DNA from: Treponema primitia ZAS-2
Lineage (GTDB): Bacteria; Spirochaetota; Spirochaetia; Treponematales; Breznakiellaceae
Assembly (NCBI RefSeq): GCF_000214375.1
Contig: NC_015578.1
Span: 558,001 to 622,000, forward strand
Length of the DNA stretch: 64,000 nucleotides
Direction of reading: 5' to 3'
Shown here: positions 1 through 64,000 of the stretch, in pieces
Position numbering within the stretch: position 1 is the first letter of the stretch
Layout of the letters: each line of letters starts with the position of its first letter
Notes under the pieces: model-generated
The model's database searches: none
Told to the model about the DNA's origin: nothing
Seen by the model: the letters and a program-made list of their open reading frames with translations, nothing else
Translations under genes and position numbers: made by a program

Positions 1-2
1 AC

Positions 3-2792
3 GAGCGGGTCTTTACCTGCCAGGCTTGCGACAACCGCTGCCCCATCCAGGTCCTGTCCGTGGGCGGCGCCAATGGCCGCAAGTATATGTTCGGCGGTCG
101 TTGTAACAAGTACACCAATATGCGGAAAGCCGTAAAGGACGTTCCGGTATTCGACTATGTGGAGAAGCGGCAGAAGATGCTCTTCGAGGAATTCGCCGCC
201 CCGGTTTCTCCGGTGGCCTTAGAAAAGCTGAAGGGCGACCCGGCGGTTACTAAAGCTGAGGGGCTGAGCGGCGGCGCGGACGCCCTGAAAACCGCTTCGT
301 TTACCGCCGCTGCGGTGCCGAAAGTCGATCCTTCCGCAACATACAAGCGTAATTTTACTGTGGGCATTCCCCGGGCCTTCTCGGTGCATACCCTCTATCC
401 CCTCTACTCCTGGTTCTTTCACGAACTGGGAATTCAGACCTTCCTCTCCACCGAGGTAGCCCACGCCGGTGTGGCCCGTGCGGAATCCACCTACTGCTTC
501 CCCGCGGAAATTGCCCACGGGGCGGTACAGGACTGCCTGGACAAGGGGGCCGACTACGTGCTGCTGCCCCATTTTCGGGATATGCCCTCCTATGAAGATG
601 ATGTGCACGCCAACTTCTGCCCCATCACCCAGAGCCTGCCCTATTATATAGAAAAAGCTTTCCCCGATGTGGACAAGAAAAAGTGGCTGCCCCTGGTGGT
701 GAGCTTTAAGTTTGGCGAAGAAAAAGCCCTGGAACTCTTTACGGTGATGACCCGCATCCTCGGAATCAGCGATGCTGAAGCCAAGGACGCCTTTGACAAG
801 GCCCTGGCAAAACAGTATTCCTATTTTGACGCGGTAAAGAAAATGGGCGAGCAGGCGCTGGCAGATGCCCGCAAGGCTGACCGCCCGGTGATCGCCGTCC
901 TGGGCCGGCCCTACAACGCCTTTACCCCGGAGGCCAACATGGGCATACCCCGGAAGTTTACCACCCGGGGCTATTCGATAATTCCCTTTGACATTCTTCC
1001 TTTCACGGAAGAAAAGATATTCCCCAATATGTACTGGTACTACGGCCAGCAGGATGTGAAGTCTGCGGCGCTTCTCAAGAACGAAGATAACATCTATGTT
1101 ACCTACGTTACAAACTTTTCCTGCGCCCCGGACTCCTTCATCCTCCACTACCTTAAGTGGTTCATGGGGCAGAAACCCTTCCTGGTGCTGGAACTGGATT
1201 CCCACTCTGCGGACGCCGGGGTGGACACCCGGGTTGAAGCCTTCCTGGACATCATCGATGGGTACCGGGCAAAGAAGACCGATATTGAAGCTGAACGCTA
1301 CAGCAACGGCTGGCGTTTTGTGGCGGAAAAGACCACGGGGAAAAACTTTGATCTCCGTATCGACAATGACAAAACCGGGGAGAAGGTCCCCATTGTGGGC
1401 AATAAGCGGGTTAAGGTGCTGCTTTCCAGCATGGGGGCCATTTCCACGGAGTACATGAGCGCCGCTGTGCGCCATCAGGGGATTAACGCCGTGGCCCTGC
1501 CGGTGGCTACCAGTAAAACTATTCAATTAGCCCGGGCCCACGCCTCGGGTAAGGAATGTGTGCCCAGCCATTTGGTCTTAGGCGGCGCTCTCCAGTTCTT
1601 CTTCAGTGAACAGTACCGCAAGGATGAACTGTACCTCCTCTTTGTGCCCATCACCACCGGCCCCTGCCGGACTGGGCAGTATTATGTTTACTACGAAAAC
1701 CTCTTCAAGGACCTGCGACTGGAAAACGTGGTGATCTTCATCCTTTCTGCGGATAATTCCTACGGCGAGCTGGGCGGTGACTTTGTTAAGGAGATGTGGC
1801 GGGGCTTTGTCCTGGCGGATTACCTCAAGGATATACAGACCGCCCTTAAAGCGGTGGCGGTGGAGCCCGAGAAGGCTCTGACGGATTTTGAAAAATCCTG
1901 GCGCAAGGTCATGCACGCGGTGGAATTTAACCCCAACAATATCTGGAAAGAACTGGAACAGGTTGCCAGTGATGTTAAAAAGATACCCCTGAAGCGTAAG
2001 GTTGTTGACTGCCCCAAGGTTCTGGTAGTGGGGGAGATCTACGTGCGCCGGGACGACTTCGCCGTGGGCGAACTGACGGACCTCATGAGCGAGCGGGGCA
2101 TCGTAGTAAAAGTGGCGGGCATTGCCGAGTGGATCCACTACCTGGACTTTGTCCGGGAGTACGCCCTGAACAAACTCATAAAACTGCAGAAGCCCGGACG
2201 GCGGCTTTTCTCCAAGCCCTGGCGGGATTTGAAGAAGTTGGAAATCGAGGAGTGGTGGAAACATTCGATAGAGAAGAAGACCCTTGCCATTCTGGAGCCC
2301 ACAGGGCTCATCCCCAAGACCCCCCACGATATGCACGAGATCATGGAATACACCCAGGAACACTTTGTGAACCTGGAACTCAATTCGGAGATCGCCGTTT
2401 CTTCCGGGGCCGCTGCGGCGGCCATGGAACACGGCTATTCGGGGATCGTGAACATCAGCCCCTTTGCCTGCCTCATCGGCCGGGTCATCGAGGGGCTCTT
2501 TACACCCTGGGCCCGGGAACGGAACTACCCCATCCTTTCGGTGGAGGTGGACGGAAACCTCCTACCCCCGAACATCGTGAACAAACTCAACATCTTTATG
2601 GTCAACGTTCTGCGCTTTAAGGGCAGCAGCGATATGTCCAGCCTGGTGGACAAGGCGGGGAGCCACAACAAGCGCTTCGACATCTACAGCGGGACTAACG
2701 ACGAAAACGGTAATGGCGGGGCAGAGGGCGTGAAGGCGAAGGCTGCGGAGAAAGCGAAGGCAGAGAAGGAGCTGGCAGGCGCGGGGCGGTAA
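3..2792 (+). CDS. 2-hydroxyacyl-CoA dehydratase activase-like protein (DUF2229/COG3580-3581 type), 5' end outside window
   Basis: The reading frame is open to the left edge, so this is the C-terminal part of a longer gene; the GTG at 60 is probably not the start, because upstream codons encode the cysteine-rich stretch TCQACDNRCPI that belongs to the family. Full-length relatives are about 1400 aa, with BadF/HgdC-type ATPase domains in the missing N-terminus followed by the region seen here. Visible family features are the GGRCNKYTN segment, the GRPYNAFTPEANMGIP block and later Gly/Cys-rich blocks. Such proteins are thought to use ATP to move electrons onto low-potential Fe-S partners; the partner in this organism is unknown. 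The C-terminal tail is rich in Lys, Ala and Glu. Confidence 0.8.
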   Translation, partial: ERVFTCQACDNRCPIQVLSVGGANGRKYMFGGRCNKYTNMRKAVKDVPVFDYVEKRQKMLFEEFAAPVSPVALEKLKGDPAVTKAEGLSGGADALKTASFTAAAVPKVDPSATYKRNFTVGIPRAFSVHTLYPLYSWFFHELGIQTFLSTEVAHAGVARAESTYCFPAEIAHGAVQDCLDKGADYVLLPHFRDMPSYEDDVHANFCPITQSLPYYIEKAFPDVDKKKWLPLVVSFKFGEEKALELFTVMTRILGISDAEAKDAFDKALAKQYSYFDAVKKMGEQALADARKADRPVIAVLGRPYNAFTPEANMGIPRKFTTRGYSIIPFDILPFTEEKIFPNMYWYYGQQDVKSAALLKNEDNIYVTYVTNFSCAPDSFILHYLKWFMGQKPFLVLELDSHSADAGVDTRVEAFLDIIDGYRAKKTDIEAERYSNGWRFVAEKTTGKNFDLRIDNDKTGEKVPIVGNKRVKVLLSSMGAISTEYMSAAVRHQGINAVALPVATSKTIQLARAHASGKECVPSHLVLGGALQFFFSEQYRKDELYLLFVPITTGPCRTGQYYVYYENLFKDLRLENVVIFILSADNSYGELGGDFVKEMWRGFVLADYLKDIQTALKAVAVEPEKALTDFEKSWRKVMHAVEFNPNNIWKELEQVASDVKKIPLKRKVVDCPKVLVVGEIYVRRDDFAVGELTDLMSERGIVVKVAGIAEWIHYLDFVREYALNKLIKLQKPGRRLFSKPWRDLKKLEIEEWWKHSIEKKTLAILEPTGLIPKTPHDMHEIMEYTQEHFVNLELNSEIAVSSGAAAAAMEHGYSGIVNISPFACLIGRVIEGLFTPWARERNYPILSVEVDGNLLPPNIVNKLNIFMVNVLRFKGSSDMSSLVDKAGSHNKRFDIYSGTNDENGNGGAEGVKAKAAEKAKAEKELAGAGR

Positions 2793-2812
2793 AGGGGAGA
2801 CAGTATCCCTGC

Positions 2813-2848
2813 GCAGCATTTGACGGGTATGATGGTCCCAAATGCTGC
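2813..2848. repeat. 10-bp inverted repeat between activase and cbiA
   Basis: The arms gcagcatttg (2813-2822) and caaatgctgc (2839-2848) are perfectly complementary around a 16-nt loop. There is no T-run after the right arm, so it is not a typical intrinsic terminator. It lies 20 bp after the activase stop and about 50 bp before the cbiA start, so it could be an operator, an mRNA-stabilising hairpin or a weak terminator. Confidence 0.5.
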
Positions 2849-2900
2849 GGATTATCAGATATTCCCCGCGCCATGAATCGGCTAATGATGGAGGAAACCA

Positions 2901-4280
2901 GTGTCGCCTAATTCACCCCCTGCACTAATTGTGTCTGCCACACACAGCGGTGCGGGTAAGACGACGATTACCCGTGCTTTGCTTGCGGCGCTTAAGGCAC
3001 GGGGCCTGATAGTACAGCCTTTCAAGATCGGTCCCGATTTTATTGACCCCATGTATCACACAAAGGTGGTCGGTAGGCCGTCGGTTAATCTGGATGTCTG
3101 GATGATGGGCGAAGAAGGTATTCGGGATGTGTATGCGCGGTGGACTGCGGATGTTGATGTTGCGGTGATTGAAGGGATGGGGGCGCTGTATGACGGCGCT
3201 GACGGGGGAAATAGCGGCAGCGCTGCACACCTTGCGGCGATCCTCGGGGTTCCGGTACTGGTGGTGGTGGATGTGTGGGGTATGACACGAACTACCGGAG
3301 CCATAATGGACGGGATGGACGGTTTTGATCCCGCCGTGCAAATCTCTGGGTTTGTGCTTAACCGGATCGGGAGCTCATATCACCGTGATTTGATTGAGAA
3401 GGCAATCGGCGGGACACGATGGCGGAAAGTAGTTGCCACTATCGAAGCGGATAGGGCACTTGAAGTACCGGAAAGGCATCTCGGTTTGCTGACCACCTGG
3501 GAGAATTCGTCGAGTTCGGATAACAGCGGAATTGACCGAATTGCACGGCAGATTGATATTGACCGGGTATTTTCGGAGCAGCTTGGCCCCTTGCACCGGC
3601 CGCCAGCTTCGCCGCATATAAACCGCAGTAATGGTGCGCATCTCCGCTTGGCGCTGGCGCAGGATGCGGCTTTCTGTTTTTACTATGAAGAAAATCTCGC
3701 TGCTCTTGCAGCGGCGGGCTTTGATATAATAGAGTTCTCTCCCGCGGCGGGGGAGGCGCTCCCGCCGTCTGTGGATGCGGTCTATTTTGGCGGCGGCTAT
3801 CCGGAGAGTTTTGCCCCGGAGCTTGCTGCAAACAAGGGGCTGGCAGACCAGCTGAGGCAATTCGCCGAGTCCGGAATGCCGATATACGGCGAATGCGGGG
3901 GGCTGATTTACCTCGGGCGCACCCTGCGTACCTTTGATGGTATGGAACACAAAATGAGCGGCGTGCTTCCGATTGACTTTGTGATGGACCCGGGCCACCT
4001 ATCGATTCGATATGCCGAATTGACCACCTGCACACATTCCTTGCTCGGGCCTGAGGGTACGGTTGTCAGGGGTCAGGAGTTTCATCAATCACGTGTTGCC
4101 GCATCGTCTATTCAGGCAAATTTTTTTACCGCAAAAACAAGTGATGGACAGAAATTCACCGATGGGTATCAATATAACAATGTGACGGCGAGTTACACCC
4201 ATATATACTTTGGCGGTACGAACACTACTATTGCGGACAATTTTTTTGAGTCTGCTGCGCTATTGCAACACCGACTTTAG
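2901..4280 (+). CDS. cbiA: Cobyrinate a,c-diamide synthase (CbiA/CobB)
   Basis: This ATP- and glutamine-dependent enzyme amidates the a and c side chains of cobyrinate in corrinoid synthesis. The 459-aa length fits the family. An N-terminal P-loop domain carries SGAGKTT near residue 16, followed by the KIGPDFIDPMYH block. The C-terminal class-I glutamine amidotransferase domain shows YGECGGLIYLG with the nucleophilic Cys and a QEFHQSR block with the His. The GTG start is supported by ggagg about 8 nt upstream. No other cobalamin gene is adjacent, so it may serve corrinoid salvage or remodelling. Corrinoids are needed for acetogenesis and for some UroD-fold methyltransferases, two types of which lie elsewhere in the window. 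Confidence 0.9.
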   Translation: MSPNSPPALIVSATHSGAGKTTITRALLAALKARGLIVQPFKIGPDFIDPMYHTKVVGRPSVNLDVWMMGEEGIRDVYARWTADVDVAVIEGMGALYDGADGGNSGSAAHLAAILGVPVLVVVDVWGMTRTTGAIMDGMDGFDPAVQISGFVLNRIGSSYHRDLIEKAIGGTRWRKVVATIEADRALEVPERHLGLLTTWENSSSSDNSGIDRIARQIDIDRVFSEQLGPLHRPPASPHINRSNGAHLRLALAQDAAFCFYYEENLAALAAAGFDIIEFSPAAGEALPPSVDAVYFGGGYPESFAPELAANKGLADQLRQFAESGMPIYGECGGLIYLGRTLRTFDGMEHKMSGVLPIDFVMDPGHLSIRYAELTTCTHSLLGPEGTVVRGQEFHQSRVAASSIQANFFTAKTSDGQKFTDGYQYNNVTASYTHIYFGGTNTTIADNFFESAALLQHRL

Positions 4281-4350
4281 TCGGCAAGTTCCCCGCAAAA
4301 TTTCTGAAAAACAACTAATCCTTCCGTAATAGTTCCACTACAGCTGTCTC

Positions 4351-5400
4351 TTACCCGCCGATCCGTATCAGCATCTTAATATGCTTCGCGTTATTCGCCG
4401 CCAGCTCCTCAAAGCCCTGATCCACCAGGGTATCCAGGGTCAGCTCTCGGGTAACCAGGGTGTCGGCGTCGACCAGCCCCCGGTCCAGGTTGTCCAGGGC
4501 GCTTGCAATTTCGTCCACATGGGCCTGGGAAGTGAAGAGCCGCCGTTCCCCTTCCTGGAAGTCGTTCATGCGAAAGACCGGGGGCTTTTCGTAGACCCCC
4601 ATGACCATGAGGGCGCCGCCGCTTTTCAGTATGTCCAGGCTTGAGTCCAGGGAAGACTGGGCGCCCACACACTCATAGCAGATGTCCGCCAGGCCGCCGA
4701 AACTTTGGGCCGCCACTTCCTTCAAATTTTGTTTTTCCACATCAACATAGATGCCGCCGTTTTGTTCCACCAGTTCCTTCCGCAGCTCCCCCATGCCTGC
4801 CACAATAAGCTTTCCCGCGCCGGCGAATTTTGCAGCAAAGAAGCAGGACAGGCCGATGATCCCCGGCCCGACGATGACGGCGTTTTTGCCCCGGATGTCT
4901 CCCAGGAGCCGGGTGGAGTGGATGCCGCAGGCCAGGGGTTCCGCCAGAACCGCCCGCCGCAGGGTGAGGGTGTCGGGTATCTTAAAGAGCCGGGCCGCTT
5001 CCACGCTCACATATTCGGCAAAGGCGCCGTCCCGGCTGACCCCCACAAAGCCCAGCTTTTCGCAGATATTGTAGCGCCCGGACCGGCAGGCTTCGCAGGT
5101 GCCGCAGCTCAGGGTGCCGTTGGCGGTAACCCGGTCACCGATTTCCCAGCCCGTAACGCCTTCGCCGATTTCGCTGATGGTCCCGGTGAATTCGTGGCCC
5201 AGGATCAGGGGGGCGGTGACCCCGGTGAGGCGGTGGGGCTTTTTCACGGGGATAAAATTGGGCCCTAAGTATTCGTGGCGATCGGTGCCGCAGATTCCCG
5301 CCCAAGCGACTTTGACCGTTACATGCCCCGGAAGCGTTCCGGGCAGGGGACGATCACAGATGCGTATATCCTTATAACCATACCAAACCGCTGCTTTCAT
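4351..5400 (-). CDS. Zinc-dependent medium-chain alcohol dehydrogenase (butanediol/threonine dehydrogenase type)
   Basis: This 349-aa MDR-superfamily oxidoreductase probably oxidises a secondary alcohol or polyol with NAD(P)+. Catalytic-zinc ligands are seen at Cys37 (GICGTD) and in GHEFTG. The structural zinc lobe is CGTCEACRSGRYNIC, and the Rossmann turn is GPGIIGLSC. The closest look is to (R,R)-butanediol and sorbitol-type dehydrogenases, but the substrate cannot be read from sequence. The start MKAAVWYG is the family's usual N-terminus. There is no Shine-Dalgarno before it; instead a TATAAT lies 6 nt upstream, suggesting a leaderless mRNA. It is a single gene, divergent from the patatin gene. 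Confidence 0.88.
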   Translation of the reverse strand: MKAAVWYGYKDIRICDRPLPGTLPGHVTVKVAWAGICGTDRHEYLGPNFIPVKKPHRLTGVTAPLILGHEFTGTISEIGEGVTGWEIGDRVTANGTLSCGTCEACRSGRYNICEKLGFVGVSRDGAFAEYVSVEAARLFKIPDTLTLRRAVLAEPLACGIHSTRLLGDIRGKNAVIVGPGIIGLSCFFAAKFAGAGKLIVAGMGELRKELVEQNGGIYVDVEKQNLKEVAAQSFGGLADICYECVGAQSSLDSSLDILKSGGALMVMGVYEKPPVFRMNDFQEGERRLFTSQAHVDEIASALDNLDRGLVDADTLVTRELTLDTLVDQGFEELAANNAKHIKMLIRIGG

Positions 5401-5406
5401 GAGTCG

Positions 5407-5435
5407 ATTATACCGGATCGGTGCCTGAATTTAAA
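5407..5435 (-). promoter_or_regulatory. Promoter of the alcohol dehydrogenase, leaderless geometry
   Basis: Read on the minus strand: TTTAAA (5430-5435), 17-nt spacer, perfect TATAAT (5407-5412), 6 nt, then ATG at 5400. Transcription would begin at or within a base or two of the A of ATG, leaving no room for a ribosome-binding site, and none is visible. Confidence 0.65.
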
Positions 5436-5490
5436 GCGCATTTTGCAACGAAGTTTCCCGCGCATTTTGCAACGAAGTTTCCCGCGCATT
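5436..5490. repeat. 24-bp tandem repeat, 2.3 copies
   Basis: Two identical 24-bp units (5436-5459 and 5460-5483, beginning gcgcattttgcaacgaag) are followed by a 7-bp partial third copy. The array lies between the divergent alcohol dehydrogenase and patatin promoters and touches the -35 elements of both. It could be an operator array or simple slippage expansion. Confidence 0.8.
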
Positions 5491-5518
5491 GTCAAAGGTC
5501 GGGGTTATCCCCTATATT
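5489..5518 (+). promoter_or_regulatory. Promoter of the patatin gene, very short leader
   Basis: TTGTCA (5489-5494), 18-nt spacer, TATATT (5513-5518). The start codon is at 5530, giving a predicted leader of about 5 nt. No Shine-Dalgarno precedes the ATG. The -35 overlaps the third, partial copy of the tandem repeat. Confidence 0.5.
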
Positions 5519-5529
5519 AATGGTAATAT

Positions 5530-6450
5530 ATGCGTATAAAGAAAGATCTGAAGTGGGCCCTGGTCCTGTCTGGTGGCGGCGCCCGGGGTATTGCCCATGT
5601 GGGGGTGTTGAACGCCCTCTCTGAGATGGGTCTCCCCGCACCTTCTCTGGTGGTGGGTACCTCCATGGGGGCTATCATAGGGGGCCTCTATGCCTGCGGT
5701 ATGAGCCCCCCGGAGATGATCCGTTTTATTCGCGATGAATTTGATATCACCGAATACCTGGACGGTTTTGCGTTCAAGGTTCAAGGCGCCATGGGGAAGG
5801 TGTTTCAGACCGGGCAGATTCTGGGAAGCGTGGCGACCCGGGCGGGGATCGATACGGGGCATCAGCTGTTGAAGCTGCTGGAGGATCTTACCGGGGGGAA
5901 GGCCTTTGACGAAACCCGCATACCCTTCCGGTGCAATGCGACGGATCTGGTGAGCGGCCGGGAAATAATATTCAGTACCGGTTCTGTTGCCCGGGCAATA
6001 CGGGCGTCCATGTCCTTTCCGGGTTTTTTTGAGCCCCTTCTGGATGGGGATTATTGCCTGGCCGATGGGGGGCTCTGTGACAATTTGCCTGTGAGTATAG
6101 CCAGGGCTGAGGGGTTCAAGCGGGTGCTGGCGGTGGATGTGAACCTTTTTCAGGCTTCCCCCCTGTCGGATCTTAAAACTTTTTCTAAAATTGTGTATCG
6201 TTCCATTGAGGTAATGCTCAATGTGATTGACAAGAAGGGGCCCAGGGCGGCTTTGACCATTCATGCCGCGAATGGGGCGACTCCCTTTGACTTTTCCCGG
6301 AAACTGGAGCTTGTCAACCTGGGCGAGCAGGCAGTCCGGGGCAGTGAAAAAGCCATAGCAGCCTTTTTCAGCGGCGGGCCCGTAGCCTATGCGACCCGGC
6401 AGCGAAACCGGGAATGCGGCATCAGTGGCCATGCCAGTTCGGGTGTATAA
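5530..6450 (+). CDS. Patatin-like phospholipase (RssA/NTE family)
   Basis: This 306-aa serine lipid acyl hydrolase has the full patatin signature. The oxyanion loop is SGGGARG (residues 14-20), the nucleophile elbow is GTSMG with Ser45, and the catalytic Asp lies in DGG near residue 179. It has no signal peptide and is probably cytoplasmic or peripheral at the membrane, acting on phospholipid or lysophospholipid acyl chains. It is the first gene of a probable patatin-cysE-kinase run with gaps of 13 and 15 bp. The last residues beyond about 290 look unstructured. Confidence 0.88.
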   Translation: MRIKKDLKWALVLSGGGARGIAHVGVLNALSEMGLPAPSLVVGTSMGAIIGGLYACGMSPPEMIRFIRDEFDITEYLDGFAFKVQGAMGKVFQTGQILGSVATRAGIDTGHQLLKLLEDLTGGKAFDETRIPFRCNATDLVSGREIIFSTGSVARAIRASMSFPGFFEPLLDGDYCLADGGLCDNLPVSIARAEGFKRVLAVDVNLFQASPLSDLKTFSKIVYRSIEVMLNVIDKKGPRAALTIHAANGATPFDFSRKLELVNLGEQAVRGSEKAIAAFFSGGPVAYATRQRNRECGISGHASSGV

Positions 6451-6463
6451 CTAGGAGGATGCC

Positions 6464-7348
6464 TTGCGCAGACTGCATAAAAGCATTGAAACCCTGACCA
6501 GTTCCTACGATTTGTACGGGCTGGTAAACCACGCCGGCAGGGATAACCTGCCCAGCCGGGATAGTATTGATCATATACTCCAGGGTCTGGACGAACTGGT
6601 CTTTCCGGGTTTCCGGGAATACGGCGCCCTGGATCACGATAACCTTCAGCTGATTACCGCCGAAAAGGTGTACCACCTGGCCCGGGAACTGGTCGGGGAG
6701 GTTGAAAAGAGCATCGCCTTTTCTTCCCGCCAGGGAGATGCCAACTGCGGTAATGACGGGTGCCATGCGGCGGCGGAACTCATCGTGGATGATTTTTTCG
6801 ATGAGCTTCCCAAGATACGGGGCATCTTAGCCACGGATCTTAACGCCGCCTTTGACGGGGACCCAGCGGCAAAAAGCGCTGCAGAGGTGATACTCTCCTA
6901 CCCGGGCTTTGAGGCCATCATGGTCCACCGCATAGCCCATTTCTTCTGGACCCGGGAGGTACCTCTCATTCCCCGGATTATGAGCGAGCTTACCCACGGC
7001 GCCACAGGCATCGACATACACCCGGGCGCGGAAATCGGAGAATCCTTTTTCATTGACCATGGAACCGGGGTGGTGATAGGCGAAACCTGCATGATCGGGA
7101 GAAACGTGAAGCTCTACCAGGGGGTAACCCTGGGGGCCCTTTCGGTAAAAAAGGAAGAGGCCAACCGGAAGCGGCATCCCACTATAGAAGACGACGTGAC
7201 CATCTACTCCGGGGCCACCATCCTTGGGGGGGACACCATAATCGGCCGGGGCAGCACCATCGGGGGCAATGTGTGGATCACCGAGTCGGTGCCTGCGGGG
7301 GCCATGGTGTATACCACCAGCGGGGATCAGGTAGTCAGGACCGTATAG
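6464..7348 (+). CDS. cysE: Serine O-acetyltransferase (CysE, EpsC type)
   Basis: The enzyme acetylates L-serine with acetyl-CoA, the first step of cysteine synthesis. The 294-aa protein has an alpha-helical N-terminal domain and a left-handed beta-helix of hexapeptide repeats from about residue 185 (IDIHPGAEIGESFFIDHGTG), including the active-site His of DHGTG. The start is TTG at 6464, with a strong AGGAGG at 6453-6458. It follows the patatin stop by 13 bp, so it is likely co-transcribed. No cysteine synthase gene is nearby. Confidence 0.9.
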   Translation: MRRLHKSIETLTSSYDLYGLVNHAGRDNLPSRDSIDHILQGLDELVFPGFREYGALDHDNLQLITAEKVYHLARELVGEVEKSIAFSSRQGDANCGNDGCHAAAELIVDDFFDELPKIRGILATDLNAAFDGDPAAKSAAEVILSYPGFEAIMVHRIAHFFWTREVPLIPRIMSELTHGATGIDIHPGAEIGESFFIDHGTGVVIGETCMIGRNVKLYQGVTLGALSVKKEEANRKRHPTIEDDVTIYSGATILGGDTIIGRGSTIGGNVWITESVPAGAMVYTTSGDQVVRTV

Positions 7349-7363
7349 ACAATAGGCGGGGCA

Positions 7364-8344
7364 ATGATTTTATCCTGTGGTGAAGCTATTATTGACATGA
7401 TTCCGGTGAAGGTTCCCGGCCGGGGGGATGGGTTTTTACCCTGCCCCGGGGGCAGCCCCTTTAACACGGCCATTGCCATCGGCCGGCTGGGTGTGCCGGT
7501 TCGGTTCCTGAGCAGACTTTCCAGGGATTTTTTCGGTGAAATTTTGATTAACCGGCTCATTCAAAGTAACGTGGGCATTGATTTGATCCCCCGAACTGAG
7601 CAGAATTCGACCCTGGCCTTTGTGAAGCTGGACCAGGGGCAGGAGCCCCGATACGTGTTCTATACCGAAGGCGCAGCGGATTGTTCTTTTTCTCTTGAGG
7701 ACCTTCCCCCCGTCTTAGCTCCCGAAATCCGTTGTGTACTCTTCGGATCCATTGCCCTGACCATGGAGCCCTCGGCTTCCACCATAGAAACCTTTATCGC
7801 CCGGGTCGGCGGTAATGACGTACCTGACGATAAACGGCCGCTTGTTTCCCTGGACCCCAATGTGCGGCCCTTTATGATCCGCGACCGGGAGGCCTATGTC
7901 CGGCGTTTTGAAGCCTGGGTAGGCGCCGCCAGTATCGCGAAAATTTCCGAAGCGGATTTTGACTTTATTTACCCCGGTCTGGGCCTGGAGAAATCCCTGC
8001 AAAGGGTACTGGATATGGGACCCCGCCTGGCCCTCAGTACCCTGGGCCCCAAGGGCGCTCTGGCTTTGCTGCGCCGGAAGGATGGCAGGGTCCTCCGGGT
8101 AAGCGCCCCAGTGGTGGATATTCCCGTGGTGGACACCATAGGCGCGGGAGATACCTTTCACGGCGCCTTCCTCTCCTGGCTAGAACTCAAGGGCAAGATG
8201 TCCCATTCCGCCCTGGCCGCTCTCACGGAACAGGAACTCTACGACGCCCTGTTTTTTGCCAACAAAGCCGCCTCCCTGGTCTGTTCCCGGCAAGGCGCCG
8301 AGCCGCCTACCTTACAGGAAGTAGAAGCCCTGAAGGGGCAGTGA
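7364..8344 (+). CDS. PfkB-family carbohydrate kinase (fructokinase type)
   Basis: This 326-aa ribokinase/PfkB sugar kinase has an N-terminal GEAIIDMIP block, the CPGGSPFNTAIAIGRLG sugar-binding segment near residue 28, and the C-terminal signature DTIGAGDTFHGAF with the catalytic Asp. The pattern is most like bacterial fructokinases, which make fructose 6-phosphate; 2-keto-3-deoxygluconate or other hexose substrates are possible. It follows cysE by 15 bp. Only a weak GGCGGGG ribosome site precedes the ATG, in line with translational coupling. Confidence 0.85.
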   Translation: MILSCGEAIIDMIPVKVPGRGDGFLPCPGGSPFNTAIAIGRLGVPVRFLSRLSRDFFGEILINRLIQSNVGIDLIPRTEQNSTLAFVKLDQGQEPRYVFYTEGAADCSFSLEDLPPVLAPEIRCVLFGSIALTMEPSASTIETFIARVGGNDVPDDKRPLVSLDPNVRPFMIRDREAYVRRFEAWVGAASIAKISEADFDFIYPGLGLEKSLQRVLDMGPRLALSTLGPKGALALLRRKDGRVLRVSAPVVDIPVVDTIGAGDTFHGAFLSWLELKGKMSHSALAALTEQELYDALFFANKAASLVCSRQGAEPPTLQEVEALKGQ

Positions 8345-8388
8345 GGCTATACCCAATTCTCTATTTAGATAGATTCCCGCATTAAATT

Positions 8389-9135
8389 TCATGGTCCTTC
8401 AAGCTTCCCCAGCACCCGCTCCCGGTACGCCACGCCGATTCGTTCCAAGGTCTCCGCCGTAGTCTCCCCCGGCCGTGCCTGCTTGTGCAAATCTATCGTA
8501 AACTGATTCATGGAAAAGTGCCGGTAAAAGTATAGCTGCCCAAAAAAGGTGACAGTCACCTTTTTCAGTGCATCGGTGTAGACCTCGAAGATGCCTCTCT
8601 TTTTCATTTCCGAGTAGCCGATGATCCACACCGGCACCGGGGCCAGGGCGGCATAAAACTCTTCCAGGAGCCGGACCATGGCAAGCTGGGACCCGGCGAT
8701 AGCTTCGGTCAGGCTGGGTCCGCCCAGGCGGCAGAGTTCCCGCAGTTCTACCGTGCGGGGGGTATGGATGGGGGTCTTATTCAGGATAAGCACGTTTTTG
8801 CGGAAGTCTATGCCCAGGGAGGGTTCCTCCCGAAAGAAGCGTTCGGCGATTTTGCCCGATGGGCCCACCAGGTAGCGGCGGTTTTCCCCAGCCTGTTCCC
8901 GGCGCCCCGGATTATCCCCCACCAGGATAAGCTTGATTTCGTCCTTGGGCCCCATTTCATCCATCGCCTGGTTGTAGACCACCGGAGTTTCCACAATGTA
9001 GGCAGGCCCATCCCGGGAATCCACCAGCCTTTGCTGCATTTTCCCCAATTTAGGCAGTTCCCGGCTCAACCGCTCCGTCTCTTCCCGGTAATTTTCCCTG
9101 GCGGCGGCAAATTTCTTCCACATTTTAGAAGTCAT
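8389..9135 (-). CDS. Uracil-DNA glycosylase-superfamily protein
   Basis: The 248-aa protein has the family-4/5-like core: the water-activating block LVGDNPGRRE with a following YLVGPSGK, then NVLILNKTPIHTP and a later GYSEMKKRG. A role in base-excision repair or another nucleic-acid hydrolase activity is likely, but no iron-sulfur cysteine set is visible, so it is not a standard family-4 enzyme. The start at 9135 is preceded by AAAGGAG. Oddly, a copy of the palindrome GGTGACAGTCACC, also found downstream of the big lipoprotein gene, lies inside the coding region and encodes KKVTVTFF. Confidence 0.7.
   Translation of the reverse strand: MTSKMWKKFAAARENYREETERLSRELPKLGKMQQRLVDSRDGPAYIVETPVVYNQAMDEMGPKDEIKLILVGDNPGRREQAGENRRYLVGPSGKIAERFFREEPSLGIDFRKNVLILNKTPIHTPRTVELRELCRLGGPSLTEAIAGSQLAMVRLLEEFYAALAPVPVWIIGYSEMKKRGIFEVYTDALKKVTVTFFGQLYFYRHFSMNQFTIDLHKQARPGETTAETLERIGVAYRERVLGKLEGP
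8548..8560. repeat. GGTGACAGTCACC palindrome inside a coding region
   Basis: A perfect 13-bp palindrome flanked by A6 and T5 is identical to copies at 23903 and 23942. It is read in frame as part of the UDG-fold protein. Confidence 0.85.
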
Positions 9136-9214
9136 AGAACTCCTTTCCTACTTTATCCTAGCGCATCATAGTGTATAGCAATCGCTTTACGCTAACTATA
9201 CCGGGATAAAGGCA

Positions 9215-9333
9215 GGGGCGGGCGGGCAATTCACGCCTCACCCGTCTCTGGAATTCTCTGCTGGAGGAGACCTACTGGGCTCCGTAAGCAGGTTCTACAG
9301 GTTAGGGTGAGGCGTGAATTGCCCACCCACCCC
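9215..9333. repeat. Large imperfect inverted repeat, 29-bp arms
   Basis: Arms 9215-9243 and 9305-9333 pair with two mismatches around a 61-nt centre. The central 20 bp, gggcaattcacgcctcaccc (9224-9243), matches its partner (9305-9324) perfectly. The centre contains shorter self-complementary pieces. No open reading frame, target-site duplication or T-run accompanies it. It fills most of the 326-bp gap between the UDG-fold gene and the TPR gene. It may be a miniature mobile element, a structured RNA or a chromosomal hairpin. Confidence 0.8.
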
Positions 9334-9396
9334 GATCACTACCCAATCCAGCTATCATAAACCAAAAGGAGAATTGCCAGAATTATAAGTAGAGAA

Positions 9397-9425
9397 TTGC
9401 CTTTTTGGGCCGATAAATATACTAT
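9397..9425 (+). promoter_or_regulatory. Promoter of the TPR gene
   Basis: TTGCCT (9397-9402), 17-nt spacer, TACTAT (9420-9425), 36 nt before the ATG at 9462. Confidence 0.5.
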
Positions 9426-9461
9426 CTTATAAAAAATTATTCAGAGGTATAAAGTAGAACA

Positions 9462-10142
9462 ATGCGGCTTCACACAGCCCTGATTTGTATGATTTTTCTT
9501 CTCATTACCGGACCGGTTTTTTCACAAACCGGGCAGAACGCAGCCCGTCCCGATGCTTTGCGGAGCTACCGGATAGGCAGGGATCTGGAAGCCCGGGACC
9601 GCATGGACGAGGCAAACCAGTACTATAACGAGGCGGCCCGGATCTGCCTGGATGAAATATCCCGGAATTCGGGGAATATGGACTCCTATACGGTCCTGAC
9701 CTGGACCCTCCAGCGCCAGCGGAAGTACTCCGATGTTATTAACTGGGGCGATCGGGGGCTTAGGATCAATGGAAATGATTACCGGATCGTGGAAACCATG
9801 GGGGAAGCCTACTTTTACCTGGACCGCTATGAGGATTCCCTGCGGTCCATGCAGCGTTATGTGAATTCCGTGCCCCAGGGGGAGCGTACCTCGGTGGCCT
9901 ATTTTTTCATCGGCGAAATTTTCCGACTCCAGCGGAAATTTTACCGGGCCGATATTGCCTACACCACTGCGGTCCGCCTGGACCCGGGTTCCGCCCTCTG
10001 GTGGTACCGGCTGGGTTCAGTCCGGGAATCTGTGGGGGACCTTAGCCCCGCCATTGAGGCCTATGAACGGGCTTTGCGGCTCAATCCCAACTACCGGGAG
10101 GCCAGCGAGGGGCTGGAACGGTCCCGACGGGGCAGTACCTGA
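9462..10142 (+). CDS. Exported TPR-repeat protein
   Basis: The 226-aa protein begins with a signal peptide (hydrophobic residues 5-20, cleavage likely after VFSQ) and continues as tetratricopeptide repeats. The clearest repeat is at about 185-215 (SALWWYRLGSVRES then AIEAYERALRLNPNYREA). Such proteins usually act as periplasmic protein-protein scaffolds. No enzymatic motif is present. It is a stand-alone gene with its own promoter, and the function is unknown. Confidence 0.75.
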   Translation: MRLHTALICMIFLLITGPVFSQTGQNAARPDALRSYRIGRDLEARDRMDEANQYYNEAARICLDEISRNSGNMDSYTVLTWTLQRQRKYSDVINWGDRGLRINGNDYRIVETMGEAYFYLDRYEDSLRSMQRYVNSVPQGERTSVAYFFIGEIFRLQRKFYRADIAYTTAVRLDPGSALWWYRLGSVRESVGDLSPAIEAYERALRLNPNYREASEGLERSRRGST

Positions 10143-10236
10143 GCCATTTTGCGGCAAAAAGGACCATTTCTTCGATATTTTCGCAATTCTCCCCCAAAAA
10201 CAGGGTTTTCCGGTATTTCAAAAAAATAATTTTTCG

Positions 10237-10265
10237 TTGACAGCTCACTATACCGGGGTTATAAT
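10237..10265 (+). promoter_or_regulatory. Consensus sigma-70 promoter of hndACD
   Basis: TTGACA (10237-10242), exactly 17 nt, then TATAAT (10260-10265): a perfect consensus promoter. The predicted start is near 10272, giving a leader of about 90 nt before the hndA ATG. No riboswitch fold was recognised in the leader. Confidence 0.85.
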
Positions 10266-10363
10266 GGCAAGGATAAAGTCATTGTTTCTTTGCTAGGAAA
10301 GTTGTAGTCATAATTTTGAGAGGATGCCTATTACTTGAATCACATTTTATTAGGAGGGTATGC

Positions 10364-10867
10364 ATGTCTGAATGTAGTTGTGGACACGGGGAAGAGGTAA
10401 ATGTGGAGTTTCCCAAGGAACTGGTATCATTTATCAATGAGTGGAAGGTTAAACAGGGTAGTTTAATCATGATTTTGCACAAAACTCAGGAGTCCTTCGG
10501 GTTTATTCCAAGGGCTGCTGCTGAGCAAATCGCACTTATGACCGGGATTCCCCTGGCGCGGATTTATGGAGTGATAACCTTTTACCACTTCTTTAAAACG
10601 ACCAAGCCCGGAAAAAACAAGGTGTCCGTATGCCTGGGCACGGCCTGCTACCTGAAAGGCGGCGGGGATCTTATTGAAGAAGCACGCAGTGTTCTTAATA
10701 TAAAGCCGGATGAGGTGACTGAAGACGGCCTTTTCAGCGTAGAAGAAGTACGCTGTGTAGGTTGCTGCGGCCTCGCCCCGGTTATGACCGTTGGTGGTGA
10801 AACCTACGGTAAGTTAACTAAAAAACAGCTCCCTGAAATTTTCGAAAAATACAAGGCCAGAGGATAG
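10364..10867 (+). CDS. hndA: Trimeric [FeFe]-hydrogenase, 24-kDa [2Fe-2S] subunit (HndA/HydC)
   Basis: This 167-aa NuoE-like thioredoxin-fold subunit has the [2Fe-2S] ligands CLGTAC (C-x4-C) and CVGCC (C-x3-C). It passes electrons inside a soluble NAD(P)-linked hydrogenase. I chose the ATG at 10364 because AGGAGG stands just before it and the protein then begins MSECSCGHG; an upstream in-frame start would only add an atypical extension. It is the first gene of the hndA-hndC-hndD operon. Size and order match the HydC-HydB-HydA arrangement of electron-bifurcating enzymes. Whether this enzyme bifurcates with ferredoxin cannot be proved from sequence. Confidence 0.92.
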   Translation: MSECSCGHGEEVNVEFPKELVSFINEWKVKQGSLIMILHKTQESFGFIPRAAAEQIALMTGIPLARIYGVITFYHFFKTTKPGKNKVSVCLGTACYLKGGGDLIEEARSVLNIKPDEVTEDGLFSVEEVRCVGCCGLAPVMTVGGETYGKLTKKQLPEIFEKYKARG

Positions 10868-10875
10868 GGGGAGCA

Positions 10876-12750
10876 ATGTCAAAACTTAATACAGATGCTC
10901 TGAACAAACTGCGGGATGGCGCCAGCGGCGAGTTTCGCAATAAAAAGGGCTATACCCATTACATACTGACCTGCGGCGGTACTGCCTGTCAGTCAAACAA
11001 GGGTGTAGAAATATATGAAGGCCTGATAGCGGAAGCAAAGAAACAGGGCGTGGGCGATAAGGTCCAGGTGATCAAGACCGGCTGTTTCGGGTTCTGCGAA
11101 AGGGGTCCTATCGTAAAGGTGCTTCCTGACAACTCCTTCTATGTGGACGTTAAACCGGAAGACGCTGAGGAGATCATTTCCAGCCAGGTGAAGGGCGGCA
11201 AGGAAGTGGATCGGCTTTTTTACAAAAACCCCGACGGTTCTCCGGTACAAAAGGCTGCGGCCCACGGCGACCTCCCTCCCATCGGCTTTTATCAGAAACA
11301 GCAGCGGGTGGTGCTTCGCAATTGCGGGATCATCAACCCCGAGGTGATCGAAGAGTACATTGCAAATCAAGGGTATATAGCCCTTCAAAAGTCCCTTTTT
11401 GAATGGAAACCCGATGATATCATCAACGAATTAAAGACTTCCGGCTTACGGGGCCGGGGCGGCGCGGGCTTCCCCACCTGGATGAAGTGGGACGCAACAA
11501 AAAAAGTTGCCAACGACATAAAATATGTGGTTTGTAACGCCGATGAAGGCGATCCGGGCGCATACATGGACCGTTCAACCATAGAAGGGGACCCCCACTC
11601 GGTAATCGAAGCCATGACAATCTGCGGCAGGGCTATAGGTGCTTCCCAGGGCTTTGTCTATATCCGGGCAGAATACCCCCTGGCGGTTCACCGCCTGGAA
11701 CTCGCCCTGGCCCAGGCAAAAGACTATGGCCTCTTGGGCAATGACATCCTGGGTTCGGGTTTTAACTTTGATATCGAAATCCGTCTGGGCGCTGGCGCAT
11801 TTGTCTGCGGCGAAGAAACAGCGTTACTGCGCTCCCTGGAAGGCGGGCGTGGTATGCCCACACCGAAACCTCCCTTCCCGGCGGTTGCGGGGCTCTGGGG
11901 GAAACCCACCTGTATCAACAACGTGGAGACCCTGGCTAACATCCCGGCCATCCTGGTCCGGGGCGGCGCCTGGTTTGCCTCCATGGGTACGGAAAAGTCC
12001 AAGGGTACCAAAGTATTTGCCCTGACCGGAAAGATCAACAACTCAGGGCTTGTGGAAGTTCCCATGGGAACAACCCTGCGGGAAATCATCTTTGAAATCG
12101 GCGGGGGCATCAAGAACGGCAAAAAGTTCAAGGGCGTCCAGACCGGCGGGCCTTCAGGTGGTATATTGACTGAAAAAGTCCTTGATACCCCAATCGACTA
12201 CGAAAGCCTGACCCAGATGGGATCCATGATGGGTTCCGGCGGCATGATCGTAATGGACGAGGATGACTGCGTTGTTGACGTGGCCCGTTTCTACATGGAC
12301 TTCTGCGTTGACGAGTCTTGTGGAAAGTGTTCGCCCTGCCGCATCGGCACCACCCAGATCCTGAAGATCCTGGAAAAAATCACCCACGGCAACGGGGATG
12401 AGGCGGACCTCATCAAGCTGGAAACCATCGGTAAAGCGATGCAAAAAGCTTCTCTCTGCGCCTTGGGCGGCACGGCGGCTAACCCGACCTTGTCCACGAT
12501 CCGCAATTTCCGGGAAGAGTACATGGAACACATCCATGATCACAAATGCCGGGCAGGCAAGTGTAAGAGCCTTTTGTCCTTTACAATACTTGAAGACAAG
12601 TGTAAAGGCTGCGGTATGTGCGCGAAGAACTGTCCTGCAGCTTGTATTACCGGGGAAAAGAAGAAGCCGTATACCATCGACCAGTCAAAGTGCGTAAAGT
12701 GCGGCGAATGCTTCAAGAACTGCAAGTTCGATGCAGTGGTTAGGGCATAG
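10876..12750 (+). CDS. hndC: Trimeric [FeFe]-hydrogenase, NuoF-like flavin subunit (HndC/HydB)
   Basis: The 624-aa subunit holds FMN and the NAD(P) site. In order: an N-terminal thioredoxin-like [2Fe-2S] domain (Cys in GGTACQSN and TGCFGFCERG), the FMN loop GRGGAGFPTW near residue 190, CNADEGDPGAYMDR, the [4Fe-4S] motif ESCGKCSPCRIGT near 480, and a C-terminal pair of ferredoxin clusters (CKGCGMCAKNC and CVKCGECFKNC). The fused N- and C-terminal Fe-S domains and the length of about 625 aa are typical of HydB and HndC. It starts 8 bp after hndA, behind a GGGGGAG ribosome site, so the genes are co-transcribed. Confidence 0.93.
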   Translation: MSKLNTDALNKLRDGASGEFRNKKGYTHYILTCGGTACQSNKGVEIYEGLIAEAKKQGVGDKVQVIKTGCFGFCERGPIVKVLPDNSFYVDVKPEDAEEIISSQVKGGKEVDRLFYKNPDGSPVQKAAAHGDLPPIGFYQKQQRVVLRNCGIINPEVIEEYIANQGYIALQKSLFEWKPDDIINELKTSGLRGRGGAGFPTWMKWDATKKVANDIKYVVCNADEGDPGAYMDRSTIEGDPHSVIEAMTICGRAIGASQGFVYIRAEYPLAVHRLELALAQAKDYGLLGNDILGSGFNFDIEIRLGAGAFVCGEETALLRSLEGGRGMPTPKPPFPAVAGLWGKPTCINNVETLANIPAILVRGGAWFASMGTEKSKGTKVFALTGKINNSGLVEVPMGTTLREIIFEIGGGIKNGKKFKGVQTGGPSGGILTEKVLDTPIDYESLTQMGSMMGSGGMIVMDEDDCVVDVARFYMDFCVDESCGKCSPCRIGTTQILKILEKITHGNGDEADLIKLETIGKAMQKASLCALGGTAANPTLSTIRNFREEYMEHIHDHKCRAGKCKSLLSFTILEDKCKGCGMCAKNCPAACITGEKKKPYTIDQSKCVKCGECFKNCKFDAVVRA

Positions 12751-12759
12751 GAGGAAACA

Positions 12760-14505
12760 ATGATCAACTGTAAAATAAATGGAAAAGCCGTTCAGGTCGA
12801 AGATGGGACTACCATCCTCAAAGCTGCGGAAAAGGTGAATATCAAAATTCCGACCCTTTGTTATAGCCCCGACCTTCCGCCCTGGGCATCCTGCGGGCTT
12901 TGTATAGTTCGTATGGAAGGGTCCCCAAAGATGGTGCGGGCCTGTACAACCCCGGTCTCCGAAGGTATGGCGGTGGTTACCCACGATGCGGAACTTATCG
13001 CTATCAGGAAGACGGTTCTTGAGCTGATACTTTCCAATCACCCCGCCGACTGTTTGCAGTGTCCGCGTAACGGAAGCTGCGAACTTCAGACCATGGCCGC
13101 AGAATTTGGCATCCGGGAGATTCCCTTTGCCAAGATACGGAACGAGCTGCTGATAGACGATTCCAACCCGGCGATCATCCTGAACCCCGAAAAGTGTATA
13201 CGCTGCGGGCGTTGTGTAAAGGTCTGTCAGGAAATGCAGAATGTCTGGGCCCTGGAATTCCTGGGGCGGGGCATAAAAGGCAGTATCGCTTCCGCCGCGG
13301 GGACGCCCCTGGGTGAAAGCCCCTGTATCAAGTGCGGCCAATGTGCGGCCCACTGCCCGGTAGGCGCCATCTACGAGCGGGACGACACAGTAAAAGTGTG
13401 GCAGGCTTTGCAGGATCCGGAACTTCACACGGTGGTACAGATTGCCCCCGCAACCCGGGTTGCCCTGGCTGAAGAATTCGGCCTTGAACCGGGGACCATC
13501 GCTACCAAGAAGATGTATGCGGCCCTGCGCAGGCTCGGCTTTAATACGGTGTTTGACACCAACTTTTCTGCGGACCTCACCATCATGGAAGAGGGCACCG
13601 AGTTGGTTCACCGCCTGACCAAGGGCGGGGACATTCCGCTCATCACGAGCTGCTGTCCCGCGTGGGTCGATTACATGGAGAAATATTACACCGATATGAT
13701 TCCGAACTTCTCCACCGCAAAGTCGCCCCAGCAGATGATGGGCGCCATGATAAAGGCCTATTGGGCGGAAAAAGCCGGGGTGAACCCCGATAAGGTTTGC
13801 TCGGTTTCAGTAATGCCCTGCACGGCAAAGAAGTGGGAAATTTCCCGCAATGACGACATGAAAAGCGCCGGACACGGTAACGATGTTGACATTGCCATCA
13901 CCACCCGCGAACTTGCCAGGATGATCAAACAGGCGGGGATCAAGATCCTTGAGCTTCCGGACGAAGAGGCGGACAGCCCTCTGGGTCCCTACACCGGGGC
14001 GGGCACCATTTTCGGCGCCACCGGGGGTGTTATGGAAGCGGCGGTACGGAGCGCATATTTCCTGGTTACCAAGAAAGAGCTGGGGAATGTAAACTTCTTA
14101 CCCGCCCGGGGTTTGGAAGGGGTCAAAGAAGCTGAAGTTGACCTGGACGGAACAAAGATCAAGATCGCCGTGGCCCATCAGATGGGAAATATTGCGGCGG
14201 TCCTGGACAAGATCCGTGCGGCAAAAGCGGCAGGTCAGCCCAGCCCCTGGCAGTTCGTCGAAGTGATGGCTTGCAGAGGCGGTTGTGTAGGCGGCGGCGG
14301 CCAGCCCTATGGCTGTGTAGATGAAGTCCGCGCAAAACGTGCGGCGGGGCTTTATCAGGACGATGAACAGTCCCAGCTGCGCTGCTCACACCAGAACCCC
14401 AATATCACAAAGGTGTACAAGGAATTCCTGGGTGAGCCTAACGGTCACAAGGCTCACGAACTCCTGCATACCACGTATCAGGCCAGGGATCTGTATTTAA
14501 AGTAA
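12760..14505 (+). CDS. hndD: [FeFe]-hydrogenase catalytic subunit (HndD/HydA)
   Basis: This 581-aa subunit catalyses reversible H2 oxidation at the H-cluster. In order: an N-terminal [2Fe-2S] domain (Cys near 34-52), a His/Cys [4Fe-4S] site (HPADCLQCPRNGSC), two [4Fe-4S] motifs (CIRCGRCVKVC and CIKCGQCAAHC), then the H-cluster motifs L1 TSCCPAW (about 294), L2 MPCTAKKWE (about 350) and L3 EVMACRGGCVGGGGQP (about 500). All catalytic residues of a normal enzyme are present, including the proton-relay Cys of L1. It lacks the extra C-terminal [2Fe-2S] extension of some HydA proteins. AGGAGG precedes the ATG, and a strong terminator follows the gene. Confidence 0.95.
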   Translation: MINCKINGKAVQVEDGTTILKAAEKVNIKIPTLCYSPDLPPWASCGLCIVRMEGSPKMVRACTTPVSEGMAVVTHDAELIAIRKTVLELILSNHPADCLQCPRNGSCELQTMAAEFGIREIPFAKIRNELLIDDSNPAIILNPEKCIRCGRCVKVCQEMQNVWALEFLGRGIKGSIASAAGTPLGESPCIKCGQCAAHCPVGAIYERDDTVKVWQALQDPELHTVVQIAPATRVALAEEFGLEPGTIATKKMYAALRRLGFNTVFDTNFSADLTIMEEGTELVHRLTKGGDIPLITSCCPAWVDYMEKYYTDMIPNFSTAKSPQQMMGAMIKAYWAEKAGVNPDKVCSVSVMPCTAKKWEISRNDDMKSAGHGNDVDIAITTRELARMIKQAGIKILELPDEEADSPLGPYTGAGTIFGATGGVMEAAVRSAYFLVTKKELGNVNFLPARGLEGVKEAEVDLDGTKIKIAVAHQMGNIAAVLDKIRAAKAAGQPSPWQFVEVMACRGGCVGGGGQPYGCVDEVRAKRAAGLYQDDEQSQLRCSHQNPNITKVYKEFLGEPNGHKAHELLHTTYQARDLYLK

Positions 14506-14540
14506 GATTTGAAAGGGTCCTGAGACCCGGTTTTTAAACA

Positions 14541-14571
14541 AAAAGCGCCCCGATTCCGGGGCGCTTTTTTT
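14541..14571. terminator. Bidirectional intrinsic terminator between hndD and slyD
   Basis: The GC stem gcgccccg/cggggcgc (14545-14552 and 14557-14564) has a 4-nt loop, with an A-run on the left and a T-run on the right, so it can end both the hydrogenase operon and the convergent slyD transcript. Confidence 0.9.
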
Positions 14572-14621
14572 AAAGAGCTGGTTTGACACCGTCGAATTTC
14601 AGTCTGTCCCGCGCAAGCCCA

Positions 14622-15152
14622 TTAGCCGCAGTCGTGGCAGCCTTCGCAGTCCCCGTCATCGCAGTCACAGTCCTCTTCATCGTGGCTGTGGGAGTGGACA
14701 TGGCCGTGGGCCAGTTCTTCTTCGCTGGCTTCCCGTATATCCACCACAGCGACATCGAAGTTGAGGTCCAGGCCGGCCATGGGGTGGTTGCCGTCGATGG
14801 TGACCGTGTTGCCCTCAACTTTGGTTACCGTGACCATCTGGAGCTCACCGTCCGGGGTTTCTGCATGGAACTGCATGCCTGGTTTGACCGAGTCGGCGCC
14901 GCTGAAACGGTCCAGGGAGACCGTGGTGATGAGACGGTCGTCCCGTTTGCCATAAGCGTCGGCGGCGGGGACGTTTACTTTGAAACTGTCACCCTGGTTT
15001 TTGCCGTCCAGGGCTTTTTCCAGGCCGGGGATGATATTTTGATGTCCATGAAGGTAGGAAAAAGGCTCGCTGCCTGAGGAATCAAGTATCTGATTCTGGG
15101 AATTGGTGAGGGTGTAGTTTATACTAATCACCCGATCTTTGGTTATATTCAT
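14622..15152 (-). CDS. slyD: FKBP-type peptidyl-prolyl isomerase SlyD
   Basis: The 176-aa cytoplasmic prolyl isomerase and metallochaperone has an FKBP half (VISINYTLT, then GLEKALDGKNQGDSF), an inserted IF domain and a C-terminal metal-binding tail. The tail is rich in His, Asp and Cys (HGHVHSHSHDEE, then CDCDDGDCEGCHDCG). In other bacteria SlyD supplies nickel to nickel enzymes. Here it may serve CODH, whose maturation factor CooC is encoded in the window, because the neighbouring [FeFe]-hydrogenase needs no nickel. It converges with hndD and shares the terminator. Confidence 0.93.
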   Translation of the reverse strand: MNITKDRVISINYTLTNSQNQILDSSGSEPFSYLHGHQNIIPGLEKALDGKNQGDSFKVNVPAADAYGKRDDRLITTVSLDRFSGADSVKPGMQFHAETPDGELQMVTVTKVEGNTVTIDGNHPMAGLDLNFDVAVVDIREASEEELAHGHVHSHSHDEEDCDCDDGDCEGCHDCG

Positions 15153-15214
15153 AATTTTTTATACCATGAGACAGGGTTCAGGGTAAAGTATTTGTAAAAT
15201 ATTTTTTTAAAACA

Positions 15215-15243
15215 TTGATAAGTAAGGATTCCGGTGATACATT
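15215..15243 (+). promoter_or_regulatory. Promoter of the small exported protein gene
   Basis: TTGATA (15215-15220), 17 nt, TACATT (15238-15243), about 30 nt before the start at 15275. Confidence 0.45.
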
Positions 15244-15274
15244 AGTAAGTGATAATCTGATATTGGAGGTTTGT

Positions 15275-15685
15275 ATGAAAAAAACATTATTTCTCAGCTT
15301 GGTTCTGAGTTTTGTCTTGGCGGGCCTTGCTTTTGGAGCGGATACTTTCACGGTGAAAAGCTTAACCGGAAAGGTGGATCAACAGGGACCTTCGGGCCAA
15401 TGGGTTGCCGTTTCTGTGGGGGATACCCTCAGTTCGGCTACGGTAGTGAAAATCGGGCTTAATGCTGTTCTGGTTGTCGGGAATGGAGGCCAGGAGACGA
15501 CCATCCGGGCGGCCCGTCAGGGTACCCTGGAAAGTCTGCTTAGCGCAGGAGCCGGGGCTGGCAGGATTTCCGTGGGGGGAAATGTGACCAATTCCAATGT
15601 GGCCGCAGGCTCCCAGGGAGCTTCCAATATCCCCACTTCCGCCTCCAGGGCAAGTGAAGTCAACGGCCTGGATTGGGCGGAATAA
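15275..15685 (+). CDS. Small exported protein, FecR-like domain
   Basis: The 136-aa protein has a clear signal peptide (MKKTLFLSLVLSFVLAGLAF, cleavage near FGA). A short beta-rich segment follows (TVKSLTGKVD, then WVAVSVGDTLSSATVVKIG) that resembles the beginning of FecR-type domains, and the tail is low in complexity and rich in Ser, Ala and Gly. The start at 15275 is set by GGAGG about 6 nt upstream. It converges on the cyclase gene with only 12 bp between stops. The function is unknown; it is probably periplasmic or surface-associated. Confidence 0.65.
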   Translation: MKKTLFLSLVLSFVLAGLAFGADTFTVKSLTGKVDQQGPSGQWVAVSVGDTLSSATVVKIGLNAVLVVGNGGQETTIRAARQGTLESLLSAGAGAGRISVGGNVTNSNVAAGSQGASNIPTSASRASEVNGLDWAE

Positions 15686-15697
15686 GTTCTTTAAAGC

Positions 15698-18460
15698 TCA
15701 TTTCTGAGTCAGATTGATCACTCCGTCCCAGTCTGGGGGCGGAGGATTATTCAGGTGCTGCCCGCTCCAGGCAAGATACAAATTCGCTACCATATCTTCC
15801 GGCCTTTGGCTTGCCAGGGTCCGGAACATTTTTTCAGCCTCATAAAAGTGCAGGGTTTCGTATAATTTCATTGCCTGTTCCCAGCGTTGCACCCATTCCA
15901 GCAGTTCTTCCGGAGATCCCGACCGTTCTTCCAGGAGTTCATATATCCGTATAGGGGTATTGACCCCTACTACTCGGACCCGATCCAGCCGCCGGAATAC
16001 AAATTCGTCGTCCATTTCCTGCCGGGTATATTCGGTGACCAGGATACCCCCGGTATTGTACTGTTTGTTCACCCCTTCCATCCGGGCAGCCAGGTTTACC
16101 GCATGGCCCATGATGGTATAGTTCATCTTATTGGGAGTTCCCATGTTCCCTACGATCATGTCCCCGGTATTTATCCCTATACGGGTGAATAGGGGCGGGA
16201 GCTTGAGGACCCCCTCTTTTATCATCTGGGTAAAGGAGGGAATGGGGGTAGCTTCTTCATCCAAAAACCGTGCGTTTAACCGGGCTTCGGCTTTTTTTAT
16301 ATTGATTGCGGTTCGGCAGGCCAGGGCCGCATGGTCTTTCAAATCAAGGGGCGCCCCAAAGAAGGCAATAATGGCGTCCCCTTCGTATTTATCCACGGTT
16401 CCCCGGTTTTCCAGGATGATATCGCTCATTTCGGTGAGGTAAATATTGAGGAGGTTAACCAGATCTTTTGGGAGCAGGTATTCCGAAATAGAGGAAAAGC
16501 TCCGGATATCCGTGAAGAGGGCGGTCATTTTCCGTTCTTCCCCCCCAAGGTTGAGTTTGGAGGGATCCGAGATGATCTGCTCCACCACCTGGGGGGCGAG
16601 GTACCGGGAAAAAGCGGCGCGGAGGAAGGATTTTTCCCGGGAGGTGGAAAAGAAGTTTATTGCAGAAAGGCTCAGGAAGCTGAAGGTGACCGAGGCAAAG
16701 GGTACTGCCACCCCAATATAGCGTTTGGTGATAATAAAAAAGATGATCAGGGGACAAGCGCTTATGGCTATGGCGATTATGCCAGCGCCAATGGACTTCC
16801 CCACATCGTTCAGCCGGCGGATTAACAAGCCCAGGCCCAGGGACAGAGCTAAGGCGATGATGAAGGAGAGGAATGTCGGGGCGTTATCCAGAAATTCGCC
16901 GGAAAGTATCATGTTAGCCAGGGTGGCGTAGACCCCCACATTGGGGAACCGTTCCTGGAACGTGGTGAGCCCCACATCGGTCATGGAGGTGGCGTTTACC
17001 CCGATCACCGAAAGGGTACCCGAGACCCGGCGGCCCACATCTTTCCGTATGTCCAGGAGGGTGTTGAATTGTTCCCGGCTGGCGGCAAAAAGCTGTTTGA
17101 CAAAATCTTCCAGGACCTCATTCCCGGCCACATCGGCCAGGATATTTTCTTCATAGAAGCCGGTCAAAAAATTTCCAGCCCGATCCAGGTATTCCTGCCG
17201 GGCTGCCCGGTAGGCTTCAAAGTTGATCCCATGGCCGCTCTGATCTTTCCCGGTATTTCCGGCATCGGCTTCAGCCGGGGAAATCTCCGTGGAGAGGAGT
17301 TTTTGAAGCTCATTGGCGGCATTATAAGCTTTCAGAGGACTGGCTGTTTCATCAAGATAATAAAAAAAGCCCGAGGATTCCATCACAGACAGGTTCCGAA
17401 TGAAGTCTTTCTCAAGGGTATTGTACCTGATGAGGTTCCAGGCGGACATGGTATTGTAGTCATTAAAGGGCTTTTTGGGCCATTTGATTAAAACCGAGCC
17501 GTCCCGGGTACGGGGTATGGTAATATCCCTGATCGTTCCCCTGATATTCGCGTCCTTCAGGAGTATTGAGCTATTGGTCACCACAATTTTCGGGTTGCCG
17601 ATCATTTCACGAAGGGCGGCCAGGGCGAGGTGTGGGTAATAGACGCCGGCGTGCTTCATCACCAGGTGAACCCGCCGGTAGTACCCATCCCCATCCGGCG
17701 CGGCGTTGACAAAGCCGGCGCCTTCTGCCCGGGACAGGAGTGGGAAAATGGAGGGGAGTACCCCGGGCTGGTTGCCTGTGAGGGTGTCTTTTTCGGCGCT
17801 GATGTTTTTCAGGGCGATGTGTTCCTGGAGATAGGGGATATTCATCCCGCTCAGGTCCAGTTTCTGATCCAGGCCCTGGATGTCCCCCCGGGTAATCATA
17901 GTCAGGGTCAGGAAAGATTTCCCGAAAAACCGCAGGCATTGGGCAAAGTATTCATCCTCATCCCGGCTTACATAGGAAAGGGATTCCCGGACATTTTCCC
18001 GGATCGAGCGGTAATAGTCAAAAAGCTGTTCTTTATATTCTCTCGCCTGGGAAGGGCGCAGCTCCCCGGATGAAAAGCCATCCAGCACCTGGCCGGCGGC
18101 TTCGTTAATATGGAAAAATTCGTTGTCCAACATGGCGGGCAAGGTATTCTGCACATAATCCGGGTCCACCCGCCGGGGGCTCCGGTCCAGGTAGTTTAGG
18201 TCGAAGGCCACCGTATCGGCGCCCATTTCCCGGAGGAACACGATGGCGTCCGCCAGGATATCCCGGGGCCAGGGGAATACCCCGGTATTGGCGATGGCAT
18301 CGTCATCCACGGTTATGATAAGTACCGAGCTGTCTTCGGTGAGGCTGGGGATGGTTCTGAGCAAAAGGTCATAGATCTTGTTATCCAGGGAGGTGAAGAA
18401 AAGCAGTGAACAGGCAAGGGTTACCAGTATGGGGACCCCAAAGGACAGGTACTTTTTCAC
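15698..18460 (-). CDS. CHASE2-domain adenylate/guanylate cyclase (class III)
   Basis: This 920-aa membrane receptor cyclase has an N-terminal membrane helix (about 5-25), a large extracytoplasmic CHASE2 domain (with VLIITVDDDAIANTGVFPWP near 45), about three membrane helices around 535-610, then a class III catalytic domain. That domain shows the metal-binding FTDIRSFSS, the DKYEGDAIIAFFGAP block and TRIGINTGDMIVGNMG. A short TPR-like tail ends the protein. It should make cAMP (or cGMP) in response to an external signal. Translation starts at GTG (18460), where MKKYLSFGVP reads as a normal signal-anchor start. No ribosome site is present and a -10 lies 6 nt upstream. Confidence 0.9.
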   Translation of the reverse strand: MKKYLSFGVPILVTLACSLLFFTSLDNKIYDLLLRTIPSLTEDSSVLIITVDDDAIANTGVFPWPRDILADAIVFLREMGADTVAFDLNYLDRSPRRVDPDYVQNTLPAMLDNEFFHINEAAGQVLDGFSSGELRPSQAREYKEQLFDYYRSIRENVRESLSYVSRDEDEYFAQCLRFFGKSFLTLTMITRGDIQGLDQKLDLSGMNIPYLQEHIALKNISAEKDTLTGNQPGVLPSIFPLLSRAEGAGFVNAAPDGDGYYRRVHLVMKHAGVYYPHLALAALREMIGNPKIVVTNSSILLKDANIRGTIRDITIPRTRDGSVLIKWPKKPFNDYNTMSAWNLIRYNTLEKDFIRNLSVMESSGFFYYLDETASPLKAYNAANELQKLLSTEISPAEADAGNTGKDQSGHGINFEAYRAARQEYLDRAGNFLTGFYEENILADVAGNEVLEDFVKQLFAASREQFNTLLDIRKDVGRRVSGTLSVIGVNATSMTDVGLTTFQERFPNVGVYATLANMILSGEFLDNAPTFLSFIIALALSLGLGLLIRRLNDVGKSIGAGIIAIAISACPLIIFFIITKRYIGVAVPFASVTFSFLSLSAINFFSTSREKSFLRAAFSRYLAPQVVEQIISDPSKLNLGGEERKMTALFTDIRSFSSISEYLLPKDLVNLLNIYLTEMSDIILENRGTVDKYEGDAIIAFFGAPLDLKDHAALACRTAINIKKAEARLNARFLDEEATPIPSFTQMIKEGVLKLPPLFTRIGINTGDMIVGNMGTPNKMNYTIMGHAVNLAARMEGVNKQYNTGGILVTEYTRQEMDDEFVFRRLDRVRVVGVNTPIRIYELLEERSGSPEELLEWVQRWEQAMKLYETLHFYEAEKMFRTLASQRPEDMVANLYLAWSGQHLNNPPPPDWDGVINLTQK

Positions 18461-18466
18461 TTTGCC

Positions 18467-18495
18467 AGTATAGCGGTTTTCAAGGAGTTTAACAA
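18467..18495 (-). promoter_or_regulatory. Promoter of the cyclase gene, leaderless geometry
   Basis: On the minus strand: TTGTTA (18490-18495), 17 nt, TATACT (18467-18472), 6 nt, then GTG at 18460. This predicts a leaderless mRNA starting with GTG. Confidence 0.6.
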
Positions 18496-18635
18496 TCCGG
18501 GGGCTTAGGGTTAGTCCAAATTAGGAATAACCACAAGAACCGGCTTGCGCAATTTATAATAGTTTGAAAATAGGCGGCTTTTTTTTCATTGTCACCCCCG
18601 TTATCCTGGCACACCGGCATTAGTAGGTTCTGGAG

Positions 18636-18704
18636 AAAAGTCTTAACAAAGGGCCAAAAGTCTGGCTAAAAGTTAGGGTTTTTCAGATTGATAGCCGGTA
18701 TGCT
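18636..18704 (+). promoter_or_regulatory. Response-regulator promoter with paired direct repeats (site A)
   Basis: AAAAGTCT occurs at 18636-18643 and again at 18656-18663, exactly 20 bp apart. The second copy continues as GGCTAAAAG. A -10-like TATGCT lies at 18699-18704, 35 bp after the second repeat, with no good -35. The same layout recurs at 19421-19489. This is what an activator-dependent promoter looks like; the adjacent response regulator is the obvious candidate activator. Confidence 0.6.
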
Positions 18705-18724
18705 GTTGGGCAATGGAGATACAC

Positions 18725-19396
18725 ATGATACGCATACTGATTGTTGAGGACATGACCATGCTCCGGGAAGCATTGACCACAATACTTTCCGATGAGAAGG
18801 ATATGCAGGTCGTCGGCGCCCTGGAACATGCCGGAGATGCCCTGGAGTTCTGCCGTGAGAACCGGCCTGACCTTATCCTTATGGATGTGCTTACCGACGA
18901 CAACCTGGTAAACGGCGGTTCCCACCGGAGCCTGGAGCAGGAAGAAAGCAGCCGAACCCAAATTAACGGTATAAGCGCCACCCAGGAAATCCTAGCTGAA
19001 TTCCCGGACACCAAGATCGTCATCATAACCGCCTTCCCGGAGATTACCTTTATCGAGGCCGCAAAAAAAGCCGGGGCCCATAGCTTTGTCTATAAAAACG
19101 TAAAGAACGATTTACTCTTACAGATAATCCGGGGAACCATGGCAGGATACGGCACCTTTCCCACCCATATCCCCACCCTGGCGACCCTGAGCCCGAAATT
19201 TACCGACCGGGAGATGCGGATCCTGCGCCTCCTTGCCCAAGCCCGGGATCGCCGTTTTATTGAGCAGGAACTCAACATTTCCGAAGGCACCCTCAAGGCG
19301 GTTATCACCGGCATCCTCAATAAAACCGGCTACGATAGCATCATGCAGTACGTGGTATACGCCGTGGCTAACGGGCTCATTAGTCCCCATGGATAA
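18725..19396 (+). CDS. Orphan response regulator, REC plus LuxR/NarL-type HTH
   Basis: The 223-aa protein has a receiver domain (acidic pair E8-D9, phospho-acceptor Asp54 in LILMDV, conserved Lys in VYKN) and a C-terminal LuxR-type HTH (TDREMRILRLLAQARD, then ISEGTLKAVITGILNK). The ATG at 18725 is preceded by GGAG and gives the canonical MIRILIVED start. An insertion of roughly 20 residues follows the phosphorylation loop (DDNLVNGGSHRSLEQEESS), which is unusual for NarL receivers. No histidine kinase is nearby. The gene is divergent from the cyclase and is bracketed by two matching paired-repeat promoters. Confidence 0.85.
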   Translation: MIRILIVEDMTMLREALTTILSDEKDMQVVGALEHAGDALEFCRENRPDLILMDVLTDDNLVNGGSHRSLEQEESSRTQINGISATQEILAEFPDTKIVIITAFPEITFIEAAKKAGAHSFVYKNVKNDLLLQIIRGTMAGYGTFPTHIPTLATLSPKFTDREMRILRLLAQARDRRFIEQELNISEGTLKAVITGILNKTGYDSIMQYVVYAVANGLISPHG

Positions 19397-19420
19397 AACA
19401 CGTGCGAATAAAACCTAGAC

Positions 19421-19489
19421 AAAAGTCTATATTTTACCCCCAAAGTCTAGCCAAAAGAAACCGGTATTTCCGGTTAAACGCGCTATGTT
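19421..19489 (+). promoter_or_regulatory. Second paired-repeat promoter (site B)
   Basis: AAAAGTCT (19421-19428) and CAAAGTCT (19441-19448) are 20 bp apart. The second is followed by AGCCAAAAG, and TATGTT (19484-19489) begins 35 bp later. Repeat pitch and distance to the -10 are identical to site A at 18636. It would drive the short unit that ends at the terminator near 19760. Confidence 0.6.
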
Positions 19490-19541
19490 TATCTATAAAG
19501 CTATTTCTCCTCTGTGGAGAACTATAAAAAGGGGGTATGAC

Positions 19542-19643
19542 ATGACCAATCCGTCGGATACAGCGCATGAACACGTTGCTTTTATAGTGACTAAAATAAC
19601 TAACACTACCCCCCCCATTACCGATAGGTTTACTAGGATATAG
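19542..19643 (+). CDS. Small ORF (33 codons) in a terminator-bounded unit
   Basis: ATG at 19542 follows a GGGGG ribosome-like site (19531-19535) and runs to TAG at 19641. The product starts MTNPSDTAHEHVAFIVTK and matches nothing I recognise. The predicted transcript starts near 19496, has a small hairpin (TCTCC/GGAGA, 19506-19520) just before the ribosome site, and ends at the terminator at 19724-19766. It could be a peptide gene, a small RNA or both. There is no membrane helix or cysteine. Confidence 0.35.
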   Translation: MTNPSDTAHEHVAFIVTKITNTTPPITDRFTRI

Positions 19644-19723
19644 AAACCGGCCCATTTTCGGACAGCCCTTTCCTCCCCCTAAGTTCCCGGTAACCCAAAC
19701 AGTTCTTTTCTCACCCCTGGCAA

Positions 19724-19766
19724 AAAGCCCGTACCCTCACGCATGGAGGCACGGGCTTTCTTTTTT
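19724..19766 (+). terminator. Intrinsic terminator of the short unit
   Basis: The stem AAAGCCCGT (19724-19732) with ACGGGCTTT (19751-19759) contains an inner CCTC/GAGG pairing and is followed by a T-rich run to 19766. It lies between the response regulator and the lipoprotein gene. Confidence 0.85.
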
Positions 19767-19871
19767 CCCCAGAGGCTCAACACCGGCACCAAAAAGGAGA
19801 TTCCGAATCCGTTGGGTTCGTTCAATTTGTATACTGCGGGTATTCACCCGCAAAAAAGCGAGGATTTTTGT

Positions 19872-22800
19872 ATGAAAAAGACATTACTGGTAAGTATTCG
19901 TCTTGTGGCGTTGTTCGCGCTGCTCGGGGCATTCGCCCTGGCAGGGTGCGAGAACGGAGATGGCGGCACCAAAGTGCCATTCCTGGTATCCATTACCATA
20001 GAGGGAGCGCCGGAAACCTATGCTGCGGGCGCCGACCTGAATGTAGGCGGGCTGACTGTAACCCTGACCTATTCCAATGGAGTAGCCAGCTCCGTAACCC
20101 TTCCTGAGGGAACCGTTGGTGTCCTTGATGAGGCAGGGGACCTCACCTATACCGTAGGGGGTATCACCATAATTATTTCCGGGTACAACCCCGACGAAAC
20201 CGGGGACCAGACCATCACCGTGACGGTGGGCAGTAAGACAGAGGAATACACCATCACCCTAAGCAGCACAACCACCGACAAGGCCGCCTTCAATACCGCC
20301 ATTGCTGCGGCGAACACTGCCAAGGCTGGTGTGGTGGTTGATACCGATGCCGCCAATGTGGCCATCGGGACTGAGTGGGTAACCCAGGAGGTTTTGGCCG
20401 CCTTTAATACCGCCATTGCCACTGCCGAAGGGGTAGCCACCGACAGCGAAGCAAGCGCAGACCAGATTACCAGCGCGGTAACAGCCCTGAATGCTGCCAT
20501 TGCCGCCTTTAACGGGGCGAAGCAGGACGGAACCGGGACCGATATCGTAAACGCCAACAAGGCTGAACTGAATACCGCCATTGCTGGGGCAAACACCGCC
20601 AAAACCGGTGTGGTGGTTGATAGCGCCGCCGCCAATGTGGCCACCGGGACCAAGTGGGTGACCCAAGGGGCACTGAGTACATTTAATGCCGCAATAAGTG
20701 CCGCCGAAGGGGTATCCTCCAAAAACGGGGCAACCCAGGCGGAAGTAGACAGCGCCGTTACTACCCTGAACAGCGCCAAAGACACCTTTAATGCCGCGAA
20801 GCAGGACGGGACCAAGGCCAACGAAGTATCCGTAGATAAGCCCGCCCTCACCACGGCTATTACCACGGCGAATAGCGCCAAGTCCGGTGTGGTGGTTGAT
20901 ACCGCCGCGGCGAATGTGGCCACCGGGACCAAGTGGGTGACCCAAGGGGCCTGGGATGCCCTTGCCACGGCGATTACCAATGCCGAAACCGTGTCCGCCA
21001 ACAACGGGGCGACCCAGGCTCAAGTGAGCAGCGCCGTTACTGCCCTGAGCACTGCGGTCACCACCTTTAACAATGCGAAGAAGGACGGAGCCAAGACCGG
21101 CGGGGTAACAATAAATAAAACCGCCCTCAATACCGCCATTACCACGGCGAATAGCGCCAAGTCCGGCGTGGTGGTTGATACCGCCGCAGCGAATGTCGCA
21201 ACCGGGACCAAGTGGGTGACCCAAGGGGCACTGGACACCTTTACCACCGCTATTGCTACTGCCGATGGGGTAGCCGCAAATAATTCGGCAACCCAGGCGG
21301 TAGTAGACAACGCAGTCACGACCCTGAATGCCGCCAAAGACACCTTTAACGATGCGAAGAAGGACGGAGCCAAGGCCGATGTCTCCATCGCAATCTATAC
21401 CTTTACCTTCAATACCGGTGAAGGCGGGTCCGCGATTGCCGCCCAGACGGTAAGCGCAGGCGGGACCGTAACGCGCCCGGCAAACCCAACCAAAGACGGC
21501 GTTAACTTTGACGACTGGTACACCACAGAAGGATTAACCGTCAAGTACGACTTTACCGCCGCCGTGAACAGCAATACCACCGTGTACGCCAAATGGATCA
21601 CCGCAGCGGATGCCGAAGCGGATGCCGCTAAGAAAGAGCTGGCGGAGGCCAAAGCCACCCTGGCCGGGAAGATTACCGAAGCCCTAGCGTTGAACTCTTC
21701 TATCAATATCCCGGAAAACACCGCCTATCAAACGGCGATTACTAGCGCACAGTGGGTCCACACCAACGGATCAACCAAGGAGCAGGTGACTGAGGCGATA
21801 GCTGCCCTCCAAACAGCAACAGGTACCTTCACTACCGCTAAGGACGCCGCCGACTTGGTAACCGCCTTAGTGCAGCTACAGACCGCCATTACCGCGGCGA
21901 CCACGGCAAAGAATGCCGCCGTTATTACCACCGACTTTGCGGAAGGCACAAAGTATGCCGCTGGGGGCATTTTTCAAGGCGGATCCGCCGCCGCCATCCC
22001 GGTAGGCTTAAAAGTTCTGGCCGGAACCGACCCACGCACAGCCTATGAAACTGCCATCAGTACTGCCCAGAGCGCCTATGACAACCCCACGACAGCAGCT
22101 GCAGCTAACAGCGCAAAAGGCACCCTTGACGGGGCGAGCGGAACCTTTATCAGCGCCCTTGCCGCGGCGAAGACAGACGCAACTTCCGGCACGAAGGGCC
22201 TTCTCGCCCGCGTAACCGCCGCCACGACCGGAACCACCATCTACCTGTACGGCAATGAAGGCGTTGCCGGTGAAGCTGCCACTGGCAGTATCTCCAACAA
22301 AGCAATCATCCTGGAAGGCGTAGGCGAAGAACGAACGATTACACTTGAGAGTAACGGCAGGATGTTCCAGATTGGCACAAGCGGCAGTCTTACGCTTAAC
22401 GACAACGTTACCCTTAAGGGCAAAGCTAGCAATACCAAGGAACTTGTGTATTTGGGTAGCACTGCTGAATTTATCATGAATACCGGATCGAAATTAACCG
22501 GCAACGTCAACAGCAGCACCTACGGTGGCGGTGTTGTTAATACTGGTGTGTTTAAGTTATCAGGCGGTGAAATCAGCGGTAACAAAGCCACCTACGGCGG
22601 CAGCGTGTATGTTTCTAGTAGCGGCACGTTTAACCAGTCCGGCGGCACGATCAGCGACAACACCGCTACCACCAACAACGGCGGCGGCGTGTATGTTAAC
22701 GGAGGCACGTTTAACCAGTCCGGCGGCGCCATCAGCGGCAACGAAGCTACCTCCTACGGCGGCGGCATGTATGTTACCGGCAAGTTTAATCTGTCCGCCA

Positions 22801-23858
22801 GTGGCGTAATCAGCGGCAACAAAGCCGGTACCAGCGGCGGCGGCGTGTATTTTACCGGAAACAGCTCCGAGTTTAACCAGACGGGCGGCACAATCGGTGG
22901 CGATACAGAAGCCAAGGGCAACAAAGCCACCACCAATGGCGGCGGCGTGTATCTTGCCGCCGGCACGTTTAAATTGTCAGGCAGTAGCGCTATCAGCAAC
23001 AACACCGGCACCAACGGCGGCGGCGTGTATGTTAGCGGAGCCAACTCCAAGTTTACCCAATCAGGCGGTACCATCAGCAGCAACAAAGCCACCAACGACG
23101 GCGGCGGCGTGTATGCTGCTGAGAACGACACGTTTGACCAGTCCGGCGGCACAATCGGCGGCGATACAGCAGCCAAGGGCAACAAAGCCACCAACGACGG
23201 CGGCGGCGTGTATATTTATAAAGGCAAGTTTAACCAGTCCGGCGGCCTAATCAGCGGCAACAAAGCCACCAACGGCGGCGGCGTGTATATGTATCATACC
23301 GGATCAAGCCCATACCCCACGTTTAATCTGTCCGGCAATGGCGAAATCAGCGGTAACACCGCTACCGACGGCGGCGGCGTGTATGTTTTAGGCGGATCCT
23401 TAGCCACGTTTAACCAGACGGGCGGCGCCATCAAGAACAACGCCGCCACCAACGGCGGTGGCGGCGTGTATCTTTCCGGACAAACCCCGTTTAACCTATC
23501 CAGTAGTGGCGTAATCAGCGGCAACACCGCCAGCGGCGGCGGCGGCGTGTATGTTTTCAACGGTATATTTACCCAATCAGGCGGTACCATCAGCAGCAAC
23601 ATCGCCAGCACCATCGGCGGCGGCGTATATGTTAATCAAAGCAGTGGCAATGCCAGGTTCTTCATGTCGGAGGGAACCATTACCGCCAACAACAGCGCCC
23701 CCAGCGGATACGGAAATGCCTTGTATAAGAATGCTACCGGCTGGGCGTATTTCGGCGCATCTACCGGCAGCCCCAAAGAGGATGATTATATCATCGCAGG
23801 TGGAGGTGCAGGCGGTTTGGACGGCCTGATAACCGGACACCCCGCCACAGCGGACTAA
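19872..23858 (+). CDS. Giant surface lipoprotein with 93-aa repeats, InlB-type repeat and beta-helix
   Basis: The 1328-aa protein starts at ATG 19872 (MKKTLLVSIRL...) with lipobox LAGC. A longer frame upstream runs through a terminator and is rejected. In order: an Ig-like domain (about 35-130), four nearly identical 93-aa helical FIVAR-like repeats, a Listeria/Bacteroides-type repeat (FNTGEGGSAIAAQTVSAGG, ending YAKW), a further helical segment, and a long right-handed beta-helix of PMP-like repeats (GGGVYV, FNQSGG, ISGNKA). No autotransporter barrel is seen at the C-terminus. It is probably anchored in the outer membrane and involved in adhesion or in binding host or lignocellulose material. 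The near-identical repeats suggest recombination-driven size variation. Confidence 0.88.
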   Translation: MKKTLLVSIRLVALFALLGAFALAGCENGDGGTKVPFLVSITIEGAPETYAAGADLNVGGLTVTLTYSNGVASSVTLPEGTVGVLDEAGDLTYTVGGITIIISGYNPDETGDQTITVTVGSKTEEYTITLSSTTTDKAAFNTAIAAANTAKAGVVVDTDAANVAIGTEWVTQEVLAAFNTAIATAEGVATDSEASADQITSAVTALNAAIAAFNGAKQDGTGTDIVNANKAELNTAIAGANTAKTGVVVDSAAANVATGTKWVTQGALSTFNAAISAAEGVSSKNGATQAEVDSAVTTLNSAKDTFNAAKQDGTKANEVSVDKPALTTAITTANSAKSGVVVDTAAANVATGTKWVTQGAWDALATAITNAETVSANNGATQAQVSSAVTALSTAVTTFNNAKKDGAKTGGVTINKTALNTAITTANSAKSGVVVDTAAANVATGTKWVTQGALDTFTTAIATADGVAANNSATQAVVDNAVTTLNAAKDTFNDAKKDGAKADVSIAIYTFTFNTGEGGSAIAAQTVSAGGTVTRPANPTKDGVNFDDWYTTEGLTVKYDFTAAVNSNTTVYAKWITAADAEADAAKKELAEAKATLAGKITEALALNSSINIPENTAYQTAITSAQWVHTNGSTKEQVTEAIAALQTATGTFTTAKDAADLVTALVQLQTAITAATTAKNAAVITTDFAEGTKYAAGGIFQGGSAAAIPVGLKVLAGTDPRTAYETAISTAQSAYDNPTTAAAANSAKGTLDGASGTFISALAAAKTDATSGTKGLLARVTAATTGTTIYLYGNEGVAGEAATGSISNKAIILEGVGEERTITLESNGRMFQIGTSGSLTLNDNVTLKGKASNTKELVYLGSTAEFIMNTGSKLTGNVNSSTYGGGVVNTGVFKLSGGEISGNKATYGGSVYVSSSGTFNQSGGTISDNTATTNNGGGVYVNGGTFNQSGGAISGNEATSYGGGMYVTGKFNLSASGVISGNKAGTSGGGVYFTGNSSEFNQTGGTIGGDTEAKGNKATTNGGGVYLAAGTFKLSGSSAISNNTGTNGGGVYVSGANSKFTQSGGTISSNKATNDGGGVYAAENDTFDQSGGTIGGDTAAKGNKATNDGGGVYIYKGKFNQSGGLISGNKATNGGGVYMYHTGSSPYPTFNLSGNGEISGNTATDGGGVYVLGGSLATFNQTGGAIKNNAATNGGGGVYLSGQTPFNLSSSGVISGNTASGGGGVYVFNGIFTQSGGTISSNIASTIGGGVYVNQSSGNARFFMSEGTITANNSAPSGYGNALYKNATGWAYFGASTGSPKEDDYIIAGGGAGGLDGLITGHPATAD
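20277..21392 (+). repeat. Four tandem 279-bp repeats within the lipoprotein gene
   Basis: Units start at 20277, 20556, 20835 and 21114, each exactly 279 bp (93 codons). Each contains a conserved KxxLxTAI...ANVATGTKWVTQ core and a Gly-Ala-Lys-rich linker. Exact length conservation points to duplication in phase. Confidence 0.85.
22510..23640 (+). repeat. Array of short GGGVY/FNQSGG-coding repeats
   Basis: About a dozen irregular units of roughly 75-120 bp each encode one or more beta-helix rungs (ggcggcggcgtgtat followed by a FNQSGG or FNLS block). The units are not identical in length. Confidence 0.75.
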
Positions 23859-23874
23859 GCAGTAACGGAAAAAA

Positions 23875-23954
23875 GGTGACTGTCACCAGTAAAACGTAAA
23901 ACGGTGACAGTCACCTTTTTAGCCTGGAAAAACGGAAAAATGGTGACAGTCACC
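23875..23954. repeat. Three GGTGAC(A/T)GTCACC palindromes after the lipoprotein gene
   Basis: Copies lie at 23875-23887 (central T), 23903-23915 and 23942-23954, the last two each followed by T5. The first is preceded by A6. Neighbouring copies can also pair with one another. Each can act as a weak terminator hairpin, and together they resemble a REP-like cluster. The same palindrome lies inside the UDG-fold gene at 8548. Confidence 0.8.
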
Positions 23955-24002
23955 TTTTTAACCTATCGCAGTAAATACTATTTCTGTGCAAAAGAAAGCA
24001 AT

Positions 24003-24031
24003 AAAAAGCCCGGTAACCCCGGGCTTTTTTT
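24003..24031 (+). terminator. Intrinsic terminator
   Basis: AAAGCCCGG (24005-24013), a 5-nt loop, CCGGGCTTT (24019-24027), then further Ts. It marks the end of the lipoprotein transcript after the palindrome cluster. Confidence 0.88.
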
Positions 24032-24188
24032 GCAATCATCGGTACCAATACAAAAAAATATTTTTCACTATTAAAGCAAAATCCAAAGTACCGTTTACAC
24101 AGCGGGTATGGGGAAATAGATGAAATTCGCATAAACTTCGTTAGGCGAAATTTTTGGGCTAAGATTTTTACCAAAAATATACAAAATA

Positions 24189-24217
24189 TTGACAAAATAA
24201 TAAGAATATACTATATT
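24189..24217 (+). promoter_or_regulatory. Promoter of the AbrB/PIN toxin-antitoxin operon
   Basis: TTGACA (24189-24194), 17 nt, TATATT (24212-24217), about 29 nt before the antitoxin ATG, with AAGGAGG in between. Confidence 0.7.
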
Positions 24218-24246
24218 TGTTAGTAAGGAAAGTAAGGAGGTAGGAT

Positions 24247-24501
24247 ATGGAAATAGCGAAGGTTACCTCAAAAGGGCAAATAACTATACCTCAAGATATT
24301 AGGCGGAAAATGGACCTAAAAGCGGGGGATAAAATTATATTTTTTGAAGAAAATGGTAAATTTTATTTTCAAAATACAGCTTCTGTAGCATTAAAAACTT
24401 TTCAAAAAGCTATGACGGGTGAAGCAAAAAAAGCAGGTTTTAATGACCTTGATGATGTTGTACAATATATAAAAAAAATGCGAAAAAGTCATGTAAAATA
24501 A
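24247..24501 (+). CDS. AbrB/SpoVT-type antitoxin
   Basis: The 84-aa protein has an N-terminal swapped-hairpin DNA-binding fold (AKVTSKGQITIPQDIRRKM, residues 4-22, then LKAGDKIIFFEENG) and a C-terminal helical tail that should wrap the toxin. It is the first gene of a two-gene operon with the PIN toxin 3 bp downstream. AAGGAGG lies at the right distance. The operon is far richer in A and T than its surroundings, suggesting recent transfer. It likely represses its own promoter. Confidence 0.85.
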   Translation: MEIAKVTSKGQITIPQDIRRKMDLKAGDKIIFFEENGKFYFQNTASVALKTFQKAMTGEAKKAGFNDLDDVVQYIKKMRKSHVK

Positions 24502-24504
24502 TAT

Positions 24505-24909
24505 ATGCGCATAATGGCTGATGCAAATATTCTCATTTCTGCAATTCTATTCCCATCATCAGTTGTAGCTAAAGTATTTGATTGCATAATTGGAAACTAT
24601 ATACTGGTTTTGTGTAATTATACAATCAAAGAAGTCGATAATGTATTTTTAGATAAATTTCCTCATAAGATTAATGAAAAAAATACCTTCATGGGTGAAT
24701 TAATCTATGAGAAATTTGATCTTAAAATGGACAATAATAAAAAATATCCACAAATAAGAGATGTAGCTGATTTACCTGTACTTGCAAATGCTATTGAATC
24801 AAATGTTGATATATTAATAACCGGTGATAAAGATTTTGACGAAATTCAAATTAATAAGCCAATAATAATTAAACCGAGACAATTTTTAGATAAATATAAA
24901 ATAGGATAA
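24505..24909 (+). CDS. PIN-domain toxin (COG1569-type ribonuclease)
   Basis: The 134-aa PIN nuclease shows the acidic residues of the fold: Asp6 (MADANILISA), Glu in the IKEVDN helix, Asp in RDVADLPVLANAI, and the ITGDKDFDEI block near the C-terminus. It should cleave RNA when free of the AbrB partner. The ATG is 3 bp after the antitoxin stop and has no ribosome site of its own, so translation is probably coupled. Confidence 0.85.
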   Translation: MRIMADANILISAILFPSSVVAKVFDCIIGNYILVLCNYTIKEVDNVFLDKFPHKINEKNTFMGELIYEKFDLKMDNNKKYPQIRDVADLPVLANAIESNVDILITGDKDFDEIQINKPIIIKPRQFLDKYKIG

Positions 24910-24910
24910 A

Positions 24911-25033
24911 GTGGTATTATCAGATCAAGTAAAAAGCCTTGATTGGAAAAAGCGAAATATTAAATTCATTACAAAATCGACGGAAGATGAAATTTCAGAA
25001 ATAATAGACGAAATAAATGTATTACTAAATTAA
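24911..25033 (+). pseudogene. MazF/PemK toxin C-terminal relic (40 codons)
   Basis: A short frame from GTG 24911 to TAA 25031 encodes VLSDQVKSLDWKKRNIKF and then a helix ending DEINVLLN. This is the typical last third of PemK/MazF toxins (the DQVRSLDW...ikfi block and final helix). The N-terminal barrel with the catalytic region is absent, so it is a fragment, possibly left when the AbrB/PIN pair was inserted. AGGAT precedes the GTG, so a 40-aa peptide could still be made. Confidence 0.55.
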
Positions 25034-25047
25034 GCGCCGGAGAATCG

Positions 25048-25494
25048 TTAGGGCAGGATAATTTCCTCTTCCCCGGGAAGCTCTTCCTCCTCCGGTTTTC
25101 TGGGTTCCGGCGTCGAATGGAATTCTTCAAAATAGGGCTCCATGCCGTTGATCATCCGGGGTATGGAAAGGAGGAACATGTCCGGCTTCAGGGGCAGGGT
25201 AAAGTTTGTTTCAAAGGGCGGTTTACCATCGCTGAATTCTACCCTGATCCGGTGCAGGCCCCCGCCCACATCGAAAATGTCCCGGTCACCCCGGAAAAAT
25301 TCCAGGGTCTTGCTGCCGTCTACTGAAACTTTGATTAAGTCCGGGGCCCGGATATTGTCCGCTTCTATATTACGGTTATCCACCAGGATCGAATGGCCGC
25401 GGTTCAGAATGAAGAGAAGCACTCCCAGGCCGATCCAGGCAATCACCAGGGCTGAACGGATAATCAGGCGCCGCCTTTTGATATTGTTTTCCAT
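25048..25494 (-). CDS. Membrane-anchored protein of unknown function, last gene of the ABC operon
   Basis: The 148-aa protein has a basic N-terminus, one membrane helix (about 12-30), a beta-rich extracytoplasmic domain (ILVDNRNIEADNI, then VSVDGSKTLEFFRGDRD) and an acidic Pro/Glu tail. It starts 3 bp after the preceding permease gene, so it belongs to that operon and may be an accessory part of the importer. I do not recognise a characterised family. Confidence 0.7.
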   Translation of the reverse strand: MENNIKRRRLIIRSALVIAWIGLGVLLFILNRGHSILVDNRNIEADNIRAPDLIKVSVDGSKTLEFFRGDRDIFDVGGGLHRIRVEFSDGKPPFETNFTLPLKPDMFLLSIPRMINGMEPYFEEFHSTPEPRKPEEEELPGEEEIILP

Positions 25495-25497
25495 ACC

Positions 25498-26646
25498 CTA
25501 TTCCTTCACCGCTTCTGTCCCGCCCCGCAGGCTGGAACGGGCTGCTTCCGCATTGGCCCGTTTGCGCCAGGCATGGATGACCAGCGCCAGGGCAATGATC
25601 GCGTAACTAAAGGCGTCCCTGAAATATTCACCGATCTGGGCGTCCCCGAAGAGGTTGGTCCCTGCACGGGGCACCACAATATACATGAGGTGGAGCAGCA
25701 TGGTTCCGATAAACACATTTGGTATGCTTGCCTTGGACACCGATGCGCCCCCCACGAGGATCGCTGCGGCGGCGAAAAACCCGGTCTGTTGATGGGCGTT
25801 GTAGGTGGCAATGTTCCCCATGTTCTGTAAAAAGATGATCTGTCCCAGGCTTGCGAGGATCGTGGAAATGACAATCGCCAGGATCCGGGTGCGGTCCACG
25901 GGTATCCCCGCCGCATGGGCAACCGCCTGATTTTGCCCTACCGCCCGCATATCGTGGCCCAGCTTTGTTTTCCTGAACCAGATAATAAAGAGGCAGAGAA
26001 GGCCGATCACGATGTAATTGGCCACAGGAACTGAAATGGCCCCGATTTTAAGGGGAATGAATTTGTCCAGGGACTGGCGTACCGCATCAAGGTTCAGGGT
26101 GTTGCGTATTCCATAGCCCCGGGAAAGGATGATCGTCGGCGAATGTATGGGTATAAGGGCGGTCCACCTGTCCAGGACCTTTGCGGTCCAGATGGAAGGC
26201 TGCCCCATAAGATAGAGGACGATGAACTGATAGAAGCCGTCCATAAAGAAACCCAGCACATAGCCGGTAACCATTTCCCGGCCCCTGGCGCGGTTGAGTA
26301 TCTGCCCGGCGATCCAGCCGAGGATTGCCGCAATGGGGATGGCGATTAGGCTTGCAAAGAGCAGCCCTGTAACCCCCACAATGTTCCAGTCCACCACGAA
26401 GATGAGGCCGATCTGTCCCGCCATGGCGCCCAGGACCATGCCGAAGTTTATCCCCATTCCCGCCATGATGGGGAGGAGTAGGCTGAATACCAGGAAGCAG
26501 TTCCGCCCTATACGGGTCAGTATTTCCTGCACAATCGATGTGAGGGGGAGCCCTGAAATGGGAATTGCCCCCAGGGTGATGATCACAAAGATTAGAACTA
26601 CTGCGTTATCAGCCAGAAAGCTCTGTAACTTAAAATTCTGCTTCAT
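25498..26646 (-). CDS. ABC transporter permease (nucleoside/ribose type), second
   Basis: The 382-aa polytopic inner-membrane protein of the BPD_transp_2 (RbsC/YufQ-like) family has about nine or ten hydrophobic helices, with the ALGMAGQ-like GMVLGAMAGQ and the late AILVGGASVSKA block of this family. I start it at ATG 26646 (MKQNFKLQ), where ATGA overlaps the stop of the preceding permease by 4 bp; a longer frame upstream is out of register with that gene and rejected. It pairs with the permease at 26643-27725. Confidence 0.88.
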   Translation of the reverse strand: MKQNFKLQSFLADNAVVLIFVIITLGAIPISGLPLTSIVQEILTRIGRNCFLVFSLLLPIMAGMGINFGMVLGAMAGQIGLIFVVDWNIVGVTGLLFASLIAIPIAAILGWIAGQILNRARGREMVTGYVLGFFMDGFYQFIVLYLMGQPSIWTAKVLDRWTALIPIHSPTIILSRGYGIRNTLNLDAVRQSLDKFIPLKIGAISVPVANYIVIGLLCLFIIWFRKTKLGHDMRAVGQNQAVAHAAGIPVDRTRILAIVISTILASLGQIIFLQNMGNIATYNAHQQTGFFAAAAILVGGASVSKASIPNVFIGTMLLHLMYIVVPRAGTNLFGDAQIGEYFRDAFSYAIIALALVIHAWRKRANAEAARSSLRGGTEAVKE

Positions 26647-27725
26647 TTGGTCACCTTCGTTTTCCGGGTCAGGGCATAGATGATCATCCCGTTGGAGATG
26701 AGAATCCGGATAACCTCGGACATATCGGTTTGCAGTACATTGTTGATTACCGAGGGGGTCATGGTGAGGATGCTCTGAAAGAGGAAGGTCCCCACCACCA
26801 CATTGAGGATGCTGGCCTTGTTTACCGATGCGCCCCCCAGAAGTATGGCCGCCACAGCGGGGAAGGCCATGTAAAGGGGCGCCTGGTAGAGCTGTATAAA
26901 ACCGAAGCCCTGCTGGTAGGTGAGTATGCCGATGGCGCCGTATATTGACGAAATCACTACCCCGATAATCCGGCAATGGTTTACCGAAACGCCCCCTGCC
27001 CTGGCAAAGTCCGGATTTGATCCCACTGCGGTGAGGGCGGTTCCGGTACGGCTCCGCATAAAAAGCCACATGATAAAGGCCATAAGGATAAAGAAGAGGA
27101 TCGCCCCGGTGGGGAATTCAAAATAGGGCCCTATTTTTATTACAAGAAAATTGTTGAGCACCCGTGACCAGTACCCGTCCAGGGTGATGGTGGTCCGCAG
27201 CCCCTTCCCGGTATAGCCCCAGACCATGGTGGGGTTGGTGTAGGGGAGGATGAGCCACATGATCGCCATAAAAGTAACAATAGAAAAGCCCACATACATG
27301 GCGATGGTCATTTCTTCGCCTTTAACCTTGTTGAGGAGGAGCCCGTAGAGCCAGCCTAAGATGAGCGCAAAGGGCATGCTGAAAAGGATCGCCATAAGGA
27401 AACCCAGGGCGCCGGTAAATTCGCACTGCATGGCAAGGGTGGAACCCAAAAGGCCCGCCACTATCCCTACCGGGAGGCCGAAGTTGAGCCCCGCCCCGGA
27501 CTGCATCATGGGGACCATGGCCAGTACCATTACCCCGTTCTGGCCGAAGCGGACCAGCACATCTTTTATAGAGCTGTCCGCATTGACACCTACAAAGGGG
27601 GCGGCAATGAAAAGGGCTACCACAAAGAAAAAGATGATAAGCCGGGGCCATCCGAAGTCGGTAATAAATTCCCGTACCTTGCCGCTGAAATCGTTTTGGC
27701 TGTTTTTTTCGCTGATGTCGCTCAT
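26643..27725 (-). CDS. ABC transporter permease (nucleoside/ribose type), first
   Basis: The 360-aa BPD_transp_2 family permease has a cytoplasmic N-terminus of about 30 residues, then about nine helices. The family blocks GLNFGLPVGIVAGLLG and AILLGGASVNKASI are present. It overlaps the ATPase stop by 4 bp and the second permease start by 4 bp, a tight translational coupling typical of transporter subunits expected in fixed ratio. Confidence 0.88.
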   Translation of the reverse strand: MSDISEKNSQNDFSGKVREFITDFGWPRLIIFFFVVALFIAAPFVGVNADSSIKDVLVRFGQNGVMVLAMVPMMQSGAGLNFGLPVGIVAGLLGSTLAMQCEFTGALGFLMAILFSMPFALILGWLYGLLLNKVKGEEMTIAMYVGFSIVTFMAIMWLILPYTNPTMVWGYTGKGLRTTITLDGYWSRVLNNFLVIKIGPYFEFPTGAILFFILMAFIMWLFMRSRTGTALTAVGSNPDFARAGGVSVNHCRIIGVVISSIYGAIGILTYQQGFGFIQLYQAPLYMAFPAVAAILLGGASVNKASILNVVVGTFLFQSILTMTPSVINNVLQTDMSEVIRILISNGMIIYALTRKTKVTK

Positions 27726-29314
27726 ACTTTTTCCCCCGCCCTTCCGGCCATAAGAAGCCCAAATTCGGTAATCGGGGCATCCGGTTCCAGGATGCCGGCG
27801 ATCCGGCCTTCATCCACAATGGCGATGCGGTCGCAGATGGAGCGGAGTTCCTCCAGTTCGCTGGAAATCATTATGATGGTGGTTCCCCTGTTCCGGTTAT
27901 AATCGGAAAGGGTGTCCAGGACTATTTTTTTTGCCCCTACGTCGATACCCCTGGTGGGCTCGGATACAAAAAGCAGTTTTGGGTTCAGGGCAAAGGCCTT
28001 GGACAAACAGACCTTCTGCTGGTTTCCTCCGGAAAGTTCCTTGGCAGGCTGCTTGCTGGAGGTACATTTGATTTCCAATTTGCTGATATAGTCCTCAGCC
28101 AAAAGCCGCATGGCCTTTTCATTCCGTAGGTGGAAGAGGCCGCCGAAAAAGGATTTCAGGTACTGCCCCTTGATCTGCATGGCCCCAAAGGCAATGTTCC
28201 AGTCCAGGCTTTCATCCAAAAGCAGCCCCACCCCCCGGCGGTCTTCGGAGACAAAGGCGGCGCCAGCGTCCAGGACCTGACGGGGGCTGCCCAGGGGCAG
28301 TTCGGCGCCGTCCATCCAGGAGCGGCCTCCGGCGGCATAGAGGCCCATGATGCCGTTGGGGATCCCCAGTTTGCCCTGACCGGCTAGTCCGCCTATGCCG
28401 AAAATTTCCCCTTTTTTGACTGAAAAGGAAACGTCCCTGACGGTTTCCCCGGGCATGTCCACCCAGAGCTGTTCCACCCGGAAGGCTTCCCCTTCCAGCC
28501 GCCGTTTTTCATGGTTGCCGCCCCGGACCGACACTTCCCGCCCCACCATCCAAGTGGTGATTTCCGGTACGGTAACGTTTTTATTTTCAGTGTTCCGGAC
28601 CACATTCCCGTCCCGGAGAACCACAATGCGGTCGCATAATTCCGTTACCTCCCGGAGGCGGTGTGAAATGAAGATGATGGCGATCCCCTCTCCGGCCAGC
28701 CGTTTCAGGGCCCCCAGGAGTATCTCCGCCTCCCCTTCGGTAAGGACCGCGGTAGGCTCGTCCAGTACCAGGAGCCGGACCTGATCCCGGTCGATTTCCC
28801 GGGCTATCTCGGTAAACTGTTTATGGGCTACGGGCATTTCGGAGACCACCGTTTCCGGGGAGATGGTAACCCCCAGCTTGGCTATGGTCCTGGTGGCCCG
28901 CTCCTGCATTACTTCCCGTTTCAGTGTGGCAAGCCGCTCCCCGAAAACTTCTACCGCTGGGTTTTGTTTCAGCGGTTCCCGGTTGAGCATGATGTTTTCA
29001 CAGGCGGTAAAACCGGGTATCAGAGAAAATTCCTGGTGGACCATGCCGATCCCCGCATCCAGGGCGTCGAAGGGGCTTTTGAATGATATGGGTTTTCCGT
29101 CTATATGAATCTGGCCGCTGTATCCCCCGGTTTCGATGATATCGGACATACCAAAGAGGATGTGCATGAGGGTCGTTTTGCCTGCGCCGTTCTCCCCCAC
29201 CAGGCCGAGAATCTCACCCCTTTCCAGGGAAAAATTAATCCCCGAAAGGACCGTGGTCCCGTAAAAGCTTTTTGCAATATTTTCCAGTCTTAACAAGGGA
29301 ACATCATTGGCCAT
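27722..29314 (-). CDS. ABC transporter ATPase with two nucleotide-binding domains (RbsA/YufO type)
   Basis: The 530-aa protein has a first domain with Walker A GENGAGKTT (about 39-47) and Walker B LLVLDEP. A second domain has GLAGQGK-type Walker A and the signature LSGGNQQKV, then VSEPTRGIDVGAKK. The first domain's signature is degenerate (VAHKQFTEIAREI instead of LSVGQ...), as in many members. It energises the two permeases downstream. The substrate class (purine nucleoside, ribose or related) is inferred from the family only. Confidence 0.9.
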   Translation of the reverse strand: MANDVPLLRLENIAKSFYGTTVLSGINFSLERGEILGLVGENGAGKTTLMHILFGMSDIIETGGYSGQIHIDGKPISFKSPFDALDAGIGMVHQEFSLIPGFTACENIMLNREPLKQNPAVEVFGERLATLKREVMQERATRTIAKLGVTISPETVVSEMPVAHKQFTEIAREIDRDQVRLLVLDEPTAVLTEGEAEILLGALKRLAGEGIAIIFISHRLREVTELCDRIVVLRDGNVVRNTENKNVTVPEITTWMVGREVSVRGGNHEKRRLEGEAFRVEQLWVDMPGETVRDVSFSVKKGEIFGIGGLAGQGKLGIPNGIMGLYAAGGRSWMDGAELPLGSPRQVLDAGAAFVSEDRRGVGLLLDESLDWNIAFGAMQIKGQYLKSFFGGLFHLRNEKAMRLLAEDYISKLEIKCTSSKQPAKELSGGNQQKVCLSKAFALNPKLLFVSEPTRGIDVGAKKIVLDTLSDYNRNRGTTIIMISSELEELRSICDRIAIVDEGRIAGILEPDAPITEFGLLMAGRAGEKV

Positions 29315-29337
29315 CGCATTTCCTTGAACAAAGCTAA

Positions 29338-29359
29338 GGGAGTGGGCAAGCCCACCCCC
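29338..29359. terminator. Intercistronic hairpin between binding protein and ATPase
   Basis: On the minus strand, GTGGGCTTGCCCAC within flanking G- and C-runs forms a stem of about 8 bp right after the binding-protein stop (29382) and before the ATPase start (29314). There is no T-run. Such hairpins often let binding-protein mRNA outlast the rest of an ABC operon. Confidence 0.5.
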
Positions 29360-29381
29360 TCTTAAAACGTCTCAATGAAAA

Positions 29382-30611
29382 TTAATTAGGTCTCTGGAAC
29401 GTGATGTTGTAATATTTCTCAGGAACCACTACTTCGGTGGCCTTCATGTAACCTTTGCCGAACATGTAGGTATCCATGTAAACCAGTATCTGGTTGCGGG
29501 CCCGCACACCGGTGGCGGCGTCCTGATAGTAGTTGCCCTTCCATTCCGCACCGGGTGTAGCTTCTCCCAGAGCGGCGAAAAGGTCGTCCCGGCTGTCAAC
29601 TTTGGCTTTTCCATCCAGGATACGTTTGGCAAATTCGCCGAGCCCCACGCTGACGGAGAAACCGTAGGAATAGGCCCAGGTACCGAAACGTCCGGAGCCG
29701 CCCTTATCGACCACCGCCTGTTCAACTTTTTTGAGGATCGCGGGGAAGTCCCCTTTTTCGGCAGAGAGGTCAATTCCCAGAGCACCCGGATAGCCCATGA
29801 TGGGGGCGGGGAGGGACGCTTCGGGGAAAAAGCCGCCGTACTGCATAAGCTGGCGGATAAGGGGTTCCGTATGGGCATCATTGGTACAGAAGAACGCCGA
29901 GTTTTTGCCGTACTGGGCTACCCACTGGGGGGTCTGTTCCAGGATGTACTGCTGTGCGCCAGCGATTCCCACATCAGAGGTGGGGTCCGGGGCGGTAACA
30001 AATACAAACTTGATCCCCAAATCCTTACAGGCTTCTTCAAAAATCTGCCGGCGGAGTCCCAGGGTCTGGGAGGACATGTGCCGGGGGAAGCTGATGTGTA
30101 CAAAGGTATCGCAGCCGAGTTCTTTGGCAATCCAGGGAATGGTATAGCCCCTGGAAATAAAGTCCGCATTAATGGCGAGATCCGCGACCCGTTGAATGAT
30201 AAGGGGGTCTTCCTGGGGCTGACCGGTGAAAAGCAGGATGTCCGGGCGTTTCTCCTTGATCCGGCGGAAAGCTTCCGCAGTACCGGATACGCCCTGGTTC
30301 ATGATAATAGCCTTCATCAGGGGATCATCCGCCAGGGTCACCATCTGGGTAATCAGGGTTTCCTGCTGGGCCATGAAGTTATCCGGGTAGGTAACATGCT
30401 GGATAATACCGCCATTGGCTACTGACCCGTAACGGCGGATCAGTTCCTCGGCGCCCCGCAAATCGTCATCGGACTGGGAAACCGTCCCTGTCATAATGCC
30501 GATGTGATAGGCAGGGGCCGCCTGGCCCGAATCGGGCTGTTTTGCGCCGTTTGCAAAGACCATTGCGCTGCCCAGTATCAGTGTCAGGGCAATTAAACTC
30601 AGTTTTTTCAT
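29382..30611 (-). CDS. DUF3798-type periplasmic substrate-binding protein (copy 2)
   Basis: The 409-aa exported protein begins with signal peptide MKKLSLIALTLILGSAMVFA; with no lipobox Cys it is probably soluble in the periplasm. The mature part reads AYHIGIMTGTVSQSDDDLRGA, then FTGQPQEDPLIIQ and DTFVHISFPRHMS, the pattern of the DUF3798 binding-protein-like family. The ATG at 30611 is chosen because GGAGG precedes it; the in-frame TTG at 30623 lies over that ribosome site. It is the closest gene to the ATPase and permeases and should be the receptor for the importer. The ligand is unknown. Confidence 0.85.
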   Translation of the reverse strand: MKKLSLIALTLILGSAMVFANGAKQPDSGQAAPAYHIGIMTGTVSQSDDDLRGAEELIRRYGSVANGGIIQHVTYPDNFMAQQETLITQMVTLADDPLMKAIIMNQGVSGTAEAFRRIKEKRPDILLFTGQPQEDPLIIQRVADLAINADFISRGYTIPWIAKELGCDTFVHISFPRHMSSQTLGLRRQIFEEACKDLGIKFVFVTAPDPTSDVGIAGAQQYILEQTPQWVAQYGKNSAFFCTNDAHTEPLIRQLMQYGGFFPEASLPAPIMGYPGALGIDLSAEKGDFPAILKKVEQAVVDKGGSGRFGTWAYSYGFSVSVGLGEFAKRILDGKAKVDSRDDLFAALGEATPGAEWKGNYYQDAATGVRARNQILVYMDTYMFGKGYMKATEVVVPEKYYNITFQRPN

Positions 30612-30654
30612 ACTTTCCTCCAATAAAAATTAACTATACCGGATTTTAAGGCTC

Positions 30655-30664
30655 TTGTATACAA
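30655..30664. promoter_or_regulatory. TTGTATACAA palindrome upstream of binding protein 2
   Basis: A perfect 10-bp palindrome lies 44 bp upstream of the ATG, about 20 bp before a -10-like TATAGT on the minus strand. It is a candidate operator. Confidence 0.35.
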
Positions 30665-30670
30665 TTTGAC

Positions 30671-30706
30671 AAAAAAAAACAGGCGCCCGCAAAATGGAGG
30701 CGCCTG
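30671..30706 (-). terminator. Intrinsic terminator after binding protein 1
   Basis: On the minus strand, CAGGCGCC (30699-30706) pairs with GGCGCCTG (30680-30687) and is followed by nine Ts. It ends, or attenuates, the copy-1 transcript before copy 2. Confidence 0.9.
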
Positions 30707-30726
30707 TATAGTCTTCAGCCCGGCGT

Positions 30727-31947
30727 TTAATTGCCTTGGAACTTTATGTTGTAGTATTTTTCAGGTACTGTCTGTTCTGTGGTGGGAAGGTATCCCTTGC
30801 CCATAATATAGGTGTCCATATAGATGAGAATCTGGTTCCGCGCCCGGATCCCGGTATTGGCGTCCACATAGAAACCGCCGTTCCACTTGGCGCCGGGGGT
30901 AAATTCTCCCAGTGCGGCGTAGAGATCCGCGGTGCTGTCAACTGAAGCTTTCCCGTCCAGGATACGCTTGGCGAATTCGCCGAGTCCCGCAGAGGCGGTG
31001 AACCCGTAAGAGAAGGCCCAGGTGCCGAAACGGCCCGCGCCGCCCTTGTCCACCACGGTCTGTTCCACCTTCTTGAGGATAGCCGGGAAGTTACCCGCCT
31101 CGGTGGAGAGGTCGATCCCCAGGGCACCGGGATAGCCCATCAGGGGGCTGGGAAGATCCGCTTCCACAAACATGCCGCCGTAAACCAGGAGCTGCTTGAG
31201 CAGCGGTTCCGTATGGGCGTCGTTGGTACAGAAGAAGACCGCGTTTTTACCGTACTGGGCAATCCACTGGGGGGTCTGTTCCAGGATGTACTGCTGCGCG
31301 CCGGCCACACCCACATCGGAGGTCGGGTCCGGGGCGGTTACAAACACAAATTTTAAGCCCAGGTCGTTACAGGCCGCCTCGAAGATCTGGCGGCGCAGTC
31401 CCAGGGATTCGTAGCTCATGTGCCGGGGAAAGGAGATATGCACAAAGGTGTCTGCGCCGAGCTGTTTAGCCGCCCAGGGGATGGTATAACCCCGGGAAAT
31501 AAAGTCCGCGCTGACCGCCAGGGTGGCGGACTTCTGGATAACCAGGGGATCCTCGTGGGATTCGCCGGCAAAGAGCAAAATGTCGGGCCGCCGTTCCTTA
31601 ATCCGCCGGAAAGCTTCGGCGGTACCGGGGATTCCCTGGTTTACGACGATGGCCTTTGTCAGGGGATCATCCGCCAAGGTGGTTATCTGGGTGATGGTAG
31701 TTTCCTGCTGGGACATAAAGTTGTCCGGGTAGGTTACGTGCTGGATAATGCCCCCGGAGGACACTGCCCCGTAGCGCCGGATAAGTTCCTCGGCGCCCCG
31801 CAGGTCGTCCTCGGACTGGGAAACCGTACCGGTCATAATGCCGATATGGTAAGCGGCTTTGGCCGCGGGCTCTTTTTTCTGACATCCGGTAAAGACCAGA
31901 ACACCGGTCATTAACAGGGCAAAAATAGCCAAACTAATTTTTTTCAT
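30727..31947 (-). CDS. DUF3798-type substrate-binding lipoprotein (copy 1)
   Basis: The 406-aa paralogue of the gene downstream shares long identical runs (YHIGIMTGTVSQS, DLRGAEELIRRYG, DDAHTEPL-like segments). This copy is a lipoprotein: signal peptide ending VLVFTGCQKK with the lipobox Cys near residue 22. The ATG at 31947 is set by GGAGG; an upstream in-frame ATG overlaps that site. A strong terminator separates it from copy 2, so it can be expressed alone. Two receptors with different anchoring may feed one importer. Confidence 0.85.
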   Translation of the reverse strand: MKKISLAIFALLMTGVLVFTGCQKKEPAAKAAYHIGIMTGTVSQSEDDLRGAEELIRRYGAVSSGGIIQHVTYPDNFMSQQETTITQITTLADDPLTKAIVVNQGIPGTAEAFRRIKERRPDILLFAGESHEDPLVIQKSATLAVSADFISRGYTIPWAAKQLGADTFVHISFPRHMSYESLGLRRQIFEAACNDLGLKFVFVTAPDPTSDVGVAGAQQYILEQTPQWIAQYGKNAVFFCTNDAHTEPLLKQLLVYGGMFVEADLPSPLMGYPGALGIDLSTEAGNFPAILKKVEQTVVDKGGAGRFGTWAFSYGFTASAGLGEFAKRILDGKASVDSTADLYAALGEFTPGAKWNGGFYVDANTGIRARNQILIYMDTYIMGKGYLPTTEQTVPEKYYNIKFQGN

Positions 31948-32017
31948 GTATTCCTCCATAATTTATCAGTTTTTACCCCAATATAGATCGTGTCAATAGA
32001 CCGGGAAACTATCCGGC

Positions 32018-33016
32018 TTACCAGTCTATCCCGGCGGCTTTTCTGAACCGCATCACCGTGGCCGCCGCTATGGGCCGGGCCTTTTCCGCCCCCCGGACCA
32101 GGATGGCGTCCAGCCCTGTGGGATCCGCCAGGATCGCCTCAAAGCGTTCCCGTATGGGGCTAAGTTCCCGGTTTACCACCCGGAAGAGCTCTTCCTTTGC
32201 CTCACCCCAGCCCATGCCGCCTTCCCGGTAGCGCTTGGCCAGACTAGCCTGCTCATCTGCGGTGGCGAAAAGCTTATATAATAGATAGATTTGACTGACT
32301 TCCGGGTCCTTGGGCTCTTCTACGGCCTGAGAATTGGTGACGATCCGCATGATCAGCTTGCGGAGCTCCTTTTCCGGGGCAAAGAGGGGGATGGTGTTGC
32401 CGTAACTTTTGCTCATTTTGCGGCCGTCCAGGCCGGGGATCACCGCCACCGACTCCTGGACCGCTGCCTGGGGAATCTTCAGTACCTGCTGCTTGTAGTT
32501 GGCGTTCACCGCCTGGGCTATGTCCTGGGCCATTTCGATGTGCTGGACCTGGTCTTTCCCCACGGGAACCACGTCGGAATTAAAGAGAATGATATCCGCC
32601 GCCATGAGTACCGGATAGGTAAAGAGCCCCATGTTGACCCCTGCATCAGGATCCTCCCCCTTTTCGGTGTTATCAGCCACGAAGGCCTTGTAGGCGTGGG
32701 CCCGGTTCATCAACCCCTTGCTGGTGAAGGCCATGAGCTGGGTGGCAAGCTCGAAGGTTTCGGGGATGGAACTTTGGCGGTAAAAGATGACCTCTTCCGG
32801 GTCCAGTCCGGCGGCCAGCCACCCCGCGGCAACCTGCCGGATCAGGGCGGAAAGTTCCTTAGGGTCCTTCATGGTGTTCAGGGCGTGGTAGTCGGCGATA
32901 AAGTACCGGGAGTCGTATTCCTTGGCCAGTTCCAGGGCGGGCTTGATGGCCCCAAAGTAGTTGCCCACGTGGAGTATCCCGGTGGGCTTGATTCCGGTGA
33001 GAGATATCTTTTTCAT
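32018..33016 (-). CDS. trpS: Tryptophanyl-tRNA synthetase
   Basis: This 332-aa class I aminoacyl-tRNA synthetase attaches tryptophan to tRNA-Trp. The HIGH-like motif is HVGN (about 17-20) after TGIKPTGILH, and KMSKS lies near residue 203 (GRKMSKSYGN). The length fits bacterial TrpRS. The ATG at 33016 is preceded by AAGGG. It lies 70 bp before the DUF3798 lipoprotein gene in the same direction but is probably a separate unit. Confidence 0.95.
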   Translation of the reverse strand: MKKISLTGIKPTGILHVGNYFGAIKPALELAKEYDSRYFIADYHALNTMKDPKELSALIRQVAAGWLAAGLDPEEVIFYRQSSIPETFELATQLMAFTSKGLMNRAHAYKAFVADNTEKGEDPDAGVNMGLFTYPVLMAADIILFNSDVVPVGKDQVQHIEMAQDIAQAVNANYKQQVLKIPQAAVQESVAVIPGLDGRKMSKSYGNTIPLFAPEKELRKLIMRIVTNSQAVEEPKDPEVSQIYLLYKLFATADEQASLAKRYREGGMGWGEAKEELFRVVNRELSPIRERFEAILADPTGLDAILVRGAEKARPIAAATVMRFRKAAGIDW

Positions 33017-33125
33017 TCCCTTAATTTACCCGGAAAAGAAAGGGGCGTAAAGGGTAATGAGTTGCCTCATTGCTTCATAGTAAAGTACCCCCGAAAAAGC
33101 TTTCCGCCCTTCGGGGGCGTTCTCC

Positions 33126-34427
33126 CTAATAGTTAATCGATCTAAGCGTCAGTTTACCGCTTGCGGTTCCGCCACTGTCCTTGGCGGCAAAATAGATGTT
33201 CCCGTGAGAATCCTTCAAAGTTCTCAAGGTCCGTACCCTGCTGGGCTGATTGTCCTGGACTATGAACGGGACTGCTGCGCTGCCATCGGATGGCGGGTTT
33301 TTGAATATCAGGGTAATGCCCGGATCGGCCCTGTCAGGCTCATTAGGACTGTGGCCCCCGGTTAGGACAAAATACGTATCACCCTTATTGCTTTCCTTTT
33401 CAATCATCCAGGCGCTCAGGTAAGTAACGGCGGGGCCGGTATGCGCCGGGTAACTAAACAGGAGCGTTCTGGCGGCATCCCCCTGGCTGGCATTGGCAAG
33501 GTTCACCTTGTACACCCCGCCGCCGGTCCAACTGGCAAAGTAGGCGGTATCGGGGTTCTCAGGGTCAAACTGAAGGGCCCGCACGGTTCCTGAAACGCCG
33601 GTAGCCGGGTTTGGCACAGAAATGGAGCCCCCTGCTGTTGGCGCAGCTGCACCGGCGCCCCATTTCCAGACCTTGACCACCCCGGTGTTTTTAGACTCAA
33701 TAACATATCTGTCGTTGTACTTTATCCAGTGGGTGGAAACCCCATCAAGGGTACCGGACTTGGTAATTCCCAGGGTTTCGGGATTGATCTGATAAACACC
33801 GGTCCCGACCGGCCCGAGGCCCGCCACAAGATAATTGCCCTTGGCGGCGATTGCTATGGTACCATCAGCGGGAGCGCCGTCGGCGCTGACATTGGTCTTA
33901 CCAACCGGTTTATTGCCCTGTATGTCATAGACATAAATGTAGATTGTTGTACCCTCCACACTTCCTATGGCCAGATACTCATCGGTCAAAGCAACTGAAG
34001 CAAAACCATCGTGGGTAAAAGCGGTGCCCTCAAAGTCAAATGTCTTTATAGGCTGCCCCAGGCTTTGGTTGTAAATATGAATTTTCCTGCTCCCCGCCGC
34101 ATCCCCAATAGGGGTAACAATCGCCAGGGTCCCCTTATTTGAAGTTACAAACTGGGCATTGACCGGAAGCTCCGCCGTATTAAGCGGCTGATCGGGATTA
34201 TCAACGCTCAGGGCATTCAGCCTGGTACCGTTCACATAGGCAAGGCTGGCTGAGTTTATCCTGGAAATGCTGGCGCCGGAAAGGGCATCCAAGGTCTTAA
34301 CCAGGCTCGTGGAAGGGGGCGTATAAGCCGGAGCTTTCGGAACTTCCGCCGCTTTACCTGTAAGGCATCCCGCAAGCAATGTCACGCCGAGGAGCGTAGG
34401 ACCCCATTGTAGCTGTTTTAGTATCAT
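33126..34427 (-). CDS. Lipoprotein with beta-propeller-like repeats, unknown function
   Basis: The 433-aa protein has a signal peptide with lipobox LLAGC (Cys about 21), then a long beta-rich domain with repeating short blocks (LAIVTPIGDAAGSRKIHIY, YLAIGSVEGTTIYIYVYD, YFASWTGGGVYKVNL) as in WD40- or PQQ-like propellers. AGGAGG precedes the ATG. It is probably on the periplasmic side of a membrane. It is a single gene and I do not recognise a specific family. Confidence 0.7.
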   Translation of the reverse strand: MILKQLQWGPTLLGVTLLAGCLTGKAAEVPKAPAYTPPSTSLVKTLDALSGASISRINSASLAYVNGTRLNALSVDNPDQPLNTAELPVNAQFVTSNKGTLAIVTPIGDAAGSRKIHIYNQSLGQPIKTFDFEGTAFTHDGFASVALTDEYLAIGSVEGTTIYIYVYDIQGNKPVGKTNVSADGAPADGTIAIAAKGNYLVAGLGPVGTGVYQINPETLGITKSGTLDGVSTHWIKYNDRYVIESKNTGVVKVWKWGAGAAAPTAGGSISVPNPATGVSGTVRALQFDPENPDTAYFASWTGGGVYKVNLANASQGDAARTLLFSYPAHTGPAVTYLSAWMIEKESNKGDTYFVLTGGHSPNEPDRADPGITLIFKNPPSDGSAAVPFIVQDNQPSRVRTLRTLKDSHGNIYFAAKDSGGTASGKLTLRSINY

Positions 34428-34531
34428 AAAACCTCCTGAAAATTGCTGTTATGGCAGCCAATAAAGTTAGCTATTCATAACTTATATATACCCTATAGCG
34501 CAATGGAGTTTTAGTCAACTAACAAAAGTTT

Positions 34532-34544
34532 GGTGCCAGGCACC
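34532..34544. repeat. GGTGCCAGGCACC palindrome
   Basis: The 13-bp palindrome is related in form to GGTGACAGTCACC. An AT-rich inverted repeat tttataag/cttataaa (34547-34554 and 34561-34568) follows directly. A near-copy lies at 52537. Confidence 0.75.
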
Positions 34545-34582
34545 GTTTTATAAGATATAACTTATAAATATTGAATTTCTGC

Positions 34583-34611
34583 TTGTTTTTCAGTTATAGT
34601 TGATGTATAAT
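34583..34611 (+). promoter_or_regulatory. Promoter of the AAA/DUF4143 gene, leaderless geometry
   Basis: TTGTTT (34583-34588), 17 nt, TATAAT (34606-34611), 7 nt, ATG at 34619. The predicted start of transcription coincides with the start codon. Confidence 0.7.
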
Positions 34612-34618
34612 CAAATAT

Positions 34619-35836
34619 ATGCTGCGACGAAAGGTTTTTTGGGAACGGGTTAAGCCCTTTGTGGGGACAGAGCTGATTAAGGTGATCACCGGGATACGGC
34701 GCTGCGGGAAGTCGGTGATGCTGGAACTGATCAAGGAAGAACTCCGGGATCAGGGGGTAAATCCCGGTAATTTTATCAGCCTTAACTTTGAGGACCTGGC
34801 TAATAGGCAGTTCTGTACTGCCGAAGCCCTGAATGAACACCTGGAAAAGGCGATAGTGCCCCTGGAAGGCCGAGTATACCTCTTTCTCGACGAGGTCCAG
34901 GAGGTGGCAGAGTGGGAGCGCTGTATCAACTCCCTGCGGGTCAAGTATACCGTCGATATCTATATCACCGGGTCCAATGCGAAGCTCCTTTCCGGGGAGT
35001 TAGCTACCTATTTGGCGGGACGATACGTGGAAATAGCCATTACCCCCTTCTCGTTCACCGAATTTACCGAACTCTACAGGACCCTGGAGCCGGAACTAAG
35101 CGTTGCCGATGCCTTTCAGCACTTTATTGTTTTTGGGGGTATGCCCTTCCTCCATAACCTGCAATACAAAGCGGAGCCTTCGTATCAGTACCTCAGGGAT
35201 GTGTATAATTCGGTGATCCTCAAGGATATAGTCAAACGGAACCACATCAGGGATGTGGACCTCCTGGACCGGATCATCCTGTATGTGGTCGCCAATGCCG
35301 GGCGGCCCTTTTCTGCGACCAGCATTTCCCGATATTTTAAACACGAAGGCCGGATCACGGCGCCTGAGACTATACTCAATTATTTAAGGGCCTGCGAAGA
35401 CGCTTTTCTGTTTCACCGTATCCACCGGCAGGATCTGATGGGCAAGAAAATACTGACCGTATATGAGAAATACTACCTTTCCGATCACGGCCTTAGGGAA
35501 GCGGTATACGGGGAAAACAAACGGGACATCGGTCTGATTCTGGAGAATATTGTGTGCATGGAACTATTGCGCCGGGGCTATACCCTTACCTTTGGTACTA
35601 TTCATGATAAGGAAATCGATTTTGTTGCGGAACGACGGAGAGAGCGGATCTATATTCAGGTGGCCTACCTCCTGGCATCGGAAGAAACGGTGAACCGGGA
35701 ATTTAGTCCCCTGTTGAAGATACGGGACAATTATCCTAAATACGTGCTTTCCATGGACGAATTTGATATGAGCCGGGATGGGATACTGCATAGGAACATC
35801 CGGGATTTTCTGATGGATCAGGGGGATGTATCCTGA
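34619..35836 (+). CDS. AAA_14/DUF4143-family ATPase
   Basis: The 405-aa protein is of the widespread bacterial and archaeal AAA_14 plus DUF4143 type. Walker A is GIRRCGKS (about 25-32), Walker B VYLFLDEVQE, sensor YITGSNAKLLSG, and the C-terminal DUF4143 domain includes the YEKYYLSDHGLR and EIDFVAERR blocks, the last resembling a nuclease-like core. The cellular role of the family is not settled. No ribosome site precedes the ATG, and a -10 lies 7 nt upstream, indicating leaderless expression. It stands alone. Confidence 0.88.
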   Translation: MLRRKVFWERVKPFVGTELIKVITGIRRCGKSVMLELIKEELRDQGVNPGNFISLNFEDLANRQFCTAEALNEHLEKAIVPLEGRVYLFLDEVQEVAEWERCINSLRVKYTVDIYITGSNAKLLSGELATYLAGRYVEIAITPFSFTEFTELYRTLEPELSVADAFQHFIVFGGMPFLHNLQYKAEPSYQYLRDVYNSVILKDIVKRNHIRDVDLLDRIILYVVANAGRPFSATSISRYFKHEGRITAPETILNYLRACEDAFLFHRIHRQDLMGKKILTVYEKYYLSDHGLREAVYGENKRDIGLILENIVCMELLRRGYTLTFGTIHDKEIDFVAERRRERIYIQVAYLLASEETVNREFSPLLKIRDNYPKYVLSMDEFDMSRDGILHRNIRDFLMDQGDVS

Positions 35837-35915
35837 TCCAATGCCGGGTCAGCGCGTACCTGTTCCATAAACACCTCTCTTGTTTACTTAATATTGTGAA
35901 AAGGCCTTTAGTCTT

Positions 35916-36143
35916 CTACTCTACATACCCCACTGTCACTGAATTGGTCGGGGTCTGGGAAAACTTGTCCTCCCCTGCATAGCCGGCCAGTACTCCGCAA
36001 ACCGGTGAAAACCCTTCGGGTATTCCGGCCCTTTTATTCAGTGACGGGTCATCTTTAAACGCCCTGGTGGCGGACAGAACATAACAGGAAGCGAGATCCA
36101 AAGCGGTGGCGGACACAGTGTTATTAGCGGCGGCGGACCTCAC
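35916..36143 (-). pseudogene. Nitroreductase-family C-terminal fragment
   Basis: This 75-codon frame overlaps the 3' end of the MATE gene by 20 bp. From about residue 13 it reads like the C-terminal third of flavin nitroreductases: TALDLASCYVLSATRAF, then the typical LNKRAGIPEGFSPVCG with VLAGYAGED. The N-terminal FMN-binding half is absent, so this is most likely a gene remnant, perhaps cut when the MATE gene arrived. An alternative is a small real protein, but no ribosome site is obvious. Confidence 0.6.
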
Positions 36144-37506
36144 CCTCAGCTATTAACTTCTTCAGCCGTTTGAATTCGATAAGCATTACAATCAATGTCA
36201 AGGCCGCAGATAAAATATCAGAAGCAGGCATGGCGAAAAACACCCCATGAAGGCCGAAGCGCCGGGGAAGCAGCAATAATAACGGTATATACATTAGTAT
36301 CTGTCGGGATAAACTCAAAATAGTACTTTGAACAGGTTTTCCTATAGCTTGAAAATAGCTTGAAGAAAACATTTGAAAGGCAACTATGGGAAACATGGCG
36401 CTGCTGACCCGCAGGCAATAAACCCCCATATCCATTAGCGGCCCTTCTTCATTCCGGAAAACAGAAATGAAGAAGTGGGGGAAAAGGTGTATCAGCAAAA
36501 ACCCGGCGCTAATAAAGATGGTCCCTGCAATGACCGCCCATTTGTAGGTTTTTTTGACCCGCTGGTATTTCTTTGCGCCGTAATTATAGCCGATAATGGG
36601 CTGGGCGCCCTGATTGATTCCCTGTAGGGGCATAAAAATCACAATAAGAATACTGAAGACAATCCCCATGGATGTAACGGCAGTATCACCGCCGTAGGTA
36701 TTAAGGGCATGATTTTGCAAAACACCCACCAGGCCCATGGCTAATTGCATTGCAAATGGCGCAAAACCTATGGCCATTATTTTTAGTGTCAGCCCAAGTT
36801 CCAGTTTCATGTCCTGGATACGGAATCTCAGGGTAGTAAAACGGGAATTAAAATAACCTAAAACCCACACGAAGGAAATAAACTGGGATATAATTGTTGC
36901 CCATGCCGCTCCTGCAATGCCCATTTTAAAACCAAATATTAAAATAGGGTCCAGGATGATGTTGATTACCGCCCCGATGAGCTGGGTCACCATGGATGTA
37001 CGGGGATGCCCGTCTGAACGGATAAAATGATTGATCCCCGGGCCCATGGCGCTGAAAACTCCGCCGTAGAGGATGATCTGCAAATAGGTCTTGGCATAGG
37101 GAAAGATATTCTCACTGGCGCCCAGGATGTGAATAATAATATCATCCAGAAAGATCAGACAGACTACAATAGCTATTCCCGGAACAAGAAAAAGCAAAAA
37201 GAAGGCGTGGCCCATGATTTTTTCAACCTCATCCCGGCGCCCTTCTCCAAGCCTGATTGAAAACAGGGAATTTGCCCCGATCCCGATTAATATTGACATA
37301 GCCATGAGTACCATCATGACCGGCATGACGATGGTTATACCCGCAATCCCCAGGGGATCAACCCCCTGGCCGACATAAATCCGGTCAACAATGTTATAAA
37401 TCGCGTTTACCAGCATCCCTATGATTGCGGGTATGGAAAAATCAAGCAGCAGTTTCCCGATTCTTTCTGTTCCAATTCTGTCGGTTTTATTTGTGGTTGG
37501 TTCCAT
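36124..37506 (-). CDS. MATE-family efflux transporter
   Basis: The 460-aa protein has twelve hydrophobic segments in the MATE (MatE domain) arrangement. The N-terminal half has DFSIPAIIGMLVNAIYNIVD and the repeated half has GINQGAQPIIGYNYGA. It probably exports cationic drugs or metabolites in exchange for Na+ or H+. AAAGGA precedes the ATG. It follows the UroD island in the same direction, 173 bp after the UroD stop, with its own likely promoter region. Confidence 0.9.
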   Translation of the reverse strand: MEPTTNKTDRIGTERIGKLLLDFSIPAIIGMLVNAIYNIVDRIYVGQGVDPLGIAGITIVMPVMMVLMAMSILIGIGANSLFSIRLGEGRRDEVEKIMGHAFFLLFLVPGIAIVVCLIFLDDIIIHILGASENIFPYAKTYLQIILYGGVFSAMGPGINHFIRSDGHPRTSMVTQLIGAVINIILDPILIFGFKMGIAGAAWATIISQFISFVWVLGYFNSRFTTLRFRIQDMKLELGLTLKIMAIGFAPFAMQLAMGLVGVLQNHALNTYGGDTAVTSMGIVFSILIVIFMPLQGINQGAQPIIGYNYGAKKYQRVKKTYKWAVIAGTIFISAGFLLIHLFPHFFISVFRNEEGPLMDMGVYCLRVSSAMFPIVAFQMFSSSYFQAIGKPVQSTILSLSRQILMYIPLLLLLPRRFGLHGVFFAMPASDILSAALTLIVMLIEFKRLKKLIAEGEVRRR

Positions 37507-37679
37507 AGAATCCTTTATATTTATTTTATTTGTGTTGAGGGGTGGGTAGGTCCATCCCTCTAATGAAACTGTAGATCACAGCTTTCTATTCAGCAAAGAC
37601 CCTACTTGCAGCAAAGTTCTTTGCTTTTTCACTATTAGCAGCATGTTGATAAAACATCTGATAAGGAAATGCCTGTGCT

Positions 37680-38672
37680 TTACTTAAATACTTCTTTGCT
37701 CATACGATCAATTTCTGCGCTCACTTTTTCAAAGACTCCGGGGAAAGTACTCATGGGAAGCCCCTGGCAGAGATTCGGGATAAAGTAATACTTGCCGTTT
37801 TGTTTACAGGTGCGCTCAACTTCTTTCCGGATTTCTTCATCGGTCACATCGGCTTTATCCAGAACACCGTTGTTAAGGTCCCCCATAAAGGAAATTTTAG
37901 GGCCGAATTTTTTAACAAGTTCCGGTACATTATTTGTACTAAGACAACCCTGCCATACATCAATCCCTGCCTCAATCATATACGGAACAAGTGTTGCAGC
38001 GTAAGAATCCGCATGGTGGACGATAATTTCAATGCCATGGGCCTTATAGAAACCGTAAACCTTTTTATACGAATCAAGAAAGAATTCTTTGAACATATCC
38101 GGGGAAAAGAAGGTTGAAATCTGGGTACCCCAATCGTCGTGATGAAAAATAAGATTTACACCCATTTTACTGGTGATTTCTTCGGCAAGGGTAAGCTCAA
38201 AGTTTGTAATATATTCAATCAATTCTTTCATGGCATCCGGTTCTTCGTATAAATTTGCAAGGCAGTCGTCTATGCCCATAAGATTGTGGCACTGTTCAAA
38301 AATTCCGGGGCCTACCATATAAGCAGCATACACTTCGTTTTTATCAATCGCCGCCACGGCTTTCTTTGCATCCGCCCATTCAGATTCGGGGAAAACAATA
38401 TTCGGCGCATGAACCAAATCCCGCCATTTGGTTACATCTTTGACAAGCTTATGGGCAGCGTCATGAACGGGGAACCCCCCGGGAGTTCCCTCGGGCCAGC
38501 TATAGGTAACCCCCCATGCATTAACAATCGTTTGGCCCGGAGCAGGATAAGGATTAACGCGCCCAATCGGATCTGTACCAAAAATAAGATTCATGTACTC
38601 GTATTGATTGACAAACCGATCGGGCTTGCCTCCGTGAATAGTTTCCAAAAAATTCTGTTTCTTTGTTAACAT
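37680..38672 (-). CDS. Uroporphyrinogen decarboxylase-fold protein (paralogue A)
   Basis: The 330-aa TIM-barrel of the UroD/MtaA superfamily opens with TKKQNFLETIHGGKPDRF. Where zinc-methyltransferase members have HxC it has VHHADSY, so the Cys ligand is missing; a Cys remains near the end (IPNLCQGLP). It also lacks the haem-pathway UroD active-site pattern. It may be a methyltransferase-like or novel lyase enzyme. It is 24 bp from the GPH symporter gene, indicating one operon, and it is about 30 aa shorter than paralogue B. Confidence 0.75.
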   Translation of the reverse strand: MLTKKQNFLETIHGGKPDRFVNQYEYMNLIFGTDPIGRVNPYPAPGQTIVNAWGVTYSWPEGTPGGFPVHDAAHKLVKDVTKWRDLVHAPNIVFPESEWADAKKAVAAIDKNEVYAAYMVGPGIFEQCHNLMGIDDCLANLYEEPDAMKELIEYITNFELTLAEEITSKMGVNLIFHHDDWGTQISTFFSPDMFKEFFLDSYKKVYGFYKAHGIEIIVHHADSYAATLVPYMIEAGIDVWQGCLSTNNVPELVKKFGPKISFMGDLNNGVLDKADVTDEEIRKEVERTCKQNGKYYFIPNLCQGLPMSTFPGVFEKVSAEIDRMSKEVFK

Positions 38673-38695
38673 AAGTAAGCTCCTTAAAAATCGGC

Positions 38696-40060
38696 TTAAG
38701 CCGTTTGTGTTGCCTTGAAGTTATGCTCCGCATACTCCTTGGACTTTTGTTCATTGATTCCATAACAGAGCATTATAAGAAAATAGCCGAGATTAAGTCC
38801 TGCAAGCACGGCGCCAATCAGGACTCCCATGAGGTGAACATCCGCAACGCTTTGTGTAGCGCCGTCATAACCGGATGCGTCAAGCAGAAATGCAATCACC
38901 ACCGATGAAAGGGCCATACCGATTTTGATGCCAATACCGAAAAAGCTCATGGTAAAGGTCCGGTTGTCCTTCCCTGACTTGTATAGCAGGTATTCCCCGC
39001 AGTCAAGGTAAAGGTTGACTCCGCAGGCATTGACAATTCCCAGGGAAAAAAGTCCGGCGGCGGTACAAATGATGTACACCAAAGGCCCCCTGTCCCCCAA
39101 AAACGCAATGCCGGCGTAAATAATGGTACACAGGATACCTGTCAGCAGGGCCGAGTTTTTCTTCCCCAATTTTCGGGAAATTGGCTGGCCGGCAAAGGAA
39201 CCCAGGAATGCGCCTATACTTTGGGCTGTCATGGCGAATACTATCATTTCAGGCGCCCTGACAACGTAGTTAAAATAATAAACCCCCAGAGCCATGACTA
39301 ATATATAAGCCGTATGACGGAACGCATCCGCCAACAATAGAATGATTAGCTGCCCGTTCTTCAGAGTTTCGCCAAATATGGCGCCCAGTTTGATCGAGGC
39401 GCCGCCGGCGCTTTTGAAATTTGGGTCGAAGCCTTCGTATTCCTTGGTCATAAAGAAAAGGGGAAGCTGGCCCAGGGCGCCTAATGCTGCAATAATTACC
39501 TGTATGACCGAATAACCGTCCGCTCCCGTTTTATCCACCCAGAGAATAAGGGGCATGGTAATAAGAGAACCGATAATTGTACCCGCCTGCTGCCCCTGCA
39601 TGAGCTTGGCGGCGATTGCCATACGGTGATCCATATCGGGTCCGGATATTTTGGCCAGGAGGCCGTTTTGGGAAAGCTGAACAAAGCTGTTGCCTCCGCC
39701 GTACAGTATGTACCCGATAAATACAATCACTGCCTTTGCCATCATGGGAATATTAGGATTGAAAAAACAGAGGGTAGTGCCCAGGGCAATAATGAAGGGA
39801 CCGTACAAAAGCCATGTGCGGTATTGCCCGTGTTTTAGTTGCAATTTTTGTATGATAATACCGGTAAATATACCCAGTACTCCATCTGCGATGCGGGCCA
39901 CAAGCATGATGGCTCCCATGACAACTGCGGTAATTAACATTCTGTCAGTAATATAGAAAATCAGATACGACATGGCGATCATGCCACCTAATACCAGAGA
40001 CGTCTCAGCAGCAAAAAACACCCAAGGAATACTCTTTTTCCAGTTTGTACTATCACTCAT
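38696..40060 (-). CDS. GPH-family (MelB-like) cation symporter
   Basis: The 454-aa twelve-helix MFS_2/GPH transporter shows the N-terminal helix-2/3 signature (ARIADGVLGIFTGIIIQ) and the HGQYRTWLLYGP loop of this family. GPH members import glycosides, glucuronides or related solutes with Na+ or H+. It lies between the two UroD-fold genes and the nucleotidase-like gene, so it probably brings in the compound that these enzymes act on. AAGGAAGG precedes the ATG. Confidence 0.85.
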   Translation of the reverse strand: MSDSTNWKKSIPWVFFAAETSLVLGGMIAMSYLIFYITDRMLITAVVMGAIMLVARIADGVLGIFTGIIIQKLQLKHGQYRTWLLYGPFIIALGTTLCFFNPNIPMMAKAVIVFIGYILYGGGNSFVQLSQNGLLAKISGPDMDHRMAIAAKLMQGQQAGTIIGSLITMPLILWVDKTGADGYSVIQVIIAALGALGQLPLFFMTKEYEGFDPNFKSAGGASIKLGAIFGETLKNGQLIILLLADAFRHTAYILVMALGVYYFNYVVRAPEMIVFAMTAQSIGAFLGSFAGQPISRKLGKKNSALLTGILCTIIYAGIAFLGDRGPLVYIICTAAGLFSLGIVNACGVNLYLDCGEYLLYKSGKDNRTFTMSFFGIGIKIGMALSSVVIAFLLDASGYDGATQSVADVHLMGVLIGAVLAGLNLGYFLIMLCYGINEQKSKEYAEHNFKATQTA

Positions 40061-40085
40061 GGATTACCTTCCTTTAATTTATAGG

Positions 40086-40120
40086 GTACATCTAAAAACT
40101 CGGTTAGTTTTTAGATGTAC
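40086..40120. terminator. 15-bp perfect hairpin between nucleotidase and symporter genes
   Basis: gtacatctaaaaact (40086-40100) and its exact complement (40106-40120) surround a 5-nt loop. The stem is AT-rich and has no T-run after it, so it may be an mRNA processing or stability hairpin, or an operator. Confidence 0.55.
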
Positions 40121-40154
40121 TCCGCATTTGCTCGTTTAACGACTATAGTAAGGG

Positions 40155-41636
40155 CTATTTTATCGGTGCAATTCTACCGGCAATTTTTGTTGGAATCGTA
40201 ATGCCGCTGGAAATATAATCATCCAGTACTTCACAAATGGTACCATGTCCTAACTCAAAATCTTTCCCGGGCGTCAGCACTTCCCAATTAGGAATGAACC
40301 ATAAGCTGTCACTTTTGCTCGCGCAGGTATACACTGCATCCGGATCAAATGGAGATCCATCTTCCATCTTGATAGATGTAATGCGATTTCCCGCTGGGGC
40401 ATTTTGGTCAAATTCTACGAGAATACCTGAAATATGTATAAACGAATTGTTTTCGTTGGGGAATGCCGATACACCATTTTCCAGGGCACTACGGATTACT
40501 TCGCCTTTTAGTGTGAAGGTACAGACCGGAGCGTCCGGAAACAACGCGGTCAGCAGCTGGTTGCGTATTACTTCGCCTGCGTTAAGATTTGCCCGAATGG
40601 CAGGACCTTGAAGCAGCCCGATTTGTACGCCGGTTTTCCAACGCATTGAATCGGTGAGAAGATTACCAAAGACGGACTCTGCGCGGCGGCTATAATCTCG
40701 TGTACCATAAAGGGTTTCCGACAAACTAAACACCGTTTCGTTTAGATATGCGGCATTCCGGGCATTTACCTGGTCGATAAAAGCCTGCACTTCCGCATCC
40801 GGTGTAATGCCTGATTCTGCCTCGTGTCCTTTTATTGGAATAAGCCGCGCAGTTACGTTAAGCACTTCGCTGCCTTTTACAGTGAGTTCAATGACCCCGA
40901 GATTATTGCCGTATTCGCCTGTTTCACCGATAAGGACACCATTATATAAAAGCCCGTTCTGGTGAGCGGTGTGGCAATGTGCGTCAATAATCAGGGAAAG
41001 CCATGGGCAATGTTCGGCAAGATAGGTACTGCGGATAGTTTCGTCTGCATCTTGTACGCCAAGATGCGTAACAGCGATAAACACATTTGCGCCCTTTGCT
41101 GTTGATTCTGTCCGCGCCCTTTCCGCTGCCTTAACTGCTTCGTCGCCGGTGGTACCGGATGTAATGCCGATGAACGCAATTTTTGTTTTACCGAAACTTT
41201 TTATCACAAAATCTTTGATTTCCGGTATATTTGTCTTCCAGTCTGCTCCGATATTTGCCGCCAATATAGGAAACTTTACCAGTTTTGAGAGCATTTTAAA
41301 ATCGACGGAATCAAATTGCTCGTGATTGCCCATGGCGAACACTTCATAACCTACCATATTCATTACAGTTGCCACATCCCGTCCATCAGAAAGAGATGCA
41401 AAAGGTGTTCCGTCAAATGCGTCTCCGGCAGATACTATTACAACATCGCGTTTTTCTGCGCGAAGCGAATCTGCGTATCCTTTCACATAGGGTTCAATCG
41501 CCACATTTGAATGCACATCATTTGTATGCAAAATAGTGATGACATTTTCTACCGGTTCTTTCCGTCCGCCGGCAAATACAGCTCCCATTGCTGAAAACAG
41601 CAACAACACCGATAATAGCATTCTTTTGGACTTCAT
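40155..41636 (-). CDS. Exported metallophosphoesterase/5'-nucleotidase (UshA family)
   Basis: The 493-aa protein has a signal peptide (MKSKRMLLSVLLLFSAMGAV, ending FAGG). The N-terminal metallophosphatase domain shows TILHTNDVHSN, SAGDAFDGTP, AMGNHEQFD and DAHCHTAH metal-binding blocks; the C-terminal 5_nucleotid_C domain carries substrate binding. It probably hydrolyses nucleotides or phosphorylated compounds in the periplasm. It is the second gene of the island, between UroD paralogue B and the symporter, so it may dephosphorylate a compound before uptake. CAGGAG precedes the ATG. Confidence 0.88.
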   Translation of the reverse strand: MKSKRMLLSVLLLFSAMGAVFAGGRKEPVENVITILHTNDVHSNVAIEPYVKGYADSLRAEKRDVVIVSAGDAFDGTPFASLSDGRDVATVMNMVGYEVFAMGNHEQFDSVDFKMLSKLVKFPILAANIGADWKTNIPEIKDFVIKSFGKTKIAFIGITSGTTGDEAVKAAERARTESTAKGANVFIAVTHLGVQDADETIRSTYLAEHCPWLSLIIDAHCHTAHQNGLLYNGVLIGETGEYGNNLGVIELTVKGSEVLNVTARLIPIKGHEAESGITPDAEVQAFIDQVNARNAAYLNETVFSLSETLYGTRDYSRRAESVFGNLLTDSMRWKTGVQIGLLQGPAIRANLNAGEVIRNQLLTALFPDAPVCTFTLKGEVIRSALENGVSAFPNENNSFIHISGILVEFDQNAPAGNRITSIKMEDGSPFDPDAVYTCASKSDSLWFIPNWEVLTPGKDFELGHGTICEVLDDYISSGITIPTKIAGRIAPIK

Positions 41637-41769
41637 AATTAACTCCTGAAAAAAATATTTTGCGGTGCAATAGATATCCTAATCCATGCGCCTTTGTCAA
41701 AATGCCGGCTTTTTACACAGGTAACACTTACACAGTACAATGCCACTCATTGCGTAAGCTGAGGTAATT

Positions 41770-42852
41770 TCACCCAAACAGCTTCCGGCTTTCTTCGTAA
41801 ACCGTTTCATCGAAAGCCGGAGGTGTACCCATTGCCGAGCAGAGAAAAGACTTTTTCTCCATGCTGGGTCCATACTTTGCCACAAAACGCTTTGCTGCGG
41901 CAACGGCATCTTCAGTCTTTGTATCCGGCCCTAGCGCCACATCGGGATCAAGGCCGATGATAAGTTTGTCGCCATACTTATCATACAGCATACTTTTGTC
42001 ATTCATTGACTGTGCCCCACCCCATGAATCGCAGCCAGCCTCAATATAAGCTGGTACAAGCAGTTCATTTTTGCCGCAGGAATGCATATCAAAATACATG
42101 CCTTGGGAATGGACGTGATCGACCACTTTTTTAAGATAGGGAACGATCATTTCCTGCACCGTTGCCAGGGAGAAAAAGGGCGCTTGCTGGCCGCCCCAAT
42201 CATCATGAAAATTAATGACCAGGGGGTTATACTGTTTTTTGGCGTTTGTTATTATCTCTTTATATAATTCCGCGAGTTTGTCAAAAAGATCCTTGACCGC
42301 ATCCTTTTGATCATCGTCAATCAGCGCGACAACGGCATTCTCAAAATCCATAAAGGAGATGAGCCTTTCATAAAACCCGGTAAAAATCGAAAAGGTAAGC
42401 GCCCTTCCATCGGTGGTATATGCTGCGTTTGCTTTGGCGGAACCTTCCCAATCCCATTTGCTTATATCGGGGAATTTAATCACCTTGGGCCAGTCATTGG
42501 CATCCTCAAGGGCAGGGTTACCGGGTTTTACCGTGGAACCCCCAACTTGGGGTACGTAGATCCATTCAATGCCAAATTTGTCCTTCCCGCCGACCAGTTC
42601 TTCGGGTGATAGGGGATTCACCTCCAAGGCCATTCCCCGGGCTATGTTATCAGGGTCAATACGGGGGGTTAGCAGACACTGATCGGCCATAAGCGGCAGC
42701 CAGTGGGGGAGCTCCCCCTTATACAGGGCTTCGTAGTTTTCCCGAGGGGTTACCGGGGTTTTAAATTTTTTAGCGCCCGGGGCGCCCGGAAAAAGAGGGG
42801 GCCAATGCTCGCTAACCGCCAGCTCTTCTTTGCTAAATGGAACGCTTTCCAT
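41770..42852 (-). CDS. Uroporphyrinogen decarboxylase-fold protein (paralogue B), methyltransferase-like
   Basis: The 360-aa protein is of the same superfamily as 37680-38672. It keeps the zinc-methyltransferase pattern of MtaA/MtbA-type members: His257-x-Cys259 in MHSCGKNE and a late Cys (about 338) in FLCSAMG. It is therefore more likely to transfer a methyl group, for example between a corrinoid and a thiol, than to decarboxylate a porphyrin. No corrinoid protein is in the island. GGAGG precedes the ATG, and the LysR gene is divergent. Confidence 0.75.
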   Translation of the reverse strand: MESVPFSKEELAVSEHWPPLFPGAPGAKKFKTPVTPRENYEALYKGELPHWLPLMADQCLLTPRIDPDNIARGMALEVNPLSPEELVGGKDKFGIEWIYVPQVGGSTVKPGNPALEDANDWPKVIKFPDISKWDWEGSAKANAAYTTDGRALTFSIFTGFYERLISFMDFENAVVALIDDDQKDAVKDLFDKLAELYKEIITNAKKQYNPLVINFHDDWGGQQAPFFSLATVQEMIVPYLKKVVDHVHSQGMYFDMHSCGKNELLVPAYIEAGCDSWGGAQSMNDKSMLYDKYGDKLIIGLDPDVALGPDTKTEDAVAAAKRFVAKYGPSMEKKSFLCSAMGTPPAFDETVYEESRKLFG

Positions 42853-42924
42853 CGTTATCCTCCATACTGTTTAAAATGCTTCAAGTAAGCATACATTAGG
42901 GCCTATAACCTGTAAAACAGAAAA

Positions 42925-42960
42925 TTATTGTCTTGCAACAATAAAAACTTGTGGTATAAT
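42925..42960 (+). promoter_or_regulatory. LysR gene promoter with overlapping palindromic operator
   Basis: The perfect inverted repeat TTATTGT (42925-42931) / ACAATAA (42938-42944) with a 6-bp centre matches the ATTGT-Nx-ACAAT form of LysR-type binding sites. It covers the -35 TTGCAA (42933-42938); TATAAT (42955-42960) follows after 16 nt. The ATG is only 5 nt later, predicting a leaderless mRNA under autoregulation. Confidence 0.7.
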
Positions 42961-42965
42961 TACCC

Positions 42966-43844
42966 ATGGATTACAAACAGCTACGTAATTTCCTCGCGGT
43001 CTGCGATGAAAAAAATTTTACCAAGGCTTCAAGTCAACGTTTTATTACCCAGCAGGGTTTAAGTATATCTATCAAAGCCCTGGAAGATGAGCTTGAGGTT
43101 CCCCTGTTTTACCGGAACCCAAAAGGGATTGAGCTGACCGAATTCGGCAGGGTTCTTGAAACGGCTGCCAAGTCCTACACAAACCAGCACGACCATATCA
43201 TTGACACGATCCGGCAGCTTAGGGAAAAAGCTAAATCCCAGGTGTCTATCGGAATTGCCAACGGGCTGGATCATCTGTTTCCTCCCCTGTTTTTAAGTAC
43301 CTTCATTGTGGAGCATCCGGATATTTCCCTGAATATCATGAATTTTGTCGAAGAGACCTGCCAAAAATCCATGCGGGAAAATAAGCTGCAAATTGGTTTT
43401 TCTCCCGCGCCGGTTGACATGAATCTGTTTGCTTCGCTTATATGTGAACGAAACAAAATCGGCCTTTTGGTTGGAGAAAAACACCCTTTTGCAGAGCGCA
43501 GTTCCGTAAAGCTGCAGGAACTGAAGGGTGAAATGGTCATTTCCCTGAATAACCGCATGCACCCCTTCGATTTACTGTGGGATCAATGTATCCGGAACGG
43601 GGTTGTACCGGAAATCAATTTGAGTAGTCCTGCAATGGAACTGACCTGTGAATTAATCAGCACCAATCGTGTTGTTGGTTTTGGCGGAGGCCCTCAGGAC
43701 CGGTTTCCCGGTTTAGTGCACATAGAAATTGAAGATATGGATTTCTATTGGGAATTTCATCTTATTGTAAACAAGTATGCCTTCATCAGTGATGCTGCAA
43801 AAGAGTTTATTGCCTATGCAAAAGAACGGTTCAATACACAATAG
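42966..43844 (+). CDS. LysR-family transcriptional regulator
   Basis: The 292-aa protein has the standard N-terminal winged HTH (MDYKQLRNFLAVCDEKNFTK, then QQGLSISIKALEDELEVPLF) and an effector-binding domain from about residue 90. The first Met fits the family start exactly, although there is no ribosome site. It is divergent from UroD paralogue B and very likely controls the island and itself through the palindrome at 42925-42944. The inducer is unknown. Confidence 0.92.
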   Translation: MDYKQLRNFLAVCDEKNFTKASSQRFITQQGLSISIKALEDELEVPLFYRNPKGIELTEFGRVLETAAKSYTNQHDHIIDTIRQLREKAKSQVSIGIANGLDHLFPPLFLSTFIVEHPDISLNIMNFVEETCQKSMRENKLQIGFSPAPVDMNLFASLICERNKIGLLVGEKHPFAERSSVKLQELKGEMVISLNNRMHPFDLLWDQCIRNGVVPEINLSSPAMELTCELISTNRVVGFGGGPQDRFPGLVHIEIEDMDFYWEFHLIVNKYAFISDAAKEFIAYAKERFNTQ

Positions 43845-43870
43845 TCTGCCAATAGATACTCACAGAAAAA

Positions 43871-44344
43871 CTATTCTGGGCTAATAGTGACCTCTTCCTT
43901 AATGGTGGTCAGAATAGTAATGGTGCTGGTATTGATCACCCGTTTTTCAATACGCATGACATCGATGAGCTGCTCCACTTCTTTTACCGAATGGGCCACT
44001 ATTTTCAGCATATATTCGTAGGTTCCCCCGATGCGGTGGCATTCGAGAATGTCCGGGCAGGTTTTGACAAATTCCACGAAATCCCGGTCGTAGTCTATGT
44101 TGTGATGGCTGAATTCTACCATGCAGAAACAGGTGAATTCCTTATTGAATTTCTGGGGATTTAAAATAGCCACATATCCCTTTATGTACCCGGATTGTTC
44201 CAGCTTACGCAGCCGCTCACTGGCGGCGGGCAGGGAGAGCTTAATGTGCCGGGATAGTTCTTTTAGGTGTATACGGGCATCCTTGCGCAGAATCTCCAGG
44301 ATTTTGCGGTCAATGGCATCCGGTTTTTTCTCTATACTATCCAT
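43871..44344 (-). CDS. Lrp/AsnC-family regulator
   Basis: The 157-aa protein has the Lrp HTH (DAIDRKILEILRKDARIHLK, then LSLPAASERLRKLEQSGYI) and the C-terminal RAM ligand-binding domain (FCMVEFSH, then CHRIGGTYEYMLKI). It is divergent from alanine dehydrogenase, so it is probably the alanine-responsive activator or repressor of ald and the symporter, like AldR in other bacteria. No ribosome site is seen before the ATG. Confidence 0.9.
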   Translation of the reverse strand: MDSIEKKPDAIDRKILEILRKDARIHLKELSRHIKLSLPAASERLRKLEQSGYIKGYVAILNPQKFNKEFTCFCMVEFSHHNIDYDRDFVEFVKTCPDILECHRIGGTYEYMLKIVAHSVKEVEQLIDVMRIEKRVINTSTITILTTIKEEVTISPE

Positions 44345-44355
44345 TTGTATTTACA

Positions 44356-44384
44356 ACTGTAACATAAATAGGGAAATTTAACAA
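44356..44384 (-). promoter_or_regulatory. Promoter of the Lrp-family gene, very short leader
   Basis: On the minus strand: TTGTTA (44379-44384), 17 nt, TACAGT (44356-44361), 11 nt, ATG at 44344. The predicted leader is about 4-5 nt. Confidence 0.5.
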
Positions 44385-44580
44385 GGAGGATTCTTCTGGG
44401 CCTAATATAGTACTGCGATAGAAAAAACAACTTAAATTATTAAGGCCATTTGAACTTCTTCTTTAAAATTTCTGAATTTTAGTAAAAACCCTCCAAAAAA
44501 TAAAATATGTATTACTATTCTAACTGTAGAGTCAGGTTAGTCCATTAGGGACACTATTTAATTATTTTTCGGAGGTTCGT

Positions 44581-45696
44581 ATGAAAGTCGGAACAGTTAC
44601 TGAAATCAAAAAACATGAGTACCGGGTTGGGCTCACACCCAAGGGTGTGGAAGCCTTTGTCAAGCATGGTCACCAGGTGCTGGTGCAGAAGGGCGCCGGG
44701 GAAGGTTCAGCCTTCCCGGACGATCTGTACAAGGCGGCGGGGGCCAAGATTGTGGATCGCGCCGAGGATGTGTTTGCGGAAAGCGAAATGATTGTCAAGG
44801 TAAAGGAGCCTCTGGAAGCGGAATACAAGCTGATCCGGGAAGGCCAGGTCCTGTATACCTATCTCCACCTGGCGCCGGATCGTGCTTTGACCGATGCCCT
44901 GGTCAACAGCAAGTGCATCGGTATTGCCTTTGAGACCATCAAGGATCGCAGCGGCGGGCTTCCCTGCCTGAAGCCCATGAGCCAGATCGCGGGCCGCCTG
45001 TCGGTCCAGGAAGGGGCGAAGTACCTTGAAAAGCCCTTTGGTGGCCGGGGCGTCCTGCTCTCCGGTGTTCCCGGTGTTCCCCGGGCGGAAGTGGTGGTAC
45101 TTGGAGCCGGTATTGTGGGCGCCAATGCGGTAAAAGCGGCGGTCGGGTTGGGCGCCAGGGTTACGGTTCTGGACATCAACCTGGACCGGCTTGAATACCT
45201 GGAAGATATTTACGGAGCGGCCCTCAACACCCTCTATTCCAGCCCCCAGAACCTGGACGCCATTCTGCCCACGGCGGATTTGGTAATCGGCGCGGTGCTT
45301 ATCCCCGGGTCCTCTACCCCCCATCTTATCAAGAAAGCGCACCTTAAGACCATGAAACCCGGTTCAGTCATTGTTGACGTGGCCATTGATCAGGGCGGAT
45401 GCAGCGAAGCCAGCCATGTGACCTACCACGACGATCCGGTGTATGTCCTGGACGGGGTGGTCAACTATTGCGTGGGCAATATGCCCGGGGCGGTTGCAAA
45501 TACTTCGACAAATGCCCTTGCCAATGCCACATTGAACTACGGCCTTTCAATTGCGGATCTCGGCGTTGCCGGGGCGCTCAAGAAAGACAAAGGCCTTCTG
45601 GAAGGGCTCAACACGTACAAGGGCAAAATTACCTATGAAGGTGTGGCAAAAGCCCACAACCTGCCCTATGTACCTGCAACGGATGCTTTGACCTGA
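44581..45696 (+). CDS. ald: Alanine dehydrogenase
   Basis: The enzyme oxidatively deaminates L-alanine to pyruvate, ammonia and NADH. The 371-aa length fits. The N-terminal block is [21 protein letters not shown], the catalytic-region [10 protein letters not shown] is present, and the Rossmann motif is [12 protein letters not shown] (about 171-182). GGAGG lies 7 nt before the ATG. It is followed 24 bp later by a Na+/alanine symporter and faces an Lrp-type regulator. The 236-bp upstream gap contains ctaac...gttag (44520-44540), a possible regulator site. Confidence 0.95.
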
Positions 45697-45720
45697 AAAT
45701 TCACTTAGAGGAGTGTATTT

Positions 45721-47130
45721 ATGGAAGCTTTTGCAAGAACTATCTCTACGATTGATGGTTGGCTTTGGGGGCCCTGGCTCCTGATACTCCTGTTCGGTAC
45801 CCACCTGTACCTGACTGTAAGAACCGGGTTCATTCAGAAGAAGCTTGGTTTGGCTATCAGGCTTTCGGTAACTAAAGACAAAGGCGGCGAAGGGGATGTA
45901 TCCCAGTTCGGCGCCCTGACTACCGCCCTGGCCTCTACCATAGGGACCGGCAATATTATCGGGGTTGGCACGGCGATCGCCGTGGGCGGCCCCGGGGCGG
46001 TGCTGTGGATGTGGCTGACCGGCGTGTTCGGTATAGCAACCAAGTACAGCGAGTCCCTGATTGCGGTTAAGTACCGGGTAAAGACTGAGAAGGGTACCAT
46101 GCTCGGGGGGGCCATGTTCGCCCTGGAACGGGGTCTCAAAAACAAGAAGCTCGGGCGTTTCCTGGGCATCCTGTTTGCGGTCTTTGCGGCGCTGGCTGCC
46201 TTTGGCATTGGCGACGGGGTACAGTCCAACGCAGTGGCGGACTTGGTGCAGCGGAATTTCCACATTCCGGCCTGGATTTCCGGCCTGATCATGATGGTTT
46301 TCACCGGGCTGGTGCTGGTCGGCGGGCTCAAGGCAATTTCCAAGGTCTGCGAAAGCCTGGTTCCGTTTATGGCAGCAGTCTACACTCTTGGTTGTATCAT
46401 CTGTCTTATTATGAACGCCCAATATGTGGGCCCGGCGTTTGTGGCAATCTGGAATGCCGCGTTTGCCCCCAGGGCTTTAACCGGCGGTTTGCTGGGCTAC
46501 GGCTTGATGGCAGCGGCTCGGTTCGGCATAGCCCGGGGTCTGTTTTCCAACGAATCCGGCATGGGCTCCGCGCCCATCGTTGCTTCCGCGGCGAAGACTG
46601 CAAACCCGGTCCGGCAGGCTCTGGTCTCCATGACCGGTACCTTCTGGGACACTGTGGTGGTCTGCCTTATGACCGGCCTGGTGATTGTAAGCTATGAAGT
46701 GGCGCCCAATGGCAGCACCGGCTTCACCAACGGCGGCGCCCTGACCAACGAGGCGTTTTCCCAGATACCCGTGTTTGGCCCCATTATCCTCACCTTCGGC
46801 CTGATCACCTTTGCCTTCTCTACCATTCTGGGCTGGTCCTACTACGGTGAAAAGGGCGCGGAGTACCTCTTTGGGTCCAAGATAAATATTCCCTACCGTA
46901 TCCTGTACACACTGATAGTGTTTGTAGGCGCCGCCATTCCCCTGGGCCTGGTCTGGGATATTGCGGATGCCCTGAACGCCTTGATGATACTTCCAAATAT
47001 CCTGGCGGTACTGCTTTTAAGCAATATAATCGTTGAAGAAACGAAGAAGTACAGCGGCATCCATATTGACGATGTGGATACGACCCCCATCCCCCTGATG
47101 GAGAGTCTCAGAAGGAAAAACCCGGTATAA
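45721..47130 (+). CDS. Sodium:alanine symporter (AGCS family)
   Basis: The 469-aa protein has about eleven membrane helices and the AGCS signatures GTGNIIGVGTAIAVGGPGA and RFGIARGLFSNESGMGSAP. It imports alanine or glycine with Na+ and so supplies the dehydrogenase upstream. AGAGGAG precedes the ATG. A strong terminator follows, closing the ald-symporter operon. Confidence 0.93.
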   Translation: MEAFARTISTIDGWLWGPWLLILLFGTHLYLTVRTGFIQKKLGLAIRLSVTKDKGGEGDVSQFGALTTALASTIGTGNIIGVGTAIAVGGPGAVLWMWLTGVFGIATKYSESLIAVKYRVKTEKGTMLGGAMFALERGLKNKKLGRFLGILFAVFAALAAFGIGDGVQSNAVADLVQRNFHIPAWISGLIMMVFTGLVLVGGLKAISKVCESLVPFMAAVYTLGCIICLIMNAQYVGPAFVAIWNAAFAPRALTGGLLGYGLMAAARFGIARGLFSNESGMGSAPIVASAAKTANPVRQALVSMTGTFWDTVVVCLMTGLVIVSYEVAPNGSTGFTNGGALTNEAFSQIPVFGPIILTFGLITFAFSTILGWSYYGEKGAEYLFGSKINIPYRILYTLIVFVGAAIPLGLVWDIADALNALMILPNILAVLLLSNIIVEETKKYSGIHIDDVDTTPIPLMESLRRKNPV

Positions 47131-47150
47131 TTACGACACGAAGCTTGTGA

Positions 47151-47201
47151 ATGGGGATGGTTGGGACCAGATGCGGTTTCCGGCCATCCCCATCTTTTTT
47201 T
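47151..47201 (+). terminator. Intrinsic terminator of the alanine operon
   Basis: ATGGGGATGG (47151-47160) pairs perfectly with CCATCCCCAT (47184-47193) and is followed by a run of eight Ts. Confidence 0.9.
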
Positions 47202-47229
47202 TAAATTGAAAATCATATAGTCTTTGCCC

Positions 47230-48906
47230 ATGGTATATCTTGGTATAGTATTCAGGATAATCGGCGGGCTCTGCCTCTTCCTCTACGGGATGAAGGTGAT
47301 GAGCGACGGGATTCAGCAGGCTGCCGGGGATCGTATGCAGAAGGCCCTGAATTTTATGACCAAAAACCGGTTTATCGGGGCGCTGACCGGCATGGTGGTG
47401 ACCGCCCTGGTCCAGTCCTCCTCGGCGGTTTCGGTGATGCTGGTTTCTTTTGTGAATGCCGGGATCCTGACCCTTACCCAGGCCATCGGGGTGATCATGG
47501 GGGCAAATATCGGCACTACCACCACCGCCTGGATCGTGTCCCTGGTGGGGTTTTCCATAGATATTTCCGCCCTGGCCCTGCCGGCTATCGGACTTGGCTT
47601 TCTAATGCGTTCCGCGAAGTGGAAGCATAAGAATTTCGGGGAGGCCCTCCTGGGCTTCGGTTTTATCTTTCTGGGTCTGAATTTTCTTACCGACGCCCTG
47701 CCCACGGTGAGCCCGGAATCCATGGAATTTATCCGGAAAATCTCCAACCTGGGTTTCCTTTCAGTAATTTTCGGGGTGTTTATAGGAACCATGCTTACCC
47801 TGCTGATGCACTCCTCCGCTGCTACCATCACCCTTGTTATCACCCTGGCCTTCGGCGGGGTTATCAACTTTGAGATAGCCGCCGCCCTGATCCTGGGGGC
47901 CAACATCGGTACCACCATCGACGCCATCCTAGCCGCCATCGGGACCAAGACTGCGGCAAAACGTACCGCCATGGTGCACGTGTTTTTTAATGTGGCGGGC
48001 AGTATTGTTGCGCTGATTTTTTTCCGGCCCCTGTTGGCACTGGTGGATTTCCTGGTTCCCGGTTCCCCCATTGGGGTGGGCATCACCACCCACCTGGCAA
48101 TGTTCCACACGGTCTTTAACCTTCTCTGCACCCTGGTGTTCCTGCCCTTTGTAACCCAGCTTGCTGCCCTGGTTTCCTTCCTTATCAAGGACAAGGACGG
48201 GAAGCAGGGACGGCCTCGGCCTTATCGGCTTGAATACCAGCGGGCTACCCCCAGTACACCGGAACTGAATATTATCCGGGCTGAAAAGGAAATCCAGGAT
48301 ATGGCGGGCCTGGCATCCTCCATGTTTGCCCAGGTCAGCCATGTTCTGCCCGGCCTGCGGGGGGAGGGGAACAAGATGGAAATAGTGGATGCCCTGGTGG
48401 ATGATCTGAAGGACAGCGAGGAATATGCCGACGAGATGCGGGAGGAGCTGACCCGGTTTTTCATAGAATGCACCCGCCAGCGCCTGGGCCGTCAGTCTGA
48501 GGCGAAGGTCTATCGGCTGCTGCGGATCATTTCCGATTTGGAGGACATGACCGATGACTGCTACAGCGTAGGCCTCCTTCTGAACCGCAGTGTGCGGAAG
48601 GACCATATTTTTAAGAATAAGGAAATGGAAGCCCTGGTCCCCTATGTGAGCAAGGTGGAGGATTTTCTCAGGTTTGTGGAAGAGCACCTGGGCGCCAGTA
48701 TCTCAGGAGAACAAGCCCTCTTTGCGGAGAAACTTGAAAACGACATTGACAAATCCCGGAACAAGCTGCGGAAACTGGGCCGCAAACGGATTGAGGCCGG
48801 GGTGGATGTGAAGACGGAACTGCTCTTTATTGACGTGGTCCGGCGCATAGAAAAGGTGGGGGACTACTGTTATAACATCGCGGAAACTTTGATAGAGAAG
48901 GGGTAA
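47230..48906 (+). CDS. Na+/phosphate cotransporter with C-terminal PhoU domain (NptA type)
   Basis: The 558-aa protein carries the two inverted Na_Pi_cotrans repeats (TALVQSSSAVSVMLVSF and LLMHSSAATITLVITLA), each with the QSSSA/HSSAA motif, and a C-terminal PhoU-like helical domain of about 200 aa. It imports phosphate with Na+ or controls its level. The ATG at 47230 (MVYLGIVFR) is chosen over a TTG two codons upstream. A -10-like TATAGT (47216-47221) stands 8 nt before it and there is no ribosome site, so a leaderless start is possible here too. Confidence 0.9.
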   Translation: MVYLGIVFRIIGGLCLFLYGMKVMSDGIQQAAGDRMQKALNFMTKNRFIGALTGMVVTALVQSSSAVSVMLVSFVNAGILTLTQAIGVIMGANIGTTTTAWIVSLVGFSIDISALALPAIGLGFLMRSAKWKHKNFGEALLGFGFIFLGLNFLTDALPTVSPESMEFIRKISNLGFLSVIFGVFIGTMLTLLMHSSAATITLVITLAFGGVINFEIAAALILGANIGTTIDAILAAIGTKTAAKRTAMVHVFFNVAGSIVALIFFRPLLALVDFLVPGSPIGVGITTHLAMFHTVFNLLCTLVFLPFVTQLAALVSFLIKDKDGKQGRPRPYRLEYQRATPSTPELNIIRAEKEIQDMAGLASSMFAQVSHVLPGLRGEGNKMEIVDALVDDLKDSEEYADEMREELTRFFIECTRQRLGRQSEAKVYRLLRIISDLEDMTDDCYSVGLLLNRSVRKDHIFKNKEMEALVPYVSKVEDFLRFVEEHLGASISGEQALFAEKLENDIDKSRNKLRKLGRKRIEAGVDVKTELLFIDVVRRIEKVGDYCYNIAETLIEKG

Positions 48907-48944
48907 TGGAGTTGGGGGTACGGAATAGGCTATTCCACACCCCG

Positions 48945-49592
48945 CTACAGCAAACCGCCCTGTTCGCTAGCGATGGTGGTGCTGGGGCCGTGGCCGGCGT
49001 AGACCCGGATGCTCCCGTCCAGGGTGAAGAGCCGGCGGAGGCTTTGCTGGATTTGGGGCCAGCTGCCGCCGGGGAGATCCGTGCGGCCCCAGCCGGCTTT
49101 GAACAGGGTGTCCCCGCTGAAAAGGACCTTGGCCTTTTCGTCCAGGAAGCCCACGGAACCCTGGGTGTGGCCGGGAAGGTGCAGGGTTTTGAAGGGGCCT
49201 ATGTTGGCCCCTTCGGCGAGCAGGACATCCGCAGCGGGCATATCCTGCCAAAGGGCGTCTATGTAATCTGCATTTCCCGCAGCAATGGTGAAGCTTTCCA
49301 CATGGACCTGGTAGGCTTCGGGTCCCAGGTATTTGGCGTCCTCCTGGTGGATGGCAATAACCGGCGGCTCCTTCCCGGGAAAGGCCCGGGCCAGCTCCGG
49401 CAGGGCGGCGATATGGTCAAAGTGGCCGTGGGTAAGTAAAATATACCGGGGCCGCAGATTAAGCCGCTTAAGCCGGGCAACGATTAATTCAGGATCCGCT
49501 CCGGGATCGATGACGGCGCTGTCGCCTGATTCATCCCAGGTGTATATCCAGCAATTGGTTTCGATTGCTCCTACAACAATATGTTCGATCAT
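48945..49592 (-). CDS. Metallo-beta-lactamase-fold hydrolase (glyoxalase II-like)
   Basis: The 215-aa MBL-fold enzyme has zinc ligands in LTHGHFDHIAALPE, the HLPGHTQGSVGF His, FSGDTLFKAGWGRTD and the final YAGHGPST His. It resembles the YcbL/GloB-like hydrolases that cleave thioesters such as S-lactoylglutathione, but the substrate is not defined by sequence. It is divergent from the membrane-protein gene at 49.6 kb, whose possible upstream start would overlap it by 28 bp. Confidence 0.9.
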   Translation of the reverse strand: MIEHIVVGAIETNCWIYTWDESGDSAVIDPGADPELIVARLKRLNLRPRYILLTHGHFDHIAALPELARAFPGKEPPVIAIHQEDAKYLGPEAYQVHVESFTIAAGNADYIDALWQDMPAADVLLAEGANIGPFKTLHLPGHTQGSVGFLDEKAKVLFSGDTLFKAGWGRTDLPGGSWPQIQQSLRRLFTLDGSIRVYAGHGPSTTIASEQGGLL

Positions 49593-49618
49593 GTGTTCCC
49601 CTATGGAGGTATTGTACC

Positions 49619-50851
49619 CTGCGTATCACAGATTTGCTAGTAATAATCGCCCTGGTAGTCCTCGGATGTGGCCTGGTTCCCGTGGCCGGGGCTTTTTTGA
49701 TGCGGAGATCCTGGCGTCTTTTCCGGAGCCGTTTTGACAAACTGTGCCTAGAGCCCATTCTGGATTATGCCGCCTGCCAGAAGACCCCCCTGGAAGGCGC
49801 CCAGTACCGGTTTACCGGCGGGTTTGAGTCCCTTACGGACGGGAAGACCCTGTGGATACGCAGCGAGACCCTGACCATCCCGGTTGTTCTAGCGGGAGCC
49901 CATACCTACCTATTGCCCATGCCCGAGGGAGGTGAAACCCTGGGCTCCTTTGATCCCGGTGAGGAAGCCCCGGAGCGTATACGCTGGGACCGAATTTCCA
50001 CCCTTACCGGGGGGGCCAAGGTTTTTGTGGGGGGGCTGCTCTGCCATGTTGAGGACCGGTGGACCTTTGTTTCCACCAAGGAGAGCCCCCTGCTGGTTAT
50101 CTTTTATGACGGGCCGGATCATACCATGGCAACCCGGGCGATTCGGGCGGGGCGGCACCGGAATGAATACTGGAACCGGCTTACCCCCTATGGGTTTATG
50201 TTCAACGCCTTTTTCCAGATACTCATCGCCCTGTCTTTCCTTTCCCGGCCCGCCTTCCGGCTGACCGCGCTCTGCGCCTTTATCGCCCTCTTTGCCCCGA
50301 TTTTTCCCCTGCTGCCTCCGGGGGTGCTCCTGACTGTGGTGTACCGGCGGCTCTGGTGGCGGGCCCGCATTTTCCGGGCCTACCGGGACCTGGCCCGGCT
50401 GCCTTTGAAGTACCTTTCTATGGGGAAGAAACTTATTGGGGAGAGTTTTTCCCGTCAAGGACGGCTTCCGGACGGCGAAGTTTACGGGGCGGTCTGGCGT
50501 AAAGAACTCCCCGGGGATGCGGTCCCGGGGCTTATTCCCGGGGATACCCTGGAGAAAATCCCGAAGGATATCCCCTTGATCATACCGGAACAACATTTCC
50601 ATAAAGGCGAGGGTTGGTATATTTTCGGAGTGATGCCCGAGGAGGCGGAGGGGCTTGAAACACCCCTGCCAGTCCAGCCCCGGGATCCCTTTGCTGCCTA
50701 TGGGGCTATACCGGGGGAGCCTGAGGGTTTAGCGGAACGGTATACCCGCTCAGCCTATATTCTGGAAATTACCGGGGGGCTGATCCTTTTGGTTGGCATA
50801 GGGCTAAATCTGCTTTTTGTCGGCATGATCCTGTACCTGCTTGCTGTATAG
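49619..50851 (+). CDS. Multi-helix membrane protein of unknown function
   Basis: The protein is about 410 aa, with a hydrophobic N-terminal helix (LLVIIALVVLGCGLVPVAG), a cytosolic or extracytoplasmic domain, two hydrophobic segments around 215-260 and a C-terminal helix (LILLVGIGLNLLFVGMILY). The start is uncertain. The frame is open from TTG 49565, which lies inside the divergent hydrolase gene; a GGAGG at 49605-49609 points to CTG 49619, used here, and a TTG at 49634 is another option. No enzyme motif is recognised. Confidence 0.6.
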   Translation: MRITDLLVIIALVVLGCGLVPVAGAFLMRRSWRLFRSRFDKLCLEPILDYAACQKTPLEGAQYRFTGGFESLTDGKTLWIRSETLTIPVVLAGAHTYLLPMPEGGETLGSFDPGEEAPERIRWDRISTLTGGAKVFVGGLLCHVEDRWTFVSTKESPLLVIFYDGPDHTMATRAIRAGRHRNEYWNRLTPYGFMFNAFFQILIALSFLSRPAFRLTALCAFIALFAPIFPLLPPGVLLTVVYRRLWWRARIFRAYRDLARLPLKYLSMGKKLIGESFSRQGRLPDGEVYGAVWRKELPGDAVPGLIPGDTLEKIPKDIPLIIPEQHFHKGEGWYIFGVMPEEAEGLETPLPVQPRDPFAAYGAIPGEPEGLAERYTRSAYILEITGGLILLVGIGLNLLFVGMILYLLAV

Positions 50852-51198
50852 GGTCTGACGGGCGTTACATGAGCAGATACAAGACCTCATCACCATGGGC
50901 GCCGGTATCGGCCAGGGCCCGCACGGTTATTTCACGGACCTCTTCCGACTTGATATGCCCCTAATGCTACCTCTCTATTTACTCTACCATACCTTGGGGA
51001 TTTCGGCAAACTGCCGGAGGACCAGTAAGATCCTACTATCCACTCCTGCGTTGCCTCCTGTCACCCCTGTGCTTACCCATTAAAGCATTTTTCCCTTTCA
51101 GCTCCCTAAAGGGGGTATATAGGCCATCAGTGTCCATATACTCAGGGAGGGTTCTCAGGCGGATTACATGGCTATACCACTGGAAAAGAAAGGGAATC
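50852..51198. other. Intergenic stretch with a possible gene remnant
   Basis: The 347 bp between the membrane protein and the RelE-like toxin hold no complete gene. On the minus strand, 50865-50960 could encode the end of a clan AA aspartic-protease-like protein (see separate entry). The rest shows no clear promoter, terminator or repeat. Confidence 0.5.
50865..50960 (-). pseudogene. Possible clan AA aspartic-protease-like fragment
   Basis: The frame between a TAG (50961) and TAA (50865) reads IKSEEVREITVRALADTGA. The ALxDTGA end resembles the active-site flap start of bacterial retropepsin-like proteins, preceded by their usual charged strand. It stops ten residues later with no further domain, so if real it is a relic. 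Very short, low confidence. Confidence 0.25.
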
Positions 51199-51567
51199 AT
51201 GCGTATATTTAAGACAAAGCGGTTTGCCAGGCTTTCCGATAAGGCAGGGATCACCGATACCGACCTGAGCGCTGCGGCTGAGGAAGTAAGCCGGGGAGCC
51301 TATGAGGCCGACCTGGGCGGGGGTGTATTTAAAAAGCGGATCGCTCGTTCTGGGGCTGGAAAGTCCGGGGGCTATCGGGTTATCCTGTTTTTCCAGCAGG
51401 ATGAGCGGCTATTTTTTGAGTATGTTTTTGCCAAGTCAGGCCAGGCAAACATAGGGGATAAAGAGTTGAGGTGGTTCAGGAAGGTTTCCAAGGAATACCT
51501 TGAATATACCGAAAAAGAGCTTTTAGGCCGTCTGGATGGCGGTTGGATTGAGGAGATATGGCTATGA
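51199..51567 (+). CDS. RelE/HigB-family toxin (COG4737 type)
   Basis: The 122-aa protein begins MRIFKTKRFARLSDKAGI. Its core block FKKRIARSGAGKSGGYRVIL, followed by FFEYVFAKSGQANI, is typical of RelE-superfamily toxins that act on mRNA at the ribosome. The ATG at 51199 follows AAGGGA. The toxin gene comes first and overlaps the antitoxin gene by 10 bp, the order usual for HigBA-type pairs. Confidence 0.85.
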   Translation: MRIFKTKRFARLSDKAGITDTDLSAAAEEVSRGAYEADLGGGVFKKRIARSGAGKSGGYRVILFFQQDERLFFEYVFAKSGQANIGDKELRWFRKVSKEYLEYTEKELLGRLDGGWIEEIWL

Positions 51568-51770
51568 GGAAGTATAAGAGCGCCATTTTTAAACACCTCC
51601 ACGGGGAGATGACAGACCTTTTCAACCAGGGCAAAGTCACCGCCGCAGAAATGCGGGAATTTGAACAGGATTGCTTTAAGGAAAGCGCCGATGCCCCCCA
51701 GGTCCTGGCAGCGCCTCAGCCCGCCATGTCCGCAGCGGGCCCCAGACCCCGGGGCCGCAGCATAAAATAA
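51558..51770 (+). CDS. HigA-like antitoxin lacking the HTH region
   Basis: The 70-aa partner of the RelE-like toxin has an N-terminal segment (RKYKSAIFKHLHGEMTDLF, then AEMREFEQDCF) matching the toxin-binding start of COG2944-type antitoxins. Where these continue into a DNA-binding HTH, this protein has a Pro/Ala/Arg-rich tail (GPRPRGRSIK). It may neutralise the toxin without controlling its promoter, or be a truncated form. The internal ATG at 51564 is also possible. Confidence 0.7.
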   Translation: MAMRKYKSAIFKHLHGEMTDLFNQGKVTAAEMREFEQDCFKESADAPQVLAAPQPAMSAAGPRPRGRSIK

Positions 51771-51832
51771 GCGCCGCAGCCTGGCCCCTTTTCCCAAAAG
51801 TGGCGCCAGGTACGCTTTTCTTTCCACCCTTT

Positions 51833-52087
51833 TTAAAATTTCGTCTTTAATAAACCATCGATTTCATCAATGGGTAAATCCGGCTGGGTATATTTTTCCT
51901 TAGTATAATCTCCATAGCCATTTTCATATTGCTGAATGAATTTAACCATGCCAACAGGGCCTAATGTTTCCCGTAATGCCTGAAGTCCTGCTTTATTAAT
52001 TTCTATTAAACTATTCAGATTAACTGTCGCACATTCGCCCGGTGCGCCGCCCGCCGGCACTCGGTCTCCAGCAAGTTGCTGGAACAA
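51833..52087 (-). pseudogene. Small orphan ORF fused out of frame to vapC remnant
   Basis: The last 60 or so codons encode a coherent small protein (EINKAGLQALRETLGPVGM, then FIQQYENGYGDYTKEKY), a pattern I associate with small toxin-antitoxin-linked proteins. No ATG, GTG or TTG start lies at its natural beginning near 52020. The open frame reaches ATG 52087 only by reading through vapC sequence in another frame, which gives a nonsense N-terminus. The original 5' end seems to have been replaced. Confidence 0.5.
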
Positions 52088-52195
52088 ATCGTATGCGCCG
52101 CGCTCGCCTCCGTCAGGTACTCCCGCAGCGCATCAGACAGATCCTCTTCAAAGAACAACCTTCAAGAACGCCGACGAGTCGATATACTGCCGCAC
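52015..52195 (-). pseudogene. VapC-type PIN toxin, frameshifted and truncated
   Basis: GTG at 52195 overlaps the vapB stop (TAGTG). The first codons read VRQYIDSSAFLKVVL, the classic VapC start with Asp5, then hit TGA. In the neighbouring frame the protein continues EEDLSDALREYLTEASAAH and ICSSNLLETECRRAAH with the second acidic Glu, ending at 52015. A single-base indel near 52150 and loss of the C-terminal half leave it non-functional. Confidence 0.7.
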
Positions 52196-52395
52196 TAGAG
52201 CCGTTCCTCCCGACCTTCCCGCAGAATCTCCAGGGACCCACGCCCCGAAGCCGCCCGCACCCGGGGAATCTCGTTCCACGCCATCCGCTCTGAGGTATCC
52301 TCAATCGTGATGGTCGCCCGGGTTTTTTCCGGCACCGACACTGGGCTTTCCGGCACAAACTTTCTGTCTTCAAAAAAAGCGCTTATGACCAACAT
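52195..52395 (-). CDS. VapB-like antitoxin (AF2212/AbrB-like)
   Basis: The 66-aa protein begins MLVISAFFEDRKFVPESPVS and continues VPEKTRATITIED, the beta-strand start of small antitoxins that pair with VapC. The reading frame is intact although its toxin is broken. A promoter with TATAAT and a GGGGG ribosome site precede it. Confidence 0.7.
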   Translation of the reverse strand: MLVISAFFEDRKFVPESPVSVPEKTRATITIEDTSERMAWNEIPRVRAASGRGSLEILREGREERL

Positions 52396-52413
52396 ACAAG
52401 CCCCCTGCCATTA

Positions 52414-52442
52414 ATTATACCATACCTGGTTCTGTTGAGCAA
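52414..52442 (-). promoter_or_regulatory. Promoter of vapB
   Basis: On the minus strand: TTGCTC (52437-52442), 17 nt, TATAAT (52414-52419), about 18 nt before the ATG at 52395. Confidence 0.6.
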
Positions 52443-52461
52443 ACGCTCCCCGCTCCCCCAT

Positions 52462-52496
52462 AAAAAAGGGCGCACCCGGTTTCCCGAGTACGCCCT
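52462..52496 (-). terminator. Intrinsic terminator downstream of the exported-protein gene
   Basis: On the minus strand a stem of about 13 bp (AGGGCGTACTCGG pairing with CCGGGTGCGCCCT) closes on a GAAA tetraloop and is followed by T6. Confidence 0.92.
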
Positions 52497-52536
52497 CTGG
52501 TGTCAGTCACCTGGCACGTTTTTCTTAGGCTAAACT

Positions 52537-52548
52537 GGTGCCAGGCAC
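52537..52548. repeat. GGTGCCAGGCAC palindrome, partial copy
   Basis: This is nearly identical to 34532-34544. A related gtcagtcacctggcac stretch lies 20-35 bp to the left, and a variant (ggcgccaggtac) lies near 51802. Confidence 0.6.
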
Positions 52549-52661
52549 GCGCCATACACCTTTTCGCCCTTTACCGCGTCATTCGAAAATGCCGAATTCA
52601 CACTGGACTGTGCCCCCACCTGTGCCATTGTACCATGGGACTGATAATTCAATAAATCAAA

Positions 52662-53266
52662 TTAATACGAAGCCGATGTCTGTTCCTTTGTTATATCCGT
52701 CATAACTGCACGCAGTTCTTCCCTGTCCTGACCCAATTGCAAAACCAACGCATCCGCCATTTTGCCCGCGTTCGCTTCGCTGCCCAAACCCAATGCCGTA
52801 GCAATTTGCCCCCGCATTGTGTTTGTCAGGGATGTGTTGATGGCATTAAAATTCCCCGGCCTGTTATAGCTGAACCCACGACCATCTTCATATTTTACAT
52901 TCGCCGTTGGTGTTTGCCCAGCAGCGGTTGTCTTTGCAACAAATTCATTTGCCGCAACACCGCCCTCCGTTGTCCAGTCGCAGGTAATTAAATATTGTCC
53001 CGACTTATACGCGTCCAAAAATTTATTAAAATTTTCCCTGTCCGCTGCGTTGGTAAAAATTGTGTTAATTATGGTGGCGCCTTGTGCGTCCATTGTATTC
53101 ATAAATTCAGTAATTGATACGCCAGTTGCCTTCCCATTTGGCTTTTGTATTGCCGTTTCGGCACCCGCCAATGTTGTAAATTTTGTTTTCAGTGAACCGC
53201 CAACATGGACGCCGCCGCGATCACGAGCGCCGCAAAGCCGCCATATAGCCCCTGTCTCTTTTTCAT
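52662..53266 (-). pseudogene. Exported protein gene split by a frameshift after its signal peptide
   Basis: A strong ribosome site (AAAGGAGAC) and ATG at 53266 start a perfect signal peptide (MKKRQGLYGGFAALVIAAAS) that ends at TGA after 25 codons (53189). In the -1 frame the protein continues GSLKTKFTTLAGAETAI and runs to 52662 with a well-formed domain (NKFLDAYKSGQYLITCDWTT, QIATALGLG). The joined product would be about 200 aa. Either a one-base indel or a sequencing error broke the gene. The downstream frame alone has no credible start. I do not recognise the family. Confidence 0.65.
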
Positions 53267-53673
53267 ACTTGTCTCCTTTAGGCTTAAAGCCTTCGTTTCT
53301 GCCGGTATCCTTACGGAATCAGCGCGTTCACCATGGGCCTTCTTGCCGGTCGTTCTTTCTCCTTTTTTACCCATACGGTCTATTTTAGTGACCGAATGAG
53401 ACGCACAGCCCCCCAAATGGGGCAGACGTACCTGAGAGCGGAAACCCCGGAACCACCGGAGCGATATGCGTGTAAAGTATTATATTACAAGGAATTATGT
53501 ACGGGGAGGTCTTGTGGGGCTCTTAGTGCCTGCAACATGGGGGTAGTTTAGGCAATACGAAAAAATTGTGCAATAAGCGGGGCAAAAAGGGGGAGAGCAA
53601 TGATTAGGTAGGATAAAACGAGTTGTCCTCTGATCTTCCCCTCTTCCCCTTTGTGGTGAAATTCTTCTTATTG
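53267..53673. other. Intergenic stretch without recognisable gene
   Basis: These 407 bp hold the ribosome site of the broken exported-protein gene at the left, a small gcccc/ggggc hairpin (53408-53423) and otherwise nothing I can assign. The short open frames lack family features. Confidence 0.5.
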
Positions 53674-54444
53674 CTATTCTTCTCTGGTTTCGTCGTCTTG
53701 AACTTCGGTTTCCGGCTCCTCATCCGGGAATTCCGCCGAAGCCTCGGCTGAAAAATCCGAGGTTTCAGCGGGTATTTCCCCGCCTTCATGGTCAAAGCTG
53801 CTTTCCAGGCCGGTATCCTCGGGGAAAGTCTCATCCGCATCACGGGAATTTTCGTCCTTCCGGGCCCGGGCATGGTTGACCGTAAGGGTTCTGCCCCGGA
53901 AATTTACGCCATTCAGGGCGGTGATAAGCTCTTCCGCAACGCTGGTACGGACCTGTATAAAGGAATAGTTGTTCAGGATATTGATGAGTCCGATATCATC
54001 CTTGGAAATTTGTGTCTTGGTGCCGATGAGCCCCAGGATTTCCCGGGGGAAAACCCGCCGATTCCGGCCTATGCTGATAAATATCCGGGTGGATTCTTCT
54101 TCCGGCAGGGGCTGCCGTGCCGCTTCGGCTCCCTCGGCGGGGTTCCGTTTGCTCTTGGGGGCGGCGGGCGCTACTTGCAACGCAGTTCCCCGGGCATTAC
54201 CCGCCGGCTTCTCCCGGCTGCCTTTAGCCGTCTCGAAAGCCCCGGATTTGCGTGATCGACCGGTTCCCTGATCCTGGATCATCAGCAGATATGCCGCCAG
54301 GTAGGAGCGCCGGAAAAAGGAAACCTTCTTCCGGAAAAGGGAACGGTATTGGTTGAGCAGTTTGGGATCCGCCTCGGTCTGAATCTTTTCAAGAATTTCA
54401 TCTAGACGGTTTTTAATTTTTTCTTCATTAAATAAAACGGACAT
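53674..54444 (-). CDS. Stand-alone DbpA-type RNA-binding-domain protein
   Basis: The 256-aa protein has a helical N-terminus (KIKNRLDEILEKIQTEADPK), a basic linker, then a DbpA/CsdA-type RNA-binding domain from about 125 to 205. That domain reads IFISIGRNRRVFPREILGLI, SKDDIGLINILNNYSFIQV and NGVNFRGRTLTVNHAR. Such domains normally end DEAD-box helicases and bind structured rRNA; here no helicase is fused. The acidic tail is probably disordered. It may work in ribosome assembly with a separate helicase. Confidence 0.85.
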   Translation of the reverse strand: MSVLFNEEKIKNRLDEILEKIQTEADPKLLNQYRSLFRKKVSFFRRSYLAAYLLMIQDQGTGRSRKSGAFETAKGSREKPAGNARGTALQVAPAAPKSKRNPAEGAEAARQPLPEEESTRIFISIGRNRRVFPREILGLIGTKTQISKDDIGLINILNNYSFIQVRTSVAEELITALNGVNFRGRTLTVNHARARKDENSRDADETFPEDTGLESSFDHEGGEIPAETSDFSAEASAEFPDEEPETEVQDDETREE

Positions 54445-54506
54445 TCATTTTTCCTATTGTTAAAATTTGTCTTAGCATGACATATATATAGTATTTACTC
54501 AATACA

Positions 54507-55373
54507 CTATTTTTTTCTTTGCCCTTTCCGGTACCGGATAACATAGGGGGTGAAGGATCCCCGAAGCAGCACCCGTGAAAACCCATCGGCTGTCTGGGGG
54601 ACGTCGATGAGTATTTCTGCCGCTGCTTTGGCCGCCGGGGTTTCCAGGAGCCGGGTAAGTAGGGCTTCCCCCAGGCCCAGGCCCCGGTATTCCGGGCGGA
54701 CTTCCAGGGCGGCAATTTCCAGGATTTCCCCCCGGAGTTTGCCTGCTATATAAGCGGCAAACTCCCCACCGCTGGTTTCGGCAACCAGGGCCGGTTCCCC
54801 GGGAAATAGCCAGGGCGTTTCGCCCAGGGGGGCTTGTGGGCCGCCCGCCGCTTCTTCAAGGCAGAGCCGATGCAGGGTTTCCGCCGCCGTTTCATCCGCA
54901 GCCAGGCTTTCCCGGAACAGGAAATCTTCCAGCACCAGATCCTCAGTTTCCTCAGGCTCTTCGCCTAACCGTTCCAAGCCCCATTTTTCCCTGAGGGAGT
55001 TGTACCAGAAGCGCAGCTCCTTTTTCATTTCCTGTTCTTTGAAGGCGAACCAGAGCTTTTCCGCCTCCGGATAGGGGGCCAGGGCATCCTTAAAGGCACG
55101 GAATACCCCCTTCCCACGGTTCAGGGCTCCGGTGAGCCGCTTTTGGATTAGCGGGTTCTTGAAACTCGCAGCAAAACGCTCCATTACCCGGTAGCCATCC
55201 GCGGAATCCCATTCGGGGATGCTGATAAATCGGTCGTCTTTGTCATCCGCCCAGTCTATGTCGTCTTCACTGACCACCATCCCTTCCTGGGTATCCAGGA
55301 AGAGGGTACCGAATTGATCCTCCATGGCAAAGAGGAGATCGTCGATTAATGCGTCGGTAAGTTCAAACTGCAT
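54507..55373 (-). CDS. UPF0158-GNAT acetyltransferase fusion
   Basis: The 288-aa protein has two parts. Residues 1-140 resemble UPF0158 (ELTDALIDDLLFAMEDQ, DDRFISIPEWDSADGYRVME, RGKGVFRAFKDALAPYPE). Residues 190-285 are a GNAT domain with the acetyl-CoA loop RPEYRGLGLGEALLTRLLE. It should acetylate an amine, with the N-terminal part perhaps recognising the target. It starts 2 bp after the phosphofructokinase stop and shares its operon. Confidence 0.82.
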   Translation of the reverse strand: MQFELTDALIDDLLFAMEDQFGTLFLDTQEGMVVSEDDIDWADDKDDRFISIPEWDSADGYRVMERFAASFKNPLIQKRLTGALNRGKGVFRAFKDALAPYPEAEKLWFAFKEQEMKKELRFWYNSLREKWGLERLGEEPEETEDLVLEDFLFRESLAADETAAETLHRLCLEEAAGGPQAPLGETPWLFPGEPALVAETSGGEFAAYIAGKLRGEILEIAALEVRPEYRGLGLGEALLTRLLETPAAKAAAEILIDVPQTADGFSRVLLRGSFTPYVIRYRKGQRKK

Positions 55374-55375
55374 TC

Positions 55376-56479
55376 TTATACTCCCATGCAGGTTCCCACT
55401 GAAATTGCGGTATCGATCATATAATGATCCTGCGGGACGGTTTTAACCCCTTCCGCAGGGACCCTGAGATCTACGGAGCTTATGGATTCCCCTTTCAGGG
55501 CGACCATCCTGCCGTATTCGCCTTTGGCCAGAAGTTTTGCCGCGGCGGTTCCCAGGCTGGTGGCCAGGACCCGATCGGAGGCGCTGGGTATGCCCCCTCG
55601 CTGCACATAGCCCAGCACCGTTGCCCTGGTTTCCAGGCCCGTTTCGGCCTCAATTTCCCCGGCTATCCGGTAGCCTATGGATGGAACCACAGTTTGTTCC
55701 CGGTATTTCTTTCGTTCCTTTTTGTCCATTGCCGCTTCCTCAATCGACATGGCCCCCTCGGCTACTACCACGATGGAAAAGCCCCTGCCGCTTTGGGTAC
55801 GTTTTTCCAGGTGGCGGCCTATGGCCTTAATGTCGTAGGGGATTTCCGGTATCAGGATGACGTCCCCCCCGCCGGCTATCCCCGCGTAGAGCGCCAGCCA
55901 ACCCGCCTTGTGGCCCATAAGCTCAATGATCATCACCCGGTTATGGCTCTGGGCGGTGGAATGGAGCCGGTCTATGGCCTCGGTGGCGATGGACAGGGCT
56001 GAGTGGAAGCCAAAGGTTCGGTCGGTGCCGATAATATCATTGTCGATGGTTTTTGGGAGCCCCAGGACATTCAGCCCCTCCTTGGCGAGGAGGTAGCCCG
56101 TGGTATTGGTGCCGTTCCCCCCCAGGACTACCAGGCAATCCAGGTTCAGTTTCCGGTAGTTTTCCTTAATCAGCTCTACCTTGTCTTCCTCGATGTCGCT
56201 GCTGTACTCCTTAGGCCGAGCCTTAAAGGGCTTTTCCCGGCTGGCCCCCAGGATGGTGCCCCCCCGGGTGAGGATCCCCATAAAGTCCACCGGCCGCAGT
56301 ATGCGCCAGTCCTCGTCGATGAGGCCCCGGTAGCCATTGGCGATACCCACAGCGGTCATGTTGTACCTGTCGTGGGCAGCCCGGCACACACCCCGGATGG
56401 CGGCGTTCAGTCCCGGGCAATCCCCCCCTGCGGTAAGGATCCCGAAGGTTTTTGTCGCACTCTGTTCTACGGCTGCCAT
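55376..56479 (-). CDS. pfkA: 6-phosphofructokinase
   Basis: The enzyme phosphorylates fructose 6-phosphate at C1. The 367-aa protein shows ILTAGGDCPGLNAAIRG (N-terminal phosphate-donor loop), GGNGT (about 110), PKTIDNDI and the fructose-6-phosphate-binding ELMGHKAGW. The Gly in GGNGT is typical of ATP enzymes, whereas the Lys of PKTIDND is typical of pyrophosphate enzymes. This Gly/Lys mix occurs in several mostly ATP-using subgroups, so donor use needs testing. AAGGGGG precedes the ATG. Confidence 0.9.
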   Translation of the reverse strand: MAAVEQSATKTFGILTAGGDCPGLNAAIRGVCRAAHDRYNMTAVGIANGYRGLIDEDWRILRPVDFMGILTRGGTILGASREKPFKARPKEYSSDIEEDKVELIKENYRKLNLDCLVVLGGNGTNTTGYLLAKEGLNVLGLPKTIDNDIIGTDRTFGFHSALSIATEAIDRLHSTAQSHNRVMIIELMGHKAGWLALYAGIAGGGDVILIPEIPYDIKAIGRHLEKRTQSGRGFSIVVVAEGAMSIEEAAMDKKERKKYREQTVVPSIGYRIAGEIEAETGLETRATVLGYVQRGGIPSASDRVLATSLGTAAAKLLAKGEYGRMVALKGESISSVDLRVPAEGVKTVPQDHYMIDTAISVGTCMGV

Positions 56480-57193
56480 GGCGGCCCCCTTGTGTTTGTT
56501 ACTTTTCCCGTCGATATAGTATTAGAGTTGTTTAAAAACCAACTAGGTTTCCTCACAAGTTCATTATATTAAAGAAAGAGACAAAATGGGAAGAACGGTA
56601 CTTTTAATATGCACTTTCGGCCTCCTGTTTTCCGGCACCCCGGGGCTCTTTGCCGACGAGGAAACCGAGCGGACTCTGAGGGCCTTTGCGGATCCTGCCC
56701 GGGTTTGGGGAACCGGGGTGGAGGGGGTGATTGAGGAAGCCTACCGCCAGTGCTTTAAGACCTATATCCTGGACGGCAAGGTGATGAACCTCCGTATGCC
56801 CTTTGCCCAAAACAACGAGCGGGACCAGCTTTCGGACCAGACCTGGGAATTCCAGGGGGGCGGCAAGGCTGATCCGGTTTCCCTGTGGGAAATTATCACC
56901 GGAATCCTGTACTCCGATGAATTTGAGAGCTATGCCGGAATTCTGGGGGACGGGAAGGAAAAGGTGATGATCCTGGACATCCCCACCAGAACCTGGACCA
57001 GTTCCCGTGATCTTTTTGACATAGCCCGAATGAAAGCCGGGGCCTACCGGGGCCTGCCCCACCGTCCCTATGTACTCGTAAATGGCGAGGGGCTCAGCGA
57101 AGCGGACGTGTACAATTATTTATATTGTCTGGGCTGGGTGGGTATGGACTGCTCGGGCTTTGTCTGGCATACCCTTAGCTATATAGCCCGCAA

Positions 57194-57201
57194 GGGGGGG
57201 G
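57194..57201. repeat. Poly-G tract (8) at the frame break
   Basis: Eight consecutive Gs lie exactly where the NlpC/P60 reading frame is lost. Confidence 0.9.
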
Positions 57202-57242
57202 TCACCTTGGCTGGGCCCTGCGCCGGGCCATCGGCATTCCCC

Positions 57243-57251
57243 GGGGGGGGG
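57243..57251. repeat. Second poly-G tract (9) in the same gene
   Basis: Nine Gs lie 41 bp after the first tract. In the present length the downstream frame reads through it correctly (IPRGGEPS). Confidence 0.9.
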
Positions 57252-57707
57252 AGCCTTCCTACTATGTGGGGACCTGGTTCTTCAATTCCCGGACACCGGA
57301 AATCATCGCCGTCCGGGATGAGATCCGCAGCATTAAACCTGCGGATGTGCTGCTCTTCCGGGGCTCCAGCGGGGGGGTGGTTCATTCCGCCATTATCCAA
57401 TCGGTGGATCTGAACGAGGGGGTCATCCGCTACCTCCAAAGCACCGACGAGGCGCCCCTGAACGAGCGGGGGGTCCACGAATCCCTCATCTACTTCAACC
57501 CCGCCCACCCCGAACTAAGCCTGGGCGACCCTTCCCTGGTCTGGACCCAGGCCCGGTACCCCTCCTTCCCGGGTGAAATGGCCTCGGCCTTCTCTGACGA
57601 CGGGGAACGCTACCGTGCCTTCGGCGGCGGGCGGGTGGTGCGGCTCCGGGCCCTGGCAGCGCCGATTCAGAAGATTAACCAGGGGCGATAGTGACTTCAA
57701 TCACGAT

Positions 57708-57747
57708 TTAAGAAATTTTTCTTAATAAAAGGCGCCATAGGTATGAT
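57708..57747 (+). promoter_or_regulatory. Promoter and palindrome upstream of the ORF6N gene
   Basis: The inverted repeat TTAAGAAA/TTTCTTAA (57708-57715 and 57718-57725) covers the weak -35 TTCTTA (57719-57724). TATGAT (57742-57747) follows after 17 nt. The ATG is 8 nt later, so the leader would be 0-2 nt. Confidence 0.5.
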
Positions 57748-57755
57748 AATTAACT

Positions 57756-58307
57756 ATGGACAAAGCAATCCCCATACAAACCTTTATTCGCGAAATTCGC
57801 GGGCGTAAAGTGATGCTTGATAGCGACTTGGCCGCTTTGTATCAGGTTGAGACCAAGGTGTTAAACCAGGCGGTAAAACGGAATATTGGGCGCTTTCCCT
57901 CGGACTTCATGTTCCAACTGGACCCGGAAGAATGGGAGACTTTGAGGTCACAAATTGTGACCACAAAAACCGATGAAAAAAGGGGCGGCCGGCGGGCGGC
58001 GCCATACGCATTTACCGAACATGGCATTTTAATGCTATCTAGTGTTTTAAAAAGCGATATCGCCATTGATGTGAATATCAAAATAATGCGGGTATTTGTT
58101 CAAATGCGCCAATATGCACTTTCACAAACCGATACAAGCGGGCAAATTGTGGAGTTACGTAGGCTATTGCTCCTTTATATTGATCGCAATGATAAACGGG
58201 TGGATGATATTCTCAGGGTGCTGAACAGTTTTATCGCAAGTCCACCTAAGACAAAGCCAATCGGCTTCAGGGCCAACCACGAAGATACAGGTAAAACGCC
58301 TCTCTGA
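57756..58307 (+). CDS. ORF6N-domain DNA-binding protein
   Basis: The 183-aa protein has the ORF6N (KilA-N-related) domain: IREIRGRKVMLDSDLAALYQ, then VKRNIGRFPSDFMFQLDPEE and PYAFTEHGILMLSSVLKS. Such proteins are common in phages and mobile elements and bind DNA. The C-terminal helices (QIVELRRLLLLYIDRNDKRV) may form a coiled coil. No ribosome site is present. A palindrome over its promoter suggests autoregulation. No other phage gene is nearby. Confidence 0.88.
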   Translation: MDKAIPIQTFIREIRGRKVMLDSDLAALYQVETKVLNQAVKRNIGRFPSDFMFQLDPEEWETLRSQIVTTKTDEKRGGRRAAPYAFTEHGILMLSSVLKSDIAIDVNIKIMRVFVQMRQYALSQTDTSGQIVELRRLLLLYIDRNDKRVDDILRVLNSFIASPPKTKPIGFRANHEDTGKTPL

Positions 58308-58398
58308 TTTTCTAGTTTGGTATAACTAACTCTTTACATTCCCCCGGAAGAATGGTATCTTAAAGATAGTTTTATCTAACATTTTGCCGAGGACCCTT

Positions 58399-59298
58399 AT
58401 GACCACCGATGTTCAGAATTCAAGAAATGATCTTCCCGATTTTTTCCGGGACCTTAAAAATGGGCTCCCCATACGGATGCTGGTCGCCCCGGCGGCCTTC
58501 GCCGTCCTGGAGGATCTTCCCCGCATCCTGGGGTATCTCCGTTCCCTGGGGGTTATGGCCTTTCATCCCGTACTGCCCTATGCGGATATTACCCTGTGGG
58601 CCTATTACCGCAGCCTGGGTGAATGTTCCGGGAAGCCCCTGATCACATCCGCCTGTGTCGGTATGAACTGGTTTCTTAAGCATACGCACCCGGAATACGC
58701 TGAATTTATTACCCCTGTGTACAGCCCCCTGCTCTGTACGGCCCGATACCTCCGGTCATACCGGGGGATAACGGAGCGCATTGCCTTTCTTTCCCCCTGT
58801 GTTTTAAAGCGCAGAGAATTTGTGCTGGAGAACCGTGAGGAACTGGTGCATTACAATGTTACTATCAATGCGCTTTCCGCATGGCTCAAAGAAAATCCTG
58901 TTGATATAAGCCAATATGAGCCTTGTCTGCCGGAAAGCGATGGATATGGACCGGGTTTAACCCTGGCTGCTTTCGGCAGTATCGGTAAATGCCTGTCCGC
59001 CCTGGATACCGGCGTGGAGTACCTGATTGAACAGGGGCTTGAGAATGCCGCCAGCCGTTTTTCGGAGCGGGGCGCCTTTTCGGAAACCCAGATGATACCC
59101 TTTGTGTTTGAAACCTACGCATGCGAAGGGGGCTGCGCTAATGGGTCGGGGGTCAGGGGAATGCAATACCCGGCGTCTAACGGCGGCGCCTTTCTTGAAA
59201 AAAGTACCGCCCCGGGAAAACCGGAGGCGGTACTGGAATTATTCTCATCCTATGACCAAACCCTGGACCGCGCTGATTTCCGTCACCGGCCCAATTGA
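58399..59298 (+). CDS. Stand-alone H-cluster-domain protein ([FeFe]-hydrogenase-like, probably sensory)
   Basis: The 299-aa protein corresponds to the H-cluster domain of [FeFe]-hydrogenases without any ferredoxin domain. All four H-cluster cysteines are present (L1 TSACVG, L2 SPCVLKRRE, L3 ETYACEGGCANG), as is the L2 Lys. The first L1 Cys, normally the proton relay, is Ala, and the L2 and L3 Met residues are Ser and Tyr. Such changes are seen in sensory HydS-type proteins rather than in fast catalysts. The ATG at 58399 has GAGGA upstream; a TTG five codons earlier is less likely. It converges with the nickel-transport operon. Confidence 0.8.
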   Translation: MTTDVQNSRNDLPDFFRDLKNGLPIRMLVAPAAFAVLEDLPRILGYLRSLGVMAFHPVLPYADITLWAYYRSLGECSGKPLITSACVGMNWFLKHTHPEYAEFITPVYSPLLCTARYLRSYRGITERIAFLSPCVLKRREFVLENREELVHYNVTINALSAWLKENPVDISQYEPCLPESDGYGPGLTLAAFGSIGKCLSALDTGVEYLIEQGLENAASRFSERGAFSETQMIPFVFETYACEGGCANGSGVRGMQYPASNGGAFLEKSTAPGKPEAVLELFSSYDQTLDRADFRHRPN

Positions 59299-59321
59299 AC
59301 CGGTGGCGCTGCGTTTAGTAC

Positions 59322-60968
59322 TTAATTAAAATTTTCAAGCACATACCCTTTCCGGGCTTCATTGGGAATGAACGAATATTTGTGGAAAATATCGTTCTCT
59401 CCCATGATCACAGAATAGTTATCATACCGGGTGTTATTGTAGGCAAAGAAACCGTCGGGGTACCAGAGCATGATACGCCTGGGGTGTTTGTTGAGAAGCC
59501 CCTGGAGGTAGTGGGATGCGGCGAGCCGTTCTTCCCCGCTTACTGCGGCTTCCCAGGCTACCATGGCCTCATCCCGTTCCTTGAAGGGGACGATGTCGTT
59601 TTTTTGTTCACCGAACAAGAGGACCATCATCATGTCATCATCCGCAAGGCCGTGGGGAACAAATTCGCCCACAGTCATGTTGTAGTTCCCGGTGACGTTC
59701 ACCGCCTCCGAATAGGCGGCGCTTTCCAGGGCCTCCACATGGGCCTTGAGGTTTATCGCCCCCAGGTGTTCGGTGATGATCTCTGCAGCCCGGACATAGA
59801 GAGGCGCCGAGGCGTCCACCAGGATGCGCCAGTTAATGGGATTACCCTCGGGGGTTTCCCTGAGCCCGTCGCCGTTCCGGTCTACATAACCCAGCTCGGT
59901 AAAAAGCTGGGCGGCCTTTTCGGGATCGTAGGGCTGGGAATTGTTGGGGCTGGTGTGGAACGAGCGGGGGTGGGGGTAGCCCACAGTACCGGTAATGCCC
60001 CGGCCGAGTCCCACGATGCGTAGAAGTTCGTCCCGGTTGATGGCGTAGCTTATGGCCTCCCTGAAAGCCAGGTCCCCGAAGGGCAGCTTGGTGGTGTCCA
60101 GGGTAATGCAGGCGCCCCAGAGGTAGGGGGTCTTAACGATAGTAACGTTGGGGACCTTGGACCATTCCTCCACCATTTCCGGCGGCAGGTTCCGGGCCGC
60201 CCCGTCGATCTCGCCGCTCCGCAGGGCGGTGAACATGGTGGAGAAATCCCGGATCACCACCAGGTTGAGCTTATTTACCAGGGGCTTTCCCAGATGGTAA
60301 TCCGCATTGGCTTCCAGTTTGTAGTATTCCCCCACTTTATAATCCACCAGCTTATAAGGGCCGGTACCTATGGACTTTCCCGTAAACTGCCGGGGGTCCT
60401 GGATGTTTTCCCATTGGGCCTTTTGAACAATGGGCAGCTCGGCGCAGGGTTCCCGATCAAAATAGGGCATGGGATAGGCCCCGGCTACCCGCAGGGTAAG
60501 ATCGTCAATAACCGTGATGCCTTCCCCGGGGAGACGGGGGGCGGAACTGGTATGATGGGAATAACGGTTATTTGAAGGCCCTTCCCGGTTATAGTCAATC
60601 GTAAATTTGACATCCGCAGAGGTGAGGGGGGTCCCGTCGTGCCATTTTATTCCGGGCTTGAGTTTGATCTCCCAAACCAGGTTGTCATCGGTAACCGGCC
60701 TGATATACTCCGCCAGGATCATCTTCGGCGCTGGGCCATAAGGATTAGGCCCCGCGAGCTTTTCGTTGATCGCGTCCAGGACCCAGGGGCTATAGGACCC
60801 GCCCCCCCAAGTGGTAACGCTCCCGGCGTCATCATAAATACCAATGGTAAGCTCCTCCGCCGTCTGGGGCCCCCTTCCGGAACCATCCCCGGAAGATCCG
60901 GTCTTTTTCTGTCCACAAGACATGAGAACAGAAATACAAACTAAAAAAACCAAAACACGCGTTTTCAT
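59322..60968 (-). CDS. ABC transporter substrate-binding lipoprotein (family 5; nickel or peptide)
   Basis: The 548-aa SBP_bac_5 family receptor has a signal peptide with lipobox LMSC (MKTRVLVFLVCISVLMSCGQ). Family blocks are WEIKLKPGIKWHDGTPLTSADVKF-like around 105-125, GTGPYKLVDYKVGEYYKLEA and LAFREAISYAINRDELL. Members bind peptides, nickel or haem. Its place beside cooC, a NicO nickel transporter and a DppF/NikE-like ATPase favours nickel or a nickel chelate. I start at ATG 60968 with GAGGAG upstream, not at the in-frame start 12 codons earlier. Confidence 0.85.
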   Translation of the reverse strand: MKTRVLVFLVCISVLMSCGQKKTGSSGDGSGRGPQTAEELTIGIYDDAGSVTTWGGGSYSPWVLDAINEKLAGPNPYGPAPKMILAEYIRPVTDDNLVWEIKLKPGIKWHDGTPLTSADVKFTIDYNREGPSNNRYSHHTSSAPRLPGEGITVIDDLTLRVAGAYPMPYFDREPCAELPIVQKAQWENIQDPRQFTGKSIGTGPYKLVDYKVGEYYKLEANADYHLGKPLVNKLNLVVIRDFSTMFTALRSGEIDGAARNLPPEMVEEWSKVPNVTIVKTPYLWGACITLDTTKLPFGDLAFREAISYAINRDELLRIVGLGRGITGTVGYPHPRSFHTSPNNSQPYDPEKAAQLFTELGYVDRNGDGLRETPEGNPINWRILVDASAPLYVRAAEIITEHLGAINLKAHVEALESAAYSEAVNVTGNYNMTVGEFVPHGLADDDMMMVLLFGEQKNDIVPFKERDEAMVAWEAAVSGEERLAASHYLQGLLNKHPRRIMLWYPDGFFAYNNTRYDNYSVIMGENDIFHKYSFIPNEARKGYVLENFN

Positions 60969-61013
60969 AAAAACACTCCTCTTCTTATCATTCATTACCA
61001 CCACTGTGGCATT

Positions 61014-61784
61014 TTAAATTCCCAGATCTTGAACAATTTTATTAATATGTTCCCGCATCATGGGGGAACGTTCGTAAAGCGCTGCCCCCTGCCGTTCTGC
61101 GGACACCACCTCATTATCCAGGGGAAGAAAACCGGCAAAGGTGAATTCGGGCATCTCATCTTTCAGAAATTGTATGTCCTCCGGGGAACGTATCTTGTTT
61201 CCCAGGGCGTAGCCATGCTGTACACCTAAATCCAGGGACATCTTCAGGATTTCTTTCGCAGCTTTAATGCTCCGGGTTCCCGGTTCCACCACCAGAAACA
61301 TTGCGTCCACCCCCTTGGCGGTTCCCCGGCCCATATGTTCCGTCCCGGCCACCATGTCCATGATGACCGTTTCCTTTTCCTTTAAAATGAGGTGGGTCAC
61401 CAGAGCCTTGAGCATGGCGTTCTCCGCGCAGGCGCAGCCTTGATCTGCCCCCCGGACTGCGCCCATCATAAGAAAGCTGATGTTTTTTATCCGCCGGGAA
61501 AATTTTTCCGGAATATCCTTTACCCGGGGGTTGGTCTTAAAGAAGGAGCCGTACTCGCCGCTTTTAGCCCCGGTCCTTTCCTCAAGGAGATCCCGCATAT
61601 CAATAATGGGCCGTATCTCGGCGATTTCCTCTGGGGAAAAACCGAGGGCCTCTCCCAGAGTAGGGTTTACATCCGCATCAATGGCATAGACTTCCCGGCC
61701 CTGCTCGGCAAGGCAGTAGGTCAAAAGGGCAGTAAAGGTGGTTTTGCCCACCCCGCCTTTGCCGCATACCGCAATTTTTTTCAT
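61014..61784 (-). CDS. cooC: CO dehydrogenase maturation ATPase CooC
   Basis: The 256-aa MinD/NifH-type P-loop ATPase helps insert nickel into the C-cluster of CO dehydrogenase. It shows the deviant Walker A GKGGVGKTT (about 8-16), YAIDADVNPTLGEALG, a CxC metal site in GCACAENA (about 118), and MDMVAGTEHMGRGT. AGGAGG is about 12 nt before the ATG. It follows the NicO gene by 16 bp and precedes the binding-protein gene by 45 bp. This implies the organism makes a nickel CODH, whose genes lie outside the window. Confidence 0.93.
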   Translation of the reverse strand: MKKIAVCGKGGVGKTTFTALLTYCLAEQGREVYAIDADVNPTLGEALGFSPEEIAEIRPIIDMRDLLEERTGAKSGEYGSFFKTNPRVKDIPEKFSRRIKNISFLMMGAVRGADQGCACAENAMLKALVTHLILKEKETVIMDMVAGTEHMGRGTAKGVDAMFLVVEPGTRSIKAAKEILKMSLDLGVQHGYALGNKIRSPEDIQFLKDEMPEFTFAGFLPLDNEVVSAERQGAALYERSPMMREHINKIVQDLGI

Positions 61785-61800
61785 GTCCTGTTTTTTCCTC

Positions 61801-63621
61801 CTATATAAATGAAGTCTTAATCATCAAAACGCCTAAGGCGCTTATAAACAGTGAACTGAAATAGGGAAGGCTTTGGAGAACCAGGGCAAAACGCCGTTGG
61901 CCCGCCAGGAGCCGCTTGGTCAAAACAATGGCCATTCCCACAAGGATAAGGGCGAAGGCAAGGCCCAGGCTGAAGAGGAAGATGATCCCCATGCCCATGC
62001 CCACCTTGCCCGCAGCGGTGGCTACCAGGAGTACCGCCAGGGCATCCGGGCAGGGGATGATCCCCCCGGTGATGCCCAGGGAGATCACCCTTCCCCAGGA
62101 AAGCTGGGTTTTCGGCATGGTAATCGCCCCCCGGGAAGCGTAGTTGCGGACCGCGCTGAAAAGAAGTTCCCGGGGCTCCTGGACAACGGCGTCGCTTTTT
62201 TGGATGAAAGTTTTTTCGCCGAGCTTTCCTATATATTTGATAGTTCTCTCCGACTGGGCCACCACCGCATCCACTGCTCCGGTTTTTATGGCCATTCTGA
62301 AAAACTCAGAACGCTGCCGTTCCTGGATAGCCCCGGGAAGCCTGACATGGGCGGAGCAGCCCGGAGAGCAGAGGGTAAAATTTTCCGCCCCCGCAGCCTT
62401 AAGGGATTCCTGAAGCTCACTGTCATCCTGGGCAATCATGAGGGCCTCATTCGCCTCCGCCGCCTGTCCGTCAATCAGAATATTCACCGTATCCCGTTCC
62501 AGTATCCTGAGGTTGGGGAGCAGGTGCGCATGATCCGTCTCCTTTCCCAGGATCCTTCTGATAAAGCTCCGTATGCCTATACCAATGATGAAAATACCGC
62601 AAGCCACGCTTAAGACCGGGACAAACTCCCCGGGTAGAAAAACTTTGGCCGCCGTGGAGGCCAGGAGGCCGAAGCCGTAGATACTTATGGTGTGGGTCAG
62701 GGTAAGGACTATACCCAAGCAGAAGGCGTGCAGCACCGTTCCCTGGTTGGCGATCAGGAAGGCCCCCACCAGGGCCTTGCCATGGCCGGGGGTAAAGGCG
62801 TGGAGGAAGCCTACACCCAGGGCGAGGATCAAAAGCAGCACAGGAATCCTACGGGATCCCGTGCCCCGGATAAAGTCCATGATCCCGGAACGTTCAAATC
62901 CGCTGCGGATAAATTCCCTGATGGCGGCTGTGGATAGGGGGGGCTTCTTTTTTTCAGGGGCCGCGGAGATCGGGAGCAAAGCCGCCGCCCTAGTCCGTTC
63001 AGCAGCCATGGCCGCCGCAAGGGCCGGGTCCAGGGCATACTGCAGCTCAAGTACGTCCTGAAGGAATTCATGCCGCTTTTCGCTCAGGAAAGCTATTTCT
63101 TCCGGGGCATTGTTTACGAGGCTTAAGGAATATACCGCGATTTCCGGGTAAAAAGAAAATTCATAACGCAAATTGCAACGAAGGTATCCGCCCTGATCCA
63201 TTTCTGCTTCCGTGGTTTCTGCCCTGCCTTTTTTAGTAACTAGTGCATATTCCAGGATTATGGTAGAAACTCCGGCGGCGAAATAATCCCATTCAGAGGC
63301 GGTGAAATTTTCAAATGACAGTTTTTCTGTCTTGCCGTCAAAGTCAACCTTCAGGGTTTTCAAAAAAAATTCAGAAAACGCCAGGATATCCTTTTCTTCA
63401 AAAATTTTGTTTTTATCAGGATCCAGAGTTTTTAGAAAGGCTGTACTGAACAGAACCCCGGATGAAATATCAAATTTAAAGTTGACAGTATCCTTGTTTA
63501 CTTCGACCGTGGTTTTTACGGCGATCTCGTCGGCAATGTGCGCAAACAGGGGGAGGGGAAAGGAAATAAACAGCAGCCCAAGAAGGGCCGCAAGTTTTGC
63601 CGAGGGGATCATTTTGTTCAT
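61801..63621 (-). CDS. NicO-family nickel/cobalt transporter with exported N-terminal domain and large loop insertion
   Basis: The 606-aa protein has a signal peptide (about 1-27), a beta-rich extracytoplasmic domain (about 28-215, DUF1007-like), then the NicO helices. The HAFTPGHGKALVGAF metal-site motif lies near 275 and GGIIPCPDALAVLL near 510. Between the helix groups there is an insertion of about 150 aa (from KETDHAHLLPN to AVVQEP) with CSPGCSAH and a long helical part, not usual for the family. It overlaps the upstream ATPase gene by 4 bp and is followed by cooC, so nickel supply for CODH is the likely role. Confidence 0.85.
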   Translation of the reverse strand: MNKMIPSAKLAALLGLLFISFPLPLFAHIADEIAVKTTVEVNKDTVNFKFDISSGVLFSTAFLKTLDPDKNKIFEEKDILAFSEFFLKTLKVDFDGKTEKLSFENFTASEWDYFAAGVSTIILEYALVTKKGRAETTEAEMDQGGYLRCNLRYEFSFYPEIAVYSLSLVNNAPEEIAFLSEKRHEFLQDVLELQYALDPALAAAMAAERTRAAALLPISAAPEKKKPPLSTAAIREFIRSGFERSGIMDFIRGTGSRRIPVLLLILALGVGFLHAFTPGHGKALVGAFLIANQGTVLHAFCLGIVLTLTHTISIYGFGLLASTAAKVFLPGEFVPVLSVACGIFIIGIGIRSFIRRILGKETDHAHLLPNLRILERDTVNILIDGQAAEANEALMIAQDDSELQESLKAAGAENFTLCSPGCSAHVRLPGAIQERQRSEFFRMAIKTGAVDAVVAQSERTIKYIGKLGEKTFIQKSDAVVQEPRELLFSAVRNYASRGAITMPKTQLSWGRVISLGITGGIIPCPDALAVLLVATAAGKVGMGMGIIFLFSLGLAFALILVGMAIVLTKRLLAGQRRFALVLQSLPYFSSLFISALGVLMIKTSFI

Positions 63622-64000
63622 ACAGTCAGGGCATAACCCGAATCATCCGGTGCAGCCGCAGGAAGCGTCGGGGTCTCCACAGCGGAGATCAATTCTCTGG
63701 TATACCCATGGACGGGATGATGGATTAACTTGTGGGCGTCCGCCTCTTCCACCACCGCCCCTTCATGCATCACCATCAGGCGGTCGCAGAAATGGTAGGC
63801 CAGGGAAAGGTCGTGGGTAATGAAGATGTACCCCATATTGTAACGGCTCCGCAGCTCTTCCATGAGCTTTAACAGTTCCTTGCGCAGGGAAGCGTCCAGC
63901 ATGGAGCTGGGTTCATCGGCTATGATGTACCGGGGTTTGGCCACCACTGCCCGGGCAAAGGAGAGACGCTGCCGCTGTCCTCCGGAAAGCTCATTTGGGG
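63618..64000 (-). CDS. ABC transporter ATPase (DppF/NikE type), N-terminus outside window
   Basis: The last 127 or so codons of an ATPase subunit run off the right edge. The signature motif LSGGQRQRLSFARA lies at the very edge, followed by Walker B IIADEPSSMLDAS, the H-loop ITHDLSLAY and the family-typical C-terminus HPVHGYTRELI. It belongs to the oligopeptide/nickel importer class. Its stop overlaps the NicO start (ATGA), so translation is coupled, and it probably energises import of the compound bound by the lipoprotein at 59322-60968. Confidence 0.88.
   Translation of the reverse strand, partial: PNELSGGQRQRLSFARAVVAKPRYIIADEPSSMLDASLRKELLKLMEELRSRYNMGYIFITHDLSLAYHFCDRLMVMHEGAVVEEADAHKLIHHPVHGYTRELISAVETPTLPAAAPDDSGYALTV

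Follow-up and report, generated by a model that had tools for sequence, protein, structure and literature searches.

A lone [FeFe]-hydrogenase H-domain of sensory ancestry linked to a NifHDK-like and metal-uptake gene system in gut spirochaetes

The window analysed here, a 64,000-nucleotide stretch of the Treponema primitia ZAS-2 genome, contains a gene (58399–59298, + strand) for a 299-residue protein that consists of an [FeFe]-hydrogenase H-domain standing on its own. Both the sensory ancestry of this H-domain and its linkage to genes for a NifHDK-like reductase and metal transport are well supported. Taken together, the data lead us to favour, tentatively, a reading in which the lone H-domain acts as a cluster-binding accessory (a redox or assembly factor) of the NifHDK-like/metal system and is no longer a phosphorelay sensor.

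Results

A free-standing H-domain protein under purifying selection

The reading frame opens with an ATG at 58399, just 3′ of a GAGG ribosome-binding site, and its stop codon ends at 59298; intergenic DNA separates the gene from its neighbours by ∼92 bp on the 5′ side and 23 bp on the 3′ side. PF02906 is the sole Pfam domain of the protein (67 bits against a cut-off of 22.1), and profile and fold searches with the protein lead to [FeFe] hydrogenases. Pfam detected no ferredoxin (Fer4), FeS, PAS, HK or MCP domain in the protein or adjoining it. A first-pass annotation had described a lone H-domain without ferredoxin, PAS or kinase domains, and the reading frame, domain content and motifs are as it described them. 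No signal stood out clearly against chance in scans for promoters and terminators, and no Rfam RNA element was matched in positions 56000–64000 of the window. An ORF6N-domain gene of the phage or mobile-element type (57756–58307) lies just upstream and is not conserved beside the orthologues.

The T. primitia ZAS-2 genome, a single contig of 4,059,867 bp, encodes nine PF02906 proteins, among which the lone H-domain protein has the lowest score and by far the shortest frame. Its relatives at ∼30% identity are Fer4-H-FeS-(PAS/GAF)-HisKA-HATPase-REC kinases and Fer4-H-FeS-MCP proteins. The lone proteins begin where the Fer4 part of the fused relatives ends and terminate before the FeS domain, and the ∼50 residues past their last cysteine align with the histidine kinase (HK) type. 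An H-domain-MCP fusion, a putative H2 chemoreceptor, is encoded elsewhere in T. primitia (L047, 9606–11756) as well as at L046, and is present in many relatives. The hydrogenases of T. primitia were reportedly surveyed by Ballor in 2012, in a study that PMC4070709 cites.

A profile built from the first two lone proteins was searched against 200 genomes of the same family and yielded seven lone loci at 165–620 bits, followed by fused proteins at 126 bits or less. No additional lone member was found in 395 genomes of the class. A scan of ∼85,000 species, with a reach confined to close relatives, recovered five lone members, including those of Breznakiella homolactica RmG30 and of termite-gut spirochaete metagenome-assembled genomes (MAGs). 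The free-standing form is indeed as unusual as had been proposed, being one small clade across all three collections: six intact orthologous members and one decayed member, all from a single family of spirochaetes that inhabit the guts of termites and cockroaches.

The six intact proteins share 42–78% pairwise amino-acid identity, and 71 columns of their alignment do not vary, all site residues among them. Five genera have kept the frame intact, with unchanged boundaries and unchanged site residues. The dN/dS ratio is 0.21 for the one unsaturated pair (G184/G185, dS 0.64) and roughly 0.14–0.31 for the more distant, mostly saturated pairs. The clade is therefore under purifying selection, and the fixation of the motifs at this level of divergence, together with a dN/dS of 0.21, reflects neither chance nor decay. 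A truncated pseudogene is ruled out on the same grounds, with the exception of the copy in genome G127 (L085, 3423–4070), which has an internal TGA and an internal TAA and still sits in a NifHDK-like/FecCD cluster. This decayed copy could suggest that the family as a whole is a functionless relic of a sensor kinase that is being lost, an idea that is highly improbable given five genera with uniform, intact genes and a dN/dS of ∼0.2.

The cluster site and sensory ancestry

All the site motifs of an H-domain can be located in the protein (reference numbering is that of CpI). In the L1 motif ITSACVGMN (58642–58668, +; I82-T-S-A85-C86), C86 corresponds to the cluster ligand C300 and A85 takes the place of the proton-relay C299. 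The L2 motif LSPCVLKRREF (58789–58821, +; S132-P-C134-V-L-K137-R-R-E140) provides C134, K137 and E140, equivalent to C355, K358 and E361, with S132 at the position of M353. The L3 motif ETYACEGGCANGSG (59110–59151, +; E-T-Y240-A-C242-E-G-G-C246) contains C242 and C246, equivalent to C499 and C503, and Y240 replaces M497. The four [4Fe-4S]H ligands (C86, C134, C242 and C246) are invariant in 6/6 intact members, and P31, K137 and E140 are likewise fixed in the alignment. Equivalents of K358, E361 and P231 are retained and those of P301 and Q325 are lost. In place of the group A trait set C299/M353/M497, all six proteins have Ala/Ser/Tyr; the tyrosine is unique to the lone clade among the rows compared. 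The first reading of the letters had noted four retained cluster cysteines, an alanine for the proton-relay cysteine and two altered methionines, and each of these holds throughout the clade.

An additional invariant cysteine, Cys113, lies in the sequence SPLLC (58723–58737, +) and is common to HK-type H-domains; the column is Cys in 6/6 lone and 12/12 HK proteins and His in 26/26 MCP proteins. W67, Y117, Y121 and the C-terminal extension are also common to the lone clade and the HK type.

In maximum-likelihood trees the six lone proteins form one clade (support 100/100), which is placed as sister to the HK and MCP fusions within the sensory H-domains (100/99), apart from the group A and B-like rows. 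The stem branch of the clade is long (1.58) and the tree tool issued a long-branch warning; with long branches meeting, the exact sister is thus less sure than the sensory membership. Placement inside a normal catalytic group would have refuted the first reading; in the comparison with the hydrogenase groups that had been advised, the clade fell outside groups A and B, and the reading withstood this check. The substitutions were also correctly judged to be of the sensory type: Ala occupies the C299 position in ∼43% of sensory sequences (PMC10055695), and the clade sits with sensory H-domains. A catalytic hydrogenase is ruled out by the site residues and the tree placement. An AlphaFold model of the protein, computed from only six sequences (pLDDT 73.6, pTM 0.75; weak at residues 243–272), can be superposed along its entire length on [FeFe] hydrogenases (Foldseek 4.8e-11; VIA Z ∼20 against both CbA5H and CpI).

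The putative 2Fe site and the maturation genes

The tyrosine at M497 and the lost P301 and Q325 equivalents are predicted to alter the 2Fe pocket, and the CpI M497L variant is without a properly integrated 2Fe cluster (PMC10055695). Retention of the K358 and E361 equivalents would argue the other way, being expected if the 2Fe site still mattered. We regard the presence of a 2Fe site in the T. primitia protein as somewhat doubtful.

T. primitia has HydE, HydF and HydG. None of the three was found, at the thresholds used, in the closed chromosome of B. homolactica RmG30 (NZ_CP067089.2), nor was a match to CODH. This chromosome retains five PF02906 proteins, including one with a strong match to the group A type, so that the missing maturases may reflect an assembly gap or an unassembled replicon. 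HydG was found in one of the six genomes with an intact lone H-domain gene, namely T. primitia; the four others besides B. homolactica are incomplete MAGs. Absence of HydG is not rare in the family, as 28 of 45 good-quality genomes have the gene. With neither HydEFG nor CODH found, 2Fe maturation and CODH do not account for the presence of the H-domain gene and the Ni/NifHDK island in B. homolactica, and the CooC-like ATPase and Nik genes of that island probably do not serve a CODH.

These data bear on the possibility that the protein donates electrons from H2, as a slow uptake hydrogenase of a single domain that would feed the NifH-like protein directly, by analogy with the exchange between algal HydA1 and ferredoxin. 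Its operon position beside NifHDK-like genes would suit such a role, a minimal H-domain can function in the absence of F-clusters, the structural matches include CrHydA1, and TmHydS, which naturally has Ala at C299, retains activity (PMC10055695). However, the proton path is missing (C299A, and Trp67 in the E279/E282 region), a tyrosine occupies the M497 position, and the B. homolactica orthologue occurs without detected HydE, HydF or HydG. Direct donation of H2-derived electrons is accordingly quite unlikely.

Linkage to a NifHDK-like and metal-uptake system

In T. primitia the H-domain gene is the outermost gene of a Nik/CooC/NicO/NifHDK-like island. It is convergent with, and separated by 23 bp from, a gene for an SBP_bac_5 binding protein of the NikA/OppA type (59322–61004, −; PF00496, 239 bits), and the same island is found in B. 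homolactica (G039) and in genomes G134 and G128. Next come a CooC/MinD-like P-loop ATPase with CbiA/ParA/NifH-type matches (61014–61784, −; orthologues at L107 and L112), which we take to be CooC-like from its sequence type, and a NicO-type Ni/Co transport-related membrane protein (61801–63621, −; PF03824 above cut-off; orthologues at L107, L109, L112 and L114). The 3′ end of an 899-residue Nik/Opp permease/ATPase fusion (63618–63998, −; L105, 5619–8318) is cut by the window edge. A second permease gene follows, and then NifH-, NifD- and NifK-like genes assigned by Pfam (L105, 9412–10179, 10176–11573 and 11607–12896; genome positions 625411–628895), which lie on the other strand. The NifHDK-like part begins ∼3.4 kb beyond the window edge, and hence was invisible from the window alone; the NifD-like gene is ∼9 kb from the H-domain gene.

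The association recurs in relatives. Genomes G184 and G185 share the order NifH-NifD-NifK-H-domain-FecCD permease-ABC ATPase-PF01497 binding protein, in which the NifK-like and H-domain genes overlap by 4 bp (ATGA). In G175 the H-domain gene and the binding-protein gene of such a NifHDK-like cluster converge, and the remnant in G127 is at the same place, beside the binding-protein gene. In B. homolactica and G120 the H-domain gene is unlinked to the nitrogenase-like (nfl) genes. Linkage to NifHDK-like genes is thus seen at five of the seven lone loci. A NifD-like gene is present in 6/7 lone-H genomes compared with 16/200 genomes of the family (P = 6.5e-7; P = 5.8e-6 when counted by genus; both values ignore shared ancestry). 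The seventh genome is an 82%-complete MAG whose genus-mates have the NifD-like gene. Conversely, 10 of the 16 genomes with a NifD-like gene are without a lone H-domain gene, indicating that the H-domain is dispensable to the NifHDK-like enzyme. The Ni/NifHDK island is found with no H-domain gene alongside in G134, G128, G173 and G176 (partly, at contig ends) and in B. homolactica.

The genes could be neighbours through shared metal regulation only, with the H-domain working elsewhere, for instance in metal or Fe-S homeostasis, and making no contact with the NifHDK-like proteins. Such an arrangement would fit the abutment of the H-domain gene with a transporter binding-protein gene, and not with NifHDK, in G000, G175 and G127, and its unlinked position in two other genomes. 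The NifK-like and H-domain genes overlap translationally in G184 and G185, however, and the co-occurrence persists even at a distance; both speak against this arrangement and make it unlikely.

The genes immediately flanking the H-domain gene in the window encode neither a kinase nor a PAS, MCP or response-regulator protein, and no gene of this kind recurs at the orthologous loci; we therefore reject a sensor split into two genes with the kinase encoded alongside. In B. homolactica a FIST-domain gene (L040, 10217–11413) lies downstream of the lone H-domain gene at a distance of 37 bp, and it does not recur at the other copies. Neither this gene nor the ORF6N gene was accepted as a partner, each having been found once only. 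The search for conserved neighbours that the first-pass annotation had recommended revealed recurrent neighbours, the genes for NifHDK-like proteins and metal or chelate importers, and no recurrent signalling gene.

The main rival to an accessory role is an H2 (or CO or redox) sensor that works by protein contact, a single-domain H-cluster protein whose shape would respond to H2 and which would thereby modulate either the NifHDK-like enzyme or the importer, or else act on a regulator encoded elsewhere. Descent from sensory H-domains, the C299A and M353S traits typical of sensors (PMC10055695), the retained K358, E361 and full set of cysteines, and the HydE, HydF and HydG genes of T. primitia are all in keeping with a sensor, and dispensable accessory genes are often regulators. 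Yet the protein has no output domain, no kinase, regulator or PAS neighbour recurs, the FIST gene appears once, and of the six genomes whose copy is intact HydG was found in just one, B. homolactica lacking all three maturases and the remaining four being incomplete MAGs. We consider this alternative somewhat unlikely. Recurrence of a NifHDK-like reductase and metal or chelate importers as neighbours fits an accessory of the NifHDK-like system better than a free H2 sensor. Of the interpretation first offered, the sensory-type substitutions and the unusual form stand; the proposal that H2 is signalled to another protein finds no support in these data, with no kinase-like output partner close by, and stays as the main rival. 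The scaffold role that was suggested alongside it is a live option.

The NifHDK-like system

The NifH-like protein is nearest to the CfbC and NifH models, below their cut-offs, and the NifD- and NifK-like proteins weakly match NifE/NifD. The NifD-like protein retains Cys 44, 69, 73, 133 and 228; the NifK-like protein retains only Cys 59. Since the NifHDK-like clusters showed no B-type radical SAM gene, our guess is that their chemistry is [4Fe-4S]-only, like that of DPOR and CfbCD (PMC12552129). Transport genes near the NifHDK-like genes are of the Nik/Opp, NicO, FecCD/BtuC-like and CbiMQ types. The NifHDK-like system occurs with Nik/Opp-type, NicO, CooC-like, FecCD or CbiMQ genes at L105, L107, L108, L109, L112, L114 and L115. 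A SAM-dependent methyltransferase gene (L107, 8001–8771) lies between the NifD- and NifK-like genes of B. homolactica. On the NifHDK-like/FecCD contig of G121, a cobalamin riboswitch (RF00174, 55.6 bits; L108, 18359–18563) is present, not directly upstream of the nfl genes. NifD-like homologues are also present in other treponemes, whose family yielded no lone H-domain in the search of 395 class genomes.

Discussion

The favoured reading, an accessory of the NifHDK-like/metal system, can be put as a sequence of steps. The ancestor would have been a sensory, group C-like [FeFe]-hydrogenase H-domain of the histidine-kinase type, and both the N-terminal 2x[4Fe-4S] ferredoxin and the C-terminal FeS-PAS/GAF-kinase-receiver part would have been shed. 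The remaining H-domain may then have been recruited to a NifHDK-like reductase coupled to the uptake of metal or metal chelates. Its [4Fe-4S] cluster would be held by the four invariant cysteines, and the protein could attach to either the NifDK-like or the NifH-like component, serving it as a redox or assembly factor, through electron relay or cluster transfer, by analogy with Nar1. The [2Fe] part would be optional, and at least one orthologue probably lacks it. The narrower proposal of a sensory H-domain turned redox partner or cluster carrier of a reductase tied to nickel or metal-chelate uptake, possibly with the [4Fe-4S] cluster alone, is possible and is put forward with less confidence.

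Two of the most intricate iron-sulphur systems in biology belong to H-domains and to nitrogenase-family reductases, and to our knowledge these proteins are not known to work together directly. We know of no nitrogenase-family system with a part derived from an [FeFe] hydrogenase; the lone H-domain would be the first such part, if the reading is true. A conserved operon coupling the two with metal importers would offer a way into an uncharacterised nitrogenase-like clade and into the capabilities of an H-domain without its 2Fe site. The case also counsels caution, in that a PF02906 gene in a termite-gut genome is not automatically a hydrogenase or an H2 sensor.

Among known systems, the Nfl group IV enzymes (CfbCD, MarHDK and IsrHDK) and DPOR (group V) are comparable through their NifH/D/K-like genes, and differ in that we saw no B-type radical SAM gene in the cluster. 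The parts of PMC11423573 and PMC12552129 consulted describe no H-domain protein in Nfl systems, and a literature search for a link between H-domains and nitrogenase-like enzymes found none. Nar1/NARF is an H-domain-like protein that handles Fe-S clusters without H2 chemistry (PMC6006210); the likeness is a functional analogy only, Nar1 being eukaryotic and equipped with an N-terminal Fd-like domain. Algal HydA1 (Chlamydomonas) is, like the lone protein, a single H-domain without Fer4, and the model aligns with it at Z ∼19. HydA1 is catalytic and keeps C299, the methionines and the proton path; it belongs to another part of the H-domain family. The group D protein TamHydS is a putative sensor with altered H-cluster surroundings (PMC13104023); it has N- and C-terminal [4Fe-4S] clusters and PAS, neither of which is present in the lone protein, and our tree is without a named group D sequence. 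The closest counterparts are the group C HydS proteins (TmHydS and the treponeme HK and MCP fusions), which fall in the same large clade and share the H-domain fold, the four cysteines, K358/E361 and the replacement of C299 and M353. Unlike them, the lone protein is without Fer4, FeS-PAS and a kinase or MCP output, has a tyrosine at M497 and S-A-C-(V/A/I)-G instead of x-x-C-P, and is encoded in linkage with NifHDK-like genes.
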